From positions 1-64,000 of the forward strand of contig NZ_JAUYNV010000052.1 of the NCBI RefSeq assembly GCF_030698125.1: a DNA stretch of 64,000 nt, written 5' to 3'. How positions within the stretch are numbered: position 1 is the stretch's first letter; each line of letters starts with the position of its first letter. The notes under the pieces were generated by a model. The model saw only the letters and a list, made by a program, of their open reading frames with translations, made no database searches and was not told where the DNA came from. This document shows positions 1 to 64,000 of this stretch, in pieces. The translations under genes and the position numbers were made by a program. The DNA comes from Methyloversatilis sp. (GTDB lineage: Bacteria; Pseudomonadota; Gammaproteobacteria; Burkholderiales; Rhodocyclaceae).

Positions 1-636
1 TTCGGCGGGGATGGATGCGCCGAAGCTCTGGCCCGGGTGCTGGCGACCGAGCAGGGCGGCCATCTTGGCACCGGTCGGGCCCGACGCTTTGAGTGACTCG
101 ATGTATTCGCGCCGCTGCAGGTTCTCGCGGATGGCGATGTATTCCATCTCGGGCGTGATGATTCCACGCCGGGCGTAGTGCATCTGGCTGACGTTCGCAC
201 CGGCGATGGCACGGCGCGGTGCGCGGTGCAGGCCGGGAAAGCGCAGGTGGGCGGTGGCCGCATCCATTGCACGTTCGGTGCCGAAGGCGGACGAAAGACC
301 GGACAGCTGTTCGGTGTCGCCGCGCTCGGCAATCCAGCCCGAACGCACGCCGGGCAGGCCCGAGCGGATGTCGATGGAGGCGGCCGGGTCCGAGTAGGGG
401 CCGGAGCAGTCATAGACATAAACCGGCGGGTTCTTCTCGGCGCCGAAGGAGGCGGGGGTGTCGGACTGGGACACCTCGCGCATGGGCACACGGATGTCCG
501 GGCGCGAACCTTCGATGTAGACCTTGCGCGAATTGGGCAGCGGCGCGATGGCCGCCGAGTCGACGTGCGCCTGCGCGGCGAGGAAGGTGTCGCGGGAATC
601 GCGGGAGTCGGGGGACAGCGGGTCTTTGGCGTTCAT
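1..636 (-). CDS. thiC: Phosphomethylpyrimidine synthase ThiC, 5' part only
   Basis: Radical-SAM enzyme that makes the HMP pyrimidine moiety of thiamine from aminoimidazole ribotide. The window holds the N-terminal 212 residues; the 3' end runs off position 1, so the catalytic barrel and the C-terminal iron-sulfur motif are outside. The sequence has the N-terminal ThiC features: an [18 protein letters not shown] stretch, [11 protein letters not shown], a G-L-P-x-V-R-x-x-W-I motif, and [16 protein letters not shown] near the cut end. The start at 636 is preceded on the minus strand by a purine-rich AGGAGC. I found no TPP riboswitch core between this start and 1106, although thiC is the gene most often controlled by one. 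Confidence 0.95.
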
Positions 637-901
637 GGAAGCTCCTGTGGGGCGCGCCTGCGGTGATGTCACCACAGGCGCACGGTGTGCGTCTGTACGG
701 TGCAGCAATTTCCAGTCCACGAAGACGGCGCAAGACGCGGCGACGGCGCGCGTTCTCGCAGCGCTGCCGTCAGTCCTTTCCGGGTCCGGATCGGCGCCCA
801 CCGGGCGCAGTGGGCAAGTTGCCGTCTGACCGCATGCGGCTCGTCCGGGTGCGCTGCATGGCGTCTCACGGAACGCCTGCGACGCCGTGCACGGGGCCGA
901 T

Positions 902-951
902 ACAGATGTCGCAGTTTTTCTGCCTCGGCCAAGACATCTGTCGCATGTCTC
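902..951 (+). promoter_or_regulatory. Candidate AcoR upstream activator site for the porin / PQQ-dehydrogenase genes
   Basis: A perfect 9-bp inverted repeat, ACAGATGTC (902-910) and GACATCTGT (933-941), carries two direct copies of TGTCGCA (907-913 and 939-945) 32 bp apart, followed by TGTCTC (946-951). The same TGTCGCA and TGTCTC words occur upstream of acoX. The site lies 60-110 bp before a -24/-12 promoter, the usual distance for an enhancer-binding protein. Assignment to AcoR is inference. Confidence 0.5.
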
Positions 952-1008
952 TGCGGGCGAATCTCAGAGGTCGGGAAAAATACCCAGTCAATTCAATGCT
1001 GTGAGAGT

Positions 1009-1024
1009 TGGCATGGATTCTGCC
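1009..1024 (+). promoter_or_regulatory. Sigma-54 (-24/-12) promoter of the porin gene
   Basis: TGGCATG-GATT-CTGCC matches the RpoN consensus TGGCACG-N4-TTGCW, with GG at 1010-1011 and GC at 1022-1023, the required 12-bp register. Transcription would start near 1035, leaving a leader of about 70 nt before the porin start codon at 1107. Confidence 0.7.
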
Positions 1025-1106
1025 CTTGTGTTCTCCGACGAAGGTGTCGCCGAAAGCGGCGCCGCGTCGAAGCTCGAAGTTTCGACATCAACAATCGGAG
1101 GGGAGT

Positions 1107-2288
1107 ATGAAAAAGAAGATCTCTGGCGCGTCGGCGCAGGGCGGACGCAACGCATGCACGCTGGCAGCGGCAGTCGCTGCGGCAATGATGATGGTTCCCG
1201 GTGCGGCGCAAGCCGACATCGTGATCGGTGAAGTGGCCGGTACGAAGCTGTCGATGTTCGGCATCATCGACGTTGGCCTGCTGTACAACAGCAAGGCCAA
1301 CGCCAGCGGCGACAGCAGGACTTCGATGGAAACCAGCGGTCTGCGTCAGACCGTGATCGGTTTCAAGGGCGAGCGCGAACTGCAGCCGAATCTCACCGCG
1401 TTCTTCAACCTCGAATCGCACTTCGATACCAACGACGGTTTCCTGCACGGCACGGGTGATGCGCCGCGCGGCGGTACGAACAACACGCCGTTGTTCCGGC
1501 GTCAGGCGAATCTGGGTGTGCGCGGCGACTGGGGTAGCGTGACGGTCGGCCGTCAGTACGGCCCGGCACTGCTGGCCCACATCGGTACCGAACCGCGTGC
1601 CTTCAAGGAGCAGTTCTCCAACCTGTATGCGTGGGCCTATGGCCAATTGTTCACGACCGCCAATGCACCGGGCGGCGACCGCAACACGAACAACGATGTG
1701 GGTATTTTCTTCAGCAATGCTGTGCAGTACAGACATACTGTCGGCCCGGTGAATTTCGGTGTGCTGTACGCGTTCGGCGGTCAGCCGGGTTCGGCCAAGG
1801 ACAACAGCTCGTACGCCCTGGGCGCAACCTACAACGGCCCGATCACGCTGTCCGCGTCCTACCAGGCGATGAATGACGAACAGACCGGTCGCAGCAACAT
1901 CGAGCACACCTCGCTCGGTTTCGCGATTCCGTTCGGCGACTTCATCTGGAAGAACAACTGGATGAACGCCAAGAACGACGCGCGCACCGGCGCCGAACTG
2001 GCCGACATCAATGGTTTCGGCACGGGTCTGGACTGGAAGTGGCACGCCAAGAACTCGGCTACGGTGGCGTACTACATCAACAAGGACGACAGGAACAAGA
2101 CCGACGAAACGAAGTTTCTGGTCATCAGCAATGACTACCAGTGGCGGCCGGACACCACGCTGTACGTGCAGTTCGCTTACGCCGATGCCGATGCAGGCGC
2201 GACGCTGCGCACCAGCATCGTCGCCGCAGGCGTGACCGCCGGCGAGAAGAGCACGCTGCTCAACGTCGGCCTGAATTTCATGTTCTGA
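1107..2288 (+). CDS. Outer-membrane porin (betaproteobacterial general porin family)
   Basis: Trimeric beta-barrel porin of 393 residues, normal for the family. The N-terminus is a cleavable signal peptide (MKKK, hydrophobic A/V-rich core, cleavage near A-Q-A-D), followed by alternating beta-strand sequence with the typical G-x-x-D-V-G-L first strand and a terminal aromatic (L-N-F-M-F) needed for barrel insertion. I chose the ATG at 1107 because a strong GGAGGGGA ribosome site lies 3-11 nt upstream; an in-frame ATG at 1008 falls inside the sigma-54 promoter and cannot be used from it. The PQQ dehydrogenase gene follows 69 bp later on the same strand, so the porin probably admits the alcohol substrate. 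Substrate specificity cannot be read from sequence. Confidence 0.92.
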   Translation: MKKKISGASAQGGRNACTLAAAVAAAMMMVPGAAQADIVIGEVAGTKLSMFGIIDVGLLYNSKANASGDSRTSMETSGLRQTVIGFKGERELQPNLTAFFNLESHFDTNDGFLHGTGDAPRGGTNNTPLFRRQANLGVRGDWGSVTVGRQYGPALLAHIGTEPRAFKEQFSNLYAWAYGQLFTTANAPGGDRNTNNDVGIFFSNAVQYRHTVGPVNFGVLYAFGGQPGSAKDNSSYALGATYNGPITLSASYQAMNDEQTGRSNIEHTSLGFAIPFGDFIWKNNWMNAKNDARTGAELADINGFGTGLDWKWHAKNSATVAYYINKDDRNKTDETKFLVISNDYQWRPDTTLYVQFAYADADAGATLRTSIVAAGVTAGEKSTLLNVGLNFMF

Positions 2289-2357
2289 AGCAACGCGACT
2301 GTCTGAACACCCGGGGCCGAACCCGGGTGACTGAACCCAGTGAATGGAGATTGATAG

Positions 2358-4040
2358 ATGACCGCCTCACGCAAGATGTTCCGCCTGTCTGCTGCCCTTC
2401 TGGCAGGCTCGGCGCTGTCCTTTCTGACCGCGGCACCTGCCATGGCGCAGGGCAAGGCCGGTTTTGAAGACCCGAACAACTGGCCGGAATATCACCGCAC
2501 CAGCAATGCCTGGCGCTTCAGCCCGCTGAACCAGATCACGCGCGATAACGTGAAGAAGCTGAAGGTCGCCTGGATCCACCAGCCGGGCAACATCACGCAC
2601 GGCCTGCAGTCGACGCCCATCGTCATCGATGGCGTGATGTATACGATTTCGGCCAACAACAACGTCTGGGCGATCGATGCCGCCACCGGCAAGACGCTGT
2701 GGAACTACGCGCCGAAGCTCGACAAGATCGTCGAACAGGTGTTCTACGGTGCAGCCAGCCGCGGCGTGACCGTTGGCCGCGGCAAGGTGTTTGTGGGTAC
2801 GCTGGACGGCCGCTTCATCGCGCTCGACCAGAAGACCGGCAAGGAACTGTGGTCGACACAGCTCACCGCGCCGAAGACGCAGTACGGCGCATTGTTCTCC
2901 GCCCCGCCGCAACTGGCCGGCAACATCCTGTTCGGCGGTACGACCGGTGGCGATCAGCCGATCTCGGGCAAGATCTACGCGGTCAATGCCGACACCGGCA
3001 AGCCGGCGTGGACCTTTGACGTCATCAAGAACGATCCGAAGAGCTGGCCGGGCGACAGCGGCAAGGTCGGTGGCGGCAGCGCATGGATGCCGGGTACCTA
3101 CGACGCGAAGACCGACACCATCTACATCGGTACGTCGAACGCAGCCCCCGACTACTACAACTACGACCGCAAGGGCGACAACCTCTATACGGCTTCGCTG
3201 CTCGCGATCGAAGGCAAGACCGGCAAGCTGAAGTGGCACCGTCAGGAAGTCCCGAACGACTCGTGGGACTACGACTCGGCGTACGAAGCGCTGATCGTGC
3301 AGAAGGACGGCAAGGACGTCATCGTCCACCTGAACAAGGGTGGCTTCGTGTTCGTCATGGACAAGAAGGACGGCGCGCTCGAAAACGTATGGCAGTTCTC
3401 CGAGAACGTGAACTGGGTCAAGGGCATCAACCCGAAGACCGGTGCGCTGATCGATCCGGTCTACCCGGAAGTCGACAAGGTCAAGACCTTCTGTCCGAAC
3501 CTGCTCGGTGCGCGCAGCTGGAATCACGGCGCCTACAACCCGGGTACCGGCCTGTGGTATTCGCACGCGATGGAGGTCTGCAACGAAGTGGTGGCCGGCA
3601 AGGATGATCCGGACAACCTGAAAGCGGTCTCGGCGCTGTCGCTGGGCATCGAGTCGATCAAGCTGGTACCGCCGCCCAGCGGCAAACCGCATGGCCGCCT
3701 GGACGCACGTGATCCGCTGACCGGCAAGCTCAAGTGGTCGATCAAGTACGACCTGCCGCCGCTGTCTTCGGTACTCACCACGGCAGGCGGACTGGTGTTC
3801 ACCGGCGATATGGAAGGCAAGATACTCGGCTACGACGCTGAAACCGGCAAGGAACTGTGGTCCTTCAATTCGGGCTCAGGCCTGCGTGGCGGACCGGTCA
3901 GCTACTCGGTAAAGGGCAAGCAGTACATCGTGTTCCCGACCGGTCTGGGCTCGCACGCTCCGGGCTTCCTGGCAGGTGCATTCCCGCAGATCAAGGATCT
4001 GCCGGGCGGCGCTGCAATCATCGCTTTCACGTTGGAGTAG
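2358..4040 (+). CDS. PQQ-dependent alcohol dehydrogenase (methanol/ethanol family, periplasmic)
   Basis: Periplasmic quinoprotein oxidising an alcohol and passing electrons to a cytochrome c. It has 560 residues with a signal peptide (cleavage near A-M-A-Q, residue 30) and repeated tryptophan-docking motifs of the eight-bladed propeller (A-x-D-x-x-T-G-K-x-x-W, six clear copies). The catalytic segment is W-D-Y-D-S (D304, D306); the second Asp is the residue associated with lanthanide-dependent enzymes of this family. Three features depart from methanol dehydrogenases: the vicinal disulfide A-C-C-D segment is replaced by Q-V-F-Y-G-A-A-S-R-G (127-136), the usual metal-ligand Glu aligns with D199, and the cluster lacks mxa/xox partners. 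The pair of Cys corresponding to the second disulfide (T-F-C-P and E-V-C-N) is kept. The start has GGAGA at a 7-nt spacing. Substrate unknown; 2,3-butanediol or ethanol would fit the acetoin context. Confidence 0.9.
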   Translation: MTASRKMFRLSAALLAGSALSFLTAAPAMAQGKAGFEDPNNWPEYHRTSNAWRFSPLNQITRDNVKKLKVAWIHQPGNITHGLQSTPIVIDGVMYTISANNNVWAIDAATGKTLWNYAPKLDKIVEQVFYGAASRGVTVGRGKVFVGTLDGRFIALDQKTGKELWSTQLTAPKTQYGALFSAPPQLAGNILFGGTTGGDQPISGKIYAVNADTGKPAWTFDVIKNDPKSWPGDSGKVGGGSAWMPGTYDAKTDTIYIGTSNAAPDYYNYDRKGDNLYTASLLAIEGKTGKLKWHRQEVPNDSWDYDSAYEALIVQKDGKDVIVHLNKGGFVFVMDKKDGALENVWQFSENVNWVKGINPKTGALIDPVYPEVDKVKTFCPNLLGARSWNHGAYNPGTGLWYSHAMEVCNEVVAGKDDPDNLKAVSALSLGIESIKLVPPPSGKPHGRLDARDPLTGKLKWSIKYDLPPLSSVLTTAGGLVFTGDMEGKILGYDAETGKELWSFNSGSGLRGGPVSYSVKGKQYIVFPTGLGSHAPGFLAGAFPQIKDLPGGAAIIAFTLE

Positions 4041-4052
4041 CAACGTTGGAAC

Positions 4053-4078
4053 CCCCGGCGCGTGGCTCCGCGCCGGGG
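4053..4078 (+). terminator. Hairpin after the PQQ dehydrogenase gene
   Basis: Perfect 10-bp stem, CCCCGGCGCG (4053-4062) with CGCGCCGGGG (4069-4078), 6-nt loop. No T tract follows directly; a run of nine T lies about 45 bp further on. It may partly attenuate transcription into the cytochrome gene or protect the upstream mRNA. Confidence 0.5.
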
Positions 4079-4232
4079 TGGCATGTCTCCTCATTCACAG
4101 GCGGTTACTCATGTTGCTGCCTGTTTTTTTTTGGTTCATTCACACTGTTGCTGGGGTCTGCTGACATTTCATTCGGGTCGTGATGGAATGTCACGAGACC
4201 CTGATCCGGAAACCCGAACAGGACTTAAAGCA

Positions 4233-4628
4233 ATGACTCATGACACGCCACGCAGCAATCCTGCAGGCTGGCTGACCGCAAGCGCACTGGTGATTGCCTT
4301 CGGCATGATCTGGGCCGCGCCGTCGCCCGCCTCCACGACTGAAGCCGCCATCGTTGCACCATCCTTCGAGCTGACCGATCCGGATCGGATCGCCCTCGGC
4401 AAGAAGCGCTTCAACAAGACCTGCGCAGGCTACTGCCATGGTTCGGATGGTGTCGGCGGGCGCGCCCCCGATTTCAAGGGACGTACCGATCTGGCCGACG
4501 AAGAGGCTTACCGCACCATCTTCCACGGTCGTCGCACGTCGGACATCATGCCGCCCTGGGGCGAAGCATTCTCGCCCGATCAGATCTGGGAACTGGTGGC
4601 CTACATCAAGTTTCTCGGCACGCAGTAG
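4233..4628 (+). CDS. Small periplasmic cytochrome c with a CX3CH haem motif
   Basis: Monohaem class-I-like cytochrome c of 131 residues, the probable electron acceptor of the adjacent PQQ dehydrogenase. Residues 1-33 form a signal peptide. The haem-attachment motif is C64-A-G-Y-C68-H69, with three residues between the cysteines instead of two; the codons TGC GCA GGC TAC TGC CAT at 4422-4439 are unambiguous. The distal ligand is probably M106 in D-I-M-P-P-W-G. The C-terminal helix (W-E-L-V-A-Y-I-K-F-L-G) is standard for the fold. The ATG at 4233 was chosen because AGGA sits about 10 nt upstream and a signal peptide follows; longer in-frame starts add sequence unlike any leader. An inverted repeat TGACATT (4162-4168) / AATGTCA (4187-4193) lies just upstream. 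Confidence 0.88.
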   Translation: MTHDTPRSNPAGWLTASALVIAFGMIWAAPSPASTTEAAIVAPSFELTDPDRIALGKKRFNKTCAGYCHGSDGVGGRAPDFKGRTDLADEEAYRTIFHGRRTSDIMPPWGEAFSPDQIWELVAYIKFLGTQ

Positions 4629-4651
4629 AACGTGACCGGAAGGGCTGGCGT

Positions 4652-4687
4652 GTCCGGCCCGCAGCGTGAGGCGGCTGCGGGCCGGAC
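4652..4687. terminator. Bidirectional terminator between cytochrome c and acoR
   Basis: Perfect 14-bp stem, GTCCGGCCCGCAGC (4652-4665) with GCTGCGGGCCGGAC (4674-4687), loop of 8 nt, placed between the two convergent genes. Confidence 0.75.
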
Positions 4688-4696
4688 GCCGCCGGA

Positions 4697-6751
4697 TCAG
4701 CCCTGTTGTGCCGTCTGCTCGGCGCTGTCCAGGTAGTTGGGCGCCACGATGCGCAGACGCGCCATCTTGCGGTAGAAGGTGGCGCGCGACATGCCGAGCT
4801 GGCGCGCCGTCTCGGTCACCTTCCAGTGATTGCGCCGCAGCGCCTCGAGCATCTTCTGGCGCAATTGCAGACACACTTCACTCAATGGTTCGCCGCTGTC
4901 GTCTTCGCAGGAGGCGTCGTACGCGATGGTTGCCACGACCGGCTGCTGCTGGGGCGGAGGCGGCAGGGCCACGCGCGCCGGCTTGTTGCCGTCGCGCAGT
5001 TCGTGCGGGAAGTGTTCGAGCCGTACCAGCGGGCCTTCCGCAATGGCGCAGGCGTAGCGGATCGCATGCCGCAGCTGGCGGATGTTGCCGGGCCAGCTGT
5101 AGGCGAGCAGCACGTCCATCGTCTCCGCTTCGATCGACAGTCCGGTGCGTTCCATCGCGGTGCTTTCTTCCAGCATGACCTGTTCGACCAGCGACCGCTT
5201 GTCCTCGCGCTCGCGCAGCGGCGGCAGCGTGAACGAGGCGCCGTTGAGGCGGTAGAACAGGTCTTCGCGGAAGCGCCCTTCGCGCACCAGTTCCGGCAGG
5301 TCCTGGTGGGTGGCGCAGATCACGTGCAGGCGCACCGGCGTTGGCTGTTCGGCGCCGAGCGGCACCACTTCGCCTTCGGCCAGCACGCGCAGCAGCCGGC
5401 TCTGCAGCGACAGCGGCATGTCGCCGATTTCGTCGAGGAAGAGGGTGCCACCGTCGGACTGCAGTATCTTGCCCTTCGAACCCTTGTTGCGGGCACCCGT
5501 GAAGGCGCCGTCGCGGTAGCCGAACAGTTCGCTCTCGATCAGGCTTTCCGGAATCGCAGCGCAGTTGAGCGCCACGAACGGCTGTTTGGCCCGGTCGCTG
5601 AAATCGTGGATGCCGCGCGCGAACGCCTCCTTGCCGGTGCCGGTCTCGCCCAGCAGCATGACCGGAATGTCGCGGTTGGCAACGCGCACCGCGCAGCCCA
5701 CGTTGGCCTTCACGCGCGGGTCACCCAGCGCGAGGTGACGGAAGCCGCGCGGCGCCGTCAGGTCTTCCGCCTCGGCGACCGGCTTGGCGGCAATCTGCGG
5801 CAGCGTGCGGGCGTGCGGTGCGCGCAGCACGGCAAACAGTCGCTGGCCGGTGGCGAACATGCGCAGCGGAAACGGTGCGCCGGGGCTGGCGTGCGCGGCG
5901 GCCATGATGCCGTTGGCGGTGCACTCGAACAGGTCGTGCAGGTATTCGGCGCGGCGCCCGTTATGGTTGATCAGTTCGTGGCGGGCGCGCCGGTTGCCGC
6001 CGACGATGCGGCCGCTGTCGTCGAAGGCGATCAGGTAGTCGGTTTCGACCGGCAGAAATTCGGCGATCGGGCCGAGCTGCAGGATCCAGTGGTTGCGCAG
6101 GCTGTAGTGGGCGTAGGCGTCCTCGATCAGGCGCGCCTTGTCGATCACCATGCGGTAGATCAAAAGCTGGCTTTCGCGCTGTTCGGGCGAGTACAGGGCC
6201 GATGCATCGAGCACGGCGATCGGCTCGTCTTCAAGCCCGACGATGGGCACCGAGCTGCAGGTGAAGCTGATGTTGTGGGCGCGGAAGTGTTCGCCGCGAT
6301 GGACCAGCGTGGGCTGGCAGTCGATCAGGCTGGTGCCGACGCCACAGGTGCCTTCGTGTTCTTCCGCCCAGCAGGTGCCGTTGCGGAAGCCTTCGTCCTT
6401 CAGTTCGCGTTCGAGGTGCGGCACGGTGCGGAAATCGACCGTCACGCCCTGGGCGTCGGTCAGCAGTACACAGTAGTCCGCCAGCAGCACCTGATGGTGC
6501 AGGCGCTCGACGCCTTCACGCGCGATGCGCATGAAGGTTTCGAGCCGGTCGCGGTGCTCGCGCAGCTCGTAGGCGGTGACGACCTTTGGTGTCGTCGCCC
6601 GTCCGGGGTCGATCGAGTGCTTGTTCAGCGACCGGTGCCACGAGCGCTTCAGCCGGTCGTGTTCCGCATGAAGCGGAGCGGAGCGGCTGGGTGCTTCGAT
6701 GGCCTTGAGTACCCGGCCGACGTGTTCCGAGATCGTGTGTCCGCGGTCCAT
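4697..6751 (-). CDS. acoR: AcoR-type sigma-54-dependent transcriptional activator
   Basis: Enhancer-binding protein of 684 residues that activates RpoN promoters of acetoin catabolism. Order of domains: N-terminal GAF sensor (about 80-215), a PAS-like segment (230-300), AAA+ sigma-54 interaction domain (about 345-565) and a C-terminal Fis-type helix-turn-helix. Key motifs are Walker A G-E-T-G-T-G-K-E, the sigma-54 contact loop G-A-F-T-G-A, Walker B G-G-T-L-F-L-D-E, and the recognition helix region [14 protein letters not shown]. There is no receiver domain, so it responds to a small ligand rather than phosphorylation; acetoin is the known effector of AcoR relatives. The start has AGGAGA about 6 nt upstream. 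It is divergent from acoX and convergent with the cytochrome gene. Confidence 0.93.
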
Positions 6752-6884
6752 GTCCTTCTCCTCACGAATATATACCTCTATCGAAACACCGCGTGCGATG
6801 GGGCCTGCCGCGGCGTTTCACTTTTGTGACTTGAGGGTAAGCCCTGAACCGCCTGAAATCAACGCGACGAATGTCTCCGAAAAG

Positions 6885-6934
6885 TGAGACAGGTGTCTCA
6901 TCGTCCCGTTGTCGCAGAGGGCAGCGATGCGACA
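6885..6934 (+). promoter_or_regulatory. Candidate AcoR upstream activator site for the aco operon
   Basis: Two inverted repeats: TGAGACA-GG-TGTCTCA (6885-6900, perfect 7-bp arms) and TGTCGCA (6910-6916) / TGCGACA (6928-6934). A further TGTCTC lies at 6872-6877. The half-sites TGTCGCA and TGTCTC recur before the porin gene. The site is about 125-175 bp before the predicted aco transcription start, a typical enhancer position. Confidence 0.55.
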
Positions 6935-7031
6935 GGTGGGTGGCTGCGTGTTGCGTCGATGCGGACGAGGTGCCGAAGAGCGCTTAAGAATCATCCGCTT
7001 GTCGGCTCCGGCGAGTCTGCCGGGACGCTGC

Positions 7032-7047
7032 TGGCACGGCCGATGCA
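7032..7047 (+). promoter_or_regulatory. Sigma-54 (-24/-12) promoter of the aco operon
   Basis: TGGCACG-GCCG-ATGCA differs from the RpoN consensus TGGCACG-N4-TTGCW at one position; GG (7033-7034) and GC (7045-7046) are in the required register. The transcript should start near 7058, which rules out the ATG at 7048 as the acoX start. Confidence 0.85.
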
Positions 7048-7083
7048 ATGACACCGGTAACCAACACCTGGAGTCGCATCGCC

Positions 7084-8127
7084 GTGCTGTCCGTCCCACC
7101 CCGTCCCGCCCTCGTCGGCATCATCGCGAATCCCGCATCGGGCCGGGACATCCGCCGCCTGACTTCGCGGGCGTCGGTGTTTCCGAACGCCGAGAAGGCC
7201 AGCATGATGGTGCGGGCGATCGCCGGGCTGGAAGCGGCCGGCGTGCGCGATGTCATGATCATGCCGGACTCGGGCGGCATCTGCGGCCCGCTGTTCCGAG
7301 CGCTGTCGGTGACCACCGGCTCCCCGGTCACCGTGAAGCCGCGCTTCATCGACATGCCGGTGACCGGCTCGGCCGACGACACGCTGCGGGCGACCGAGCT
7401 CATGTGTCAGGCCGGTGCCGGCGCGATCATCGTGCTCGGCGGTGACGGCACGCATCGCGCCGTGGCGGCGCGCTGCGGCCAGGTGCCGCTGCTTGCGCTG
7501 TCCACCGGCACCAACAACGCCTTTCCCGAAATGCGCGAAGCCACGGTCGCCGGACTGGCGGCCGGCCTGCTGGCCACCGGCGCCGTGCCGGCGGAGGTCG
7601 CCGTACGGCGCAACAAGCTGCTGCGCGTGCGTTGCGATGACCGCACGGACATCGCCCTGGTCGATCTGTGCGTCACGCGCCACAACTACGTCGGCTCGCG
7701 CGCCGTGTGGGACAGCGCGCTGCTGGAAGAACTGTTCGTCGCCTTCGCCGGGGCCGATGCGATCGGTCTGTCGGCGATCGCCGGCCAGCTCGAACCGGTC
7801 ACCCGCAGCGCGCCGCACGGCCTGCATGTGCGCTGCGCCGACACGACGCATACGCCGCAGCAGGTGATCGTGCCGATTGCCCCGGGGTTGATCAGCGCAG
7901 TCGGCATCCGCGACTACGCCCGCCTGCTGCCCGGGCAGCCGGTCGAGCTCGCGCCGCAGAGCGGCACCATCGCGCTCGATGGCGAGCGCGAAATCGAATT
8001 CGATCCGTCGAACCGGATCAGCGTCGAACTCGACCTGCACGGCCCGCTGACCATCGATGTCGCCGCGGTACTCGAAAACGCAGCGCGCCGGCGCGTGCTG
8101 CGCCACTACGCAGGGTGCCCGGCATGA
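7084..8127 (+). CDS. acoX: AcoX, ATP-NAD kinase-like protein of acetoin catabolism
   Basis: First gene of the aco operon; AcoX belongs to the NAD/diacylglycerol-kinase superfamily and is regularly co-transcribed with acetoin dehydrogenase, but its exact reaction is not established. It shows G-I-I-A-N-P-A-S-G-R-D-I-R-R-L at the N-terminus, the kinase-like I-I-V-L-G-G-D-G-T-H-R motif and S-T-G-T-N-N-A-F-P, all diagnostic. I start it at GTG 7084 (347 residues): GGAG lies at 7070-7073, and the in-frame ATG at 7048 is upstream of the transcription start predicted from the sigma-54 promoter and lacks a ribosome site. The start is therefore somewhat uncertain. Confidence 0.88.
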   Translation: MLSVPPRPALVGIIANPASGRDIRRLTSRASVFPNAEKASMMVRAIAGLEAAGVRDVMIMPDSGGICGPLFRALSVTTGSPVTVKPRFIDMPVTGSADDTLRATELMCQAGAGAIIVLGGDGTHRAVAARCGQVPLLALSTGTNNAFPEMREATVAGLAAGLLATGAVPAEVAVRRNKLLRVRCDDRTDIALVDLCVTRHNYVGSRAVWDSALLEELFVAFAGADAIGLSAIAGQLEPVTRSAPHGLHVRCADTTHTPQQVIVPIAPGLISAVGIRDYARLLPGQPVELAPQSGTIALDGEREIEFDPSNRISVELDLHGPLTIDVAAVLENAARRRVLRHYAGCPA

Positions 8128-8273
8128 GCCGCGTGCGCACCCTGTCCCGTCTCTCCCCGGAGGTGCCGGCGCCTGCCGCCAGCGCCTTCGTGCCCGGTTC
8201 GTCCGGCCAACCGCCCGCAGCTGCCGGAGATCAGCGGGCTTGTCATTCCATCCACAACGAGGAGCACCCATGA
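8124..8273 (+). CDS. Possible 49-residue coupled ORF between acoX and acoA
   Basis: The 142-bp gap between acoX and acoA is exactly spanned by an open frame whose ATGA overlaps the acoX stop and whose stop TGA overlaps the acoA start (again ATGA). The product, beginning M-S-R-V-R-T-L-S-R-L, is Pro/Ala-rich with no recognisable domain or signal. There is no good ribosome site, so it may only serve to couple translation of acoX and acoA, or be chance in high-G+C sequence. Confidence 0.3.
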   Translation: MSRVRTLSRLSPEVPAPAASAFVPGSSGQPPAAAGDQRACHSIHNEEHP

Positions 8274-9244
8274 GCAGTTCATTGACCAGGGAAGGCCTGC
8301 TGCAGGCCTACCGGACCATGCGCACGATCCGGGAATTCGAGGAACGTCTGCACGTCGATTTCGCCACTGGCGAAATCCCCGGCTTCGTCCACCTGTATGC
8401 CGGTGAGGAAGCGTCGGCAACCGGCATCTGCATGCACCTGAACCGCGACGACTACATCGCCAGTACCCACCGTGGCCACGGCCACTGCATCGCCAAGGGC
8501 GTCGATCCGGTCGGCATGATGGCCGAGATCTGGGGCAAACGCACCGGCACCTGCAAGGGCAAGGGCGGCTCGATGCACATCGCTGATCTTGACGTCGGCA
8601 TGCTGGGTGCCAATGGCATCGTCGGCGGTGGCGGCCCGCTGATCTGCGGTACCGCGCTGGCGTCCAAGCTGCGCGGCAGCAACAACGTCGGCGTGTGCTT
8701 CTTCGGTGATGGCGCGTCCAACCAGGGCACGATTTTCGAGGCCATGAATCTGGCAGCCGTGTGGAAGTTGCCGGTCATCTTCGTCGGCGAGAACAACGGC
8801 TATGCCGAAGCGACCGCCAGCAAATTCTCGGTCGCCTGCGAAAACATTGCAGACCGCGCCTCAGCCTTCGGAATGCCGGGCGTCATCACCGACGGTTTCG
8901 ATTTCTTCGCCGTGCATGAAGCGGCCGGCGAAGCGGTCAAGCGTGCCCGTGAAGGCGGCGGACCGACGCTGCTCGAAGTGAAGCTGTCGCGCTACTACGG
9001 CCACTTCGAAGGCGACCAGCAGACCTACCGCGCACCGGGCGAAGTGCAGAAGCTGCGCGAAACCAAGGACTGCCTGATGCAGTTCGCACGTCGCGTGACG
9101 TCCCGCGGCGAACTGTCGATGGCCGAGCTCGAAGCCATTGATGTCGAAGTGAAGACCCTGATCGACGCATCGGTGGTGAAGGCCAAGGCAGATCCGCTGC
9201 CCTTGCCCGAAGACCTGATGGCAGACGTCTACGTCTCTTACTGA
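8270..9244 (+). CDS. acoA: Acetoin dehydrogenase E1 component, alpha subunit
   Basis: TPP-dependent E1 alpha subunit of the acetoin dehydrogenase complex, which cleaves acetoin to acetaldehyde and a hydroxyethyl-TPP intermediate passed to lipoate, giving acetyl-CoA. The protein has 324 residues, the family length. It carries the TPP/Mg motif G-D-G-A-S-N-Q-G with E-N-N-G-Y-A downstream, and the E1-alpha signatures H-R-G-H-G-H-C-I-A-K-G and G-K-G-G-S-M-H. The ATG at 8270 has GAGGAG about 6 nt upstream; longer frames extend into non-homologous sequence. acoB follows after 33 bp. Confidence 0.95.
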   Translation: MSSSLTREGLLQAYRTMRTIREFEERLHVDFATGEIPGFVHLYAGEEASATGICMHLNRDDYIASTHRGHGHCIAKGVDPVGMMAEIWGKRTGTCKGKGGSMHIADLDVGMLGANGIVGGGGPLICGTALASKLRGSNNVGVCFFGDGASNQGTIFEAMNLAAVWKLPVIFVGENNGYAEATASKFSVACENIADRASAFGMPGVITDGFDFFAVHEAAGEAVKRAREGGGPTLLEVKLSRYYGHFEGDQQTYRAPGEVQKLRETKDCLMQFARRVTSRGELSMAELEAIDVEVKTLIDASVVKAKADPLPLPEDLMADVYVSY

Positions 9245-9277
9245 ACCTACGCCACACGCTGACAGGAGAAATATCAG

Positions 9278-10288
9278 ATGGCACGAAAGATCACTTACCA
9301 GCAAGCCATCAACGAGGCGCTGGATCAGGAAATGGCACGCGACCCGAGCGTCATCGTCATGGGCGAAGACGTGGCCGGCGGCGCCGGCGCACCGGGCGAG
9401 GAAGACTCGTGGGGCGGCGTGCTCGGCGTCACGAAGGGGCTGTACGCCAAGCATCCGGGACGCGTGCTCGACACGCCGATCTCGGAATCCGGTTACATCG
9501 GTGCCGCGGTCGGCGCAGCCTGCAACGGCATGCGTCCGGTGGCAGAACTGATGTTCATCGATTTCATGGGCGTCTGCTTCGACCAGATCTTCAACCAGGC
9601 GGCCAAGTTCCGCTACATGTTCGGTGGCAAGGCGAAGACGCCGGTGGTCATCCGTGCGATGTACGGTGCAGGTTTTCGCGCCGCCGCGCAGCACTCGCAG
9701 TGCCTTTACAACATCTTCACCCACATCCCCGGGCTGAAGGTGGTGCTGCCGTCGAACCCGTATGACGCGAAGGGCCTGCTGATCCAGTCCATCCGCGACA
9801 ACGACCCGGTGATCTTCCTCGAACACAAGGCCCTCTACACGATGGAAGGCGATGTGCCGGAAGAAAGCTACATCGTGCCGTTCGGCGAAGCCGCCGTGGT
9901 GCAGGAAGGGGACGACGTGACCATCGTGGCATTCGGCCGCATGGTCAATTACGCCAAGGATGCGGGTGCCAGCCTGCGCAAGAAGGGCGTCCAGTGCGAA
10001 ATCATCGATCCGCGCACGACCTCGCCGATGGACTTCGACACCATTCTGGAAAGCGTCGAGCGTACCGGCCGCCTGGTCATCGTCGATGAATCGCACCCGC
10101 GCTGCAGCATGGCGTCCGACGTGTCGGGCTTCATCGCGCAGGAAGCGTTCCGCGCCCTCAAGGCACCGATCCAGATGGTGACCGCACCGCACGTACCCGT
10201 GCCCTTCGCAGCGTCGCTCGAAGACCTCTACATTCCCAGTCCGGCGCGCATCGAAGAAGCCGTGATGCGCGTCAAGGAGTATCGCTGA
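9278..10288 (+). CDS. acoB: Acetoin dehydrogenase E1 component, beta subunit
   Basis: Beta subunit of the acetoin dehydrogenase E1 (336 residues), forming an alpha2-beta2 tetramer with AcoA and completing the TPP site. Family signatures include the N-terminal A-I-N-E-A-L-D-Q-E-M, M-G-E-D-V-A, D-T-P-I-S-E-S-G-Y-I-G-A-A-V-G and, in the C-terminal transketolase half, I-D-P-R-T-T-S-P-M-D and V-I-V-D-E-S-H-P-R. An AGGAGA ribosome site precedes the ATG. The stop codon overlaps the acoC start by one base, indicating coupled translation. Confidence 0.95.
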   Translation: MARKITYQQAINEALDQEMARDPSVIVMGEDVAGGAGAPGEEDSWGGVLGVTKGLYAKHPGRVLDTPISESGYIGAAVGAACNGMRPVAELMFIDFMGVCFDQIFNQAAKFRYMFGGKAKTPVVIRAMYGAGFRAAAQHSQCLYNIFTHIPGLKVVLPSNPYDAKGLLIQSIRDNDPVIFLEHKALYTMEGDVPEESYIVPFGEAAVVQEGDDVTIVAFGRMVNYAKDAGASLRKKGVQCEIIDPRTTSPMDFDTILESVERTGRLVIVDESHPRCSMASDVSGFIAQEAFRALKAPIQMVTAPHVPVPFAASLEDLYIPSPARIEEAVMRVKEYR

Positions 10289-11397
10289 TGTCCTCGATTC
10301 TTACCGTCACCATGCCCAAGTGGGGCTTGTCCATGCAGGAGGGCAAGGTCAACCTGTGGCTGAAGGAAGTCGGTGACACGATCGCTCCGGGCGAGGAAAT
10401 CGTCGAAGTCGAGAGCGAGAAGATTTCCGGCGCCGTTGAAGCGGCGGTGTCCGGCACGCTGCGTCGGCAGATCGCACAGCCCGACGAAGTGCTGCCGGTT
10501 GGCGCCCTGCTCGGCGTGATTGCCGACGCTGACGTGTCGGATGAACTGATCGATGATCTGGTCACCCGCTTCCAGGCGGAATTCGTGCCGCCGACCGACG
10601 ACGAGGCCGACGCCGGACCGCAGACGCAGACCGTGCAGGTCAATGGCCGGCAGCTGCGCTATCTGAAGCGCGGTGAAGGCGGCACGCCGCTGCTGCTGAT
10701 CCACGGCTTCGGTGGCGATCTGAACAACTGGCTGTTCAACCACGAAGCGCTGGCCGCTTCGCGCGCCGTCTATGCGATCGACCTGCCGGGTCACGGCGCA
10801 TCGACCAAGGTCACGGGTGCCGCGTCGCTCGACGATCTGGCCGATGCGGTGAGCGGGTTCATGGACGCGGTCGGCATCGCATCCGCCGACGTCGTCGGCC
10901 ACTCGATGGGTGGCGGCGTGTGTCTGGCGCTGACGCGCCGTGCGCCGCAGAAGGTCAGGTCACTGACGCTGATCGCGAGTGCCGGACTGGGCAGCGACAT
11001 CAACGGTGCCTACATCGACGGCTTCGTCGCCGGCAACACGCGCAATGCACTCAAGCCGCTGCTCGCCCAGCTCTTTTCGGACGCCGGTCTGGTCACGCGT
11101 CAGCTGATCGACGACATGCTCAAGTTCAAGCGGCTGGAAGGTGTCGACGCGGCGCTGGCGACGCTGGCCGGCGGGCTGTTCCCCGGTGGCCGGCAGTCGG
11201 AGGTGCTCGCCGATATCGCAGCTAAAAGCGGCAAGCCGGTGCTGGTGATCTGGGGCGAGAACGACCAGATCATTCCGGTTGCGCATGCTTCGGCCATCCC
11301 GGCGGCCAGGGTAGTGGTGCTGCCGGCACAGGGCCACATGGTGCAGATGGAATCGGCCAGTGAAGTGAACAAGCTGATCGGCGAGTTCACAAGCTGA
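10288..11397 (+). CDS. acoC: Acetoin dehydrogenase E2 component (lipoyl domain plus alpha/beta-hydrolase)
   Basis: Dihydrolipoamide acetyltransferase of the acetoin dehydrogenase complex, 369 residues. Residues 1-80 are a biotinyl/lipoyl domain with the lipoylated lysine K45 in V-E-S-E-K-I-S-G. Residues from about 118 on are an alpha/beta-hydrolase fold with the nucleophile elbow G-H-S206-M-G-G-G and a C-terminal histidine in A-Q-G-H-M. This hydrolase-type E2, without the classical chloramphenicol-acetyltransferase-like domain, is characteristic of AcoC in Gram-negative acetoin systems. No dihydrolipoamide dehydrogenase (acoL) follows, so E3 must come from elsewhere in the genome. Confidence 0.94.
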
Positions 11398-11447
11398 GAC
11401 CCACGGTGAGCCGTCAACGCCGTCCGCTCTGAAAAGGTGCCGGACAG

Positions 11448-11476
11448 GGCGGAACATCCGTTGTGGATGTTCCGCC
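11448..11476 (+). terminator. Strong hairpin between acoC and lipA
   Basis: Perfect 12-bp stem, GGCGGAACATCC (11448-11459) with GGATGTTCCGCC (11465-11476), 5-nt loop. No T tract follows, so it may be an mRNA-stabilising or partial terminator structure separating aco structural genes from the cofactor genes. Confidence 0.55.
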
Positions 11477-11518
11477 TCGCTGCGCCATGCGCCGCAGCAA
11501 CCCGATGAAGGACAAGAA

Positions 11519-12469
11519 ATGAATACAGCAGTCATGGGGGAAGGACTGCGCGGACGCGACAAGCTGGCGCGCATTCCGGTCAAGGTGCGCGAAGACGTGG
11601 CGTCGCCGGCGAAACCTGCCTGGCTGCGCGGCCGCGACCAGGACACGCCGGCGGTGCGCGCGCTGCAGGGCGTGCTGCGCGACCACGCACTGCATACGGT
11701 ATGCGAGGAAGCGGCCTGCCCGAACATCGGCGAATGCTTCGGCCGCGGCACCGCAACCTTCATGATCCTCGGGGCGATCTGCACGCGCCGCTGCCCGTTC
11801 TGCGATGTGTCGCACGGCCGGCCGCTGCCGCCCGACGCCGACGAGCCGCAACGTCTTGCAGACACCGTAGCGGCGATGAAGCTGCGCTATGTGGTCATCA
11901 CCTCGGTCGACCGCGACGACCTGCGCGACGGCGGCGCGGCGCACTTTGCGCAGTGCATGGCCGACATCCGCGCGGCGTCGCCCGACATCACGATCGAGGT
12001 GCTGACACCGGATTTCCGCGGCCGTGAAGCGGCCGCACTCGACGCGCTGGCGGTGTCGCCGCCGGACGTGTTCAACCACAACATGGAAACTGTGCCGCGC
12101 CTGTACCGCGAGGTCAGGCCCGGTGCGAACTACGAAGGCTCGTTGAAGCTGATCCGCGATTTCGGCGCGCGCTTCCCCGGTGTGCCGACCAAGACCGGCC
12201 TGATGCTGGGCCTCGGCGAAACCGAAGACGAAGTGGTCGAGGTGATGCGTGACCTGCGCGCCCACGGCTGCGACCTGCTGACGCTGGGTCAGTACCTGCG
12301 GCCGTCGCCGGCTCACCTGCCGGTGATCGAGTACATCACGCCGGCACGCTTCGACGCACTGCGCGACAAGGCGCTCGAACTGGGCTTCAGCGAGGTGGCG
12401 GCCGGCCCGCTGGTGCGCTCGTCCTACCGCGCCGACGTACTGCATCAGGCGCATGCCGATCATGACTGA
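11519..12469 (+). CDS. lipA: Lipoyl synthase (radical SAM)
   Basis: Inserts two sulfur atoms into the octanoyl chain on lipoyl domains, here plausibly that of AcoC. The protein has 316 residues and both iron-sulfur clusters: the radical-SAM C88-x3-C92-x2-C95 (C-T-R-R-C-P-F-C) and the auxiliary cluster C62-x4-C67-x5-C73 ([12 protein letters not shown]). The C-terminal R-S-S-Y motif (V-R-S-S-Y-R-A) completes the family pattern. The ATG at 11519 has AAGGA about 7 nt upstream. thiS overlaps its end. Its place in the aco locus suggests a pathway-dedicated copy beside a housekeeping lipA elsewhere; that second copy is inference. Confidence 0.94.
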
Positions 12470-12680
12470 CCCGCGCCCTTCGCTGGTCACCGTCAATGGA
12501 CAGATCGAGCGGCTGGACGCCGTGATGTCGGTCGGCGGCCTGCTCGACGGCAAGGCCTTGCGCACCCGTCGTATCGCCGTCGAGCGCAATGGCGAAATCG
12601 TGCCGCGCAGCGCCTTCGACTGCACCTGGCTCAATCACGGTGACCGCGTGGAAATCGTCGTCGCAGTCGGAGGAGGTTGA
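12462..12680 (+). CDS. thiS: Sulfur-carrier protein ThiS
   Basis: Ubiquitin-like sulfur carrier for the thiamine thiazole ring; the C-terminal glycine is thiocarboxylated. About 72 residues, ending V-A-V-G-G-G, with the beta-grasp pattern V-T-V-N-G and [10 protein letters not shown] and the H-G-D-R-V-E-I-V motif. It overlaps the lipA 3' end; ATG 12453 is an alternative start 9 nt earlier. The thiG start follows immediately. Confidence 0.9.
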
Positions 12681-12681
12681 T

Positions 12682-13503
12682 GTGCATGCACCTTTGAGCC
12701 CCTGTCTGAGCGACCCGCTGGTCATCGGCGGAGAAACTTTCGAATCGCGCCTGCTGGTGGGCACCGGCAAGTATCGCGACCTCGCGGAAACCGCGCGTGC
12801 GCTCGATGCCAGTGCGGCCGAAATCGTCACCGTGGCCATTCGCCGGGTGCCGCTGACGACTCGCGATGGCGCCCCCGGGCTGCTTGACGCGCTGCCGGTC
12901 GGTCGCTACACGCTGCTGCCCAATTCTGCCGGCTGCTATACGGCTGACGACGCGGTGCGCACGCTGCGGCTCGCGCGCGAGCTGCTCGACGGCCACGATC
13001 TGGTGAAGCTCGAAGTGCTGGGCGACGCGAAGACGCTGTTTCCCGACATGCCGGAAACGCTGCGCGCGGCCGAGGTGCTGATCCGCGACGGCTTTCGCGT
13101 GATGGTCTATTGCTCGGACGACCCGATACAGGCGCGCGTGCTCGAAAGCATGGGCTGCGTGGCGGTGATGCCGCTGGCCAGCCTGATCGGTTCGGGCATG
13201 GGCATCCTGAATCCGTGGAACCTGAAAATCATCATCGCCGAGGCTGGCGTGCCGGTCATCGTCGATGCCGGCATCGGCACCGCGTCGGATGCGGCCGTGG
13301 CGATGGAACTCGGTTGTGACGGCGTGCTGATGAATACCGCGATTGCGCATGCGCGCGATCCGGTGCTGATGGCCAGCGCCATGCGCCACGCCGTCGCGGC
13401 CGGTCGCCAGGCGTTTCTGGCCGGGCGCATGGACGCGGTGCCGTATCGCGCCGTGGCGTCGTCGCCGCAGGTCGGATTGATCACCCAGATGCAAGAGATG
13501 TAA
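12682..13503 (+). CDS. thiG: Thiazole synthase ThiG
   Basis: Condenses deoxyxylulose-5-phosphate, dehydroglycine and ThiS-thiocarboxylate into the thiazole phosphate of thiamine. 273 residues forming a TIM barrel. Recognisable motifs are [33 protein letters not shown] and the phosphate-binding [13 protein letters not shown]. The start is a GTG with AGGAGG (12671-12676) at a 5-nt spacing; no ATG is available in frame nearby. Together with thiS it would raise TPP supply when the TPP-dependent AcoAB enzyme is induced. Confidence 0.94.
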
Positions 13504-13546
13504 GTACAGCAGGAAGCACCCACTACAAAAACAGGGAGGAATGCAG

Positions 13547-14287
13547 ATGTCTTCAGCAGGAACACGCAAGGTCGCACTGGTCACCGGCGCATCCCGCGGT
13601 ATCGGGGCGGCCGTCGCCGGCCGGCTGGCTCGCGACGGCTTCCATGTCGTCGTCCACTACGGCAGCGGGGCGGACGAGGCGCGCGCGGTGTGCGAAGGCA
13701 TACGGCAGGCGGGCGGCAGCGCGTCGGTCGTGCAGGCGGATCTGTCGGCGCGCGACGGCGCCGACCGGCTGCTCGCCGGCCTGGACGAACAGCAGGTCGA
13801 TGTGCTGGTGAACAACGCCGGCATCGCGCCCTTCGCATCGATCAGCGACATGGATGTCGACAGCTTCGACGAGCTGTCGGCGGTCAACATGCGGTCGGTG
13901 TTCTTCGTCACGCAGAAGGTATTGACGCGCATGGGCAGCGGCGGCCGCATCATCAACCTGTCGTCCGTGGTGGCGCGCACGGCATTCCCCGGCATGCCCG
14001 CCTATTCGGCCACCAAGGGCTTTGTTGACGTGCTGACGCTGCACCTCGCGGCCGAACTGGGCCCGCGCGGCATCACCGTGAATGCCGTGGCACCGGGCGT
14101 CATCGAAACGCGCCTCACCACCGGTCTGCTCGAAGGCGGTGGCGCCGATGCCGTGCAATCCATCCAGGCGCTGTCGGGCATCGCCGGGCCGGATCGCGTG
14201 GCCGGCATCGTCGCCTTCCTCGCCGGACCGGACGGTGTATGGACGACCGGTCAGGTGATCGACGTCAGCGGCGGCACCAAGCTCTGA
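13547..14287 (+). CDS. Short-chain dehydrogenase/reductase
   Basis: Classical NAD(P)-dependent SDR of 246 residues. It shows the cofactor motif T-G-A-S-R-G-I-G, N-N-A-G-I, the catalytic S-S and Y-S-A-T-K, and P-G-V-I-E-T after the active site. FabG-like proteins and diacetyl/acetoin reductases share this architecture. At the end of the aco locus, a role in interconverting diacetyl, acetoin and butanediol is possible but cannot be told from sequence. ATG 13547 was chosen over 13541 because the ribosome site GGGAGG ends only one base before 13541. Confidence 0.88.
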   Translation: MSSAGTRKVALVTGASRGIGAAVAGRLARDGFHVVVHYGSGADEARAVCEGIRQAGGSASVVQADLSARDGADRLLAGLDEQQVDVLVNNAGIAPFASISDMDVDSFDELSAVNMRSVFFVTQKVLTRMGSGGRIINLSSVVARTAFPGMPAYSATKGFVDVLTLHLAAELGPRGITVNAVAPGVIETRLTTGLLEGGGADAVQSIQALSGIAGPDRVAGIVAFLAGPDGVWTTGQVIDVSGGTKL

Positions 14288-14308
14288 GCGCTGCGGCTGC
14301 GGCGCTCA
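14285..14308. terminator. Hairpin spanning the stops of two convergent genes
   Basis: TGAGCGC (14285-14291) pairs with GCGCTCA (14302-14308) around a 10-nt loop; the SDR stop codon and the opposite gene's stop codon both lie within the stem. Confidence 0.45.
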
Positions 14309-15058
14309 CGCCACGCGCAGGTTCATCGCGACCCAGCCCAGCCATTCGTGCAGGGCGACCCATGATTGCGACAGCGCGCGCATGGTGGGAATAAGGTCGC
14401 CCGCCACCACGGAAGCCTCCCTGCGGATCAATGTGGGCGCGGCGAGCGGCATCAGTCCGGCACGGCGGAAGTGTTCCATTGCGCGCCGCATGTGGAAGGC
14501 GTGCGTCACCAGCGCCACGCGGGTGATGCCGTCGCGGCCGAGCGCGACTGCGGACAGTGCGGCGTTGTCGCCGGTATCGCGCGACGCCGATTCGATCCAG
14601 CGCGCCGCAACTCCCTGTTCCTGCAAAGCGGTCGCCATCATGTCCGCTTCCGGCTGGCCCTGCCACACCACGCCACCGCTGACCAGCACCGGCAGGCCGG
14701 TCTGCCGCGCCAGTCGGGCGCCGGCGCGCAGACGTTCAAGGGCGAAGGCGCTCACCGTCTGTCCGTCGTAATCCACCAGGTTGTCGATAGTGCCTGCACC
14801 GAGAATGACGATGGCCTGGGCATCCGACAGGTCGGCCACACCATCGGTCACATAGGTCGAACGCTCCAGCCAGCCCGATACCAGCGGCGTGGCGAGCAGC
14901 CACAGCGCGATCAGGCCGCTCCACGCGAACGCCATTCCGGTACGCGGATGGCGCCGGCGCAGCAGCAGCCCGAAAGTGCTGACCAGCAGCGGACTGACCG
15001 GTGGCAGCAGCAAGATGGACAGCAGTTTTTTCAGGGCGAACAGCAGCGAAGCCAGCAT
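14306..15058 (-). CDS. YdcF/SanA-family (DUF218) membrane protein
   Basis: 250 residues: two hydrophobic N-terminal segments (about 5-30 and 43-62) anchor a cytoplasmic or periplasmic DUF218 domain. The DUF218 core shows A-I-V-I-L-G-A-G, R-L-R-A-G-A-R-L-A, L-V-S-G-G-V and S-R-D-T-G-D-N-A with a later V-T-H-A-F-H-M-R-R-A. ElyC/SanA relatives affect envelope integrity and undecaprenyl-phosphate use, but the biochemical role of this member is not known. It is divergent from the DUF2802 gene across about 110 bp. Confidence 0.88.
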   Translation of the reverse strand: MLASLLFALKKLLSILLLPPVSPLLVSTFGLLLRRRHPRTGMAFAWSGLIALWLLATPLVSGWLERSTYVTDGVADLSDAQAIVILGAGTIDNLVDYDGQTVSAFALERLRAGARLARQTGLPVLVSGGVVWQGQPEADMMATALQEQGVAARWIESASRDTGDNAALSAVALGRDGITRVALVTHAFHMRRAMEHFRRAGLMPLAAPTLIRREASVVAGDLIPTMRALSQSWVALHEWLGWVAMNLRVA

Positions 15059-15167
15059 GGGCGCCTATCCGGGCAAAAAGACTTATTATCCGGGCCAATG
15101 CGCCTCATGGCGACAGGTTGGCCATGGCGCCTCATTGCCCGGAACGGCGCCTCAACGGAGCGTGCTC

Positions 15168-15650
15168 TTGATCGATGTATCGGCTATCGGCTGGAAGGAA
15201 GCGGCGCTCGTCGCGCTGGTCATCCTCGCCGTGTACATGGGTTATGCGCTGATGCGCCTGTCGACCCTCGGCGCAAGCCGCGCGCCACCGGAGCCGGAAC
15301 CGGTCGTCGATCCCGATCCACCGACCATCGTGCCGGCTGCGCCTGTGTTGCGGTCGGACGACATCGAATCCCTGCTCGACACCCTCCTGGACCACCGGCT
15401 TGCGCCGCTGATGCAGCAGATGGAATCCCGTCTCGAACAGGCTGAATTGCGTATCGACGAATTGGGCCGACGGGTGGAAACGGTCAATCAGCTGCCGCCA
15501 GTGGCGCCGCAGTACAGCGAGGCGTTGTCGCTCGCGGCACGCGGCTTGAGTGCGGAGGACATCGCCGACCAGTGCGAAATGTCGGTCGGAGAAGCTGAAC
15601 TGGTGCGGACGCTGGCGAAAAGTCGTGGCATGGGGGGAGACGAAACATGA
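15168..15650 (+). CDS. DUF2802 membrane-anchored protein
   Basis: About 160 residues: an N-terminal transmembrane helix (roughly 10-27), a Pro-rich linker, a coiled-coil segment (M-E-S-R-L-E-Q-A-E-L-R-I-D-E-L) and a C-terminal helix-turn-helix-like DUF2802 region (A-A-R-G-L-S-A-E-D-I-A-D-Q-C-E-M-S). DUF2802 proteins are typical of Betaproteobacteria and have no established function. The likely start is TTG 15168, seven bases after an ACGGAG site; GTG 15162 is only one base from it. Its end overlaps the SPOR gene by 4 bp (ATGA). Confidence 0.75.
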   Translation: MIDVSAIGWKEAALVALVILAVYMGYALMRLSTLGASRAPPEPEPVVDPDPPTIVPAAPVLRSDDIESLLDTLLDHRLAPLMQQMESRLEQAELRIDELGRRVETVNQLPPVAPQYSEALSLAARGLSAEDIADQCEMSVGEAELVRTLAKSRGMGGDET

Positions 15651-16450
15651 GTGCGGCAGTGGCGCGGGCGCGTCTGGGCGTGAGAAGCGACGCCGAGGAA
15701 CAGGCGGCGGAACAGCGCAGTGCGCTGCTGCGCCGGGTGGCGGTGGCAGGCGGCCTGATCGCGCTGCTGATCGGTGGCCTGGCACTGTTCGACGTAAGTC
15801 GCAAGCCGGCCGAGCCGTTGCCGCCGCCGATGTCCGGCGTGCAACCCGGGCCGGCCGTCGCCGAAGCCGAACCGCCAGCCGAAGAAACCGCTTTGCCGCC
15901 GTTGCCGCCGGTCGACGAAGGCGCAGCCGACCCGGGTGCGCTCGACGACACTGCGGCGCAGGCAAGGACCGTCAATCTGCCCGATACCCCGCCGCCCCTG
16001 CCCGAAGGCACGGCGCGTCCCGACGCTCCAGCCGGCAGCGCCGAAGCGGAGCCCGCACTCACTGCTCCGGCACCGGCCACATCCGGTCGCCTGGTGATCG
16101 GTGAAGGCGACCCCCGTGCGCCCGCAGCGACGCAGCGGGCCCCGGCGCAGGCTTCGGCGCGCGCGTCTGCAGCCCAGCCGATCACGCGAACGCCACCGCC
16201 GGCCGCCGCCAGCCAGGGCGAAATCACCGGTTACCGGGTGCAGGTCGGCGTGTTCAGCAGCGTGGCCAATGCCGAAGACGTGCGTGCGAAACTGGCGCTC
16301 AAGGGCATTCCATCGCAGATCGAGGCGCGCGTGCATGTCGGCCCGTTCACGTCGCGCGCCGAAGCCGATCAGGCGCGCGCACGGTTGCGCGCGCTGGGCA
16401 TGGACAGTGGTGCGCCGGCGCCCGTGCGGGCCACGACAGGCCACCCGTGA
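15647..16450 (+). CDS. SPOR-domain inner-membrane protein (DedD/FtsN-like)
   Basis: 267 residues with a single transmembrane helix (about 30-48), a long Pro/Ala-rich periplasmic linker (50-190) and a C-terminal SPOR domain (about 193-262, Y-R-V-Q-V-G-V-F-S-S-V-A-N-A and V-G-P-F-T-S-R-A-E-A). SPOR domains bind denuded peptidoglycan at the division septum, so a division or envelope role is likely. Translation is coupled to the DUF2802 gene. Confidence 0.85.
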   Translation: MSAAVARARLGVRSDAEEQAAEQRSALLRRVAVAGGLIALLIGGLALFDVSRKPAEPLPPPMSGVQPGPAVAEAEPPAEETALPPLPPVDEGAADPGALDDTAAQARTVNLPDTPPPLPEGTARPDAPAGSAEAEPALTAPAPATSGRLVIGEGDPRAPAATQRAPAQASARASAAQPITRTPPPAAASQGEITGYRVQVGVFSSVANAEDVRAKLALKGIPSQIEARVHVGPFTSRAEADQARARLRALGMDSGAPAPVRATTGHP

Positions 16451-16544
16451 AAACTGCCTCGCCCTGAATCCCGACAGACGCTAAAGCCCGTGTTCGATCC
16501 GGACGTAATAACGATCCCGATCAATAAAAACATGCGAGGCTGCG

Positions 16545-17660
16545 ATGGCGCTTCTGGGCTGGGTAAAAAAGACGGAGCTGGATGCTCTGGCGGATGAGGG
16601 AAAACGTTTGCGGCAGGATGTCGGCGCGCTGCGGGCCGATATCGAACGCCTCGAAAGCGAGCGCGCCGAGCTGCAGCGAACCAACGAGGACATCCGCGCG
16701 CAGTGTGGCTTCAACGCCGGGCTGCTGTCCAATCTGACGGCTTATGCCGGCTCATTCCAGCGTTTCCGGACAACGCTTGCATCGCTGGCCGGCATCGTCA
16801 CCGGCGAAGCCGAGCGGGCGGCCGACACGGCAACCCGCATATCGCAGACAGCCGAAGGCAGCCGGGTCATCGCATCCGGCCTGGAGGGCTATTCGGCGCG
16901 GCTGAAGGACACCGCACTCAGCGTCGACACGCTGCGCGAACGCGCCGATCGGATCGGCGGCATCGTGGGCTTGATCCGCGAAATCGCCGACCAGACCAAT
17001 CTGCTGGCGCTGAACGCCGCCATCGAAGCGGCGCGCGCCGGCGAACAGGGCCGCGGCTTCGCGGTCGTGGCCGACGAGGTGCGCAAGCTGGCCGAACGTA
17101 CCGGTGCCGCGACATCCGAAATCGTCGGGCTGGTCAATGGCATTCAGCACGACACCGCGCAGGCGACCGAACGCATGCAGGCAAATTCAGCCGATGCCGA
17201 CGCCTATTCGGCCCAGGGGCTGGCTGCGAGTTCGCAGCTGGACGCACTCAGCAGACAGGCCGGCGCCAATGGCGCGCAGATGGCGGCGACCTCGCTGCGG
17301 ACCTTTGCCGAACTGGCAAAGGTCGATCATCTGGCCTACAAGATGGATGTCTATCAGGCGGCGTCCGGCGAGTCGGGCCTCACACCCGACAGTTTCGCCA
17401 GCCATGTGCAGTGCCGGCTGGGCAAGTGGTACTACGAGGGCGAAGGCCGTCGTTGCCACAGCCACCTGGACGGGTTCCGCGAGCTCGAAGGGCCGCACGA
17501 GGCGTTCCACCGCGTCGGCATCGAGGCGCTCGAACACGCCCGGGCCGGGCGTTTCGATGCCGCGCTGAGCAGCATCGCACGCATGGAAAGCCTGAGCATC
17601 GACGTGATCAGCCAGCTCGACCGCATGAGCGAATCGATCGATCACCGGCATCCGCACTGA
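16545..17660 (+). CDS. Soluble methyl-accepting chemotaxis protein with C-terminal CZB domain
   Basis: Cytoplasmic chemoreceptor of 371 residues without transmembrane segments. It begins with a coiled coil (about 10-50), carries the conserved MCP hairpin tip ([16 protein letters not shown], then [13 protein letters not shown]) and ends in a chemoreceptor zinc-binding (CZB) domain (about 255-330) with [13 protein letters not shown] and a downstream H-E-A-F-H pattern expected to hold zinc. CZB receptors are known to sense zinc or chlorine-type oxidants. The signalling helix bundle is short for an MCP. Confidence 0.88.
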
Positions 17661-17674
17661 GCGTTTTGCATGAC

Positions 17675-17701
17675 GGGCACACGGTGCTGCGCCGTGTGTC
17701 C
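17675..17701 (+). terminator. Hairpin after the CZB chemoreceptor gene
   Basis: GGGCACACGG (17675-17684) pairs with CCGTGTGTCC (17692-17701), one G-U pair, 7-nt loop, 15 bp after the stop codon. Confidence 0.55.
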
Positions 17702-17787
17702 GCGAATCCGCGATAATCCGGCGTCGTCCGGCGCGCGATCATCAGGTCGTTGCGCCGCATTCCCCTTGCAGACTTCCGGAGATACGC

Positions 17788-18168
17788 ATGTCGCGCACCA
17801 TCGTTTCCACCCCTGATGCACCCGCTGCCATCGGCACCTATTCGCAGGCCGTGAAGGTCGGCAACACCGTCTATCTGTCGGGCCAGATCGGTCTCGATCC
17901 GGTCAAGATGGACATGGTCGACGGCATCGACGCCCAGATCGCCCGCGTGTTCGACAATCTGAAGGCGGTCGCCGAAGCCGCCGGCGGATCGCTCGACGAC
18001 GCGGTCAAGCTGAATGTCTACCTCACCGACCTCGGCAATTTCGTCAAGGTTAACGAAGCCATGGCTCGCTACCTGAAGCAGCCCTATCCGGCGCGTGCCG
18101 CGGTCGGCGTGTCGGCGTTGCCGCGCGGTGCGATGGTCGAGATCGACGGCGTGCTGGTGATCGACTGA
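17788..18168 (+). CDS. RidA-family enamine/imine deaminase
   Basis: 126-residue RidA (YjgF/YER057c/UK114) protein that hydrolyses reactive 2-aminoacrylate-type enamines released by PLP enzymes. It shows the family pattern P-x-A-I-G-T-Y-S-Q-A, [16 protein letters not shown], and the substrate-binding arginine in [15 protein letters not shown]-x-V-E-I-D. It is followed 28 bp later by recG. Confidence 0.93.
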
Positions 18169-18196
18169 CCCCGCCCCGGTTGTTGTTGGCTGCGCG

Positions 18197-20221
18197 GTGA
18201 GTACCCGGAGCGAAGCGCTCGCCGCGGCGCTGGAAAAACTCGGCCTCGGCGCCGATGCCGCGCTGGTGCTGCACTTTCCGTTGCGTTACGAAGACGAAAC
18301 CCGCCTGACGCCGCTGGCGCAGGCGCGTGTCGGCGCGCCGGTGCAGGTCGAGGTCGAGGTGAGCGCCAGCGAGGTGAAGTTCAAGCCGCGCCGCCAGCTC
18401 ATCGTCAGCGCCTTCGATGACAGCGGCACGGTGACGCTGCGCTTCTTCAACTTCTATCCGTCGCAGCAGAAGCAGCTCGCCGTGGGGCGCCGGGTGCGCC
18501 TGTTCGGCGACATCACCCCCGGCTTCTTCGGCGCCGAAATGCTGCACCCCCGCGTGCGCAGCGTGGGTGAGGACACCCCGCTGCCGGATCGCCTGACGCC
18601 GGTCTATCCGACCACGGCCGGCCTGTCGCAGGCCAGTCTGCGCCGCGCCATCGACGAGGCGCTGGCGCGCGTCAGCCTTGACGACAGCCTGCCCGAGGCC
18701 CTGCGCCGGCACTATGGGTTGATGCCGTTCGCCGAGGCGGTGGACGCGCTGCACCGGCCGCGACCGGGCGAATCGCTGCGCGACATGGACGAACGGCTCG
18801 CCCCCGCGTGGCGGCGCATCAAGTTCGACGAACTGCTGGCGCAGCAGATCAGCCTGAAGCGCGCGCACGACGCACGGCGCAGCCGCGACGCGCCTTCACT
18901 GGCCGGCAAGGGTGCGCTCATCAAGCGCTTTCTCGCCGCGCTGCCGTTCCGCCTGACCGGTGCGCAGGCACGTGCCTGGAAGGAAATTTCCAGCGATCTG
19001 GCGCAGCCCTTTCCGATGCAGCGGCTGTTGCAGGGCGATGTGGGCTCGGGCAAGACGGTGGTGGCCGCGCTGGCCTGCCTGCGGGCGGTCGAAGCCGGCT
19101 ATCAGGCGGCCTTCATGGCGCCGACCGAAATCCTCGCCGAGCAGCACTACCGCAAGCTGGCCGGCTGGCTCGAACCGCTGGGCATCCGCGTGGCCTGGCT
19201 GTCGGGCAGCCTGAAGGTGCGCGACAAGCGCGCGATGAAGGCGCTGATCGCCAGCGGCGAGGCGCCGGTGGCGGTCGGCACGCATGCGCTGATCGAGGAC
19301 GCCGTCGATTTCGCCCGCCTCGGTGCGGCGGTGGTCGACGAACAGCACCGCTTCGGCGTGCGCCAGCGGCTTGCGCTGCGCGCCAAGGCCGGCGGCATCA
19401 GCCCGCACCAGCTGATGATGAGCGCCACGCCCATCCCGCGCACACTGGCCATGAGCTACTACGCCGACCTCGACGTGTCGGTCATCGACGAGTTGCCGCC
19501 GGGCCGCACGCCGGTGCTGACCAAGCTCATTTCGGCTGCGCGGCGCGAACAGGTGATCGCCCGCGTGCGCGACGCCTGCGCGGTTGGCGCCCAGGCCTAC
19601 TGGGTGTGTCCGCTGATCGAAGAGTCGGAAACCCTGCAACTGCAGACGGCTATCGACACCCATGAACAGCTGGTCGCCGCCTGTGCAGATCTGAAGGTGG
19701 GGCTGGTGCACGGCCGCATGAAGCCGGACGAGAAGGCGGCCGTGATGGCCGCCTTCGTCGCCGGCGACATCGATCTGCTGGTGGCGACGACGGTGATCGA
19801 GGTCGGCGTCGACGTGCCCAACGCCAGCCTGATGGTGATCGAGCACGCGGAGCGCTTCGGCCTGTCGCAACTGCATCAGTTGCGCGGCCGGGTCGGGCGC
19901 GGCAGCCGTGAATCGGCCTGCGTGCTGCTGTACGAAGGGCCGCTGTCGCAGACCGCGCGCGAGCGGCTGCGCGTCATCCATGCCTACACCGACGGTTTCA
20001 TGATCGCCGCCGAAGACCTGAAACTGCGCGGTCCGGGCGAGTTCATCGGCAGCCGCCAGTCGGGCCAGCCACTGCTGCGCTTCGCCGACCTGCTGCTCGA
20101 CGAGGCGCTGGTCGAACTGGCGCGCGAAGCCGCCGCAACCCTGCTGCGCGACGAGGTCGCATCGGCCGAACGCCATCTGGCGCGCTGGCTGGCCGGGCGG
20201 GAAGATCTGTTGAAGGCGTGA
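18197..20221 (+). CDS. recG: ATP-dependent DNA helicase RecG
   Basis: Branch-migration helicase that regresses stalled forks and processes recombination intermediates; 674 residues, the usual length. The N-terminal wedge (OB-fold) domain precedes the superfamily-2 helicase core, with Walker A G-D-V-G-S-G-K-T, the P-T-E-I-L-A-E-Q-H motif, motif II D-E-Q-H-R-F-G-V, S-A-T-P-I-P-R-T-L and the motif VI region Q-L-R-G-R-V-G-R-G. The C-terminal helical hairpin (G-P-G-E-F-I-G-S-R-Q-S-G) is present. The start is a GTG at 18197. Confidence 0.96.
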   Translation: MSTRSEALAAALEKLGLGADAALVLHFPLRYEDETRLTPLAQARVGAPVQVEVEVSASEVKFKPRRQLIVSAFDDSGTVTLRFFNFYPSQQKQLAVGRRVRLFGDITPGFFGAEMLHPRVRSVGEDTPLPDRLTPVYPTTAGLSQASLRRAIDEALARVSLDDSLPEALRRHYGLMPFAEAVDALHRPRPGESLRDMDERLAPAWRRIKFDELLAQQISLKRAHDARRSRDAPSLAGKGALIKRFLAALPFRLTGAQARAWKEISSDLAQPFPMQRLLQGDVGSGKTVVAALACLRAVEAGYQAAFMAPTEILAEQHYRKLAGWLEPLGIRVAWLSGSLKVRDKRAMKALIASGEAPVAVGTHALIEDAVDFARLGAAVVDEQHRFGVRQRLALRAKAGGISPHQLMMSATPIPRTLAMSYYADLDVSVIDELPPGRTPVLTKLISAARREQVIARVRDACAVGAQAYWVCPLIEESETLQLQTAIDTHEQLVAACADLKVGLVHGRMKPDEKAAVMAAFVAGDIDLLVATTVIEVGVDVPNASLMVIEHAERFGLSQLHQLRGRVGRGSRESACVLLYEGPLSQTARERLRVIHAYTDGFMIAAEDLKLRGPGEFIGSRQSGQPLLRFADLLLDEALVELAREAAATLLRDEVASAERHLARWLAGREDLLKA

Positions 20222-20254
20222 ACGTTGATCAACCGAGGTTTTCAGGGTGAACGC

Positions 20255-20278
20255 AACAGGGGGCCGAAGCCCCCTGTT
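20255..20278. terminator. Bidirectional terminator between recG and the PEP-CTERM gene
   Basis: Perfect 10-bp stem, AACAGGGGGC (20255-20264) with GCCCCCTGTT (20269-20278), CGAA loop, between two convergent stop codons. Confidence 0.75.
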
Positions 20279-20298
20279 GATGCGTGACTACCGAAGGA

Positions 20299-21684
20299 TC
20301 AGCCGACGCGGCGACGCGCCATCAGTCCCATCAGGCCGAGGCCGGCGAGGAACATGACGTAGGTTTCCGGTTCCGGCACGGCCGTGATCTGCAGCAGCGT
20401 GTCGTTGCCGCTCGCCGGATGCTGGATGTTAACGTAGGCGACGTTCGGGTTGAACTTGTCGAAGTACAGGCCGGTCGGCTCTGCACCCACGGTCGACATC
20501 GACGCCCAGCGGCTGATGGATTCCGCGACGCCATCGCGGTCGGCATCATTCGCAAACCAGATGTCGGCGCGACCGCCCGGCTGGTCTTCGCTGATGTAGA
20601 TGTTGCCGTTGGCATCGATCGCGATGTTGTCCGGGCTGGTGAATTCGCTGCCGACAGCGGCACCGGTGACCGAGTTGAAGGTCGCGCGGCTGACGAACAG
20701 CTTCATTTCGTTGGTCGCAAGATTCAGCGAATACACCTCATGGGTGGTGGTCGTCGCGATGTACAGAATTTCGTCACCGTTGCCGAGCACCTGCAGTTCG
20801 ATGTCTTCCGGACGCTGGTAGTTGGTGCCGCCGACCATGTCGGCTGCGGCGCGGCCGTCCATCGAGAAGCTGCCGCCGCCCATGTTCAGCATCGCGCCAG
20901 CGGTGGTGGCCAGCGGGGTGCCGGTGCCGGTCGTGATGGCTTCCCAGGTGGCAGCGCCGACGGCATTCGAATTGCTGCCGCCGTTGGCCTTCAGCACGAA
21001 GGTCTGACCCTTGTCGAAGTAGCTGTTGCCGGTGGTGGCAGCCGGTGCGGCCGACACGTACTTGTAGATCGAGCCGCCGTTGAATTCGTCGATGAAGTAG
21101 AAGCTGTTGTTCTTGTCGAACGCACCACCTTCATGCGATACGCGCGGCACGACGTTGCGATGCACGAAATCCGCGCTCAAGGTGTCGGCCAGCGGGTTGG
21201 TCACTTCGAACAGGCGACCGTTGGTACTGTTGGTGCCCCATGACTCTTCAGCCGTCATGTAGGTGCCCCACGGCGTCCAGCGCGAAAAGTCGCCGGACCT
21301 GAAACCCTGGGTGCCGGACTGGACGATGGTCTTGGTAACGCCGGTCCACAGGTCGGTGCGTTGCACGCCGCCCTGACCGGTTTCGAACGGTGCGTAGAGG
21401 TAACGGCCGGCATCGGTGCCGGTTTCGTTGGCGGTGATCATGTCCCAGTTGCCGCTGTTCGATTCGCCGAGGCCGAGCTGGGTGTTGCGATCAGCCAGGA
21501 CCTTCTGCGAGAAGAACGGCGACGACAGTTGCAGCGGTGCGGTTTCCGGCAGCGAACCGGCGGCGACGTTTCCGGCCAGGGCGGTGAAGTTGTCGAAGTA
21601 GGTGTTGTCAGCCGCGGAAACCTGGTGGGCGGATACGCCCATCAGGCCAATGGCGGCAGCTATGGCAAGTTTGCGGAACTGCAT
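20299..21684 (-). CDS. PhoX-like (DUF839) protein with PEP-CTERM sorting signal
   Basis: Exported 461-residue protein. A signal peptide (cleavage near V-S-A-A-D) is followed by a beta-propeller of the DUF839/PhoX alkaline-phosphatase-like family (W-T-P-W-G-T-Y-M-T-A-E-E, R-V-S-H-E-G-G-A, Y-Q-R-P-E-D-I-E, S-P-D-N-I-A-I-D). It ends in A-V-P-E-P-E-T-Y, a hydrophobic helix and R-R-R, the tripartite PEP-CTERM signal cut by exosortase (XrtA/EpsH). Fusion of a PhoX-like domain to PEP-CTERM suggests a phosphatase or related enzyme delivered to the surface or exopolysaccharide. The ATG at 21684 has CAGGGA at good spacing. Whether the calcium/iron active-site residues of true PhoX are all kept was not verified. 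Confidence 0.85.
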   Translation of the reverse strand: MQFRKLAIAAAIGLMGVSAHQVSAADNTYFDNFTALAGNVAAGSLPETAPLQLSSPFFSQKVLADRNTQLGLGESNSGNWDMITANETGTDAGRYLYAPFETGQGGVQRTDLWTGVTKTIVQSGTQGFRSGDFSRWTPWGTYMTAEESWGTNSTNGRLFEVTNPLADTLSADFVHRNVVPRVSHEGGAFDKNNSFYFIDEFNGGSIYKYVSAAPAATTGNSYFDKGQTFVLKANGGSNSNAVGAATWEAITTGTGTPLATTAGAMLNMGGGSFSMDGRAAADMVGGTNYQRPEDIELQVLGNGDEILYIATTTTHEVYSLNLATNEMKLFVSRATFNSVTGAAVGSEFTSPDNIAIDANGNIYISEDQPGGRADIWFANDADRDGVAESISRWASMSTVGAEPTGLYFDKFNPNVAYVNIQHPASGNDTLLQITAVPEPETYVMFLAGLGLMGLMARRRVG

Positions 21685-21856
21685 TGTCGGACTCCCTGAT
21701 TGATGCCTTGCGAACGACAAGGTGACAGCAGGGTAGTCAGCACGCGTGATGGTGCCGTGATGCAGATCGATGGGGTCACTGGTCCGATCGGCGCATCGTT
21801 TGTTAACCCGGATTAATGTTTCGGGGTCGGATGTGTGAAAACCCGGCTTGCGTACG

Positions 21857-22984
21857 TCAGTCGGTGCGGCTGCGCACCCGTATCGGTTCGCGGATGGCCT
21901 GTGCAGCGAGCAGGCGGCTCAGCGCAGCAATCGCGGTGTCGGTCAGTTCGTGGCCGCGCGACAACACCATCAACCCGTTGGTGCAGCGCACGTCCTCGTC
22001 CACCACCCAGCCCGGCATCAGGTCGCGCACGCGTGCCGCGCGATGGTGGTTCACCTCGCTGCGGAAATCGGCCAGTGCCTTCACGATGTAGTCGGGTATG
22101 GGGGGGCGCACGGTGCGCAGCACCTCGCGCGGACTGCGCATGGCCTTGGTGTGGGACCACTCGCGTTCCAGTTCGAGCGCGGCGCGCAGCAGCGGCGCGC
22201 CGCGTATCACCTCGAGCGGCGCCTCGGGTGGCGGATTGCTCGACTGATAGCGGATGATTTCGGCCGCCAGTTCCAGGCGGGGAATGGCGGCCACCAGCCG
22301 GCTGGCCACCTCCGGATGTTCGCGCAGCAACTTTTTCTCGTCGGTGTTGAGCGGGCGCTGCGCGGCGTCGGCCTGCATCAGTTCGGGCGGTATGCCGACG
22401 CACCCGAGCTGGCTCAGCGCCGCTGCGATGCTGTAGATCCAGCCGTCTGACCACTCCAGTCGGGACAGCGCATGCTGCACCGCGGAGTGGGCGAAGGTGG
22501 CGCGCTGGAAGGCCCAGGGTGCGACCATGGCGAGCACTTCGGTCAGCGTATTGACCGCCGCGGTGAGCGTGGTTTCGAGCAGTGCCTTTTCGGCGCGTGT
22601 CCGGTCGTATTGGCGCACCGCTTCATCGAGCGTGGCGATCAGCGTTTCGGTGGGGCAAGGTTTGCACAGGTAGCGGAAGATGGCGCCGCGGTTGATTGCG
22701 GCGATCGACGATTCGACGTCGGCCTGACCGGTCAGCAGCAGGCGTACCGCATCGGGCGCCTGTTCGCGCGCGTGGGCGAGGAAGGTGGCGCCGTCCATGC
22801 CCGGCATGCGCATGTCGGACACGATGACGGCGAAGGGTTCGCCCCACTGTATTGCGTCCAGCGCGGCTACACCGCCATTGGCGATCACCACGTCGAAGCG
22901 GCCGTGCAGCGCGCGTTCCATGGCCGACAGCAGGTTCGGTTCGTCGTCCACGCAGAGCACGCGCGGCAGGGTGTCTTCAGTCAT
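21857..22984 (-). CDS. Response regulator with receiver plus HD-type output region
   Basis: 375 residues. The receiver domain (8-125) has the acidic pair D13-D14, phospho-acceptor D57 in I-V-S-D-M-R-M-P-G-M-D-G and the lysine in C-K-P. The remainder (about 150-375) is alpha-helical and resembles an HD-type domain of RpfG/HDOD-like regulators, but I do not see an intact H-D metal motif followed by G-Y-P, so phosphodiesterase activity is doubtful. It is last in a four-gene signalling operon. The start is taken at ATG 22984; an alternative ATG at 23009-23011 overlaps the preceding gene's stop (TAATG) and would add 9 residues. Confidence 0.8.
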   Translation of the reverse strand: MTEDTLPRVLCVDDEPNLLSAMERALHGRFDVVIANGGVAALDAIQWGEPFAVIVSDMRMPGMDGATFLAHAREQAPDAVRLLLTGQADVESSIAAINRGAIFRYLCKPCPTETLIATLDEAVRQYDRTRAEKALLETTLTAAVNTLTEVLAMVAPWAFQRATFAHSAVQHALSRLEWSDGWIYSIAAALSQLGCVGIPPELMQADAAQRPLNTDEKKLLREHPEVASRLVAAIPRLELAAEIIRYQSSNPPPEAPLEVIRGAPLLRAALELEREWSHTKAMRSPREVLRTVRPPIPDYIVKALADFRSEVNHHRAARVRDLMPGWVVDEDVRCTNGLMVLSRGHELTDTAIAALSRLLAAQAIREPIRVRSRTD

Positions 22985-23010
22985 TTTCGGGTTCCGGGGT
23001 GAGTGCGCCA

Positions 23011-24087
23011 TTACAGGCGCTGCCAGTGTGGCCACTGTTCAAGCATGCCGGTGCGTTCGAGATAGCCCAGGTCCGGTGTCTGTCCGTTGGCCAGCGCGAC
23101 AGCCACGTGCACAGCGCCGGCCAGACCGAAACCGCTGGCAGCGGCACGGCCCGGGTGGGTGTGGCGGGCCACAGCGTCGACGATGTCCATGGGCAGGCCC
23201 CACAGGCCCAGCAGATAGGCGCCGATTGCCGCGTGCAGCGGCGTGTCGCAGCCGGTCTTCACTTCCAGCCAGGCATCGTCGCGCAGGTCGGGCACCAGCA
23301 GGCCAATGCGGGCGAGCAGCGCCGCAGTCGCCGCCTGGGCGTTGCGCCCGTCGATGATCTGTGCGGCCAGCTTCGAGGCATGCAGCGAGCTGCGCTGCAA
23401 CTGGTCGACGAAAGGGTCTTCTACCGCATCGGCGAACACCTGCGAGGCGAGTACGAGCAGGCGTACCTGGTCGATGCCCAGCCGGTTGATCGCGTCGCCG
23501 ACGCTCTTGATCGTGCCGCAGCCGCCGCCGGTGAAATAGGCGGAATTGGCCAGTTGCATGATGCGCGCACTCAGCGCCGGATCGCTACCGAGCAGGCGCG
23601 ACACCTGGCGGGCGTCGCTGGCCGGGTCGGCCAGCAATCGGGTCAGTTCGGCGAACACGCGCGGTGCCGACGGCAGGCGGTTCACCCGGCCGAGGACGTC
23701 GAGTACCGAGGGGTCCTTGAACAGGGCGCGCAGCGACAGCGCGCCTTCCAGCGTGGCGAGCAGCACCGCGTTGTCGCAGGGTTTGGAAACGAACTGGTGC
23801 GCCACGTCGAGCATGCGCAGCGTGCACTCGATATCCGAGTAGCCCGACAGAATGATGCGCAGGGTGCCGGGCCATTGCTCGCGCACCTTGCCCAGCAAAG
23901 CAGCGCCGTCCATGAAGGGCATGCGCATGTCGGACACGACCACGTCGGCCGGGCAGTCGGCGAGCGCCGCGAGCGCTTCCTGGCCACTGGTGAAAAAGCG
24001 GCATTCCCAGTCCGCATCGCTCATCGCCAGCGTGCGTTCGATGCCGGCGAGCACCCGGCTTTCATCGTCTACGAAGACTACCTGCAT
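23011..24087 (-). CDS. Response regulator with HDOD output domain
   Basis: 358 residues: receiver domain 1-120 (V-D-D, phospho-acceptor D53 in V-V-S-D-M-R-M-P, K in S-K-P-C) and an HDOD domain from about 135 (L-P-S-A-P-R-V-F-A-E-L, L-A-N-S-A-Y-F, A-I-N-R-L-G-I-D-Q-V-R). HDOD domains are HD-fold signalling modules usually without hydrolase activity. The gene overlaps the 3' end of the histidine kinase gene by 10 bp, so kinase and regulator are translationally coupled and are very likely cognate partners. Confidence 0.9.
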   Translation of the reverse strand: MQVVFVDDESRVLAGIERTLAMSDADWECRFFTSGQEALAALADCPADVVVSDMRMPFMDGAALLGKVREQWPGTLRIILSGYSDIECTLRMLDVAHQFVSKPCDNAVLLATLEGALSLRALFKDPSVLDVLGRVNRLPSAPRVFAELTRLLADPASDARQVSRLLGSDPALSARIMQLANSAYFTGGGCGTIKSVGDAINRLGIDQVRLLVLASQVFADAVEDPFVDQLQRSSLHASKLAAQIIDGRNAQAATAALLARIGLLVPDLRDDAWLEVKTGCDTPLHAAIGAYLLGLWGLPMDIVDAVARHTHPGRAAASGFGLAGAVHVAVALANGQTPDLGYLERTGMLEQWPHWQRL

Positions 24088-25196
24088 GGCACTTCACCAT
24101 TGTCGGCTGACAGCGGCAGGCGAATCGTGAAGCAGGTGCCGCGGCCGACTTCGGAGTCGCAGCGGATTTCACCGCCGTGTTTGTCGACCACCGTCGAATA
24201 GGCGATGGCCAGGCCCTGTCCGGTGCCCTTGCCCACCGGCTTGGTGGTGAAGAACGGATCGAAGATGCGGCCGCGGATGGCTTCCGGAATGCCGCTGCCG
24301 TCGTCGGCGACGCTGATCGCGATATGCTGCTCGCCGGCCCGCTTGACCATGATGCGGATCTTGCCCTTTTCGCGTACGCCGCTCTGCAAAGTGTCTGCCA
24401 CCGCATGCGCGGCGTTGACGACGAGATTGAGGATGACCTGGCCGATCATGTCGCGCAAGCAGGACACCTGGGGCAGGTCGTCGGCATAGCGGGTTTCGAG
24501 TTCGGCGACGTACTTCCATTCGCTGCGCGCCACGGTGACAGTCGTGTTGATCACTTCTCGGATGTCGAGCAACTCCTTGCCGCCGTTGGATGGGTGCGAG
24601 AATTCCTTCATCGCGCTGACGATGCGCGCGACGTGTTCCAGCCCTTCTTTCGACTGGGCGAGCGCTTCGGGAATCTGCCGCCGCAGGTAGTCGAGCTTGG
24701 TCTTCTTCACCGCGGCGTCCACCTCGGCGACCAGGCCGTCGGAGGGTTGGCCTGCGCGAGCCGCCTCGACCACCTTCAGCGTCTTGTCGAGCAGCGTCAT
24801 CAGGCTTGAGCTCGCCATGTCTACGAAGCCGATGTTGTCGGCGACATACTGGGTCGGCGTATTGATTTCGTGCGCGATGCCGGCTGCCAGCTGGCCGATG
24901 GATTCCATCTTCTGCGCCTGCAGCAGTTGCGACTGCGCCTGGCGCAGGTCGGTCAGCGCCTTCTCCAGTTCCTGCCGCTCGTGCTCGACTTCTTCGGTCT
25001 TGAGCGCAATCACCTTGCCCAGGCTGAGGTTCTGTTCGAGCAGGGCGAAGGATGACGTGGCGCCGCCGTCGGCCTGCTGCTGGATGCGCTTTTTCAATAC
25101 TTCGATGGTCTTGTCGCGCGCGTGCAGCTTGCGTTCGTATTCGGCGGCGGGGAGCGCGTCGGCCGGCAGTGCGTCAGGTGCGGGGGAAATGGTCAT
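24078..25196 (-). CDS. Soluble sensor histidine kinase
   Basis: 372 residues, no transmembrane segment. A long N-terminal coiled coil (about 20-100) leads into the dimerisation/phospho-acceptor helix with H109 in [10 protein letters not shown], then an HATPase_c domain with the N-box ([10 protein letters not shown]), G1 (D-D-G-S-G-I-P) and G2 ([10 protein letters not shown]). There is no sensor domain of its own; the FIST protein encoded 2 bp upstream is the likely sensory input. Confidence 0.92.
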
Positions 25197-25198
25197 GG

Positions 25199-26314
25199 TC
25201 AGCCTCCGATGGCGATCGCGGTCAGCGTCTGGTTCACATGCACGCCGTTGTACTGTTCACCATAGGTGAAGAATCCGAACATGCGGTTCTGCACCATAAA
25301 CTTGCTCATGTCCTTGTCGATCAGCGTTTGCTCGTATTCCAGCCGGCGCAGGATGCAGTCGCAAGCGATCACCAGCGCCGGCGCCGGCATCGTGCGGTGC
25401 AGTTCGGCGAAGGCGGCGGTGATTGTCTGCAGCGGGTCGAGCGCCTTGCCGATGGTGACGATCAGCCCCTCGTCGATCGCGCAGTAGCAGGGCAGCGACA
25501 GGTCTTCGTTCACCTTCTGGATGGACCGCACATAGGCATTCCCGCCGATGGTCAGCACCAGCGGGTGGCGCGAGAACACGCGGGAGGACAGGTCGGCCAG
25601 CGACAGGCCGAGCGCGTCGGCATAGGCGAGCGCCGCCGGCTCGCCGTCCATTTCGAGGATGATGCGGTTTTCCGGGTCCGCCGCAGTGATCACCAGTTCG
25701 ACCGGACCGGGGGCGAAGTGCTGCGTCTTGAAGGCGGTCACCGGCTGTTCGCTGGCGAACAGCGCGAATACCGCGGCGTCCGACAGGAAGCGGCCGTCGC
25801 CGGCATAGACGTGGGTGTGCTTGAAGTTCAGGTTGTCGCCAGCCGAACCGCCGATGATCGGCAGGTTGCCGACCATCCGGTACAGCTCGGCGACCAGCCG
25901 CTCTTCGACCATCGACAGGCCATCGACCAGCAGCATGCCGAAGCGGTGCAGCTGGCGGTCGTTTTCGCGCGTCGCGCGGATGTCGTTTGCGATGACGGCC
26001 ACCTGTTCGGCGTAGGTGGCCAGCGGTGTGATGAGGTACGGGCGCAGGTGGATGCCGCCTCCGGCGAAGGCCACGCCCAGGATGCCCGAGGGGTGGAAAC
26101 CGTCGGGGCCGAAGTGGCCGCACGACGTGCAGCCTATGGTCGGGCAGGTGAAGGTGTCCTGCAGAGCCCGCCCCAGCGCCTGCAGGTCGAAATCCGGGGA
26201 ACAGAAGAACAGGACGGCGTCGACGTCGGGCCCGCCTATCTGTGCGGCAAGTTCCGCCACGGCCTGCGCCGGATCGGTCGATTCACTGGCGCCAAACCGG
26301 GTGTTGATGGTCAT
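25199..26314 (-). CDS. FIST-domain sensory protein (FIST_N plus FIST_C)
   Basis: 371-residue cytoplasmic protein with the FIST_N/FIST_C pair, a ligand-sensing module usually linked to signalling enzymes and thought to bind small molecules such as amino acids. The N-terminal half includes A-V-L-F-F-C-S-P-D-F and C-P-T-I-G-C-T-S-C-G; the C-terminal half includes F-A-S-E-Q-P-V-T-A-F and the ending E-Q-Y-N-G-V-H-V-N-Q-T, standard for FIST_C. First gene of the signalling operon. The ATG at 26314 has AGGGAGA upstream and is preferred to an upstream in-frame start at 26335. Confidence 0.88.
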   Translation of the reverse strand: MTINTRFGASESTDPAQAVAELAAQIGGPDVDAVLFFCSPDFDLQALGRALQDTFTCPTIGCTSCGHFGPDGFHPSGILGVAFAGGGIHLRPYLITPLATYAEQVAVIANDIRATRENDRQLHRFGMLLVDGLSMVEERLVAELYRMVGNLPIIGGSAGDNLNFKHTHVYAGDGRFLSDAAVFALFASEQPVTAFKTQHFAPGPVELVITAADPENRIILEMDGEPAALAYADALGLSLADLSSRVFSRHPLVLTIGGNAYVRSIQKVNEDLSLPCYCAIDEGLIVTIGKALDPLQTITAAFAELHRTMPAPALVIACDCILRRLEYEQTLIDKDMSKFMVQNRMFGFFTYGEQYNGVHVNQTLTAIAIGG

Positions 26315-26393
26315 CGATGCTCTCCCTGTGAGCATCGGTTAACGACCCCTCCGGCCCGGCCTGAAGCGGGAAAGGCCGCCGTTCGTCGGTTGG

Positions 26394-26834
26394 TTAGCGG
26401 TTGGCGTGGGTGGCGGTGAACACCGCCACGAACACTTCGCGCAGGAACAGGCTCAGCGACAGGATCAGCGACAGCATGGCCAGCACGAAGAAGCCGGCCA
26501 GCAGGTCGGACAGCACGACCGTGAACAGCACGCCGAAGAAGGCGCACGACACCACCAGACAGACCAGCAGCGCCGACAGCACGGCGAACAGCACCGCCAG
26601 ATAGACCAGACGCGCGCGCTGCGACAGCAGGGCGAGTTCGGTCGCGTTGCTCATCGTTTCGTCCTCGCACTGCTTGCCGCCGCGCGCCAGCACCACGCGG
26701 CGCCGGTCGATGATGCGACCGAGCCGGTTGTTCAGCGTGCCGATCAGCGTGGCGATCGCGGTCAGCAGGAAAACCGGTGCCACGGCCAGGCCGATGGCGT
26801 GCGTGATGGTGTCGATGGTGGTCTGCAGAACCAT
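26394..26834 (-). CDS. DUF2721 membrane protein
   Basis: 146 residues with three hydrophobic helices (about 12-32, 74-100, 104-130) separated by a basic cytoplasmic stretch (N-R-L-G-R-I-I-D-R-R-R) that is the family hallmark. Function unknown. It lies 9 bp downstream of rlmJ on the same strand and is probably co-transcribed. Confidence 0.85.
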   Translation of the reverse strand: MVLQTTIDTITHAIGLAVAPVFLLTAIATLIGTLNNRLGRIIDRRRVVLARGGKQCEDETMSNATELALLSQRARLVYLAVLFAVLSALLVCLVVSCAFFGVLFTVVLSDLLAGFFVLAMLSLILSLSLFLREVFVAVFTATHANR

Positions 26835-26843
26835 GACCGTACC

Positions 26844-27689
26844 TTACGGAATCTTGAAATCGAGTTCGAATTTTGCGCCGTCGTCGAGCGCCAGCGTGCG
26901 CGTGAGCCAGGGCATGACGGTCTTCAGCGTGGCCGGCAGTGTCCACGGCGGATTGACGATGAACAGGCCGCTGCCGTGCATGCCGAAGCCGTCCGGCGAC
27001 GGCTTGCGCGTGGTCATCGATACATGCAGCCAGGCCGGCACCGGCAGGCGCTTGAGCTTGGCCGGCAGGTCGCGCGATTCCATGCGGTGCAGCTGTGGGT
27101 ACCACAGGCAGTAGGTGCCACCCGGAAAGCGCGTGTTGGCGTCGCGCAGCGTTTCAAAGGCCAGCCGGTAGTCTTCGCGGATTTCGTACGGCGGGTCGAT
27201 CAGCACCAGCGCACGGCGCGGCGGTGGCGGCAGCAAGGTGCGCAGGCCGGAAAAGCCGTCGGATTTGTCGACCTTCACGCTGCGCCCGGCCTCGGCGAAG
27301 GCGGCGTTCAGCAGCTTGTTGTCGGCCGTGTGCAGTTCGAACAGGCGCATCCGGTCGTCGTCGCGCAGCAGTGCGCGCGCAATCATCGGCGAGCCCGGAT
27401 AGGCGCGCAGCTTCGCGCCGCTGTTGAAGGCGCGCACCAGATCGACATAGGTCGCGAGCTGCGGGGGCAGGTCGGGCGCCGACCACAGTTTTGCGATACC
27501 GCCGGCGTACTCGGCGTTCTTGGCCGCGAAGCCGCTGTCGAGCGCATAGCCGCCGGCTCCGGCGTGCGTGTCGATGTACCAGTAGGGCTTGTCCTTCTGG
27601 TTCAGGTGCTGAAGCAGTTCAACGAGTACGAAGTGCTTGAGCACATCGGCCGGGTTGCCTGCATGGAAGGCGTGGCGGTAGCTGAGCAT
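26844..27689 (-). CDS. rlmJ: 23S rRNA (adenine(2030)-N6)-methyltransferase RlmJ
   Basis: SAM-dependent methyltransferase of A2030 in 23S rRNA, 281 residues. It begins M-L-S-Y-R-H-A-F-H-A-G-N-P-A-D-V-L-K-H, the conserved RlmJ N-terminus, has the SAM motif D-T-H-A-G-A-G and the catalytic D-P-P-Y motif (L-I-D-P-P-Y-E). The 5' end of this gene is duplicated as a decayed fragment near 40.5-40.66 kb, and in both places the same REP array lies about 100 bp upstream of the start. Confidence 0.95.
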   Translation of the reverse strand: MLSYRHAFHAGNPADVLKHFVLVELLQHLNQKDKPYWYIDTHAGAGGYALDSGFAAKNAEYAGGIAKLWSAPDLPPQLATYVDLVRAFNSGAKLRAYPGSPMIARALLRDDDRMRLFELHTADNKLLNAAFAEAGRSVKVDKSDGFSGLRTLLPPPPRRALVLIDPPYEIREDYRLAFETLRDANTRFPGGTYCLWYPQLHRMESRDLPAKLKRLPVPAWLHVSMTTRKPSPDGFGMHGSGLFIVNPPWTLPATLKTVMPWLTRTLALDDGAKFELDFKIP

Positions 27690-27810
27690 GGCGGGGCGGG
27701 GGTTGTGGCCGCCGAGTATACGCTGGCCGCCACCGCCTTCAGCGGGGCTTCGCGGCACGGGCTGGCTTCGAAGCCTTGTGTGGTGTTCGGTCTGGTGGTC
27801 GGCCGCTGTT

Positions 27811-28186
27811 GTTGGGCATCGCTGCGCTCACCCCAACCTACGAAGTGCGTCACCCTGTTGCCGTGGGCACAGTGTTGCCCGGCATTCCCGGGAAGGCGGC
27901 GAGCATGCGCGAGACGCAGTTCCACCCCCGTAGGTTGGGCTGAGCGCAGCGATGCCCAACGCCCCCCGGAAAACGCGCGACACACGAGCCCGGCGCCACA
28001 CCCGCAGGTCGGGCTGAGCGCAGCGATGCCCAACGCCCCCCGGAAAACGCGCGACACACCCGAGCCCGGTGCCCCACCCGTAGGTTGGGCTGAGCGCAGC
28101 GATGCCCAACGTCCCCCGGAAAACGCGCGACACACCCGAGCCCGGTGCCCCACCCGCAGGTCGGGCTGAGCGCAGCGATGCCCAAC
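27811..28186. repeat. REP/BIME array 1 (five GTAG-type REP elements)
   Basis: Five copies of a 31-nt palindromic element. One is inverted (27811-27841) and four are direct (27930-27960, 28004-28034, 28080-28110, 28156-28186), at a 74-76 bp period. Each has a GTAG or GCAG head, a 7-bp stem GTTGGGC/GCCCAAC (or the variant GTCGGGC) and the inner TGAGCGCAGCGAT. The spacers are also conserved (beginning GCCCCCCGGAAAACGCGCGA). The 5' tetranucleotide plus imperfect palindrome is the hallmark of REPs mobilised by RAYT (TnpA-REP) transposases; no RAYT gene is in the window. Remaining intergenic DNA from 27690 to 28248 shows no other feature. Confidence 0.9.
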
Positions 28187-28248
28187 ACCACCCCGACGAC
28201 GCGCGGCTCGCCCGGTGAGGCGGGTCACCGCGTCGCGGGCTATCGGCC

Positions 28249-29433
28249 TCAAAGTCGTTCGAACACTGCAGCGATGCCCTGACCTCCGCCGATGCACATC
28301 GTGACCAGGGCGTAGCGTCCGCCGCTGCGATGAAGTTCATAAACCGCCTTGGTGGCCAGAAAAGCGCCAGAGCAGCCGATGGGATGGCCGAGCGCGATGG
28401 CGCCGCCATTCGGGTTGACCCTGGACAGATCGAACTCAAGGCCGCGCGCGACGGCAATGGCCTGCGCGGCGAACGCCTCGTTCGACTCGATGACATCCAT
28501 CTGGTCGAGCGTGAGACCTGCTTTTTTCAGCGCCAGCTTCGTTGCCGGAATCGGTCCTTCGCCCATGATTTCGTTCGGAACGCCGGCGACGGCATACGAC
28601 ACCAGCCGCGCCATCGGCTTGTGCCCGGCTGCCGCCGAGACAGCAGCGTCGGCGAGGACGAAGAACGCTGCGCCGTCGTTGATGCCCGACGCGTTGCCGG
28701 CGGTGACCGAGCCATCCTTCTTGAACACTGGCTTCATCCTTGCCAGCGTTTCCATCGTAGTGTCCGGTCTCACATGTTCGTCGGTGTCGAAGGTGACCTC
28801 GCCCTTGCGCGTCTGCTTGACGATGGGGACGATCTGCGACTTGAAGCGACCCTCTGCGATGGCGGCTGCGGCCTTGCGGTGCGACTCGACCGCAAGCGCG
28901 TCCTGCTCCTCCCGCGTGATGTTCCACTTGGTGACGAGGTTTTCGGCCGTGATGCCCATGTGGCCGACGCCGAACGGGTCCGTCAGCGTGGCCACCATCA
29001 TGTCGATCAGCTTGGTATCGCCCATGCGGGCGCCGCTGCGCATGGCGGGCGACAGATAGCCGCCGCGGCTCATGACTTCGACGCCCCCGCCGATGCCGTA
29101 ATCGCAGTCGCCCAGCAGGATGTTCTGTGCCGTGGTAACGATGCCCTGAAGTCCAGACGCACACAGCCGGCCTACCGACATGGCCACGCTGTCCATCGGC
29201 AGTCCTGCCTGAATCGATGCCACACGGGCGACGTACGGAAAACGACTTTCTGTGGGAATCGTATTGCCCACCGTCACGTAGTTGATGGCTTGCGGATCAA
29301 CGCCGGAGCGCTTGACCGCTTCCTTCATCACCAGACCCGCCAGTTCGGCCGGCTCGATATCCGCCAGCGAACCATTGAAGGTGCCGATCGCCGAACGTGC
29401 CGCACCCAGAACCACTACATCTCTTTTGTTCAT
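28249..29433 (-). CDS. Acetyl-CoA acetyltransferase / beta-ketothiolase
   Basis: Thiolase of about 394 residues catalysing reversible Claisen condensation of acyl-CoAs. The nucleophile is C91 (G-R-L-C-A-S-G-L-Q-G), the catalytic His is in G-H-P-I-G-C-S-G-A and the second Cys in M-C-I-G-G-G-Q-G; N-E-A-F-A is present. The usual L-C-G-S-G-L-Q loop reads L-C-A-S-G-L-Q here. The start is one of two adjacent ATGs (29436 or 29433) after an AGGAGA site; the second gives better spacing. Possible roles are PHB synthesis (PhaA-like) or beta-oxidation; no phaB/phaC is adjacent. It lies downstream of the spermidine-synthase-like gene. Confidence 0.93.
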   Translation of the reverse strand: MNKRDVVVLGAARSAIGTFNGSLADIEPAELAGLVMKEAVKRSGVDPQAINYVTVGNTIPTESRFPYVARVASIQAGLPMDSVAMSVGRLCASGLQGIVTTAQNILLGDCDYGIGGGVEVMSRGGYLSPAMRSGARMGDTKLIDMMVATLTDPFGVGHMGITAENLVTKWNITREEQDALAVESHRKAAAAIAEGRFKSQIVPIVKQTRKGEVTFDTDEHVRPDTTMETLARMKPVFKKDGSVTAGNASGINDGAAFFVLADAAVSAAAGHKPMARLVSYAVAGVPNEIMGEGPIPATKLALKKAGLTLDQMDVIESNEAFAAQAIAVARGLEFDLSRVNPNGGAIALGHPIGCSGAFLATKAVYELHRSGGRYALVTMCIGGGQGIAAVFERL

Positions 29434-29474
29434 CATCTGTCTCCTGGAAAAATCGATGTGTTGCCGCGAAGTGC

Positions 29475-30314
29475 TCAGTTCGCCTGTGCGTTCGGCGTAC
29501 CGCCCGCGCAGTCCTTCAGCACGGATCGGATCCGCGCAAACTCTTGTTGCAATGGGGCGAAAGCGCCGTCCGGCGGAAGGTCCAGCGGGCATGGTGTGCC
29601 TTTCAGGATCCGTGAGGCCGCTTCACCCTTGCCGGCAAATACGATGGTGTTGTTCAGATCATCGTCGTCGACGACAAGCACCGCATCGTCAAAGCTTTGA
29701 TGGATCCGATCGAGGTGTCGGTCGTAATCGACCTGACCGAACTGGAGATTGGCGACCATTGTGCCGTCCTGCGCCAGCGCCTTGAAGCAATCATCGTAGA
29801 AGCGTTGCGAACAGAGCTTCGGCGGCAGACCGCGGCTGTCGAAGCCGTCGATCATCAGCACATCGTGCTGACCCTCATGCTGGCTCACGTACTGTGCTCC
29901 GTCGCCCTGAATGACGCCGAATCGCGCGTCGTCCCGGGGGACGAGGAAATCATCACGCAAGGCGATCACATGTGGATTGATCTCGACGACCCGAATGTCT
30001 GTCCGGGGCAGATTCCGGTGGCAGAACTTCGCCAGGGAACCTCCCCCAAGGCCCACCATTGCGATGCTGGACGGCGCAGGATTGAATAGCAGGAAGCCCA
30101 TCATCGTGCGCGTGTACTCGAGCTCAAGGGCGAACGGATCACTGATTCGCATGCGGCTCTGCACGTCGTAGATGGAAAAATAGAGCGCCTTGAATTTCAC
30201 GCTTTCATGCAGAAAGGGCTTGCTATGCGGGGATGTGGCCGCGTTGTCCGCGCGCTCGTTATCCGAGCCGAACAACCTGAGCCAGGGTGAAGTGCGAGCG
30301 TTGCTGGATTTCAT
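29475..30314 (-). CDS. Spermidine-synthase-like methyltransferase-fold protein
   Basis: 279 residues with the Rossmann-like fold of the spermidine synthase/SAM-dependent family: G-L-G-G-G-S-L-A-K-F (nucleotide loop), V-V-E-I-N-P-H-V (acidic ribose ligand), V-I-Q-G-D-G-A-Q and V-L-M-I-D-G-F-D. The polyamine-site residues of true SpeE are not all evident, so substrate and reaction are unknown; many such proteins are stand-alone and do not make spermidine. Its ATG overlaps the maeB stop (ATGA), implying coupled translation. Confidence 0.75.
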   Translation of the reverse strand: MKSSNARTSPWLRLFGSDNERADNAATSPHSKPFLHESVKFKALYFSIYDVQSRMRISDPFALELEYTRTMMGFLLFNPAPSSIAMVGLGGGSLAKFCHRNLPRTDIRVVEINPHVIALRDDFLVPRDDARFGVIQGDGAQYVSQHEGQHDVLMIDGFDSRGLPPKLCSQRFYDDCFKALAQDGTMVANLQFGQVDYDRHLDRIHQSFDDAVLVVDDDDLNNTIVFAGKGEAASRILKGTPCPLDLPPDGAFAPLQQEFARIRSVLKDCAGGTPNAQAN

Positions 30315-32605
30315 CGCGCGTTGTTGATCTCGGCGACGGTAATGGCGGTCATGTTGACGATGCGCCGTACTGTCGCCGATGGCGTCAGGATATGCGCAGG
30401 ACGCGCGGCGCCGAGCAATACCGGGCCGATCGCGATGCCGCCGCCGGCGCTTGTCTTCAGCAGGTTGTAGGCAATGTTTGCAGCGTCGATGCTCGGAAGG
30501 ACCAGCAGGTTGGCTTCGCCGGCCAGGGTGCTCGACTGCATCAACTGTTGCCGATACTCGCCGTCAAGTGCCGCATCACCGTGCATCTCGCCGTCAACCT
30601 CAAGGTCGGGGGCCATGCTGCGGATCAGCGCGAGTGCGTCGCGCATCTTTATGGCGGAAGGCTGGTTGCTTGAACCGAAGCTGGAATGCGACAGCAGCGC
30701 CGCTTTCGGGGTCAGGCCGAAACGCGTCATTTCCTCTGCGGCAAGCACGGTGATCTCGGCCAGTTGCTCCGCCGTCGGATCGTAATTGACATGGGTATCG
30801 ACCAGAAATACCTGTCGACCGGGCAGCAACAGTCCGTTCATGCATGCATATACATCGACCCCCGCGCGATGGCCGATGACCTGATCGATGTAGTCGAGAT
30901 GGATGTTTGTGGTGCCCCAGGTGCCGCAGAGCATGCCGTCGACATCGCCTTTGTGCAGCAGCATGGCAGCGATGAGCGTGAATCGTCGCCGCATCTCGAT
31001 CCTTGCGGTTTCCTCGGTGACGCCGCGGCGCTGCATGATATGCAGATAGGTTTGCCAGAAGTCCCGATAGCGTTCGTCCTGCGCGGTATTCACGACGTCG
31101 TAATCGCTGCCCGCCTGCAACCGCAGACCGAAGCGCTCTATGCGCTGCGCGATGATGTCCGGGCGGCCGATCAGTGTCGGACGTGCAAGTCCTTCGTCCA
31201 CGACAACCTGGGCCGCGCGCAGCACACGTTCCTCTTCCCCTTCGGCGTAGGCGATGCGCTTGCGCCTGGCGCTCCTGGCCACATCGAAGATGGGTTTCAT
31301 CGTGGTGCCCGAGGCGTACACGAAGGCCTGCAGCTTTTCCCGGTAGGCATCGAAATCGGCGATGGGTCTCATGGCTACGCCGGACGTGGCGGCGGCACGT
31401 GCAACCGCTGGCGCAATGTGCATCATCAGTCGCTGGTCGAAAGGCCTCGGGATGAGGTGATCGCGGCCGAACGTCGTCGCCGTTCCGCCGTAGGCCGGCG
31501 ACATCATGTCTGTCTGCTCGTCCAGAGCGAGTTCGCGCAGCGCGTGAACCGCTGCAACCTCCATTTCCGGCGTGATCGTGGTTGCGCCGCAATCAAGCGC
31601 ACCGCGGAAGATGTACGGAAAGCACAGGACGTTGTTAACCTGATTCGGGTAGTCGCTGCGGCCGGTCGCGATCACCGCATCGTCGCGCACCTTGCGGATT
31701 TCCTCGGGCAGTATTTCGGGCGTGGGGTTGGCCAGCGCGAAGATCAGCGGATCGGGTGCCATCGCGGCAACCATGAGTGGCTTGAGCACGCCGCCGGCTG
31801 ACAGCCCGAGAAAGATGTCGGCGTCCGGAATGACGTCGGCCAGCGTCCGCAGATCGGTCTTTTGCGCAAAGGCGATCTTTTCGTCATCCATGAGTTCCAG
31901 GCGGCCTTCATGCACGAGGCCCGCAAGGTCGGTGACCCAGATGTTTGCGCGTGGAAAACCCAGCCTGACCAGAAGGTTGAGGCAGGCCAGGGCGGCCGCG
32001 CCCGCGCCGGACGCGACCAGTTTGACCTTTTCGATGTCCTTGCCGACGACTGCCAGCCCGTTCAGGATCGCGGCAGCGACGACGATGGCGGTGCCGTGCT
32101 GGTCATCGTGAAAGACCGGAATCTTCATTCGTGCATGCAGGGCGCGCTCCACGAAGAAGCAGTCAGGAGCCTTGATGTCTTCGAGATTGATGCCGCCGAA
32201 TGTGGGCTCCATCGATGCAATGATGTCGACCAGTCTTGCCGGGTCGCGCTCATTGATTTCGATGTCGAATACATCGATGCCGGCGAACTTCTTGAACAGT
32301 ACGGCCTTGCCTTCCATCACAGGCTTCGCGGCGAGCGGGCCGATGTTCCCCAGGCCCAGGACAGCGGTGCCGTTGGTGATCACCGCAACCAGATTGCCGC
32401 GCGAGGTGTACTTGAACGCGTTCAGGGGATCGGCAACGATTTCCTCGCAGGCGGCGGCGACGCCCGGTGAGTAGGCCAGGGCGAGGTCACGCTGATTGGT
32501 CAGTTGCTTGGTCGGGCTGATGGCGATCTTGCCGGGCGTCGGAAGCGCGTGATAGTCGAGCGACGCCTTGCGGAACTCGGTGTCTTTGTCGGGCGTGGTC
32601 TTCAT
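30311..32605 (-). CDS. maeB: NADP-dependent malic enzyme with phosphotransacetylase-like domain
   Basis: Oxidative decarboxylation of malate to pyruvate with NADP. 764 residues, the length of the MaeB class: malic enzyme N-terminal and NAD-binding domains (about 20-425; [23 protein letters not shown]) followed by a phosphotransacetylase-like regulatory domain (about 440-760; F-G-S-S-N-Q-P-S-A). In characterised MaeB proteins this domain is catalytically inactive and mediates acetyl-CoA inhibition. The start at ATG 32605 has AAGGA upstream. It lies 112 bp after the Ehr-complex genes, on the same strand. Confidence 0.94.
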
Positions 32606-32717
32606 TGCGAAGTTTCCTTGGTGCGGCGAGCCGGAGAACCTGATTGCCAGCCTGCCGAGCGATGAGTGACGCGTTCGATGTACATGCTTGCCGTCGAGCT
32701 GTCTTTTTGCGCGCGCT

Positions 32718-33482
32718 TCAACTTTGAATGCCCAGAAGATCGAGCAGGGCACAGACAAACGTCAGCGGGTGGGGCGGACAACCCGGGACATAGAGCGTTG
32801 GCTTGAATCGGTCGAGAAAGCCGCGTTCGACAGCAGACGATCCTTCGAACGGGCTACCGGAGATCGCGCAGGCACCGACGGCGATCACCAGCTTGGGTGC
32901 CGGCATGGCGTCCCAGCAGGACTGCAGCGCATCGGCCATGTTGCGCGTGATCGGACCGGTCAGCACCAGTCCGTCGGCGTGGCGCGGAGACGCCACGAGG
33001 TCTATGCCATAGCGACCGATGTCGAAGTTGACGTTCGACAGCGCATTGACTTCCAGTTCGCACGCGTTGCAGCCGCCAGCGGACACCGAGCGCAGCTTCA
33101 ACGAGCGGCCGAAGCGTTGGCGCAATGCCGCCGATACCCTGACCGGATCCGGCGCGGTCCGTGAGCGGTTCAGCACCAGCCCGACGCGGTCGGTGCAGGC
33201 GATCCGGAAATCGCTGCTGAACGACAGCTTGTTGCTCGGGCAGATGGGCTCGCAGTCGCCGCACAGGACACATCGGCCGAGGTCGATCTGTATGGGCTCT
33301 CGAGCTTGCGTGTCCTGTGAAATCGCCTGTGTCGGGCAGGCGGTCACGCAGGCCTGGCATCCGGATTCACAGGCTTCAGCGCCAATGACCGGCTTGCCGC
33401 GAAACCCGGTCGGGTTGGCCCGGCGTGGATCTGGAATGAACTGCGAGCCCTGCGAAATCCTGACTTTGATCGACTTGAACAC
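32718..33482 (-). CDS. Ehr complex small subunit, fused ferredoxin plus NuoB/HycG-like domain
   Basis: 254 residues. The N-terminal half is a 2x[4Fe-4S] ferredoxin-like module: first motif C-E-S-G-C-Q-A-C-V-T-A-C-P, where the first spacing is x3 instead of x2, then the canonical C-V-L-C-G-D-C-E-P-I-C-P. The C-terminal half is a NuoB/HycG-like subunit with all cysteines for the proximal cluster: G-G-C-N-A-C-E, V-G-A-C-A-I and P-G-C-P-P-H-P. This corresponds to HyfH (or HycF) fused to HyfI (or HycG). The start is GTG with AGGA at 5-nt spacing; the upstream gene's TAG lies inside that ribosome site. Last gene of the six-gene complex. Confidence 0.88.
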   Translation of the reverse strand: MFKSIKVRISQGSQFIPDPRRANPTGFRGKPVIGAEACESGCQACVTACPTQAISQDTQAREPIQIDLGRCVLCGDCEPICPSNKLSFSSDFRIACTDRVGLVLNRSRTAPDPVRVSAALRQRFGRSLKLRSVSAGGCNACELEVNALSNVNFDIGRYGIDLVASPRHADGLVLTGPITRNMADALQSCWDAMPAPKLVIAVGACAISGSPFEGSSAVERGFLDRFKPTLYVPGCPPHPLTFVCALLDLLGIQS

Positions 33483-33491
33483 GTGTGCGTC

Positions 33492-34991
33492 CTAAAGGTC
33501 GTTGCCGCAATAGGAAAGATCGAAACTTTTGTTGCAGATCGGGAAGTCAGATATTTCGCTGTCGCGCATCGCCAGCGTCAGACCGAACCAGTTCACCAGT
33601 GACGGGTCCTGTACCTTGTAATGGACGAGCTGTCCGTCGGCGCGGGTTTCGAGCGCCTGAACCACCGGACCGCGAAAGCCTTCGCGGATCGATATGCAAA
33701 GCGTGTCGTGCCACAGCGGTCCGATGGCGGTCAGCAGGTCGTCGTCCGAGTCCTCGCCGTCATCGAGAGGCAGATCGGGTGTGTCGAGCAGGTGTGTCAC
33801 CCAGTGAACGGACTCCTCCACTTCCCACATGCGCAACTGCATGCGGGCCCAGCAGTCGCCGGTCTCTTCGGTCAGCAGCGCCAGCGGATGGCTTTCATAC
33901 AGACGGCCGGGCAGGCTTGAGCGCATGTCGATGGCGACGCCGCTGGCGCGCGCTGACAGGCCCACCAGCCCGATGTCCGCAGCAGCCTGATGGCTCACTG
34001 TGCCGATGCCCTTGAGGCGTGACTGCACGCTGTGCGACGTGAGCATCAGGTCGTTGATTTCTGCCATGTCCCTGGAGAAGTCAGCCAGCGTGACGAGCAG
34101 GTCGTTGCGACGCTTGGTGTCGATACCAAAGCGCACCCCCCCCGGCCGCAGCCAACCCCGTCCGAAACGGCTACCGCAGAGGCGCATCGTTGCATTGATG
34201 ATGGCGGTGCGCAGGCGACCGTAGGTGGCGCCGCCCTGCAGAAAAGCGATGTCTGTCGCGAGTCCGGTCAACGTGCTCAGGTGCATCGCCACCCGTTCCA
34301 GTTCCAGCGCGATCCCGCGCACACGCTCCGTGGTCATGCTCACCTGCGTGTCCGACAGCGCTTCCAGCGCTGCACAATGACTCCACGCATAGGCAATGCT
34401 GCTGTCACCGGCAATCGACTCAACGGTTGAACTCAACGACAGCAAGGGTCGCTTGAGCAGCAACGCTTCTACGCCACGGTGCTGATACCCGAACTGCAGT
34501 TCCAGATGATGGACCTGCTCGCCATGGCACATGAACCGGAAATGTCCGGGCTCGATTACGCTGGCGTGGATGGGGCCAACGCCGACTTCATGAATTTCCT
34601 CGCCGCGCACGCTGAAAAAGGGATGCGCATGCATGGTTTGCTGGCGGTCCGCCTCGTATCGAACCGGCTTGAGCCAGGGGTGGCCCACGGGCGTCAGACC
34701 GGTCTGCTCCCACAGTTCGCGCTCGAACATCTGGACCGACGGGTAACGCGTTGTAAGCGCGTCGAACGAGTCAGTACGCAATGCCCTGGCGCGCAGAATG
34801 GCAAGCCTTCCATGTGTCGCCTGCAGCACGGCGGTGGCGATGACATGGTTGTTGCCATCGGCGCGGCCGAACAGTGTGAGCACACGTTCGCCAGCGGCAA
34901 TCCGCAGGCCTATCTGCCCGACCCAATCGTCGAGTCCCATGATGGTGAGCTCATTGGTCACCGCCATGACGACTGGCTTGTTGGGACCCAT
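33492..34991 (-). CDS. Ehr complex large subunit (HycE/HyfG-like, nickel ligands absent)
   Basis: About 499 residues: an N-terminal NuoC-like domain (1-115) fused to a NuoD/hydrogenase large-subunit domain. In active group-4 [NiFe] hydrogenases the first nickel motif is C-G-I-C; here the equivalent segment reads V-E-S-I-A-G-D-S-S-I-A-Y-A (190-202), with no cysteine. The C-terminal D-P-C-x-S-C motif is replaced by D-F-P-I-C-N-K-S-F-D-L-S-Y-C-G. Hydrogenase activity is therefore not expected; loss of these ligands defines Ehr (energy-converting hydrogenase-related) complexes, whose substrate is unknown. Two adjacent ATGs (34994, 34991) follow AGGAGG; the second has better spacing, the first makes an ATGA overlap with the upstream gene. 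Confidence 0.88.
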   Translation of the reverse strand: MGPNKPVVMAVTNELTIMGLDDWVGQIGLRIAAGERVLTLFGRADGNNHVIATAVLQATHGRLAILRARALRTDSFDALTTRYPSVQMFERELWEQTGLTPVGHPWLKPVRYEADRQQTMHAHPFFSVRGEEIHEVGVGPIHASVIEPGHFRFMCHGEQVHHLELQFGYQHRGVEALLLKRPLLSLSSTVESIAGDSSIAYAWSHCAALEALSDTQVSMTTERVRGIALELERVAMHLSTLTGLATDIAFLQGGATYGRLRTAIINATMRLCGSRFGRGWLRPGGVRFGIDTKRRNDLLVTLADFSRDMAEINDLMLTSHSVQSRLKGIGTVSHQAAADIGLVGLSARASGVAIDMRSSLPGRLYESHPLALLTEETGDCWARMQLRMWEVEESVHWVTHLLDTPDLPLDDGEDSDDDLLTAIGPLWHDTLCISIREGFRGPVVQALETRADGQLVHYKVQDPSLVNWFGLTLAMRDSEISDFPICNKSFDLSYCGNDL

Positions 34992-36424
34992 CATTGACCT
35001 CCTATGGATAGCGCCACGTGCATCAGCAAATCGCTGATGCGGGCAGGTGTGTAAATGCCGAGCATGACCAGCACAGAGACGAATCCGAGCTTGGGCAAAG
35101 CGGTGACCCATGTTTCGGTAACTTGCGGCCCGGGGTAGTCCGATGCGCCCCAGATCATCGGAAAGATCGTGCGGCCGGTCGCAACGAAAATGACCGTCAG
35201 CGCGACGCACATGAGCGTGAATGCAAGCAGGTTGCCGGCTTGCACGATGCCTGACAGGATCAGCATTTCGGCCAGGAAGCTGCTGAACGGCGGAAAGCCG
35301 AGCAGTGCGAAGATGCCGACTGCAAAAAGCGCACCTGAGAATGGCAAAACTCTTATGACGCCGCTGAGCGCTCCGACCTCGTTGGTGCCATAGACGGCAC
35401 GCAGACGCCCCGCAGTGAGGAAGAGAAGCGCTTTGACGAAGGCGTTGCTCACGATGTAAAGCACGACGCCGTAAGCAGCCGCCTTGCCGACCGACAGGCC
35501 AAGGGCAATGACGCCGGATGAGCTGACGCACGCGTAGGCGATCAGCCGCTTGTAGTTGCGGGAGGCCATGATCTGGATGGCGGCGACGGTCAGTGACAGG
35601 CAACCCATCAGCAGCAATTCCTGGGACACGAAATCGGTGTTTTGCCAGCGAAAAACCTGCAACACGCGCAGCACGGCCACCACGCTGATGTTGAACTGCA
35701 CTGCCGCAAGAAGCGCGCTCGTGCTGGTGGGCGCTGCCTCGTAGGTTTCAGGCATCCAGCCGTAAAGCGGCGCCAGGCCAAGCTTGCTGCCCAGGCCGAA
35801 CAGGATCAGCGCGAGTCCGAAGCGTTGCCAGCCGTCTGCCGGACTGGGGACGCCCGCGGTCATCTGATCGAGCATGAAGCTCATTTCCAGGCCGTTGAGG
35901 TGCGCAGAACGGGTCAGGCACATGATGCCGAGGAAGGTCAGTGCCAGCGAGACGCTTGAGTACAACAGATAGCGCCACGCAACGCGACGCGGCGCGGCGG
36001 TGTCACCCTGAGCCACCAGCGGAGCGGCGCACAGCGTCGTCAGTTCGATGAAAGCCCAGAGCAGCAGCAGATTGTTGGCCATCACGCCGAGGTTCATGGC
36101 CACCATGAACGCCACCGTCAGGGCTGCGCGAGGCAACAGGTTGTCGGCGAGCAGCTTCGACATGCCGACACGCGAAGACATGTAGACGCTGATGCCGAGG
36201 AAGACGCTGTTGATCACCAGCAGGAAGAGCAGCGACGTCGCGTCGATGACGAAATAGCCGCCGCCGAAGCGGATCGGCAGATCGGCAAGCGGCGTACGCA
36301 TGAATACCGCACTCCAGCCCGTCAAAGCGATGACCGCCAACATCACCAGGAGCGGACCCACCCACAGCCGACGCGTCGGGGTCACGAAAATGCCGACTGA
36401 CCGGGAACTGATAACTTCAGTCAT
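34991..36424 (-). CDS. Ehr complex membrane subunit, HyfF/NuoN-like antiporter-type
   Basis: 477 residues, about 13-14 hydrophobic helices, proton-conducting-membrane-transporter family (NuoL/M/N, MrpD, HyfF). Visible family features are a glutamate in a transmembrane helix (L-L-W-A-F-I-E-L-T-T) and a lysine in G-L-G-S-K-L-G-L-A-P-L-Y-G-W-M-P, then R-L-I-A-Y-A-C-V-S-S-S-G. It should form a proton (or sodium) channel of the complex. It overlaps the HyfE-like gene by 8 bp. Confidence 0.9.
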   Translation of the reverse strand: MTEVISSRSVGIFVTPTRRLWVGPLLVMLAVIALTGWSAVFMRTPLADLPIRFGGGYFVIDATSLLFLLVINSVFLGISVYMSSRVGMSKLLADNLLPRAALTVAFMVAMNLGVMANNLLLLWAFIELTTLCAAPLVAQGDTAAPRRVAWRYLLYSSVSLALTFLGIMCLTRSAHLNGLEMSFMLDQMTAGVPSPADGWQRFGLALILFGLGSKLGLAPLYGWMPETYEAAPTSTSALLAAVQFNISVVAVLRVLQVFRWQNTDFVSQELLLMGCLSLTVAAIQIMASRNYKRLIAYACVSSSGVIALGLSVGKAAAYGVVLYIVSNAFVKALLFLTAGRLRAVYGTNEVGALSGVIRVLPFSGALFAVGIFALLGFPPFSSFLAEMLILSGIVQAGNLLAFTLMCVALTVIFVATGRTIFPMIWGASDYPGPQVTETWVTALPKLGFVSVLVMLGIYTPARISDLLMHVALSIGGQ

Positions 36425-37058
36425 GGGGCACCGCGTCGGATACGGTCACCGAGTCCTTCGATGCGCCGGCGAGCGCGACTGTCGAAGCTCCGGGGTCGAT
36501 CGTCGCTATCAGCCAGCTACCGATTCCGATCGTCAGCAGGTAGATCGCACTCAGTGCAGCATGCACCGGCAGCGGCCACGGCTCGGGAAGCAGCGATTCG
36601 AACAGCGCAATGCCGTTTTCAATGAACAGCACTGCCACGAGCTGTGCCGGTGGCGAGTCGTTTGTTGACAACAGCAGGAGTGACACAGCCACTGTCGCGC
36701 CCACCGTCCCGAGCGCAAGCGCCTGGTGGTCGCTCATGGCAGGTGCGGCGAACTCGAAGGCGAGTACAAGGAGGGCGATCGCAATCACCCAGGTGAACAG
36801 ATTCGACGGCATCAGATCGAGGTTGGGTTCGTCACGCTGCACGATGGCGTGCCGGAGCAAACGGGGTGCGATCAGCGCCCGCACGACCAGCACCTCGATC
36901 ACGGCGACCAGCGCGTGAGCGGAGGCGCCATCCTGTTGCGCCGTGTTCCACGCCAGTGCAATGGCTTGAAGCGTGAGCCAGAACGGCGCCGAGCGGATCT
37001 TGCCGAAGAAGACAGGAATGATGATGGCGAGCAGAAAGATGATCAGCGGCAGCTTCAT
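36417..37058 (-). CDS. Ehr complex membrane subunit, HyfE-like
   Basis: 213 residues, mostly hydrophobic, six or so membrane helices. It corresponds by position and pattern to HyfE of hydrogenase-4, a small membrane subunit with N-terminal similarity to NuoK/MrpC (F-I-E-N-G-I-A-L-F is the typical glutamate-bearing helix). Its start overlaps the preceding gene's stop (ATGA). Confidence 0.82.
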   Translation of the reverse strand: MKLPLIIFLLAIIIPVFFGKIRSAPFWLTLQAIALAWNTAQQDGASAHALVAVIEVLVVRALIAPRLLRHAIVQRDEPNLDLMPSNLFTWVIAIALLVLAFEFAAPAMSDHQALALGTVGATVAVSLLLLSTNDSPPAQLVAVLFIENGIALFESLLPEPWPLPVHAALSAIYLLTIGIGSWLIATIDPGASTVALAGASKDSVTVSDAVPHD

Positions 37059-37981
37059 GTGCGGACCACCAGCAAAGTTGTCGCACCCAGGCAGAGGGCC
37101 GCGAGCACGGACGCGCCCATCAGGTAGTAGGGGACGTAAGGCATGCGCAGCCGTGCGGTCAGCGATTCGACACAGCCCACTGCCACAGCCACACCGGCCA
37201 TGATGAGCAATGACGCCACGACGCCTGCGAACGGCTGGGTCGATACATCGAATGGATTCAGCAGTGCAGCGATCAGGCCGGCGTAGATCGTCATCTTCAT
37301 CGCCCCTGCGAACTGCATCGCAGCCAGCTCCGGACCACTGTGATCGAGGATCATCACCTCGTGCACCATCGTTAGCTCCAGGTGCGTCAGAGGGTCGTCT
37401 ACCGGCACACGCGCCGCCTCAGCCTGCAGGAGAACGAACAGCACGGCGACGGCGGGCGCCACCAGCCAGGGGAAGTCCGGTGCTTGATGCCAGTGGCCGA
37501 TCAGACTGGCGAAACTCGTCTGTCCGGTTGCCAGGCAGGCTGTGCCGATCAGCAGGAACAGCGCCGGCTCGATGAAGGTACTGAAGGCCGCCTCGCGCGC
37601 AGCACCCATGCCTTCGAATGAACTGCCGACGTCGAGCGCCGACAACATCAGGAAGAGGCGTGCCAGCCCGAGCGTATAGGCGAACACGATGAAGTCATGA
37701 CTGAACTGCAGCGGCGCTGCACTACCGAGCATGGGCGCGATCAGCGCGGCAAGCAGCGATGCCGCCAGCACAACCCACGCGCCGGCGCGGAACAGCGGGC
37801 TGATGACGACGCTGAATACCGGTTGCTTGTGCAGCAGGCGAAGCAGATCCCAACCTGACTGCAGCAGGCCCGGGCCCCTGCGACCTGCCCACAGCGATTT
37901 GGTCCGGTTGACCCATCCCACCATGAGAACCGGCATCGTCAGCATCATGACGACGTGGATGAGCAGTGTGACCGTACTCAC
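37055..37981 (-). CDS. Ehr complex membrane subunit, HyfC/HycD/NuoH-like
   Basis: 308 residues with about eight hydrophobic helices. NuoH/HycD features include R-R-G-P-G-L-L-Q-S-G-W-D-L-L-R-L-L near the N-terminus and the acidic loop A-E-A-A-R-V-P-V-D-D-P-L-T-H-L-E-L-T, which in complex I lies at the quinone-cavity/E-channel. The start is GTG in a GTGA overlap with the upstream gene. It anchors the hydrophilic arm to the membrane. Confidence 0.9.
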   Translation of the reverse strand: MSTVTLLIHVVMMLTMPVLMVGWVNRTKSLWAGRRGPGLLQSGWDLLRLLHKQPVFSVVISPLFRAGAWVVLAASLLAALIAPMLGSAAPLQFSHDFIVFAYTLGLARLFLMLSALDVGSSFEGMGAAREAAFSTFIEPALFLLIGTACLATGQTSFASLIGHWHQAPDFPWLVAPAVAVLFVLLQAEAARVPVDDPLTHLELTMVHEVMILDHSGPELAAMQFAGAMKMTIYAGLIAALLNPFDVSTQPFAGVVASLLIMAGVAVAVGCVESLTARLRMPYVPYYLMGASVLAALCLGATTLLVVRT

Positions 37982-39978
37982 GCCAGCGGACCTCCGGTCA
38001 GCACGATGAGCCCGGCCACCAGTGTCACGGCAATCAGCGCCGCGGCAAACGCGACGCGCGGATCATCTTCCCGCAACTTGCCCGACAATTCGGTCGCTGA
38101 AGCATCGCCGCGCTTGATGACTGAAAAGAGGCGTCTTTCCACCGCGTCCACGCAGTTGGTGATCAGGTAACTGTCGGACGGGAAGTAACCCGCTGGCGCT
38201 TTGCGGCGCCTCACGGTCACCATCACGCTGCGGAAGCGGGCGCTGAAATCCGACGAAAAACTGGAACCGGTGTACTGCATGCGCGCGTTCGCCGCGCTGT
38301 AGCCGCAACCCCAGGTCCGATGGCGGGCCGCCGGCTGGCGCGCGACCATTACGCGCAGTGCGATCAGAACGCCAATCAGCAGCGCAAGCGAGCCGGAAAT
38401 CATGCCGATCTTCGTCAGTGTGTCGGCAATCGGCTGCAGCACGTCGGTGCCCGAGGCGGGCAGCGATGACAGCGCGATTTCCGTCGGGCCGCGCACGAGC
38501 ATGAACCCCAGCGCAGGGGCGACACCAAGCAGGACCACGCCCAGCGCATGGACCCCCATCGGCACCAGCATCCAGCGACTGACTTCGGTCGGCGCATGCA
38601 CGCTGCTGTCGCGCGGTGTGCCGAGGAACACAATGCCGAAAGCACGGGTGATGCTGAGCGCTGAAACCGCGCCGACGAAGGCGAGAACGGCTCCGCCCGC
38701 GGCGAGCGCCGCCTTGGGCAGATAGTCGATGGGCTCACCGGTGAACAGTCCGGAATAGATCACGAATTCGCTGGTGAAGCCGTTCAGTGGCGGTAGTGCC
38801 GAGATGGCTACGCCACCCAGCAGGAAGCAGAGCGCGGTCCATGGCATCAGGCGCGACAGGCCGCCAAGCCGCTCCATGTTGACCGAGTGTGTGGCCTGGT
38901 AGACCGCACCGGCGGCGTAAAACAACTGGCACTTGAAGAAGGCGTGATTGAGCACATGCAGCAAGCCTCCGGCAAAACCGAGTGCCACCAGCGCTTCGTT
39001 TCCCCAGGTGAGGCCGAGGCAGCCGATTCCGAATCCGATGCCTGCAATCCCGACGTTCTCGGTCGACGAGTAACCGAGCATGCGCTTGAGGTCGCGCTGA
39101 CCGACGGTGTAGAGCGCGCCGATCACGGCCGACAGCGCCGAGAATCCGATCAGGAACCAGCCCATCCATTCGTCGGGCTGTCCGATCAGAAACACGAAAC
39201 GCACGAGCGCATAAAGCCCGGCCTTGTGAATGACGCCTGACATCAGTGCCGAAACATGTGCAGGTGCGGCCGCATGGGCGCGTGGCAACCATGAGTGAAA
39301 CGGGAAGAACGCTGACTTGATGCCGAAGCTGGCGACCAGGAGCAGGAACACGAGGTTGCGTTCCGAACCACCGTTGGCGCGCATCCATTGGCCGAAGCGA
39401 TCAAGATCCCACGATGCCGTATGGGTGTACAGGATCATCGTTGCCGCGACCAGAAAGATCAGGCCGATATGCGTCGACACGAGGTAGTTGAAACCCGCGA
39501 AACGTACTTTCTGGTTGGTGTAGTCCCAGATGACCAGAAGCCAGGCGGCCAGCGCTGCGATCTCCCAGCCAAGCAGGAACACGAGTGCATGGTCCGCTGT
39601 GTAGATCAACACGAACGACAGCGAAGTCAGATTGAGCAGTGCGTAATGCAGCCCGAGCATTCTCGGTGTGTCGAAGAATGGACGCAGGTAGCCGACTGCA
39701 TAGATGCTGCCCAGCAAGGTCATCGGCAATGACCACACAAGAAAGAAGGCGCCGAGGGCGTCGAGTCGCACCCGCAACGTGCCGACGGGATAGGCCCAAT
39801 TGAGGTCGGCGGCAAGGGGCGGCGCGCCAAGCACAACCGGAAGCGCCACGGCGAGGACCAGGGACGTCGCCACGAACTGGGTCAGAACACCGATCATGGC
39901 CGCGACGCGGTTACCCGGCAACAGACACGCAAGCGTGCCCGCGATCAGTGCCAGCACCGAAATGACGAGCGCGCTCAT
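37978..39978 (-). CDS. Ehr complex membrane subunit, HyfB/NuoL-like antiporter-type
   Basis: About 666 residues, some 14-16 helices, proton-conducting transporter family. Motifs: G-W-E-I-A-A-L (transmembrane Glu), S-F-G-I-K-S-A-F-F-P-F-H-S-W-L-P-R-A-H (Lys and His of the discontinuous helix), H-V-S-A-L-M-S-G-V-I-H-K-A-G and K-R-M-L-G-Y-S-S. First gene of the cluster. The start is set at ATG 39978, where the first hydrophobic helix begins; ribosome site is weak, and the codon sits in an ATGA overlap with a 26-codon upstream frame. An in-frame ATG at 40080 would add a hydrophilic tail and is less likely. Confidence 0.9.
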   Translation of the reverse strand: MSALVISVLALIAGTLACLLPGNRVAAMIGVLTQFVATSLVLAVALPVVLGAPPLAADLNWAYPVGTLRVRLDALGAFFLVWSLPMTLLGSIYAVGYLRPFFDTPRMLGLHYALLNLTSLSFVLIYTADHALVFLLGWEIAALAAWLLVIWDYTNQKVRFAGFNYLVSTHIGLIFLVAATMILYTHTASWDLDRFGQWMRANGGSERNLVFLLLVASFGIKSAFFPFHSWLPRAHAAAPAHVSALMSGVIHKAGLYALVRFVFLIGQPDEWMGWFLIGFSALSAVIGALYTVGQRDLKRMLGYSSTENVGIAGIGFGIGCLGLTWGNEALVALGFAGGLLHVLNHAFFKCQLFYAAGAVYQATHSVNMERLGGLSRLMPWTALCFLLGGVAISALPPLNGFTSEFVIYSGLFTGEPIDYLPKAALAAGGAVLAFVGAVSALSITRAFGIVFLGTPRDSSVHAPTEVSRWMLVPMGVHALGVVLLGVAPALGFMLVRGPTEIALSSLPASGTDVLQPIADTLTKIGMISGSLALLIGVLIALRVMVARQPAARHRTWGCGYSAANARMQYTGSSFSSDFSARFRSVMVTVRRRKAPAGYFPSDSYLITNCVDAVERRLFSVIKRGDASATELSGKLREDDPRVAFAAALIAVTLVAGLIVLTGGPLA

Positions 39979-40055
39979 GGTCTGCGCAATGAAGCACTCG
40001 CGTCTGTGAGGCGCAGATCGCGGTGCTGATCCGGGGCGGGCACGGGGGTCTCCAT
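39975..40055 (-). CDS. Possible 26-residue leader ORF upstream of the Ehr operon
   Basis: A short frame starting M-E-T-P-V-P-A-P ends in TGA exactly overlapping the ATG of the HyfB-like gene. That gene lacks a good ribosome site of its own, so reading through the leader could supply ribosomes. No match to a known peptide; could be chance. Confidence 0.25.
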   Translation of the reverse strand: METPVPAPDQHRDLRLTDASASLRRP

Positions 40056-40110
40056 GATCAAGAAGGGTGGTCTCCGGCACGCGAAAGGAGTTCAGCCGGA
40101 TATCATTGGT

Positions 40111-40157
40111 GTCAAATTATACTTTAAGTGAACTCAAAATATAATTTCATTATAATC
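40111..40157. promoter_or_regulatory. AT-rich divergent promoter island
   Basis: An abruptly AT-rich stretch in otherwise high-G+C DNA, between the Ehr operon (minus) and the RHH regulator (plus). It holds a perfect TATAAT -10 hexamer on each strand: plus 40151-40156, minus 40121-40116. The -35 matches are poor, suggesting an activator or a regulated promoter. The RHH protein is a candidate to bind here. Confidence 0.55.
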
Positions 40158-40177
40158 AGATGAGAATTGGAGACTGT

Positions 40178-40375
40178 ATGGAACTTAAAACGGCACGACT
40201 GACGGTGTTGGTTGATCCTGCGAAAAAGAAGGCACTCGAAGCCCTGTGCATGCGCCAGGACGTTACGCCGTCGCAGGTGATCCGGCGGCTCATACGGGAC
40301 TATCTTGCGGAGCACGGTGTGACGTTCGAGCCGAGCGGACAGGAGGATGTCGAAAAGGACCCGGCAGGGCTCTAG
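40178..40375 (+). CDS. Ribbon-helix-helix (CopG-like) DNA-binding protein
   Basis: 65 residues with the RHH pattern: beta-strand K-T-A-R-L-T-V-L-V-D, then helices K-K-K-A-L-E-A-L-C-M-R-Q-D-V-T-P-S-Q-V and R-R-L-I-R-D-Y-L. It is probably a dimeric repressor, perhaps of the divergent Ehr operon or of itself. There is no toxin gene beside it. ATG 40178 has GGAG seven bases upstream; ATG 40160 is an alternative without a ribosome site. Confidence 0.82.
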   Translation: MELKTARLTVLVDPAKKKALEALCMRQDVTPSQVIRRLIRDYLAEHGVTFEPSGQEDVEKDPAGL

Positions 40376-40484
40376 CGCCGGTTGCAGTTCAATCGCGGTC
40401 GGCGCGCGAGTACCGAAGCGAATGAATCACGGCAGGCGGACGTCGCTGACGTGTCGTCAGGCCAGCGACATGACTGCTCCGAAA

Positions 40485-40661
40485 CGTGAAGTCGAGCGCA
40501 TCGCTGCCAGGGCCGGCATGCGTGTCGATATCCTCGCAGGCCTTGGTCCGTCGGGTTCAAGTGCTGAACCGGTTCAACAAGCACGAAGTGCTTGAGCCCG
40601 TCGGCCGGATTGTCGGGCGGAAAAAGGGGGTAGGGGAACTGGCGGGGCAGAGGTTGCATGA
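40485..40661 (-). pseudogene. Decayed 5' fragment of rlmJ
   Basis: Reading the minus strand, residues D-N-P-A-D-G-L-K-H-F-V-L-V-E-P-V-Q-H-L-N match rlmJ residues G-N-P-A-D-V-L-K-H-F-V-L-V-E-L-L-Q-H-L-N almost exactly. At DNA level the similarity continues through ATCGACACGCA and GCGCTCGAC with small indels that shift the frame. Only about the first 50 codons remain. The REP array lies about 100 bp upstream of its start, as for the intact gene. The rest of 40376-40758 holds nothing recognisable. Confidence 0.85.
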
Positions 40662-40758
40662 CATACGCCGGGCGCCGCTTCGCAGCAAGGTGCGCGCCGC
40701 GGTACAGGGACGGGTCGGGCGCGCTGCAGGCGAGTCGGCCCGTGGGTCGGCCGCTGTT

Positions 40759-41128
40759 GTTGGGCATCGCTGCGCTCACCCCAACCTACGAAATGCGCCA
40801 CCAAACTGCGGTGAGCGCAGCGATGCCCAACACACCCGAGCCCAGCGCCACACCAACACCACCCGGACGACGCGACACACCCGAGCCCGGCGCCACACCC
40901 GTAGGTCGGGGTGAGCGCAGCGATGCCCAACGCCCCCCGGAAAACGCGCGACACACCCGAACCCGGCGCCACGCCAACACCTTCCGGACGACGCGACACG
41001 CCCGAGCCCGGCGCCACACCCGTAGGTTGGGGTGAGCGCAGCGATGCCCAACGCCCCCCGGAAAACGCGCGACACACCCGAGCCCGGCGCCACGCCCGTA
41101 GGTCGGGCTGAGCGCAGCGATGCCCAAC
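40759..41128. repeat. REP/BIME array 2 (GTAG-type REP elements)
   Basis: Same element as array 1: inverted copy 40759-40789, a headless partial copy 40811-40831, and direct copies 40901-40931, 41022-41052 and 41098-41128. The DNA just left of the inverted copy (GGTCGGCCGCTGTT) and just right of it is also shared with array 1. Spacers carry the same CCCCGGAAAACGCGCGACAC unit; one spacer contains an extra partial duplication. Confidence 0.9.
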
Positions 41129-41170
41129 GTCACACGAAAGACCGGCGGCGACCCCTCCGGTCCTCGATAC

Positions 41171-43207
41171 TCAGACCACGAAGCGGCCGACGTTGTCCTG
41201 CAGCTGGCTGGCCAGCTTTTCCAGACCGAGCGTTTCGCCGTCGGCGCGCCGGGTGACGTCGGCATTCTGTTCTGCCATGCCGGCGATGCGTTCCACGCCC
41301 TGCGCCACGCTCTGGCTGGCGCTGCTCTGTTCGCGCGTGGCGGCGGCGATTTCCTTCATCGCGGCTGCGGTGCGTTCGCTCTGCTCGCTGATGACACGCA
41401 ACACGGCACCGGCTTCGGTTGCCCGGCTCACACCGGTGGTGACCTGACCGCTCACTTCGCCGATGCGTTGCACGACCTTGTCGGCGTCAGCCTGCACGCT
41501 GCTCACCATGCTGGCGATCTCCTTTGTCGAAGCGGCGGTGCGTTCGGCCAGCTTGCGTACTTCGTCGGCCACCACGGCGAAGCCGCGGCCGGATTCACCG
41601 GCGCGTGCCGCTTCGATGGCCGCGTTGAGCGCCAGCAAATTGGTCTGTTCGGCGATCTCCTGGATGATGCGGCCGACGTTCGAGATTTCGCGTGTGCGGC
41701 CGGCCAGATCGGTCACCGCGGTCGAGGCGTCATTGATGTCGCGGGCGATGTGCTGCATGCCATCGACCACGGCGTTCAACTGGCGCTCGCCGTCCATCGC
41801 GGCGCTGCGCGCTTCGCGGCTGACAGCATCGGCCACACCGGCGCTGTCGGCCACGTGGGTGATGCTGACCGATAATTCTTCAATCGCCGCGGCGAGGCCG
41901 GCGGCGGCGCTGCTCTGTTCGGTCGAACCTTCGACCACTTCGCTCGAGCCGGCGCGCAGCGAACGCGCTGCTGCACCGACGGCGCGGGCTGCGTCGGCTG
42001 TGGCGGTGATCAGCGCTGCAGTCTTGCGGGTCGCCTCGTTGATCTGCACGGTGATCAGGTCCAGTTCGTTGCGGCTTTCGCCAGCCTGCACCGCCAGACG
42101 CTGACTGAAGTCGCCGTTGCCCAGTCGGTTCATTGCCGCCGACACATCCTTCAGGCGCACGAGACGGCTGTGCGCCAGCCACCAGGTGAGCGCAGCGAGC
42201 AGCAGCGCGGCGCCGACGCAGATCATGATCAACTGGTTGCGCAACTGCACGCCAGCGGCCGTGAATTCAGCGACGTGCGCGCCGGAGGAAACCATCCAGC
42301 CCCAGGTGTCCGATGTGCGGAAGGTGGCGAGCTTGGGTGCCAGGCTGCCGTCGGCGAGCGGCCAGTCATAGACCAGCTGTCCATTCTTCTTGTCGAGTTG
42401 CTGTGCGATGACGCCAGTCAGCGCCGGGTTGCCGATGTCGGCGATCGACTTTCCGGCGTGTTCGGGGTGCAGGATCATTTGACTGTTGTCCGCTGACTCA
42501 CCCGGCTTGACGATGTACAGGTAGCCGGTGTCGCCGATGCGCAGGGTTTTCAGCGACGCGAACAGCTGGTCGATGCCCTGCTGGACGTCCACCCGCGCCG
42601 ACAGTGCGCCGACGACGGTGCCCGCGGCGTCCTTGATCGGTTCCAGCGAGGATATGTAGAAGCGGCCATTGCGCACCACGACGCCCGAATACGGCTTGCC
42701 GGCGAGCAGGGTATCGGTTTCCGTGCTCTTGTTGATGGCCTTGCCGGCCATCGACTTGCCGTCCTTGTCCTTCAGCAGCGTTGCCACCCGGACGAACTCG
42801 TCGCCGACGCGCACCATGACCGCCGGATCGGCACCGATCAGGTCGCGCAGCCCGCTGACGCGGTCAGTGTCTCCATTGAGTACTGCGCCATTGACGCGTG
42901 CGACGCGCACCGCGCCGTAGCTGCCCATGGGCATCGTGTCCTCGCCGATGACCACGGCACCGCCGAGACCGCGTTTCAGCGCGCTCATGCCTTTTTCGGC
43001 ACTGTCCATCGCGTTGTGATAGCTCAGGTCGAGCAGCTTCACCGTGGCATCGGCCTGCTCACCAAGATGCGCTTCGGTCTGCTGCAGCGTGGAGCGCTGG
43101 GTGGACATCGATACGATGAAGATCAGCGACGCAAAGATGACTGCGCAAAGCAGGCCGATCGAAATCGAAAGTTGATGGACCACCGAAAGGCGGCTGAATG
43201 CGTTCAT
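41171..43207 (-). CDS. Methyl-accepting chemotaxis protein with periplasmic Cache domain
   Basis: 678-residue transmembrane chemoreceptor: TM1 (about 14-34), a periplasmic Cache-type sensor (about 40-325; G-D-T-G-Y-L-Y-I-V and W-G-W-M-V-S-S-G), TM2 (about 335-355), HAMP, and a full MCP signalling domain with the conserved tip [12 protein letters not shown]. The C-terminus (G-R-F-V-V) lacks the CheR-tethering pentapeptide. The ATG at 43207 has AGGAGA six bases upstream. Ligand unknown; Cache sensors commonly bind organic acids or amino acids. Confidence 0.93.
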
Positions 43208-43299
43208 GGGACGTCTCCTGTAGGTCCCCGCGGTGCCTTGGAGTGGCCGGGCGAGGCAACTTGCCAGGAGATTCACGGCACAGGCGCGGAAAACTGGAG

Positions 43300-44190
43300 T
43301 CAGGCGATGCGGTCTGTGGTACAGCCGGCCTGCAGCAGGCGCGCGAGCACGCCGTCAGGGCCGGTCAGGTGGGAGGCGCCGAAAGCCGCAAATATGCCGC
43401 CTTCGCGGATCTGCGGCAGCAGGCGTTCCGCAAAACGTGCGTTGCGCCGGCCGAGCAGCGACTGCATGAACAGGTCGGCGTGGCGCCGCAGCGCCTTGTC
43501 ATCGCCGATCAGCCGGCTGTTGATGCGCGCCAGCTCGCCGGTATCGCCGGCCAGCCAGGCGTCGGTCATCGGCGCGACACCGGCCTGTATCGCGTCGTGC
43601 CGGCGCGCGCTGTCGATCAGCAGTGCCATGACGGTCGCGTCGGGCAGGCGCGCGATCGCATCGATCTGTTCCTGCACATTCTCGATCGGCAGGATTTTCC
43701 GGCCGGCAGCGCGCGCGCGGCGCACCAGCACCTCGTCGAGCGTGGGCTGCGCGCCGCCGACCGGCTGCAGCAGCGTCACCAGCGCCGCCCACGGGCGCAA
43801 CCGCGGCTGCACGCGTTCGTCGACGCCATGCAATGCAAGCATTTGCGACACCCGCGGCCAGTGCTTGCTGCCGACCTTTTTCGGCAGCTCGTCGGTATCC
43901 GAGGTGCTGGCCGCCATGAAGGCGTTCACGGCGTCTGCGTCGGCCACCAGTTCCGGCATGAATACGCGCGCTGCGTCTATATAGGTGTAGAGCGGAGCAG
44001 CCCGGTCGAGCACGCGCGGCTCACCGCTGTGCAGCGTGCCGAACAGGTGGCTGACCGGCGCGTCACCGAGCGTGATCTTCCACAACAGGCCGTGATCGTA
44101 CGGGCTGGTCGCCGCGCGCAGTGCCGTCGGCAGCGCGCTTGCCAGGGCGATGGCGCCGCACTGACGAAGAAAGAGGCGGCGCGCTGTCAT
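43300..44190 (-). CDS. TraB/GumN-family exported protein
   Basis: 296 residues. The N-terminus A-R-R-L-F-L-R-Q followed by a hydrophobic A-L-A-S-A core looks like a Tat-type signal peptide. The mature part has the TraB/GumN (Tiki-related) signature H-L-F-G-T-L-H and a later [12 protein letters not shown]. Tiki relatives are metal-dependent proteases; bacterial members have no settled function. The start overlaps the stop of the Nudix-ThiE gene (ATGA). Confidence 0.85.
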
Positions 44191-45137
44191 GGCGTCCAGG
44201 CGCCGCGGATCGCGGCGACGCCGTGCGCGCCGCAGGCGTGCGCCGCCTGCCTGTGCGAGGCGTCGAGCCCGCCGATGGCAAACACCGGAATGCCGCATGC
44301 CGCAACCAGCGCCGTCAGCGCGCTCCAGCCCAGGCCCGTCGCATCGGGGTGGGTGGCGGTCGGCAGCACCGGGCCGACCACCGCGTAGTCGAGGCCGAGC
44401 CGCGCAGCCTGCGCCAGTTCGTCAGCCGAGTGGCAGGACGCGCCCACCCATTCGAAGTCGGGGCGGGCCGCCAGCGCGGCAAGCTGTGACGACTTCAGAT
44501 GCACGCCGTTCGCCCCCAGCGTGCGGGCGAGCGCCGGCTCGCCGTTGAGTACGGCAGGCGAACCGCCGGCGTGCGCCAGCCGTATCGCTTCGGCGGCGAA
44601 GGCCTGCGTCGCGTCATCCATCACCGGTTCGCGGATCTGCAGCAGCAGCCGCTGCCGTGCACAAGCCCGGCGGATGGCGTCGAGCTGCGCCGCATGACCG
44701 ATCTGCCAGGCGTGGGTGATGGCCATGAAACCGGGCAGGCGCAGCGATTTGAGCACCGGACCGTTGGCCGGCAGCATCGGCCCGACGGTCAGCACATCGG
44801 GCTGCTGCCAGCTCAACGCGCTGTGTACATGGTCCTGCAGCGCGCCCTGCCAGGCTTCGACCCGGAAAAAATGCAGCCGCACGAAGGCGTGCTCGTATTC
44901 GTGCGACAGCGTCAGCCAGGGCGAACAGGCTGTGACCGTGATGCCCAGTTCCTCGTCCAGCTCGCGCTTGAGCGCATCGACCGGCGCTTCGCCCGCTTCC
45001 ACCTTGCCGCCGGGAAACTCCCAGTAGCCGGGATAGAAGGTGCCCGGCGCGCGCTGGCCGAGCAGGAATTCCCGCCCGCGTGCGCTGTCCCGGAAGATGA
45101 CGGCCGCCGCGACGGCGACCTGTTTGCGTTCGGTCAT
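44187..45137 (-). CDS. Nudix hydrolase (MutT-like) fused to a ThiE/TenI-like domain
   Basis: 316 residues. Residues 5-130 are a Nudix domain with a complete Nudix box (G-G-K-V-E-A-G-E-A-P-V-D-A-L-K-R-E-L-D-E and E-L-G-I), expected to clear 8-oxo-dGTP. Residues 140-316 resemble thiamine-phosphate synthase/TenI (V-H-L-K-S-S-Q-L, V-G-A-S-C-H-S, G-P-V-L-P-T-A-T-H, G-L-G-W, F-A-I-G-G-L). This MutT-ThiE fusion is recurrent in Beta- and Gammaproteobacteria; the ThiE part's own activity is uncertain. Start at ATG 45137. Confidence 0.9.
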   Translation of the reverse strand: MTERKQVAVAAAVIFRDSARGREFLLGQRAPGTFYPGYWEFPGGKVEAGEAPVDALKRELDEELGITVTACSPWLTLSHEYEHAFVRLHFFRVEAWQGALQDHVHSALSWQQPDVLTVGPMLPANGPVLKSLRLPGFMAITHAWQIGHAAQLDAIRRACARQRLLLQIREPVMDDATQAFAAEAIRLAHAGGSPAVLNGEPALARTLGANGVHLKSSQLAALAARPDFEWVGASCHSADELAQAARLGLDYAVVGPVLPTATHPDATGLGWSALTALVAACGIPVFAIGGLDASHRQAAHACGAHGVAAIRGAWTP

Positions 45138-45156
45138 GCGCCGGCCCTCGATGCGC

Positions 45157-46029
45157 TCACTGTGCCGCGTGCTGCCCCGCCCAGTCGCGCGCGAACTGCC
45201 AGGCGACGCGGCCGCTGCGCGAGCCGCGTTCCAGCGTCCAGCGCAGCGCATCGGCGCGGCAGGCTTCGATCTGGTCCGGCGGCACGCCGAGCTTTTTCAG
45301 CCAGTGCCGCACGATGTCCAGATATGCCTCCTGATCGAAGGGGTAGAAGGACAGCCACAAGCCGAAGCGCTCGGACAGCGAAATCTTCTCTTCGGTCGCT
45401 TCGCCCGGATGCACTTCGCCGTCGACATGCTTCGCTTCGTTGTTCTCGGAGAAGTACTCGGGCATCAGGTGGCGCCGGTTCGACGTGGCGTAGATCAGCA
45501 CGTTGTCGAGCACCGCCGACACCGAGCCGTCGAGGATGCTTTTCAGCGCCTTGTAGCCGGGCTCGCCGGATTCGAACGACAGGTCGTCGCAATAGATGAT
45601 GAAGCGCTCGGGCCGGTTGGCGATCAGGTCGGTGATGTCGGGCAGGTCGACCAGATCGTCGCGGTCGACCTCGATCAGGCGCAGGCCCTTCTTCGAAAAA
45701 TCATTCAGCAACGCCTTCACCAGCGAGCTCTTGCCGGTGCCACGCGCGCCGGTCAGCAGCACGTTGTTGGCCGGCTTGCCTTCGACGAACTGCTTGGTGT
45801 TGGTGGTGATGCGCGCCTTCTGCACGTCGATGTCCTTGAGGTCGGACAGGCGCAGCTTGTGCGGGTGGGCGACTGCTTCCAGCCGGCCGCGGCCGTTGCT
45901 GCGCCGCCAGCGGTAGGCGGTCGCCTTCCAGTCGGGTGGCGCCGGCGGCGCCGGGATCATGTGTTCGAGGCGATCGAACAGCGCATGCGCGCGGGCGATC
46001 AGGCTTTCGAAACCGTCACGGTCTGTCAT
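45157..46029 (-). CDS. DUF815-family AAA ATPase
   Basis: 290 residues with Walker A G-A-R-G-T-G-K-S-S and Walker B-like F-I-I-Y-C-D-D-L, and the sensor region Y-A-T-S-N-R-R-H. DUF815 proteins are widespread, uncharacterised P-loop ATPases. The start at 46029 overlaps the end of a 49-residue membrane-protein frame by 14 bp. The Nudix-ThiE gene follows after 19 bp. Confidence 0.9.
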   Translation of the reverse strand: MTDRDGFESLIARAHALFDRLEHMIPAPPAPPDWKATAYRWRRSNGRGRLEAVAHPHKLRLSDLKDIDVQKARITTNTKQFVEGKPANNVLLTGARGTGKSSLVKALLNDFSKKGLRLIEVDRDDLVDLPDITDLIANRPERFIIYCDDLSFESGEPGYKALKSILDGSVSAVLDNVLIYATSNRRHLMPEYFSENNEAKHVDGEVHPGEATEEKISLSERFGLWLSFYPFDQEAYLDIVRHWLKKLGVPPDQIEACRADALRWTLERGSRSGRVAWQFARDWAGQHAAQ

Positions 46030-46165
46030 GGTCGTCCTTGTTGTCGGTGAGCGCTTTCGGCGGCTCGGTGTCGGAGGCGTCCTTTTCCTTGCGCGGCAGC
46101 GTCCACCACAGGATGAACAGCAGCAGGGCCAGCGCAACGCCGGCTTCGAGGAGGAATATCCACAT
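46016..46165 (-). CDS. Small single-pass membrane protein
   Basis: 49 residues: M-W-I-F-L-L-E-A-G-V-A-L-A-L-L-L-F-I-L-W-W as one transmembrane helix, then a charged tail with R-K-E-K-D and D-N-K-D-D-H-D. No clear ribosome site, but the composition is typically protein-coding and the stop overlaps the DUF815 start in the manner of operon genes. Function unknown; perhaps a membrane anchor for the ATPase. Confidence 0.65.
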   Translation of the reverse strand: MWIFLLEAGVALALLLFILWWTLPRKEKDASDTEPPKALTDNKDDHDRP

Positions 46166-46277
46166 GGGTGAAGTGTCTGCGAAACGTCAGTCTTCAATGC
46201 AGCCGTCCGGCAGGACCGCTGCTCGTTATCATTGCACCCTCAGCGTCTGCGGGCGCGCCAATCTAAAGCACATCACG

Positions 46278-47573
46278 ATGTTCCAGCAAATCCGCCGCGG
46301 CGTCCGGCTCGCCTTGCTCGCTTCGGCCACCGCGTTGTTCGCCGCCTGCGGCTCGGCTCCGCGGCCAGGGCCGGCGAGTTCTCCCGTCGTGCCGTCGTGC
46401 CCCGATGTGCAGCCTGCCGCCGTGACGCCGCAGGTCTGCCCGACCTGCCCGACGTGCGCCGCCTGCCCGGTCTGCCCGCCGGTTGCCCCGGTGCCCGAGG
46501 CAAAGCTGCCGCCACGTCTGGTCGCCGCCGAGTGGTCTGCGCTCGAAGGCTGGGCCGACGACGATCTGCGCGAGGCGCTGCCGGCGCTGCGCGCCAGCTG
46601 CAGCGCACTGGCCAGTCGTGCCGAGTGGCGCTCACCCTGCGCTGCACTCGGCTCACTCGCCCGGGAAGACAGCGCTGCGGTGCGGGCGTTCTTCGAATCG
46701 GCTTTCCGCCCGTGGCAGCTGCTCAATGGCGACGGCACCGACCAGGGGCTGGTGACCGGCTATTACGAACCGCTGCTGCAGGCGAGCCGCACGCGCGGCG
46801 GTATGTATATGCACCCCATTCACGCGGTGCCCGACGATCTGCTGGTGATCGATGTCGCCAGCCTGCATCCGGATCTGAAGCATCTGCGACTGCGCGGTCG
46901 TGTCGAGGGGCGCAAGGTGGTGCCGTACTGGTCGCGCAGCGAACTCGATGCGCGCGCGGCCGAATTCGACCGCAAGGTGCTGTTCTGGGCGGCCGATGCG
47001 CTGGATGTGTTCTTCCTGCAGGTTCAGGGATCCGGCCAGGTGGAACTGCCGGACGGCAGCCGTGTGCGTGTGGGCTATGCTGACCAGAACGGCCACAGCT
47101 ACCAGTCGATCGGTCGCTGGCTGGTCGATCAGGGCGAGCTGAAGCTCGAACAGGCGTCGATGCAGGGCATCCGTCAGTGGGCGCGCGCCAACCCGGCGCG
47201 GGTGGCGACGATGATGGCAGCCAACCCGAGCTACGTGTTTTTCCGCGAACTGCCCATCGGCAAGCAGGCCCCCGGTCTGCCGGAAGGCCCGCTCGGCGCG
47301 CTCGGCGTACCGATTGCCGGCGAACGGGTGATCGCGGTCGATCCGCGCAGCGTGCCGCTGGGCGCGCCGGTGTGGCTGGACACGACACGCCCGAACAGCG
47401 CCGACCCGCTGCGTCGCCTGATGATGGCGCAGGACACCGGTGGCGCCATCAAGGGCGGCGTGCGCGCCGATTTCTTCTGGGGTTTCGGTCCGGAGGCCGG
47501 CGCACTGGCAGGCCGCATGCGCCAGCAGGGCCGCATGTGGGTGCTGCTGCCGGCCGGCGTCACACCGCCGTAA
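46278..47573 (+). CDS. mltA: Membrane-bound lytic murein transglycosylase A
   Basis: Outer-membrane lipoprotein that cleaves peptidoglycan glycan strands with 1,6-anhydro ring formation. 431 residues: signal peptide and lipobox L-F-A-A-C24, then an unusual Cys-rich linker (C-P-T-C-P-T-C-A-A-C-P-V-C-P-P, residues 54-68), then the MltA barrel domain (T-G-Y-Y-E-P) and 3D domain with the catalytic Asp in A-Q-D-T-G-G-A-I-K-G. The start is ATG 46278; longer frames precede the signal peptide. Confidence 0.94.
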   Translation: MFQQIRRGVRLALLASATALFAACGSAPRPGPASSPVVPSCPDVQPAAVTPQVCPTCPTCAACPVCPPVAPVPEAKLPPRLVAAEWSALEGWADDDLREALPALRASCSALASRAEWRSPCAALGSLAREDSAAVRAFFESAFRPWQLLNGDGTDQGLVTGYYEPLLQASRTRGGMYMHPIHAVPDDLLVIDVASLHPDLKHLRLRGRVEGRKVVPYWSRSELDARAAEFDRKVLFWAADALDVFFLQVQGSGQVELPDGSRVRVGYADQNGHSYQSIGRWLVDQGELKLEQASMQGIRQWARANPARVATMMAANPSYVFFRELPIGKQAPGLPEGPLGALGVPIAGERVIAVDPRSVPLGAPVWLDTTRPNSADPLRRLMMAQDTGGAIKGGVRADFFWGFGPEAGALAGRMRQQGRMWVLLPAGVTPP

Positions 47574-47598
47574 GCAGCGCGATGACAGGGAGGGTTCG

Positions 47599-48408
47599 AT
47601 GAACGATCAGGCGGACGGCCACATATTCAGCGCGTGCGAACAGGGCATCGCGACGATCACCATTTCAAACCCGGCACGGCGCAACGCATTTTCGGTCACC
47701 ATGCTGCAGGCCATGCGCCGGGCGGTGGATACCAGCCTGGCCGACCCGGACTGCCGCGTGCTGGTGCTGCGTGGCGCGGGCGGCTGCTTCAGCGCTGGCG
47801 GCGACATCAACGATTTCCGCGCCACCCTGTATCTGGAGGCGCCGGCGCGACTGGATGCCTTCCGGGCACTGATCGAGAACTGGGTCAATCCGGTCATCCT
47901 CGCGCTGCGCCGCGCGCACCAGCCGGTGCTGTCGGTGGTGCAGGGCGCCTGCGCCGGTTACGGGCTGTCGCTCGCGCTGGCATCCGACTGCGTGATCGCC
48001 GCCGCCGATGCGGTGTTCAGCACCGCCTATACCGGGCTGGCACTGCCGTGCGACGGTGGCCAGTCGGTGTTCCTGATGCAGGCGCTGGGCGAGCGGCGCG
48101 CGCGCGAACTGATGTGGTCGGCGCGGCGTGTTGCGGCGCCGGAAGCGCTGGCTCTCGGGCTGGTCGAACAGGTGGTGCCGGTCGCCGGGCTGGATGCCGC
48201 AGCGCAGGCGCGCAGCGCGCACTTCGCCCACGGGCCGCGCCATGCGCTGTCCGAGATCAAGCGTTTGCTGGTGGCTGCCGGCCCGTCACTCGACGCGCAA
48301 CTCGCGGCCGAGGCGCTGGCTTTCGCGCGCTGCGCTGCGACGATGGATTTCGTCGAAGGGGTGACGGCGTTCGCCGACAAGCGCGCACCGGTGTTCCGCG
48401 GGCGTTGA
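47599..48408 (+). CDS. Enoyl-CoA hydratase/isomerase family protein
   Basis: 269-residue crotonase-fold protein. The oxyanion-hole segments are present (C-F-S-A-G-G-D-I-N-D-F and Q-G-A-C-A-G-Y-G-L-S-L). The two catalytic glutamates of classical hydratases are not both evident: the second region reads L-P-C-D-G-G, closer to isomerase-type members. Substrate unknown. It lies 25 bp after mltA with AGGGAGG upstream. Confidence 0.87.
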   Translation: MNDQADGHIFSACEQGIATITISNPARRNAFSVTMLQAMRRAVDTSLADPDCRVLVLRGAGGCFSAGGDINDFRATLYLEAPARLDAFRALIENWVNPVILALRRAHQPVLSVVQGACAGYGLSLALASDCVIAAADAVFSTAYTGLALPCDGGQSVFLMQALGERRARELMWSARRVAAPEALALGLVEQVVPVAGLDAAAQARSAHFAHGPRHALSEIKRLLVAAGPSLDAQLAAEALAFARCAATMDFVEGVTAFADKRAPVFRGR

Positions 48409-48656
48409 GCGCTCGGTCAATTGCGACGATGTCGCGCTTCATCGACGCGAGACGGCGCAGCCTCGTTCCTTCCGGCCGCTCGCGGCGCGGGTCGATCGGG
48501 GCACCAAGCCGATTCAGCGCAGCGGGTATTTGCCCGTTCAGCGTGCATTCCGAGAAACAGTTCCCAAAGGAATCGTCATTCCTGACCGTTATCGATAAAG
48601 AATTTGTTGTGCTGACCTGAGCGGGCACGGCGCGAGCCGCCCGGGTTCCGAATTTC

Positions 48657-48674
48657 CGATGCTGCGCAGCATCG
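48657..48674. promoter_or_regulatory. 18-bp perfect palindrome before the PilZ gene
   Basis: CGATGCTGCGCAGCATCG is a complete palindrome 21 bp before the ATG of the PilZ gene. It could be an operator or a hairpin in the leader. The rest of 48409-48656 shows nothing recognisable. Confidence 0.35.
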
Positions 48675-48695
48675 ACCACTGATTCCGGCAAAACG

Positions 48696-49415
48696 ATGAA
48701 CAACAGCGAAGCGGGCATGATCGAGGCGGTGGCGCAGGGCGTCAATGCGCCCGGTGTCGTCAAGGACGTGCTGTTCAAGGACATCGGTCTCAAGATCGGC
48801 GACCGGCTCATTCTTGAACCGCCGCCGAAGCTCGGCGAGCAGCTCGGAATGGTCAAGCTGATCGGCTACGTCAACGATGTGAGCGTGCTGGTCACCATGC
48901 CCGACACCCGCGCCTGGGCCGGCCCGCCGATCGAAGGCGACGAATTTGCGGTGCGCGCGTTTTCGGGCCGTCATGCCTACGGTTTCTCGACCACCGTGGG
49001 CAAGCGCTCGGTCAGCCCCTTCGAGTACCTGCACCTGCAGTTTCCGCGCCGCATCACGATGCGCCAGATCCGCAATGCGGAGAGGATTGCCACGACCATC
49101 AGTGCGCGTGTGCTTGATGGCGCCGAGCCGGTGTCGACCACGGTCACCAACCTCAGTGCCACCGGTGCCGAACTGCGCGCCTGGGACCCGCCGCGTGTCA
49201 TCGGGGAAACGATTTCCCTGGAATTGATTCTCGACATCCACAAGGTGCGCACCCGCGTGGTGGTCAGCGCAACCATCCGCAATACGCACGACATCGTCGA
49301 CACCGGCGAGGCCGCCTACGGCGTCGAATTTTCCGATGTCAATGCACAGACCAACATCTTCCTGAAGAGCTTCGTCTACCAGAATCTGGTGGAACAACCG
49401 CACAAGCGCCTGTGA
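48696..49415 (+). CDS. YcgR-like PilZ-domain protein (c-di-GMP effector)
   Basis: 239 residues: an N-terminal YcgR-like beta domain (about 25-115) and a C-terminal PilZ domain (about 120-235). c-di-GMP contacts expected of PilZ are an R-x3-R motif (R-N-A-E-R) and a D/N-x-S-x-x-G motif, here N-L-S-A-T-G. YcgR proteins slow flagellar motors when c-di-GMP is high, so this is likely a flagellar brake or related motility effector. Confidence 0.88.
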   Translation: MNNSEAGMIEAVAQGVNAPGVVKDVLFKDIGLKIGDRLILEPPPKLGEQLGMVKLIGYVNDVSVLVTMPDTRAWAGPPIEGDEFAVRAFSGRHAYGFSTTVGKRSVSPFEYLHLQFPRRITMRQIRNAERIATTISARVLDGAEPVSTTVTNLSATGAELRAWDPPRVIGETISLELILDIHKVRTRVVVSATIRNTHDIVDTGEAAYGVEFSDVNAQTNIFLKSFVYQNLVEQPHKRL

Positions 49416-49527
49416 CCTGCGTGGCCGGTGCCGGGCGCATGACGGCCGGCGTCAGCGGGCGCCGATAGGCGAGAACCGCGCTTGCGATGTACTGTCCTGT
49501 CTGTTGCAGACAACAGGAATCGCAGTC

Positions 49528-49887
49528 ATGGAACGTAACAGGCACAATCCCCGCGCGCGTGGCGCGTCGACCGGCATTCAGCAGGCGGGGCCGTTGGGCA
49601 AGATATTCGCCGCGTTGATCGGTGCGATCCTGCTGGTGCTCGGCCTGATGTTTTCCGTGGTGATCATTGCTGTCGCGATTGCCTTCGGCCTGGTCATCTG
49701 GAGCTGGATGTGGTGGAAGACCCGTGCGTTGCGCCAGCAGATGCGCGCACAGATGGACGCCCGCATGGCGGCCGGAGAGGGCGCTTCGGCGCCGTTTTCC
49801 GACGGCGAAGGGGCGCAACCCAGCGGACGCGTGATCGAGGGTGAGGTCATCCGCGCTGACGACACCCCACCGCCGCCGGAGCGCTGA
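49528..49887 (+). CDS. Small membrane protein of unknown function
   Basis: 119 residues with one long or two closely packed hydrophobic segments (about 28-62, I-W-S-W-M-W-W at the end), a basic coiled stretch and a C-terminal acidic tail with V-I-E-G-E-V-I-R. ATG 49528 has AGGA nine bases upstream; ATG 49504 is a weaker alternative. A short inverted repeat TGTCTG-TTG-CAGACA lies at 49498-49512. Confidence 0.75.
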   Translation: MERNRHNPRARGASTGIQQAGPLGKIFAALIGAILLVLGLMFSVVIIAVAIAFGLVIWSWMWWKTRALRQQMRAQMDARMAAGEGASAPFSDGEGAQPSGRVIEGEVIRADDTPPPPER

Positions 49888-49958
49888 CGGCACACCCTGC
49901 CACCCCGGAGTGCCTGCCCCGGCGCTCTTTCTTCTTCAATGTCCGTCCGGAACAATCC

Positions 49959-51059
49959 ATGACAGAGTTCATCCATCGCGTCGGCCTGGGTTTTCTTGCC
50001 GAGCCCTGGATCGCCCGCATCATCATCATTCTGGCGGTCACGGCGGCGGCCAACCTGCTGGCCGAGTTCGTGCTGCGTCACGTCCGTCGCGTCACGGTGC
50101 GTACGGTCAACGTCTGGGATGACGCGCTGGTGGGCTGCGCCAGCCGGCCCATGCTGGTCGTGATCTGGCTCATCGGGCTGTCGCTGGCTGTTGACATATT
50201 GCGACGCCACGTCGACGAACCCTTCCTCGAGTACGTCGTGCCGTTGCGCAACATCGGCATCGTCCTCTGCCTTGGCTGGTTCCTGCTGCGCTTCATCGGG
50301 CGGGTCAGCGAAAACATCGTCGCCGCGCGACTGGTGCGCGGCGACGAGATCGATCGCACCACGGTCGATGCGTTGAGCAAGCTCGGTCGGCTGGTGGTGG
50401 TCGTTTCGGCGCTGCTCCTGGTTCTGCAGACGCTCGGGGTAAGCATTGCCGGCGTGCTGACGCTGGGCGGTATCGGCGGTATCGCGGTGGGCTTTGCCGC
50501 GAAGGACCTGTTGGCCAATTTCTTTGGCGGGCTCACGATTTACCTCGATCGGCCCTTCAGTGTCGGCGAATGGATACGGTCGCCCGACAAGGCGATCGAA
50601 GGCACCGTGGAGTACATCAGCTGGCGCCACACGCGCGTGCGTGCCTTCAACAAGAACCCGATCTACGTGCCGAACGCGCTGTTTACCACCATCGTGGTGG
50701 AGAACCCCTCGCGCATGACCAACCGGCGCATCCGCGAAGTGATCGGCGTGCGCTACGAAGACCTGCCAAAAGTGGCGTCCATCGTGAGCGACATCCGGGC
50801 CATGCTGCAGGCGCATCCCGACATCGATGCCACGCAGACGCTGATCGTCAATTTCACCGCCTTCGCCGCGTCGTCGCTCGACATCCTGATCTACACCTTC
50901 ACCCGCACCACGGTGTGGACCGAGTACCACATGGTCAAGCAGGACGTGCTGCTGAAAATTGCCGACATCATTGCGGCACACGGCGCGCAGATCGCCTTCC
51001 CGACGCAGACGCTGCATGTCGACCTTGAGCCATTGCCGCCGGACCCTGCACAGGCTTGA
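49959..51059 (+). CDS. MscS-family mechanosensitive ion channel
   Basis: 366 residues with several N-terminal membrane helices, the pore-lining TM3 segment of MscS (L-T-L-G-G-I-G-G-I-A-V-G-F-A-A-K-D-L-L-A-N) and the beta domain (P-F-S-V-G-E-W-I, then V-P-N-A-L-F) plus the C-terminal alpha/beta cage. Larger than E. coli MscS (286) but typical of the subfamily with extra N-terminal helices. It protects against osmotic downshock. Its stop codon lies inside the FNR-type box of the next promoter. Confidence 0.93.
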   Translation: MTEFIHRVGLGFLAEPWIARIIIILAVTAAANLLAEFVLRHVRRVTVRTVNVWDDALVGCASRPMLVVIWLIGLSLAVDILRRHVDEPFLEYVVPLRNIGIVLCLGWFLLRFIGRVSENIVAARLVRGDEIDRTTVDALSKLGRLVVVVSALLLVLQTLGVSIAGVLTLGGIGGIAVGFAAKDLLANFFGGLTIYLDRPFSVGEWIRSPDKAIEGTVEYISWRHTRVRAFNKNPIYVPNALFTTIVVENPSRMTNRRIREVIGVRYEDLPKVASIVSDIRAMLQAHPDIDATQTLIVNFTAFAASSLDILIYTFTRTTVWTEYHMVKQDVLLKIADIIAAHGAQIAFPTQTLHVDLEPLPPDPAQA

Positions 51060-51069
51060 TCCGGATCAA
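51056..51069. promoter_or_regulatory. FNR/DNR-type box upstream of nnrS
   Basis: TTGAT-CCGG-ATCAA, a perfect match to the TTGAT-N4-ATCAA consensus of the FNR/Anr/Dnr/NnrR group. Its centre (51062.5) placed at -41.5 predicts a start near 51104, inside the NsrR-like site below. Confidence 0.8.
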
Positions 51070-51091
51070 GCGGGTGTTGAAGACGGGATAG

Positions 51092-51114
51092 AAGATATAT
51101 GTACAATATATGTT
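51092..51114. promoter_or_regulatory. Candidate NsrR operator
   Basis: A 23-bp AT-rich imperfect palindrome, starting AAGATATAT and ending ATATATGTT. It matches 17 of 23 positions of the NsrR consensus (AAGATGTATTT and its mirror) as I recall it. It overlaps the predicted start site, a repressor position, and nsrR itself lies downstream. Confidence 0.5.
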
Positions 51115-51151
51115 CAATCCAGTCGTCAACATTCAACCTCCGGAGCCGATC

Positions 51152-52399
51152 ATGGCCACCCTGCTGTCGATACAGGAAGCGGAACAGCCGCTGCCGCTTG
51201 CGCCATCGTGGGCCGCCTTTCTTGAACTCGGTTTTCGCCCGGTCTATCTGGCCGGCGCGCTGTGGGCACTGATCGCGGTCGGGCTGTGGATATTCGCGCC
51301 GCACTGGCTGAACGGCCCGCTTGCCGGCGTGGCCTGGCACGCGCATGAAATGCTGTGGGGCTTCGTGGCCACCATCGCGGTCGGCTTCCTGATGACGGCG
51401 GGCGCCGCCTGGACCGGCATCAATCCGGTGCAGGGCCGCGCGCTGGCCATCCTGTGCGCACTGTGGCTGGTGGCGCGGCTGGGCTTTCTCGCCGGTGACG
51501 GGGCGCCTTTCCTGATCGGCACCCTTGCCGAACTGCTGTTCTTCACCCTGGCTGCCGCGGCACTGCTGCGCGCCGTCGTGGTGTCGCGCAATGTGCGCAA
51601 CTACGCCGTCCCGCTTCTGCTGCTGGCACTGGGCGTGTCCGATGCCCTGTTCCTGCTGGCCGCGCATGACGGCGACTACGCACTGCTGATGCGCCAGTTC
51701 AACGCCGGCCTGCTGATCATGACGCTGATCGCGCTACTGGTGGCGCGCCGGGTCATTCCGTTCTTTGCCATGCGCGCCGTCCCGGGCCTGCAGATTCCGA
51801 TGCAGCTGCGCAGCGGCCATATCCAGCTCGGTGCCAGCGGTGTTGCCGTGGTGTGCCTGCTGGCCGATTTCCCGGTTGCGCAGGCACTGGCGCTCGCGGT
51901 GGCCGGCGCCCTTTCGCTGCAGCACTGGTTCAGCTGGAAGCCGCAGGCCGTACTGCACAAGCCGCTGCTGTGGATACTGTATCTGGGCTACGCCTCGCTC
52001 GGCATCGGCCTGCTGCTTGCCGCAGCATCCGTCGCGGACTTCGGCGCGCGGCCGGCGCTGCACATCCACGTGATTGCGATGGGCGGCTTTTCGCTGCTCA
52101 TCATCGGCATGATCACACGCACCGCACTGGGGCACCTCGGGCGGCCGCTGGAAACCGATCGCAGCATGGTCGTCAGCTACGTGCTGGTGATCGTGGCCAC
52201 GGTACTCAGGCTGCTCGCGCTGCAACCCTCCGCCGCCGCCATCCACCTGCTGCATGTTGCCGCGTTGCTGTGGGTGGCGGCCTTCGCGCTCTATCTGTGG
52301 CGCTTCCTTCCGATGATGATCCGGCCGCGTGCCGATCGCCCGGCGCCGGCCGCTGTGGCGGTGGCCACGCCTGTGACCATCGTCCGCCCGGGGCGCTGA
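51152..52399 (+). CDS. nnrS: NnrS-family haem-copper membrane protein
   Basis: 415-residue polytopic membrane protein (about 12 helices) of the NnrS family, which protects against nitrosative stress in denitrifiers. Family features: F-R-P-V-Y-L-A-G-A, W-H-A-H-E-M-L-W-G-F near the N-terminus, R-V-I-P-F-F, and H-I-H-V-I-A-M-G-G-F with I-T-R-T-A-L-G-H in the second half; the histidines are candidate haem/copper ligands. ATG 51152 has CGGAG at 6 nt; an ATG at 51110 falls inside the putative operator. Confidence 0.93.
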   Translation: MATLLSIQEAEQPLPLAPSWAAFLELGFRPVYLAGALWALIAVGLWIFAPHWLNGPLAGVAWHAHEMLWGFVATIAVGFLMTAGAAWTGINPVQGRALAILCALWLVARLGFLAGDGAPFLIGTLAELLFFTLAAAALLRAVVVSRNVRNYAVPLLLLALGVSDALFLLAAHDGDYALLMRQFNAGLLIMTLIALLVARRVIPFFAMRAVPGLQIPMQLRSGHIQLGASGVAVVCLLADFPVAQALALAVAGALSLQHWFSWKPQAVLHKPLLWILYLGYASLGIGLLLAAASVADFGARPALHIHVIAMGGFSLLIIGMITRTALGHLGRPLETDRSMVVSYVLVIVATVLRLLALQPSAAAIHLLHVAALLWVAAFALYLWRFLPMMIRPRADRPAPAAVAVATPVTIVRPGR

Positions 52400-52402
52400 A
52401 CC

Positions 52403-52855
52403 ATGCGTCTGACCACGATGACCGATTACGCGCTGCGCCTGCTGATGCACGTTGGCCAGCATCCGGACCGCCTGTGCACGATTGCCGAGGTCGCGCACGC
52501 GCATCAGGTGTCCGTGGCGCACCTGATGAAGGTGACCCACCAGCTCGGTCTGGCCGGCTGGATCGAAACCGTGCGCGGCAACGGGGGCGGCATGCGGCTC
52601 GCGCACGCGCCAGAGGCGATCGGCCTGGGTGCCGTGGTGCGCAGCGTCGAACCCGACTTCAGACTGGTCGAATGCCTCGATGGCGGCGGTCAGTGCCGGC
52701 TGCTGGGCGGTTGCCGTCTGGCCGGGATATTCGAAGACGCGCTGCAGGATTTTCTCGCCCGTCTGGACCGCCACACGCTGGCCGACATCCTGCCGCCGGC
52801 CGCGCCTCCCGGGGCGAGCGGGATAGCTTTCCCGACCCGGCAGAAGGTGTCGTGA
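52403..52855 (+). CDS. nsrR: NsrR-type Rrf2 family regulator (NO-sensing)
   Basis: 150 residues. The N-terminal winged helix (R-L-T-T-M-T-D-Y-A-L-R-L-L-M-H-V) is Rrf2-like, and the three conserved cysteines C91, C98 and C104 match the iron-sulfur ligands of NsrR. Nitrosylation of the cluster relieves repression. Three bp after nnrS, so it probably autoregulates with it through the site at 51092-51114. Its stop overlaps the DUF59 start. Confidence 0.9.
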   Translation: MRLTTMTDYALRLLMHVGQHPDRLCTIAEVAHAHQVSVAHLMKVTHQLGLAGWIETVRGNGGGMRLAHAPEAIGLGAVVRSVEPDFRLVECLDGGGQCRLLGGCRLAGIFEDALQDFLARLDRHTLADILPPAAPPGASGIAFPTRQKVS

Positions 52856-53154
52856 TGCCCACCGAAGACGAACTGCGGGCCGCGCTGCACACCGTTGCGG
52901 ACCCGGAACTGGTCGAAAGCATCGTCGAACTGGGATTGGTCAAGTCGATTGTCATTGGTGAGGCGCGCGTCGACGTGGTGCTGATACCGACCAGCGCGAC
53001 CTGCCCGATGGGCGAGCTGATCATCGAGGATGCCACGTCGGCGCTGCGTGCCGTCTGCCCGCCGGGCTGGATCGTCCAGGTCGAATTCGACTGGGATTGC
53101 GCATGGCACCCCGGCCGCATGAGCCCGGCCCTGCGCGAGCGGTTCGGATGGTGA
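52855..53154 (+). CDS. DUF59 / MIP18-family iron-sulfur assembly protein
   Basis: 99 residues. The MIP18 family (SufT/PaaD-like) pattern is clear: L-H-T-V-A-D-P-E-L-V-E-S-I-V-E-L-G-L-V at the start, then P-T-S-A-T-C-P-M-G with the conserved cysteine. Such proteins help mature or repair iron-sulfur clusters. Encoded between an iron-sulfur NO sensor and a membrane protein, it may repair clusters damaged by NO; this is inference. Confidence 0.87.
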   Translation: MPTEDELRAALHTVADPELVESIVELGLVKSIVIGEARVDVVLIPTSATCPMGELIIEDATSALRAVCPPGWIVQVEFDWDCAWHPGRMSPALRERFGW

Positions 53155-53156
53155 GC

Positions 53157-54224
53157 ATGACGACGCCCGCGCTGTGGCGCACCGGCATCGCGGTGTGTGC
53201 GCTGCTGGCGGTGTCCGCCATGCTGGCCGGCATCGCCGCCGGTCTGGTTCGTTTCGGTGTGCCGATACCGGCGGTGCCGGTCGCGCTGCACGGGGCGGTG
53301 ATGATCTGCGCCGTGTTCGGCACCGTCATTTCGCTCGAGCGCGCGGTGGCGCTGCAGCGTCTGCCCGGCCTGTTGTCACCGCTGGCGGCAGGGCTCGGCG
53401 GGCTCGCCGCGTGGGCGATCGGCTCCGTGGTCGCGGCGCAGATGCTCTGGGCATTCGCGGCCGCGGCGCTGGTGCTGCTCTACCTCCATGCCGGACGCAG
53501 CCGCGCGTGGTCGCTGCACCTCGTGGTCGAAATGGCCGGCGCGCTGTGCTGGCTGATCGGCGTGCTCGTCTGGGCGGCCGGAGACCTGGCGGCAGCCGTC
53601 ATGAGCTGGGTCGCCTTTCTCGTGCTGACCATCGCCGGCGAACGTCGCGAACTGATGCAGATGATCCGCCTGCCGCGCATCGCCCGCGTGCTGTTCGGGC
53701 TGGCGGTGGCGATGGTGCTGCTGTCGGTCGTCCTGTCACCGGTGTGGGCGGCGCTGGCAGCACTGCTGCTCTGGCTGGCCTGCGCGCTGCTCGCGCTGTG
53801 GCTGCTGCGCTGGGACATGGCGCCGCGCAAATGGTCGGCGCCCGGCTGGCCCGGCCATGTCGCGCAGTGCCTGACGGTCGGCTATGTGTGGCTGCTGGTC
53901 GGTGCGCTGCTCGGGCTGTACGGCGTGCTGTCACCGGGCCCGCTGCCCGCGGCCGGGTTGCACGCCGTGCTGCTCGGCTTCGTGCTGGCGATGGTGTTCG
54001 GCCACGCGCCCATCATGCTGCCGGCACTGCTGCGCCTGCGACCGGTGTATTCGGCCTGGGCGCGGGTGCCGCTGTGGCTGCTGGCGGCCAGCCTGTTGCT
54101 GCGCCTGGGCGCCAGCCCGTCCGGCGACCTGTCTGCGCTGGCCCTGGCCGGCATCGGTCATGCGCTGGCCATCGTGCTGTTCGGCGCTGTCATGGTCGCA
54201 GCCGTGCGGGGCAAACTGTCATGA
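53157..54224 (+). CDS. Polytopic membrane protein of the nnrS operon
   Basis: About 355 residues with roughly 11-12 hydrophobic helices, rich in Leu/Ala/Val. Few polar motifs; V-F-G-H-A-P-I-M-L-P-A-L near the C-terminus, a conserved-looking His in helix 2-3 (V-A-L-H-G-A-V) and R-R-E-L-M-Q are the notable ones. It may be a distant NnrS-like haem/copper protein, but I do not recognise the family firmly. Starts at 53148, 53151 (GTG) and 53157 are all possible; the gene overlaps or abuts the DUF59 gene. Confidence 0.7.
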   Translation: MTTPALWRTGIAVCALLAVSAMLAGIAAGLVRFGVPIPAVPVALHGAVMICAVFGTVISLERAVALQRLPGLLSPLAAGLGGLAAWAIGSVVAAQMLWAFAAAALVLLYLHAGRSRAWSLHLVVEMAGALCWLIGVLVWAAGDLAAAVMSWVAFLVLTIAGERRELMQMIRLPRIARVLFGLAVAMVLLSVVLSPVWAALAALLLWLACALLALWLLRWDMAPRKWSAPGWPGHVAQCLTVGYVWLLVGALLGLYGVLSPGPLPAAGLHAVLLGFVLAMVFGHAPIMLPALLRLRPVYSAWARVPLWLLAASLLLRLGASPSGDLSALALAGIGHALAIVLFGAVMVAAVRGKLS

Positions 54225-54285
54225 TGCATTCTGTGCAACGCCGCCTTGTTCCTCTCGTTCTCATTCCATCTTGCGGAGACCTGCC

Positions 54286-54687
54286 TTGACAGCAACTTTC
54301 GACGGCCTGATCGCGGCCATGCGCGAAGAAACCGAACCGCAGCGGCTGCTGATGGTATTCACCGTGGCCGAACTGCCGGACGACGCCTCGGCCGAAGAGC
54401 GCGCGCGCTTCGAAGCCGGGCAGGGCGGCGCACTGGTGCCCTACGTGTGTGTGGACAAGACGATCGACGAGTTGCAAGGCTTCGCGGCCCTGCTCGAAGA
54501 GACGGCCACCTTCGATACGCAGTGGGCTATCGTGTTCGTGGCCGCGCTGGCCGGGCGCGACGGCCAGGCGCCCGCCAGTGCGGATGCGGACGCTCCGCTG
54601 GAAAGCATGATCAGCGCGATCCGCACCGGGCGGCTTGACAAGCTGATCGCCTTCGACCGCACGGGTGAAGCCGTCGATGTCGGCTGA
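54286..54687 (+). CDS. Uncharacterised 133-residue cytoplasmic protein
   Basis: Starts at TTG 54286 with GGAG seven bases upstream; no in-frame ATG fits. Sequence begins with F-D-G-L-I-A-A-M-R-E-E-T-E-P-Q-R-L-L-M-V-F and contains G-G-A-L-V-P-Y-V-C-V-D-K and W-A-I-V-F-V-A-A-L-A-G-R, a compact alpha/beta pattern. Small proteins of this type in Betaproteobacteria are sometimes labelled as ribonucleotide reductase subunits without evidence; it is far too short for that. Function unknown. Confidence 0.7.
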   Translation: MTATFDGLIAAMREETEPQRLLMVFTVAELPDDASAEERARFEAGQGGALVPYVCVDKTIDELQGFAALLEETATFDTQWAIVFVAALAGRDGQAPASADADAPLESMISAIRTGRLDKLIAFDRTGEAVDVG

Positions 54688-54711
54688 GCGACATGCCGAC
54701 GCGCCGTTCGC

Positions 54712-55116
54712 GTGGACCTGATCGACCTGTATCCGCTGGCGCGACAGGCCCACATCGGACTGGTCATTGCGAGTGGATCGCTGTTCGCGCTGCGCGGTAT
54801 CGGCGTGCTGTCGGGGGCGCGCTGGAGCATGCGGCGCAGCGTGCGCATCGCCAGCCAGATCATCGATGCCGGCCTGCTGATCGCCGCGCTGTCGTTGCTC
54901 GGCCTGCTGCAGCTGAATCCGTTCGTCGTGCCCTGGCTGGCGACCAAACTCGTATTGCTGGTGGTCTATATCGTGCTGGGCAGCCTTGCGCTGAAGCGCG
55001 CGCGCAGCGCGCGGGCCCGCTTCGTGTGTTTCATCGCGGCGCTGCTGACCTTCGCCTTCATGCTGGGCGTGGCACGCGCTCACCATCCACTCGGCCTGTT
55101 GCACGGCGTGTTGTGA
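54712..55116 (+). CDS. SirB-family membrane protein
   Basis: 134 residues, four transmembrane helices, with the SirB/YchQ pattern Y-P-L-A-R-Q-A-H-I-G-L-V near the N-terminus, W-S-M-R-R-S-V-R-I-A-S-Q-I-I-D-A-G-L and A-H-H-P-L-G near the C-terminus. SirB2-like proteins were named from invasion-gene regulation in Salmonella; molecular function is unknown. GTG start at 54712; a following A-T-T frame gives no better start. Confidence 0.82.
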   Translation: MDLIDLYPLARQAHIGLVIASGSLFALRGIGVLSGARWSMRRSVRIASQIIDAGLLIAALSLLGLLQLNPFVVPWLATKLVLLVVYIVLGSLALKRARSARARFVCFIAALLTFAFMLGVARAHHPLGLLHGVL

Positions 55117-55141
55117 AACCGGGCCTGCCAGGGAGCTGAAT

Positions 55142-55795
55142 GTGGACGTACTGACCGATCTGCCGGACTGGCGGCGCACCGAACGGCAGCGACTGATCGC
55201 TGCGCGCGAAAGCGTGCCGGCCGTGCAGCGTGCCGCGCGCAACGTGGTGATCACCGCCTTGCTTGAACACGGCTTCCCGGCACTGCGCCGGCTGATCGTC
55301 GGCTTCTGCTGGCCCTACCGCGGCGAGTTCGACGCGCGCTTCGCGATCCGTGCCTTGCGTGACGCAGGCGCTCGCGCTGCGCTGCCCGACGTGGTGGCAC
55401 GCGCCACGCCGCTGGTGTTCCGCGAATGGTGGCCCGGTGTGACCATGACGAAGCGGGTGTTCGACCTGCCGGTGCCGACGGACTCCGCCGTCGTGCAGCC
55501 GCAGGCGCTGCTGATTCCGCTGGTCGGGTTCGACGCATGTGGCTACCGGCTCGGCTATGGCGGCGGCTATTTTGACCGCACGTTGGCCGCGCAGCCGGTG
55601 CCGCCGCTGAGGATCGGTGTCGGCTTCGAGTCGTCGCGCATGTCGACCATCCATCCGCAGCCGCACGATGTGGCGATGGATTTCATCGTCACCGAAGCCG
55701 GCATTCATGTCGTCGGTGCCGGCGCATTGCAGCGCATCGACGCGAGCGAAAGTGCGCGCCGTGCGCAGACCCTCATCGAAGAACGTTTTCCCTGA
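55142..55795 (+). CDS. 5-formyltetrahydrofolate cyclo-ligase
   Basis: 217 residues. Converts 5-formyl-THF to 5,10-methenyl-THF with ATP. Family motifs are W-P-Y-R-G-E-F-D near residue 57, P-L-V-G-F-D with G-Y-R-L-G-Y-G-G-G-Y-F-D-R (substrate/ATP loop) and the C-terminal H-D-V-A-M-D-F-I-V-T-E. GTG start with GGAG upstream. It lies at the junction of the NO module and the ravA operon. Confidence 0.92.
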   Translation: MDVLTDLPDWRRTERQRLIAARESVPAVQRAARNVVITALLEHGFPALRRLIVGFCWPYRGEFDARFAIRALRDAGARAALPDVVARATPLVFREWWPGVTMTKRVFDLPVPTDSAVVQPQALLIPLVGFDACGYRLGYGGGYFDRTLAAQPVPPLRIGVGFESSRMSTIHPQPHDVAMDFIVTEAGIHVVGAGALQRIDASESARRAQTLIEERFP

Positions 55796-55811
55796 TTTGC
55801 GATTGACTGTC

Positions 55812-57305
55812 ATGAACCCTCTGATATCCCCGCTGCTGTCCGACCGTCTGCGTGCGCTCGCCGGACAACTCGAATGCGGGCTCGTCGAACGGCGTGTGGT
55901 CGTGCGCCGCTGCCTGCTGACCGCGCTGGCCGGCGAGCACACCTTGTTGATCGGACCGCCCGGCACGGCCAAGAGCGAACTGGCGCGCCGGCTGCGTGCG
56001 GCGTTTCGCGATGCACGCTATTTCGAACGCCTGCTGACCCGCTTCACCGTGCCCGAGGAGCTGTTCGGCCCGCTGTCGATCCGCGCGCTGGAAGAGGATC
56101 GTTACGAGCGGCATACCGCCGGCTTTCTGCCCGACGCGTCCATCGCCTTCATCGACGAGGTGTTCAAGGCGAACAGCGCCATTCTCAACGCACTGCTGAC
56201 GCTGCTGAACGAACGCGAATTCGACAATGGCGCCGGCCGCCAGCGCTGCCCGCTGGTCAGCGTCATCGGCGCGACCAACGACGTGCCGGAAGACGAGGTG
56301 GGCGAAGCCTTCTTCGACCGCTTCCTGACCCGTCTGCCGGTCGCGCCGGTCAGTGCAGAGGGGTTCGCCGCCCTGCTCGACACCGGTTGCGCCGACGCGT
56401 GGTCACTGGGAGATGAGTCTTTGGCGCTGGCCGACGCAGACCTCGCCGCGCTGGCGGCCGCAGCGCGCCAGGTGGCGCTGCCGGCCGGCGTCGTGGCGGT
56501 GCTGTCTGCGCTGCGCACCCATCTCGCGACGGAAGGCGGCTACGTGTCCGACCGGCGCTGGGTCAAGACGCTGTGGCTGCTGCGCGTGGCCGTTGCGAGC
56601 GAAAGCCGCACTGCCGTCCGCGTGTGGGATCTGCTGCTGCTGCCCGCTTGCGTCGCGCCGGACGCGACGCGCCAGGCCGCTGTGGCCGACTGGCTGACCC
56701 GGCACCTCGGGGTAGGCGAATCCTGCGCACCGGCGCGCCTCGCGCGCGTCGTGCAGGCTTTCGAAGCGCAACTGGAAGCGGAACAGAAAGCCAATGATCT
56801 CGACTACGACGAGGCCGGCCGGCTGCGCTTTTCCGCGTCGGACATGTCGGCGGGCATGGCCGACGAGTTTGTCACCGATGTTGTCACCGATGTTGCCACC
56901 AATCGTGCCACCGACCTGGCGGAAAAGATCGGCGACGCCAAGGGCGGGGCCGGTGCATTGCGCATGAGCTACAGCCGGCAGCGTCGTTACGGCCCTGCGC
57001 ACATCGGTGCGCGGACGGCACAGATCGATGATCTGCTCGCCCGCATCGCCGGCTATCAGGCCGAACTGCAGGCCGAACGCGCCAGCCTGGCGGACTGCCG
57101 GCGCAACACGCTGTGGCTGGACGATGCGGAACTGGGGCAGGTCGAGCGACACCTCGCGGCGACCGCGTCCGCCATTGCCGATCTCGCTGCGCGCGCCCGC
57201 GATGCACGGCGCGGCTTCGAAAATCTGCCGCGCCTGCCGGCCGAGGCCGCAATCGCTGCCGGCGATGCGGTACCGGAGCCGGTGCTGCACGAGCCGCTGG
57301 CGTGA
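55812..57305 (+). CDS. ravA: RavA-type MoxR AAA+ ATPase
   Basis: 497 residues. The MoxR AAA+ core has Walker A G-P-P-G-T-A-K-S-E, Walker B I-A-F-I-D-E-V-F-K-A-N-S and the sensor I-G-A-T-N-D. The C-terminal extension has a coiled coil (E-L-Q-A-E-R-A-S-L) typical of RavA. RavA hexamers act with ViaA, known to sensitise cells to aminoglycosides and to affect iron-sulfur/respiratory complexes. The last 4 bp overlap viaA (GTGA). The two genes are one operon with the DUF364 gene. Confidence 0.9.
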   Translation: MNPLISPLLSDRLRALAGQLECGLVERRVVVRRCLLTALAGEHTLLIGPPGTAKSELARRLRAAFRDARYFERLLTRFTVPEELFGPLSIRALEEDRYERHTAGFLPDASIAFIDEVFKANSAILNALLTLLNEREFDNGAGRQRCPLVSVIGATNDVPEDEVGEAFFDRFLTRLPVAPVSAEGFAALLDTGCADAWSLGDESLALADADLAALAAAARQVALPAGVVAVLSALRTHLATEGGYVSDRRWVKTLWLLRVAVASESRTAVRVWDLLLLPACVAPDATRQAAVADWLTRHLGVGESCAPARLARVVQAFEAQLEAEQKANDLDYDEAGRLRFSASDMSAGMADEFVTDVVTDVATNRATDLAEKIGDAKGGAGALRMSYSRQRRYGPAHIGARTAQIDDLLARIAGYQAELQAERASLADCRRNTLWLDDAELGQVERHLAATASAIADLAARARDARRGFENLPRLPAEAAIAAGDAVPEPVLHEPLA

Positions 57306-58912
57306 GCGCTGATCCGCAACGCCTGTTCGCAGCGCGCGAGGCGCGTCTGGCGGCGCTCGACGCGCTGCCGCGCACGCTGTGGCTGTCCGGCCTGACGCAT
57401 GCGCAGGGCACGCTCGAGCCGCGACTGGCCGCGCTGGTCGCGCTGCGCGACGCACTGTTCGACGGCCGTGTGCCGCCGGCCGATGCCTGGGGCTGGCCCT
57501 CACCCGACATCGTCGCCGCACTGTGCGACACGTTCTGCACGCTGGAACTTGCGGCGTACTGCAGCGCGCGCCGGGAGCTGACCGACACCGTCGTGCTGAG
57601 CCTGCTGTTCCATCTCGATTTCATCGACGACTATCGCGACCGCGGCGCTACGCCAGCGCGCGCCATCCGGATGGCCGTCGAGGCTTTCGAATCCGACTGG
57701 CAGGACCGGCGCGGTCAGATGGACGAACTGATCGATGTCTTCGGCAAGCTGCCGGACGATGGCAAGAACGCGCGCTGGGACCTCATTCCCGGTCTGCTGC
57801 GCAGCGAGGGCTGGCGCGAAGTGGTGCGCATCCGCCGCCTGCTGGAGCGGCTGCCTGAACTGGCGCGCTGCATCCGCCGGCTCGGCCGTGCCCGCCCGGC
57901 GGACGAGACCGACGCCGCGCAGCGTGACCCGGTGACGGTGCTGGAGGACGCCGTCGCGCGTCGCACCGAATCACGCAGCGTGCGCGTGCCCGACATGCCG
58001 GGCGAAACGCGCGGCATTCATCGCGCCGATCGCATCGCCCGCATGCTGCCGGCCGAAGCCGTGCTGCTCGGTCACCCGGTGCTGCGCCTCGTGTGGCACG
58101 CGCGCCGCGCCGAGCGCACGTTGCTTTGTTACGAAGACGACGACCGGCTGCACGAGGTGCGCCAGCTCGATGCGCCGGCACTGCAGCCGCGCCCTGACCT
58201 GCAATCCGATCGCCGGCTCGAAATGGGCCCGCTGCTGGTGTGCGTCGATACGTCAGGTTCGATGCAGGGCGGCGCCGGTCAGGTCGCCAAGGCGGTGGTG
58301 CTTGAAGCGGTGCGCACCGCGCACGATCAGGGTCGCGCCTGCCACGTGTTCGCCTTCGGCGGTCCGGACGAGGTGGTGGAACTCGACGTCGCCGTCGATG
58401 CGTCGGGCATCGAGCGGCTGATCCATTTTCTCGGACAGGGCTTTCGCGGTGGCACCGACATCTGCGGGCCGCTCGAGCGCGCCATCGCCCGACTGGAACA
58501 TGAGGCCTGGCAGCGCGCCGACCTGCTGATCGCGTCCGACGGCGAATTCGGCGCCACGCCCGAACTGGTCGCCCGGCTCGATGCAGCCAAGGCGGAGCTC
58601 GGCCTGCGCGCGCAGGGCGTGCTGATCGGCGACCGCGAAACCATCGGCTTGCTCGAACTGGCCGACGACATCCATCCGGTGCGCGACTGGCGCCGCTACG
58701 GCGACGACGCTCACGCCCACGGCAGTGGCGACTCGCCTCTGCACACCCACCGCCTGACCGCACTGTATTTTCCGGGCGCCCTGCGCACGCCGGAAAACCG
58801 TGACGCCACGGTCAGTGGCGAAGCCGCTTCGGCCGCCGTGCGCGCCGGGCTGCGCCGCGATCAGGTGCAGCCCGGACACTTCCCGAAACCCGACCCGGCC
58901 GACACACCATGA
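57302..58912 (+). CDS. viaA: ViaA-type von Willebrand factor A protein
   Basis: 536 residues. An N-terminal helical region is followed by a C-terminal VWA domain with the metal-ion site D-T-S-G-S-M and later T-D-I-C-G-P-L and I-A-S-D-G-E-F-G. Partner of RavA. GTG start inside the ravA stop overlap. The stop overlaps the next start (ATGA). Confidence 0.9.
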   Translation: MSADPQRLFAAREARLAALDALPRTLWLSGLTHAQGTLEPRLAALVALRDALFDGRVPPADAWGWPSPDIVAALCDTFCTLELAAYCSARRELTDTVVLSLLFHLDFIDDYRDRGATPARAIRMAVEAFESDWQDRRGQMDELIDVFGKLPDDGKNARWDLIPGLLRSEGWREVVRIRRLLERLPELARCIRRLGRARPADETDAAQRDPVTVLEDAVARRTESRSVRVPDMPGETRGIHRADRIARMLPAEAVLLGHPVLRLVWHARRAERTLLCYEDDDRLHEVRQLDAPALQPRPDLQSDRRLEMGPLLVCVDTSGSMQGGAGQVAKAVVLEAVRTAHDQGRACHVFAFGGPDEVVELDVAVDASGIERLIHFLGQGFRGGTDICGPLERAIARLEHEAWQRADLLIASDGEFGATPELVARLDAAKAELGLRAQGVLIGDRETIGLLELADDIHPVRDWRRYGDDAHAHGSGDSPLHTHRLTALYFPGALRTPENRDATVSGEAASAAVRAGLRRDQVQPGHFPKPDPADTP

Positions 58913-59784
58913 GCTTCGCCACCGACTACCTCGCACAGATCGAAACCATCGCCGCGCGCATGTCCTTGCCACGCGTGCGCGCGCTGCACCTGCCGCCGTC
59001 GCGTCCCGACGAACCGTGTCGCGACGGCGCGAGCGGCCACGCCCGCGGCGAATTCTGCGCGCTGGAACTGGACGACGGCAGCATCGGCCTGTCGTATGTA
59101 CTGCTCGACGATACGCTGGAGCGCCTGCGCAACGGCCCCGGCCTCACCGACCTGAAAGGCGCCGACGCACTCGCGCTGGCGCGTCGCTACGTGAGCGGGC
59201 AGGGCGTGGACCGCACCCTGGGCTTCGTCTGCGCCAACGCCATCACCCGCTGCCTGTACGACCGCGCCGGCTACCGGCCCGACGGCAGCAGCGATTCCAT
59301 CGGCCGGATGGACCCGCAGCCTGATGACGCCATCGGCATGATCGGCCTGTTCGGCCCGCTGGTGGAACGCATCGTCGCCGCCGGCGCCCGGCTCACCGTG
59401 ATCGAGCTGGACGAGAGCGCCGTCGGCGAGCGCGAAGGCTGGCGGGTCACGACCGACGCCGCGGCGCTGGAAACCTGCGGCAAGGTGCTGTCCACCAGCA
59501 CGCTGCTGCTCAACGACACGCTCGACCGCATGCTCGCCCACTGCCACGCCGCCCGGTGGTTCGCCATGGTCGGCCCCAGTGCCGGCTGCCTGCCCGACGC
59601 CCTGTTCGCGCGCGGCGTCACCTTGCTCGGCGGCAGCTGGATCGAGGATAGTGCGGCCTTCATCGAAGGGCTCACGTCCGGTGACGAGGACAACCGGAAG
59701 GGCCGCAAGGCGACCAGCAAGTTCGCGCTGACGGCAGATGGGTATCCCGGGTTCGGAGCGCTGCTTGATCGTGCAGGGGGTTGA
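58909..59784 (+). CDS. DUF364 (DUF4213-DUF364) family protein
   Basis: 291 residues. The sequence fits the DUF4213 N-terminal domain plus DUF364 domain (putative heavy-metal chelatase-like): I-G-L-S-Y-V, G-F-V-C-A-N-A-I, I-G-M-I-G-L-F-G-P-L-V, V-L-S-T-S-T-L-L-L-N-D-T-L and G-P-S-A-G-C-L-P-D. These proteins often accompany molybdenum, nitrogenase-type or metal-uptake genes. Linkage to ravA-viaA is unusual to my knowledge; function unknown. Confidence 0.8.
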   Translation: MSFATDYLAQIETIAARMSLPRVRALHLPPSRPDEPCRDGASGHARGEFCALELDDGSIGLSYVLLDDTLERLRNGPGLTDLKGADALALARRYVSGQGVDRTLGFVCANAITRCLYDRAGYRPDGSSDSIGRMDPQPDDAIGMIGLFGPLVERIVAAGARLTVIELDESAVGEREGWRVTTDAAALETCGKVLSTSTLLLNDTLDRMLAHCHAARWFAMVGPSAGCLPDALFARGVTLLGGSWIEDSAAFIEGLTSGDEDNRKGRKATSKFALTADGYPGFGALLDRAGG

Positions 59785-59956
59785 ATGATGGCTCGTCGGG
59801 CGGGTAGGGGGCGATTTTCTGGGATGCCTCAACTCGTGTCCGTGAACGGGGTGCCACACAACTCGTTTCCTTGGGCCTTTCCCTGGAACATGAGCGTGCG
59901 AACGTGGTTATCCTTCAGCGTCACGTCCAAAGAAAACCTGTCATTGAGCTCAAATA

Positions 59957-60907
59957 ATGCCAATCCCAGACTATCAAACCGTAATGTTGCCTTTTCTACG
60001 ACTCGCCGGGGATGGGCAGGAGCATCGCTTCAGAGATGCAGTGACCGCGCTCGCAAACGAATTTGCCCTCACAGAGGACGAGCGAAATGTCATGCTGCCA
60101 AGCGGAACAGCGCCGCTTTTCGACAACCGTGTTGGCTGGGCACGAACTTACCTTAAACAGGCGGGCCTCATCGATTCACGCAAGCGAGGCATGTTTCACA
60201 TTACCACGCGGGGCCATGATCTCCTCGCGAAGAAGCCGCCAAGGGTCGATAGTTCAACCCTTGAGCAGTATTCCGAGTACCTCGATTTCAAGTTGAGACG
60301 CGGTGAACAAAAAGATCTGACTAAGCCAGAGACCGCAGTCGTTCAGGACCCTAGTACCGAAGCTCCACCGTCCCAGTCAGACTCCACTCCGGAGGAACTG
60401 CTCTCGCAGGCGTATCAGCGCCTACGCGCTAATTTGGAGGCGGAGCTTCTTGAACAAGTTAAATCTTCGACACCTGCGTTCTTTGAGAGGCTAGTGATCG
60501 ACCTCCTCGTAGCCATGGGCTACGGGGGCTCCCGTCGGGATGCCGGGCGAGCTATCGGCAAAAGTGGCGACGGGGGCATAGATGGAATTATCAAAGAAGA
60601 TAAACTCGGGTTGGACGTGATTTACGTGCAGGCCAAACGTTGGGAAGGAACCATAGGCCGCCCCGAGATTCAGAAGTTTGCGGGAGCGCTTCAAGGACAG
60701 CGCGCGAACAAAGGTGTTTTCATCACAACATCGGGCTTTACACGCGAGGCAGTGGATTACGCAAATATCATTAGCACGAAGATCATTCTTGTCGCCGGGG
60801 AGCAACTCGCCACGCTCATGGTCGATCACAACGTCGGCATTTCAACTATCAGTGCCTTCGAAATCAAGCGGATCGACTCTGACTATTTCGATGTCGACAA
60901 TATCTAG
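59957..60907 (+). CDS. Mrr-type restriction endonuclease
   Basis: 316 residues: an Mrr N-terminal winged-helix domain (about 5-95, W-A-R-T-Y-L-K-Q-A-G-L-I) and a C-terminal Mrr catalytic domain of the PD-(D/E)xK type (about 155-300) with G-D-G-G-I-D-G-I-I and Q-A-K-R-W. Mrr enzymes cut methylated DNA (type IV restriction). G+C is clearly lower: the 60 bases at 60241-60300 have 28 G/C, versus 42 at 52021-52080. It was therefore probably acquired horizontally. No methyltransferase accompanies it, and the start lacks a good ribosome site. Confidence 0.92.
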   Translation: MPIPDYQTVMLPFLRLAGDGQEHRFRDAVTALANEFALTEDERNVMLPSGTAPLFDNRVGWARTYLKQAGLIDSRKRGMFHITTRGHDLLAKKPPRVDSSTLEQYSEYLDFKLRRGEQKDLTKPETAVVQDPSTEAPPSQSDSTPEELLSQAYQRLRANLEAELLEQVKSSTPAFFERLVIDLLVAMGYGGSRRDAGRAIGKSGDGGIDGIIKEDKLGLDVIYVQAKRWEGTIGRPEIQKFAGALQGQRANKGVFITTSGFTREAVDYANIISTKIILVAGEQLATLMVDHNVGISTISAFEIKRIDSDYFDVDNI

Positions 60908-61013
60908 CGGTCGGTGATGTGCTGACGCTAACACCTAGTTTCGGATGACTACGTATCTGGCGAACGTAAGCACTGAGTATTTTTGCAATCAATGAGCGCC
61001 TGCTGTCGACTCA

Positions 61014-61292
61014 TCAACGAAACTCGCGCGTATGCCACGCGCGCAAGATCCACACCACCTGATCGGCAGTGATTTCGTAGCGCATTTCGTAGTCGCCGAT
61101 GAAGAGGCAGCGCACTTCGCGCGGCTCGAATTCCGGCAGCCGGGTGCCGATGCGCGGTTGGTTGAGCAGCAGATCAGGTCCGTCGGTCAGGCGCTGGATC
61201 AAGCGGGCTGCTGCATCCGGATTGACGGGATGCAGGACGTCGTGCACCCGCTGCAGATCGCGCAGCGACGCACGGGTCCATCTGAGCGTCAT
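61014..61292 (-). CDS. ParE/RelE-family toxin
   Basis: 92-residue toxin of the ParE/RelE fold (W-T-R-A-S-L-R-D-L-Q-R-V near the start, P-R-I-G-T-R-L-P-E in the middle, Y-E-I-T-A-D-Q-V-V-W-I-L-R-A-W-H-T at the end). Its ATG overlaps the antitoxin stop (ATGA). ParE proteins poison gyrase and RelE proteins cut mRNA; the class is not certain. Confidence 0.85.
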   Translation of the reverse strand: MTLRWTRASLRDLQRVHDVLHPVNPDAAARLIQRLTDGPDLLLNQPRIGTRLPEFEPREVRCLFIGDYEMRYEITADQVVWILRAWHTREFR

Positions 61293-61558
61293 TCAGGCAG
61301 ACGTCCGGGCGTGTCCGTATTCAAGCTGGCCGCCCATGCCTTCACGTCCGGATGGCTCACGCCCTTGCCGGCTTCGACGTCCGCCATGGCTTCGAGCGTC
61401 AGACGGTAGCGTTCGGCTTCCCGTTCGACGTAGGCGGCAAGGGCCTGCTTGACCACCCAGCCCCGCGAGCGTTCAAGACGTGCGGCGAGATGGTCAACCT
61501 GTTCGGCCAGCGCCACGGGCAGGTGGGCGGTCATTACGCGGGTGTCGCCTGAAGACAT
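61289..61558 (-). CDS. RHH-type antitoxin (ParD/CopG-like)
   Basis: 89 residues with an N-terminal ribbon-helix-helix (M-T-A-H-L-P-V-A-L-A-E-Q-V-D-H-L-A and S-R-G-W-V-V-K-Q-A-L) that dimerises and binds its own operator, and a C-terminal tail that neutralises the toxin. First gene of the pair; GGGAG six bases before the ATG. Confidence 0.87.
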   Translation of the reverse strand: MSSGDTRVMTAHLPVALAEQVDHLAARLERSRGWVVKQALAAYVEREAERYRLTLEAMADVEAGKGVSHPDVKAWAASLNTDTPGRLPE

Positions 61559-61785
61559 GAATCACTCCCAATCACTTTCAATCAAGGTAGTGCGATCCGG
61601 TGGTCCTGTCCAGCATTCACACGGGCGCGCCGGGAGGGGTCCCCCCTGGGTCATCTGCGGCAACCCGTCGGAACAATGGAAAGAACGAAGGCAGGCAGAA
61701 GCAGGGTGAAGGATGCGCAGGCGCTTGATAGCTGTCCGGACCTGGCTGAGCTGCCGAAGTGCGTGTCGTGGTCGATCAGCCGCGT

Positions 61786-62298
61786 TCAGCGCGCGCTGCC
61801 GTTACCGTGAGCCATACCCGGCAGACTGAGCCGGCCTTCTTCGCTGAAGCGCACGGTGCCGAAGGTGCCGCCGGCGAGTTTGCCGCGCAGCGCGAAGGGC
61901 AGGTTTTCCAGCGTGCTGCCTTCGGTCATGCCGAGTGCCTGGCGCAGGGCCGACAGGGCCGATACGGTGACCGGCACGCTGATGACCGTTTCACCGAAGC
62001 GCGGCACGCTGCCCTTGGCGTCGCTGACGCCGGTTGCGAATGACCGGCTGTTCACGTCGAGTTCGAGTGCGAGGCCGTCGTAGTCGATCACGCTGTCGTT
62101 CGGGTTCTGCACCCGCAGCTTGACGGCAAAGCGCAGTTCGAAGCCTTCGCCCTGCAGCGGCTCGACGCCGACCAGATTGACCCGGACCGGATCGCGTGCG
62201 GCCAAGCCGGCGCAGCCGGTCAGCCCGCACAGCAGCGCGACGCCGAACGTCACGACGAACAGGCGCAGCGCGGGGCCGGGAGCAAGGCGGGGCAGCAT
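61786..62298 (-). CDS. LEA-2 (WHy)-domain lipoprotein
   Basis: About 170 residues: lipoprotein signal with lipobox L-T-G-C, then a LEA-2/WHy domain (R-V-Q-N-P-N-D, Y-D-G-L-A-L-E-L-D-V and V-S-V-P-V-T-V-S). These proteins are linked with desiccation or stress. Start is uncertain: ATG 62298 gives a conventional signal; GTG 62331 adds 11 residues. Confidence 0.8.
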   Translation of the reverse strand: MLPRLAPGPALRLFVVTFGVALLCGLTGCAGLAARDPVRVNLVGVEPLQGEGFELRFAVKLRVQNPNDSVIDYDGLALELDVNSRSFATGVSDAKGSVPRFGETVISVPVTVSALSALRQALGMTEGSTLENLPFALRGKLAGGTFGTVRFSEEGRLSLPGMAHGNGSAR

Positions 62299-62488
62299 GA
62301 ATGGGGAAAGGAAGGCGGGCACGCGGGTCACCTCTGCGTTGATCGATGGGCGTGGGGCGTGAACGGATCAGGGCCTGTCGATATTCAATCACGGTCCGCA
62401 CGATCGAGCACCAACAGGCCCTGGGCGACGATGAGGTCGCTCCGTTCAAGCCACTGCTGCGAGCGGGTCGTCAATCCGCCTGCGACGT

Positions 62489-63139
62489 TCAGGTGCGCGG
62501 TTCGGCGACGAAAATTTCGACCCGGCGGTTCTGCGCGCGGCCCTGTTCGCTGCCGTTGTCGGCCACCGGTTCGTGCGAGCCGCGACCATCGATGACGATG
62601 CGGTTCGGCGCGACGCCGCGATCGGTCAGGTACTGACGGGTGCTGCTCGCGCGATTGACCGACAGCGGATTGTTCACCGCGTCGCTGCCGGTGCTGTCGG
62701 TGTGGCCGATGATGCGCACTTCCGTGTTCGGGTTTGCGTTCAGCGTCTGTGCGAAACGCTCGAGCACCGGGCGGAAGTTCGACTTGATGTCGGCACGGCC
62801 GACGTCGAACGAAATGTCGCTCGGGATTTCCAGCTTCAGCTGGTTGTCGGCGGTCTGCACAACCGCGACGCCGGTGCCGGCGGTGGCCTGTTCCATGGTG
62901 CGTTTCTGTTCTTCCATCCGGTTCGACCAGATGTAGGTGCCGATGCCGCCGACTGCTGCGCCGAGCAAGGCGCCGGTGCGCGTCGCGCCGCCGCTCCCGC
63001 CGAGTGAGCTGCCCAGTGCTGCGCCGGCGGCTGCGCCGACGCCGGTACCGATGGCCGTGCGCTGCTGTGTTTCCGACAGGTTTGCGCAACCGGTGGCCAC
63101 AAGGGCACCGATCGAGATGAGTACAAGGGTTTTCTTCAT
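62489..63139 (-). CDS. OmpA-family lipoprotein with glycine zipper (YiaD-like)
   Basis: 216 residues: lipobox L-V-A-T-G-C, a glycine-zipper segment (A-A-A-G-A-A-L-G-S-S-L-G-G-S-G-G), then the OmpA C-terminal peptidoglycan-binding domain with the diaminopimelate-site pattern G-H-T-D-S-T-G and the R-A-x-S-T-R-Q-Y-L and G-R-A-Q-N-R-R-V-E-I-F motifs. It links the outer membrane to the murein. Good match to YiaD-type proteins. Confidence 0.92.
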   Translation of the reverse strand: MKKTLVLISIGALVATGCANLSETQQRTAIGTGVGAAAGAALGSSLGGSGGATRTGALLGAAVGGIGTYIWSNRMEEQKRTMEQATAGTGVAVVQTADNQLKLEIPSDISFDVGRADIKSNFRPVLERFAQTLNANPNTEVRIIGHTDSTGSDAVNNPLSVNRASSTRQYLTDRGVAPNRIVIDGRGSHEPVADNGSEQGRAQNRRVEIFVAEPRT

Positions 63140-63564
63140 GATGTTGTTTCCGGGTGGTCCGCCGTGCTCTCAGGATCGTCGGGGTGACGATCATTCGAAC
63201 ACCTGCCTGATGCGTTCAGGGTCTGCCTCGACTGCATGCGTACAGCCGCGTGCGACGAGCCAGTGTGGCAGACACGGCTCCCTGCGACGGTGCGCCAGCA
63301 CACGCAGTAACAAATGGGACGCTGTGCGTGTGCGCGGAGAATGGCTCAGGCGCGGTCGATGCCGCTCCGCGCGCCTGCTTCGCGGTCAGGTCGTTCACGC
63401 GGGTGATCCGGCTGCTGTCCTTCGTCTGTGGCCATCGGACAGTGCATGGCCTCATTGATCCGCGTCATGTATCCGGGCGTACTGACGGACCATCATCGGT
63501 CTGCCACGATTTGCAGAAGGTAGTTGAAACGTGGGCCGGCGCAGTCGTGAACAGGGAGCGCATA
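63140..63564. other. Intergenic region upstream of cbpA-like gene, nothing recognised
   Basis: 425 bp between divergent genes. I see no RNA gene, repeat or convincing promoter; a TTGAAA at about 63524-63529 resembles a heat-shock -35 but has no matching -10. Confidence 0.4.
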
Positions 63565-64000
63565 CGTGGACTTCAAGGATTACTACCAGACACTGGGCGT
63601 CGCGCGCGAGGCAAGCGCGGAGGACATCAAGAAGGCTTTCCGCAAGCTGGCGCGCAAGTACCACCCGGATGTGAGCAAGGAACCGGGTGCGGAAGCACGC
63701 ATGAAGGAGATCAACGAGGCCAATGCGGTGCTGTCCGACCCGGAAAAGCGTGCGCTCTACGATCAGATGGGCAGCGGCCATCAGCCGGGCCAGCCCTTCC
63801 AGCCTGCGCAGGGCTGGGACAGCAACTTCGAGTTCTCCGGTGCCGATGCGGCAGACAACAGCGATTTCTTCGCCAGCCTGTTCGGGCGCGCGGGTGGTGC
63901 GCGCCGGGCGGGGGCTTACCGCATGCGCGGCGAGGATCACCACGCGAAGGTCGACATCGACCTGCAGGACGCGTATCAGGGCGCGAGCAGAACGATCAGC
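63565..64000 (+). CDS. DnaJ-domain co-chaperone CbpA-like, 5' part
   Basis: 145 residues visible before the window edge. An N-terminal J domain carries the H-P-D triad (K-Y-H-P-D-V-S), with G/F-rich linker (F-E-F-S-G, F-F-A-S-L-F-G) and the start of the substrate-binding domain ([10 protein letters not shown]). CbpA-type proteins stimulate DnaK and bind curved DNA. GTG start with GGGAG seven bases upstream. Confidence 0.9.

Follow-up and report, generated by a model that had tools for sequence, protein, structure and literature searches.

An AcoR-type activator appears to join periplasmic PQQ-dependent alcohol oxidation to acetoin breakdown in a betaproteobacterial group

In Cupriavidus necator and Pseudomonas, acoR–acoXABC forms an acetoin operon governed by AcoR and sigma-54, and in C. 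necator a sigma-54 box precedes acoX. Both features recur in the window (the whole 64-kb stretch of Methyloversatilis DNA analysed here), where acoR, encoding an activator with a Fis-type helix–turn–helix (HTH), adjoins acoXABC. Unlike the known aco systems, palindromes of the type found in the window also precede a porin–PQQ dehydrogenase–cytochrome operon and a second PQQ dehydrogenase. An acoR–acoX–aco gene neighbourhood is reported for Pseudomonas putida (PMC8427195), whose PedH oxidises (2S,3S)-2,3-butanediol to acetoin (PMC8427195). As proposed for the dehydrogenases described here, PedE and PedH are periplasmic PQQ enzymes, PedH being lanthanide-dependent and the porin PP_2662 belonging to the ped cluster (PMC8427195, PMC12997753). 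The ped genes answer to the PedS2/R2 lanthanide switch and to AgmR; AcoR is unnamed there in the available text of the two sources (PMC8427195, PMC12997753).

Activators of this class have been tied to alcohols before. In Ralstonia solanacearum, the predicted activator of exaC is an AcoR homologue, and growth on ethanol requires rpoN1 (PMC4676750). BmoR is a sigma-54 activator that answers C2–C8 alcohols (PMC8784404); the BmoR–Pbmo system of Thauera butanivorans, a related bacterium, resembles the window in pairing a sigma-54 activator, there responsive to alcohols, with an inverted-repeat site at a distance, and differs from it in its target, an alkane monooxygenase (PMC8899819, PMC8784404). 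Deleting that inverted repeat left activation like the wild type (PMC8899819), so the palindromes described below need not be essential. Among the open-access literature matches listed, as far as their available text goes, none reports a PQQ dehydrogenase as a member of an AcoR regulon.

The window begins this arrangement on the forward strand with an outer-membrane porin (Porin_4, 1107–2288; Pfam PF13609, 7e-40), followed on the same strand by PQQ1 (2358–4040), a PQQ-dependent alcohol dehydrogenase of predicted lanthanide type (WDYD) without a vicinal Cys pair, and a c-type cytochrome with a CX3CH haem motif (CAGYCH, 4233–4628). The 192-bp gap between PQQ1 and the cytochrome holds a GC-rich hairpin, which makes a single transcript uncertain. 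On the reverse strand, acoR (4697–6751) encodes a sigma-54 activator with an AAA+ domain carrying the GAFTGA loop and a Fis-type HTH. The forward-strand acoX frame is open from an ATG at 7048, which precedes the predicted transcript start (~7058); the GTG at 7084, with GGAG ahead of it, is thus the probable real start (acoX, 7084–8127). Next on this strand come acoA (E1 alpha, 8270–9244; PDH-type models matched below cut-off), acoB (E1 beta, 9278–10288; NF006667 matched above cut-off) and acoC (E2, 10288–11397; NF011457, 495 bits against a cut-off of 307). An AcoC equivalog with E1 alpha and beta genes in tandem identifies an acetoin dehydrogenase operon. The forward-strand genes lipA (lipoyl synthase, 11519–12469) and a thiG-like frame (12589–13503; named from sequence, with no curated model above cut-off) lie in turn 3′ of acoC and are putatively co-transcribed with it; the labels thiC, thiG and flgB used here come from sequence recognition only. 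A short-chain dehydrogenase (SDR) at 13541 scores under the cut-offs for acetoin reductase and meso-butanediol dehydrogenase. The genome also encodes rpoN (449.3 bits, cut-off 277.35) and pqqB. Rfam gave no match in the first 15 kb at gathering scores, a sigma-70 promoter scan found none, and a terminator scan found three against a shuffle mean of 5.4, none of use.

Two in-register −24/−12 promoters had been claimed in an earlier note on this DNA, one ahead of the porin and one ahead of acoX, and both are present: TGGCATGGATTCTGC (1009–1023, forward strand) and TGGCACGGCCGATGC (7032–7046, forward strand), each having GG and GC in register at the −24 and −12 positions. The pattern TGGCAYGNNNNNTGC matches the 64 kb exactly twice, at these boxes, with 0.96 expected and at least two in 21 of 100 shuffles; by themselves, the boxes are statistically unremarkable. 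The words TGTCGCA and TGTCTC, noted earlier upstream of both promoters, prove to be the half-sites of 16-bp palindromes, TGAGACA-N2-TGTCTCA or a variant of it, of which the porin and acoX each have two upstream. At the porin–PQQ1 promoter, the distal candidate activator site CGATACAGATGTCGCA (898–913) lies 111 bp upstream of the −24 box and the proximal site CAAGACATCTGTCGCA (930–945) 79 bp upstream, 32 bp from its partner. At the aco promoter, the distal site CGCGACGAATGTCTCC (6863–6878) is 22 bp from the proximal site TGAGACAGGTGTCTCA (6885–6900), itself 147 bp upstream of the −24 box. Between these sites and the −24 element of the aco promoter is a conserved island, AATCATCCGCTTG (6989–7001, forward strand), which resembles an IHF site, with one mismatch to the consensus.

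Simple counts would fit a trivial reading, in which the palindromes are common words of a GC-rich genome that happen to stand beside unrelated promoters. A loose palindrome pattern has five matches in the window (two being one palindrome read on both strands) against 2.23 expected, and at least five in 9 of 100 shuffles, which is not significant; the weight therefore rests on place and conservation. Across the 4.2-Mb genome, GMGACANNTGTCKC at up to one mismatch finds 46 sites, against 35 for a reversed control pattern. The sole exact GMGACANNTGTCKC site of the assembly, at 6886, falls inside the proximal aco palindrome. The two intergenic regions, 802 bp in all, contain four of the 46 sites where 0.009 would be expected, an enrichment that is not an independent test since the pattern was partly defined on these sites. 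Three near-matches outside the regulon (C15:71152, C39:22473 and C44:25617) also have a correctly oriented sigma-54-like word 40–260 bp downstream, so the genome scan yields false positives; C39:22473, which precedes a frame read as flgB, was set aside as one of these.

Out-of-sample ranking speaks against coincidence. A matrix built from 15 aco-promoter sites of other genera returns 6885 (25.8 bits), 930 (13.6) and 898 (11.4) as the window's top three, the last in a near-tie with position 467, inside the thiC-like frame, which is also 11.4 to one decimal. The reverse-trained matrix places 6885, 898, 930 and 6863 as the best four in 64 kb.

Conservation carries the argument further. A sigma-54 box with an upstream palindrome precedes PQQ1 in 32 of 32 promoters examined (29/29 in a first set and 3/3 further, L036–L038), heads both porin promoters that lead to a second PQQ gene (L036, L037) and is present at 17 of 19 aco promoters, L037 and L040 having no aco palindrome within two mismatches. 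By comparison, 107 of 20,000 segments of 420 bp (~0.5%) contain such a pair, a background that serves as a yardstick and no test because the criteria (GG and GC fixed with at least 9 of 11 letters for the box, at most two mismatches for the palindrome, spacing 40–260 bp) were chosen after the sites had been seen. The sample comprised 37 loci; L041, L044 and L045 (56% and 31% identity) were excluded from the PQQ1 clade, and L025, L029 and L040, whose upstream DNA is cut, were unscored for the PQQ1 promoter. Scored regions were mostly ~300–715 bp, with over 2 kb for L031 and L032, where no pair lies in the first 900 bp before PQQ1 and one was found once the region was widened. Several Methyloversatilis loci are nearly identical, so the promoter rows are not independent. 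In six diverged Methyloversatilis-type loci, palindromes and sigma-54 boxes align as invariant islands within largely diverged DNA. We accordingly rejected a chance motif, which the ranks and these footprint islands leave very improbable.

Motif conservation at both gene sets, on which the earlier proposal of a single regulon had been staked, holds in Methyloversatilis, Zoogloea, Aromatoleum and an Azoarcus MAG. The one-regulon reading, which joins the porin, PQQ dehydrogenase and cytochrome to the aco genes, is on this comparative basis well supported. AcoR and sigma-54 RNA polymerase would then, quite probably in our judgement, activate at least three transcription units as one regulon: porin–PQQ1–cytochrome c; acoXABC, to which lipA and thiG may belong; and a PQQ dehydrogenase–MoxJ-like–cytochrome c unit on contig C26. 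AcoR would bind the paired 16-bp palindromes ~70–170 bp upstream of the −24/−12 boxes. Its assignment as an AcoR-type regulator fits the palindromes standing before its own divergent aco operon, and its recognition helix is nearly constant in relatives with sites of the TGAGACA type.

The two promoters do differ in detail. The window's porin half-sites read TGTCGCA, against mainly TGTCTCA at aco, and each porin site has two mismatches to the consensus; affinities may therefore differ, or a paralogous activator may act. On the latter account AcoR would serve aco only, and porin–PQQ1 would answer, through the TGTCGCA half-sites, to an AcoR-like paralogue whose recognition sequence is almost the same. 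Candidates exist on C17 and C11, 39 and 40% identical to AcoR over most of their length (remaining matches in the genome are 31–33% identical or align mainly over the shared AAA+ domain), and Denitromonas/Thauera/Cognatazoarcus-type loci have TGCGACA palindromes in genomes whose best AcoR-like protein is only 43–45% identical. Against this, Zoogloea has TGAGACA-type sites at both promoters, Methyloversatilis porin sites in L012, L013 and L014 are hybrids (GAGACA-N2-TGTCGC), and the matrix trained solely on aco sites recovers the porin sites too. The recognition-helix cores also differ (SRATFY in AcoR, SRNTIY on C17, SRTTLY on C11), and the C11 paralogue adjoins other PQQ dehydrogenases. We regard a division of labour between two activators as unlikely. 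Sites are kept before PQQ1 in L021, L022 and L024, where the AcoR orthologue (63–64% identical) is on another contig.

A second PQQ dehydrogenase (PQQ2), on C26 and beyond what the earlier note had in view, seems to belong to the shared regulon as well. PQQ2 scores 549.8 bits against TIGR03075, above cut-off, and has both CC and WDYD. AcoR-type sites accompany it in all 11 genus genomes that hold the gene, and the C26 sites take ranks 1 and 2 in 12 kb with both matrix trainings. Second copies of PQQ2 (75–76% identical; L145, L146) have no site in place, or only one with two mismatches. In its gene order, a dehydrogenase ahead of a MoxJ-like protein and a c-type cytochrome, the unit resembles XoxF/MoxJ/MoxG-type clusters; it departs from them in its AcoR-type palindromes and in its MoxJ and MoxG model matches, which fall under the cut-offs.

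PQQ1 and acetoin genes travel together. Among 297 family genomes, PQQ1 occurs in 44, acoC in 34 and both in 30 (Fisher p about 3e-26, the genomes being related); by genus (n = 68) the figures are 11, 10 and 8 (p about 9e-7, with the same caveat). The earlier description of the arrangement as uncommon thus needs qualifying: within the family, PQQ1 accompanies acoC in 30 of the 34 genomes with acoC. Of the 44 genomes with PQQ1, 14 have no acoC match that reaches the cut-off, and one genus member, G152, is without either gene. In six relatives PQQ1 is paired with a different E1 pair, also with sigma-54 boxes and palindromes. A genome of a second family (G589) has PQQ1, PQQ2, acoA and acoX together; its sites are weak (two mismatches), with none found before PQQ2. 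More distant homologues (54–56% identical; L197–L199 and L041) have no adjoining aco genes, nor does a sigma-54 box paired with a palindrome stand near their PQQ gene, which limits the module claim to the 64–100% clade.

PQQ1 itself is divergent. It scores 435.6 bits against TIGR03075 (methanol/ethanol family), below the cut-off of 480.05, and 275.4 bits for the Pfam PQQ propeller; its top Foldseek match is PedH (6zcw, TM 0.83, 32% identical in the structural alignment). A vicinal Cys–Cys beside PQQ is a mark of the methanol/ethanol PQQ dehydrogenase family. Unlike PedH, PQQ1 is without this disulfide, having Phe-Tyr at 129–130, and the Cys pair occurs in no aligned orthologue row (L040 begins after the site). 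D304, W243 and N261, which we take to be the catalytic Asp, the PQQ-stacking Trp and the metal-ligand Asn, are invariant over 27 rows; these residues and the propeller fold are as expected of a PQQ alcohol dehydrogenase. Lanthanide-dependent members have an extra Asp two residues past the catalytic one, and the equivalent D306 is invariant in the PQQ1 motif WD[YF]D. The enzyme looks lanthanide-type and PedH-like.

One activator thus appears to switch on both a periplasmic PQQ alcohol dehydrogenase and cytoplasmic acetoin breakdown; this points to one pathway, divided between two compartments, that would degrade an alcohol such as 2,3-butanediol. Judged from protein families, gene context and known biochemistry, the porin would let the alcohol in and the periplasmic lanthanide-type dehydrogenase would oxidise it, with the CX3CH cytochrome as electron acceptor; the resulting ketol would enter the cytoplasm for cleavage by AcoABC to acetaldehyde and acetyl-CoA. 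The most likely substrate may be a 2,3-butanediol stereoisomer giving acetoin, a choice to which we give a little under an even chance.

A real regulon could instead be devoted to general alcohol or aldehyde oxidation (ethanol, C2–C6 alcohols), with acetoin cleavage as one outlet and 2,3-butanediol not the main substrate. Activators of the AcoR type have been linked with the breakdown of alcohols in other bacteria (PMC4676750, PMC8784404), PedE and PedH of P. putida have broad substrates (PMC8427195), and PQQ2 adds another dehydrogenase with such sites. That PQQ1 is repeatedly paired with AcoABC or with a different E1 pair counts against such a general role, as do the acetoin genes of M. universalis FAM5, which are silent on methanol and methylamine (PMC5023235); growth on C1 compounds does not, then, induce them. 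We consider this broader role a serious contender, if one that we would bet against.

Taken together, and still tentatively, since we lean against the whole holding in every part, the Rhodocyclaceae AcoR may be the regulator of an envelope-spanning pathway: outer-membrane entry, lanthanide-dependent periplasmic 2,3-butanediol oxidation by a distinct disulfide-less PQQ clade, electron delivery to a dedicated CX3CH cytochrome, cytoplasmic acetoin cleavage together with genes for lipoate and thiazole synthesis, and a second dehydrogenase, XoxF-like. Relatives that have no AcoC would have rebuilt the module with a different E1 operon and a different AcoR-like activator. For an AcoR-type activator, the analysis supplies a regulon and a DNA motif that can be tested, and it suggests what an unassigned clade of lanthanide-type PQQ dehydrogenases may do. 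With a disulfide-less clade and its CX3CH cytochrome partner to hand, the role of the vicinal disulfide in quinoprotein electron transfer becomes directly testable. If the proposed pathway is true, rare-earth-dependent periplasmic oxidation would be tied to acetoin and 2,3-butanediol use, beyond C1 metabolism.

The genome is 4.2 Mb in size, and its nearest named loci are Methyloversatilis (96–98% identity at PQQ1, the PQQ dehydrogenase gene of the window). First comes a minus-strand thiC-like frame, followed on the plus strand by a porin (1107), PQQ1 (2358–4040) and a cytochrome c gene (4233–4628). Beyond these lie acoR (4697–6751, minus strand), encoding the sigma-54 activator, then acoX, acoA, acoB, acoC and lipA in that order, a thiG-like frame and an SDR. 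The interval between PQQ1 and the cytochrome gene holds a GC-rich hairpin (CCCCGGCGCG ... CGCGCCGGGG, 4050–4080), with a T-run some 40 bases further on; the hairpin is not among the calls of a terminator scan and could separate the two transcripts.

The −24/−12 boxes that an earlier note placed at the porin and acoX are exact and in register. The TGTCGCA and TGTCTC words it described are present at both promoters, as halves of a 16-bp palindrome, a candidate activator site of the TGAGACA-N2-TGTCTCA type. The aco palindrome is perfect (TGAGACAGGTGTCTCA, 6885–6900) and has a weaker partner 22 bp upstream, at 6863; the porin has two imperfect palindromes 32 bp apart, at 898 and 930, which lie 111 and 79 bp upstream of the −24 box. 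Counts in the window would not convince by themselves, with two sigma-54 words (0.96 expected) and five palindrome matches (2.23 expected). Genome-wide, GMGACANNTGTCKC has 46 sites at ≤1 mismatch against 35 for the reversed control, the aco site being the only exact one. Four of the 46 lie inside the two promoter regions (0.009 expected), an enrichment that is not independent, as the motif was partly picked from these very sites. We therefore scored the window with matrices from other genera. A matrix of 15 sites from aco promoters, run over all 64 kb, gave its top scores to 6885 (25.8 bits), 930 (13.6) and 898 (11.4), with position 467, within the thiC-like frame, equalling 898 to one decimal; a matrix of 35 sites from promoters of PQQ1-type operons ranked 6885, 898, 930 and 6863. 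These scores, with the conservation in relatives, speak against a chance placement of the predicted sites at both promoters.

A search of relatives, proposed with the original claim, supports it: sigma-54 box and palindrome are kept at PQQ1 and most aco promoters. Scoring palindromes 40–260 bp upstream of a sigma-54 box, we found the pair at 29/29 PQQ1 promoters (that of the window plus 28 from other loci), three of three further PQQ1 promoters (loci L036–L038), the two porin promoters that precede a second PQQ gene (L036 and L037) and 17 of 19 aco promoters, those of L037 and L040 having none. The background is 107 in 20,000 random 420-bp segments; at L031 and L032 the pair appeared only once the region was widened past the first 900 bp. 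Alignments of six diverged loci leave the palindromes and sigma-54 box as invariant islands, joined at the porin by the ribosome-binding region and at aco by an AATCAT-type island (6989–7001) that resembles an IHF site.

Methyloversatilis loci repeat the arrangement thiC, porin, PQQ1, cytochrome, acoR, acoXABC, lipA, thiG; Zoogloea loci show it too, with additions or truncated where a contig ends. Aromatoleum and an Azoarcus MAG share PQQ1, cytochrome, acoR and acoABC-lipA-thiG, at loci where the window's porin and acoX have no match. Three Zoogloea-type loci (L021, L022 and L024) keep twin sites at the PQQ1 promoter with the AcoR orthologue on a separate contig, which is what a trans-acting regulator would predict. 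Across 297 family genomes, PQQ1 occurs in 44, above-cut-off acoC in 34 and both in 30 (by genus, n = 68: 11, 10 and 8); G152, a genome of the window's genus, has neither.

Fourteen PQQ1 genomes have no above-cut-off acoC, and contig coordinates placed the surroundings for six. One (L037) has acoR, acoX and acoA, its contig stopping inside acoA. The other five (L018, L027, L028, L042 and L043), with Thauera L034 from outside the acoC count, carry a divergent E1 pair beside PQQ1, 44–49% identical to acoA/acoB. At 6/6 loci this pair is served by a sigma-54 box of its own, with one or more TGCGACA-type palindromes in the space it shares with PQQ1, and the best AcoR-like protein in these genomes has 43–45% identity. 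At L028 (2060–8087) it is followed by an E2-catalytic-only protein, an LplA-like (lipoate-ligase-like) protein, a Tat-signal protein and a GMC oxidoreductase; this type of operon possibly encodes a dehydrogenase complex for ketols or 2-oxoacids that has so far gone unrecognised.

The AcoR regulon looks larger still, its candidate sites extending to a second PQQ dehydrogenase, PQQ2, on another contig (C26, locus L073). PQQ2 is XoxF-like (CC and WDYD) and accompanied by a MoxJ-like protein and a cytochrome, the cluster spanning 6607–9659; it is preceded (6373–6546) by palindromes TGAGACACCTGTAGCC and TGAGACGTTCGTCTCA, 25 bp apart, and the sigma-54 box TGGCATGGATGATGC. The gene is present in 11 of 13 Methyloversatilis genomes searched, all 11 having palindrome and box at the best match (a single palindrome in L140); of two additional copies, L145 has no palindrome in place and L146 has one, with two mismatches. 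In a single-contig relative, the PQQ2 cluster, thiC, porin-PQQ1 and the aco operon lie within ~18 kb. G589, a 1.5-Mb genome of another family, brings acoA, acoX, a PQQ2 cluster and PQQ1 together within 12 kb (L196), with weak sites (two mismatches) and none before PQQ2; a thiG-like frame lies there too. Three others of the 46 near-matches (contigs C15, C39 and C44) have a right-oriented sigma-54-like word at 40–260 bp, at least that on C39 looking like a flagellar promoter.

PQQ1 scores 435.6 against the methanol/ethanol PQQ family profile, below the cut-off of 480.05. Its AlphaFold model (mean pLDDT 76.8, pTM 0.82) finds PedH as first structural match (TM 0.83, 32% identity). Aligned PQQ1 rows have Tyr/Phe-Asp directly after the catalytic Asp, which we take to be the lanthanide signature, and Phe-Tyr (residues 129–130) replaces the vicinal Cys pair, also in L195 and L196; the L040 sequence begins downstream of this site. 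In this clade GGDQP takes the place of the GGAE-type stretch, presumably of metal ligands, seen in solved relatives. The usual c-type haem motif is CXXCH; the PQQ1-associated cytochrome has CX3CH (CAGYCH/CAAYCH) in 37/37 BLAST matches above 50% identity, and in many relatives a canonical cytochrome (CVSCH, CVACH or CVTCH) adjoins it.

2,3-Butanediol may, we infer, be the substrate of the PQQ1 pathway. PMC8427195 describes P. putida PedE and PedH as converting (2S,3S)-2,3-butanediol to acetoin, which then enters the acetoin dehydrogenase system. In the window both halves are apparently under one activator. The acetoin genes of M. universalis FAM5 are silent on methanol and methylamine according to PMC5023235, which fits a specific inducer. 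Of the earlier proposal of a single regulon, the shared, conserved sites at porin-PQQ1 and aco stand, and both gene sets appear, from these sites, to be controlled by AcoR. AcoR regulons and PQQ dehydrogenases are each already known, and none of the literature matches listed joins them through shared, conserved sites.
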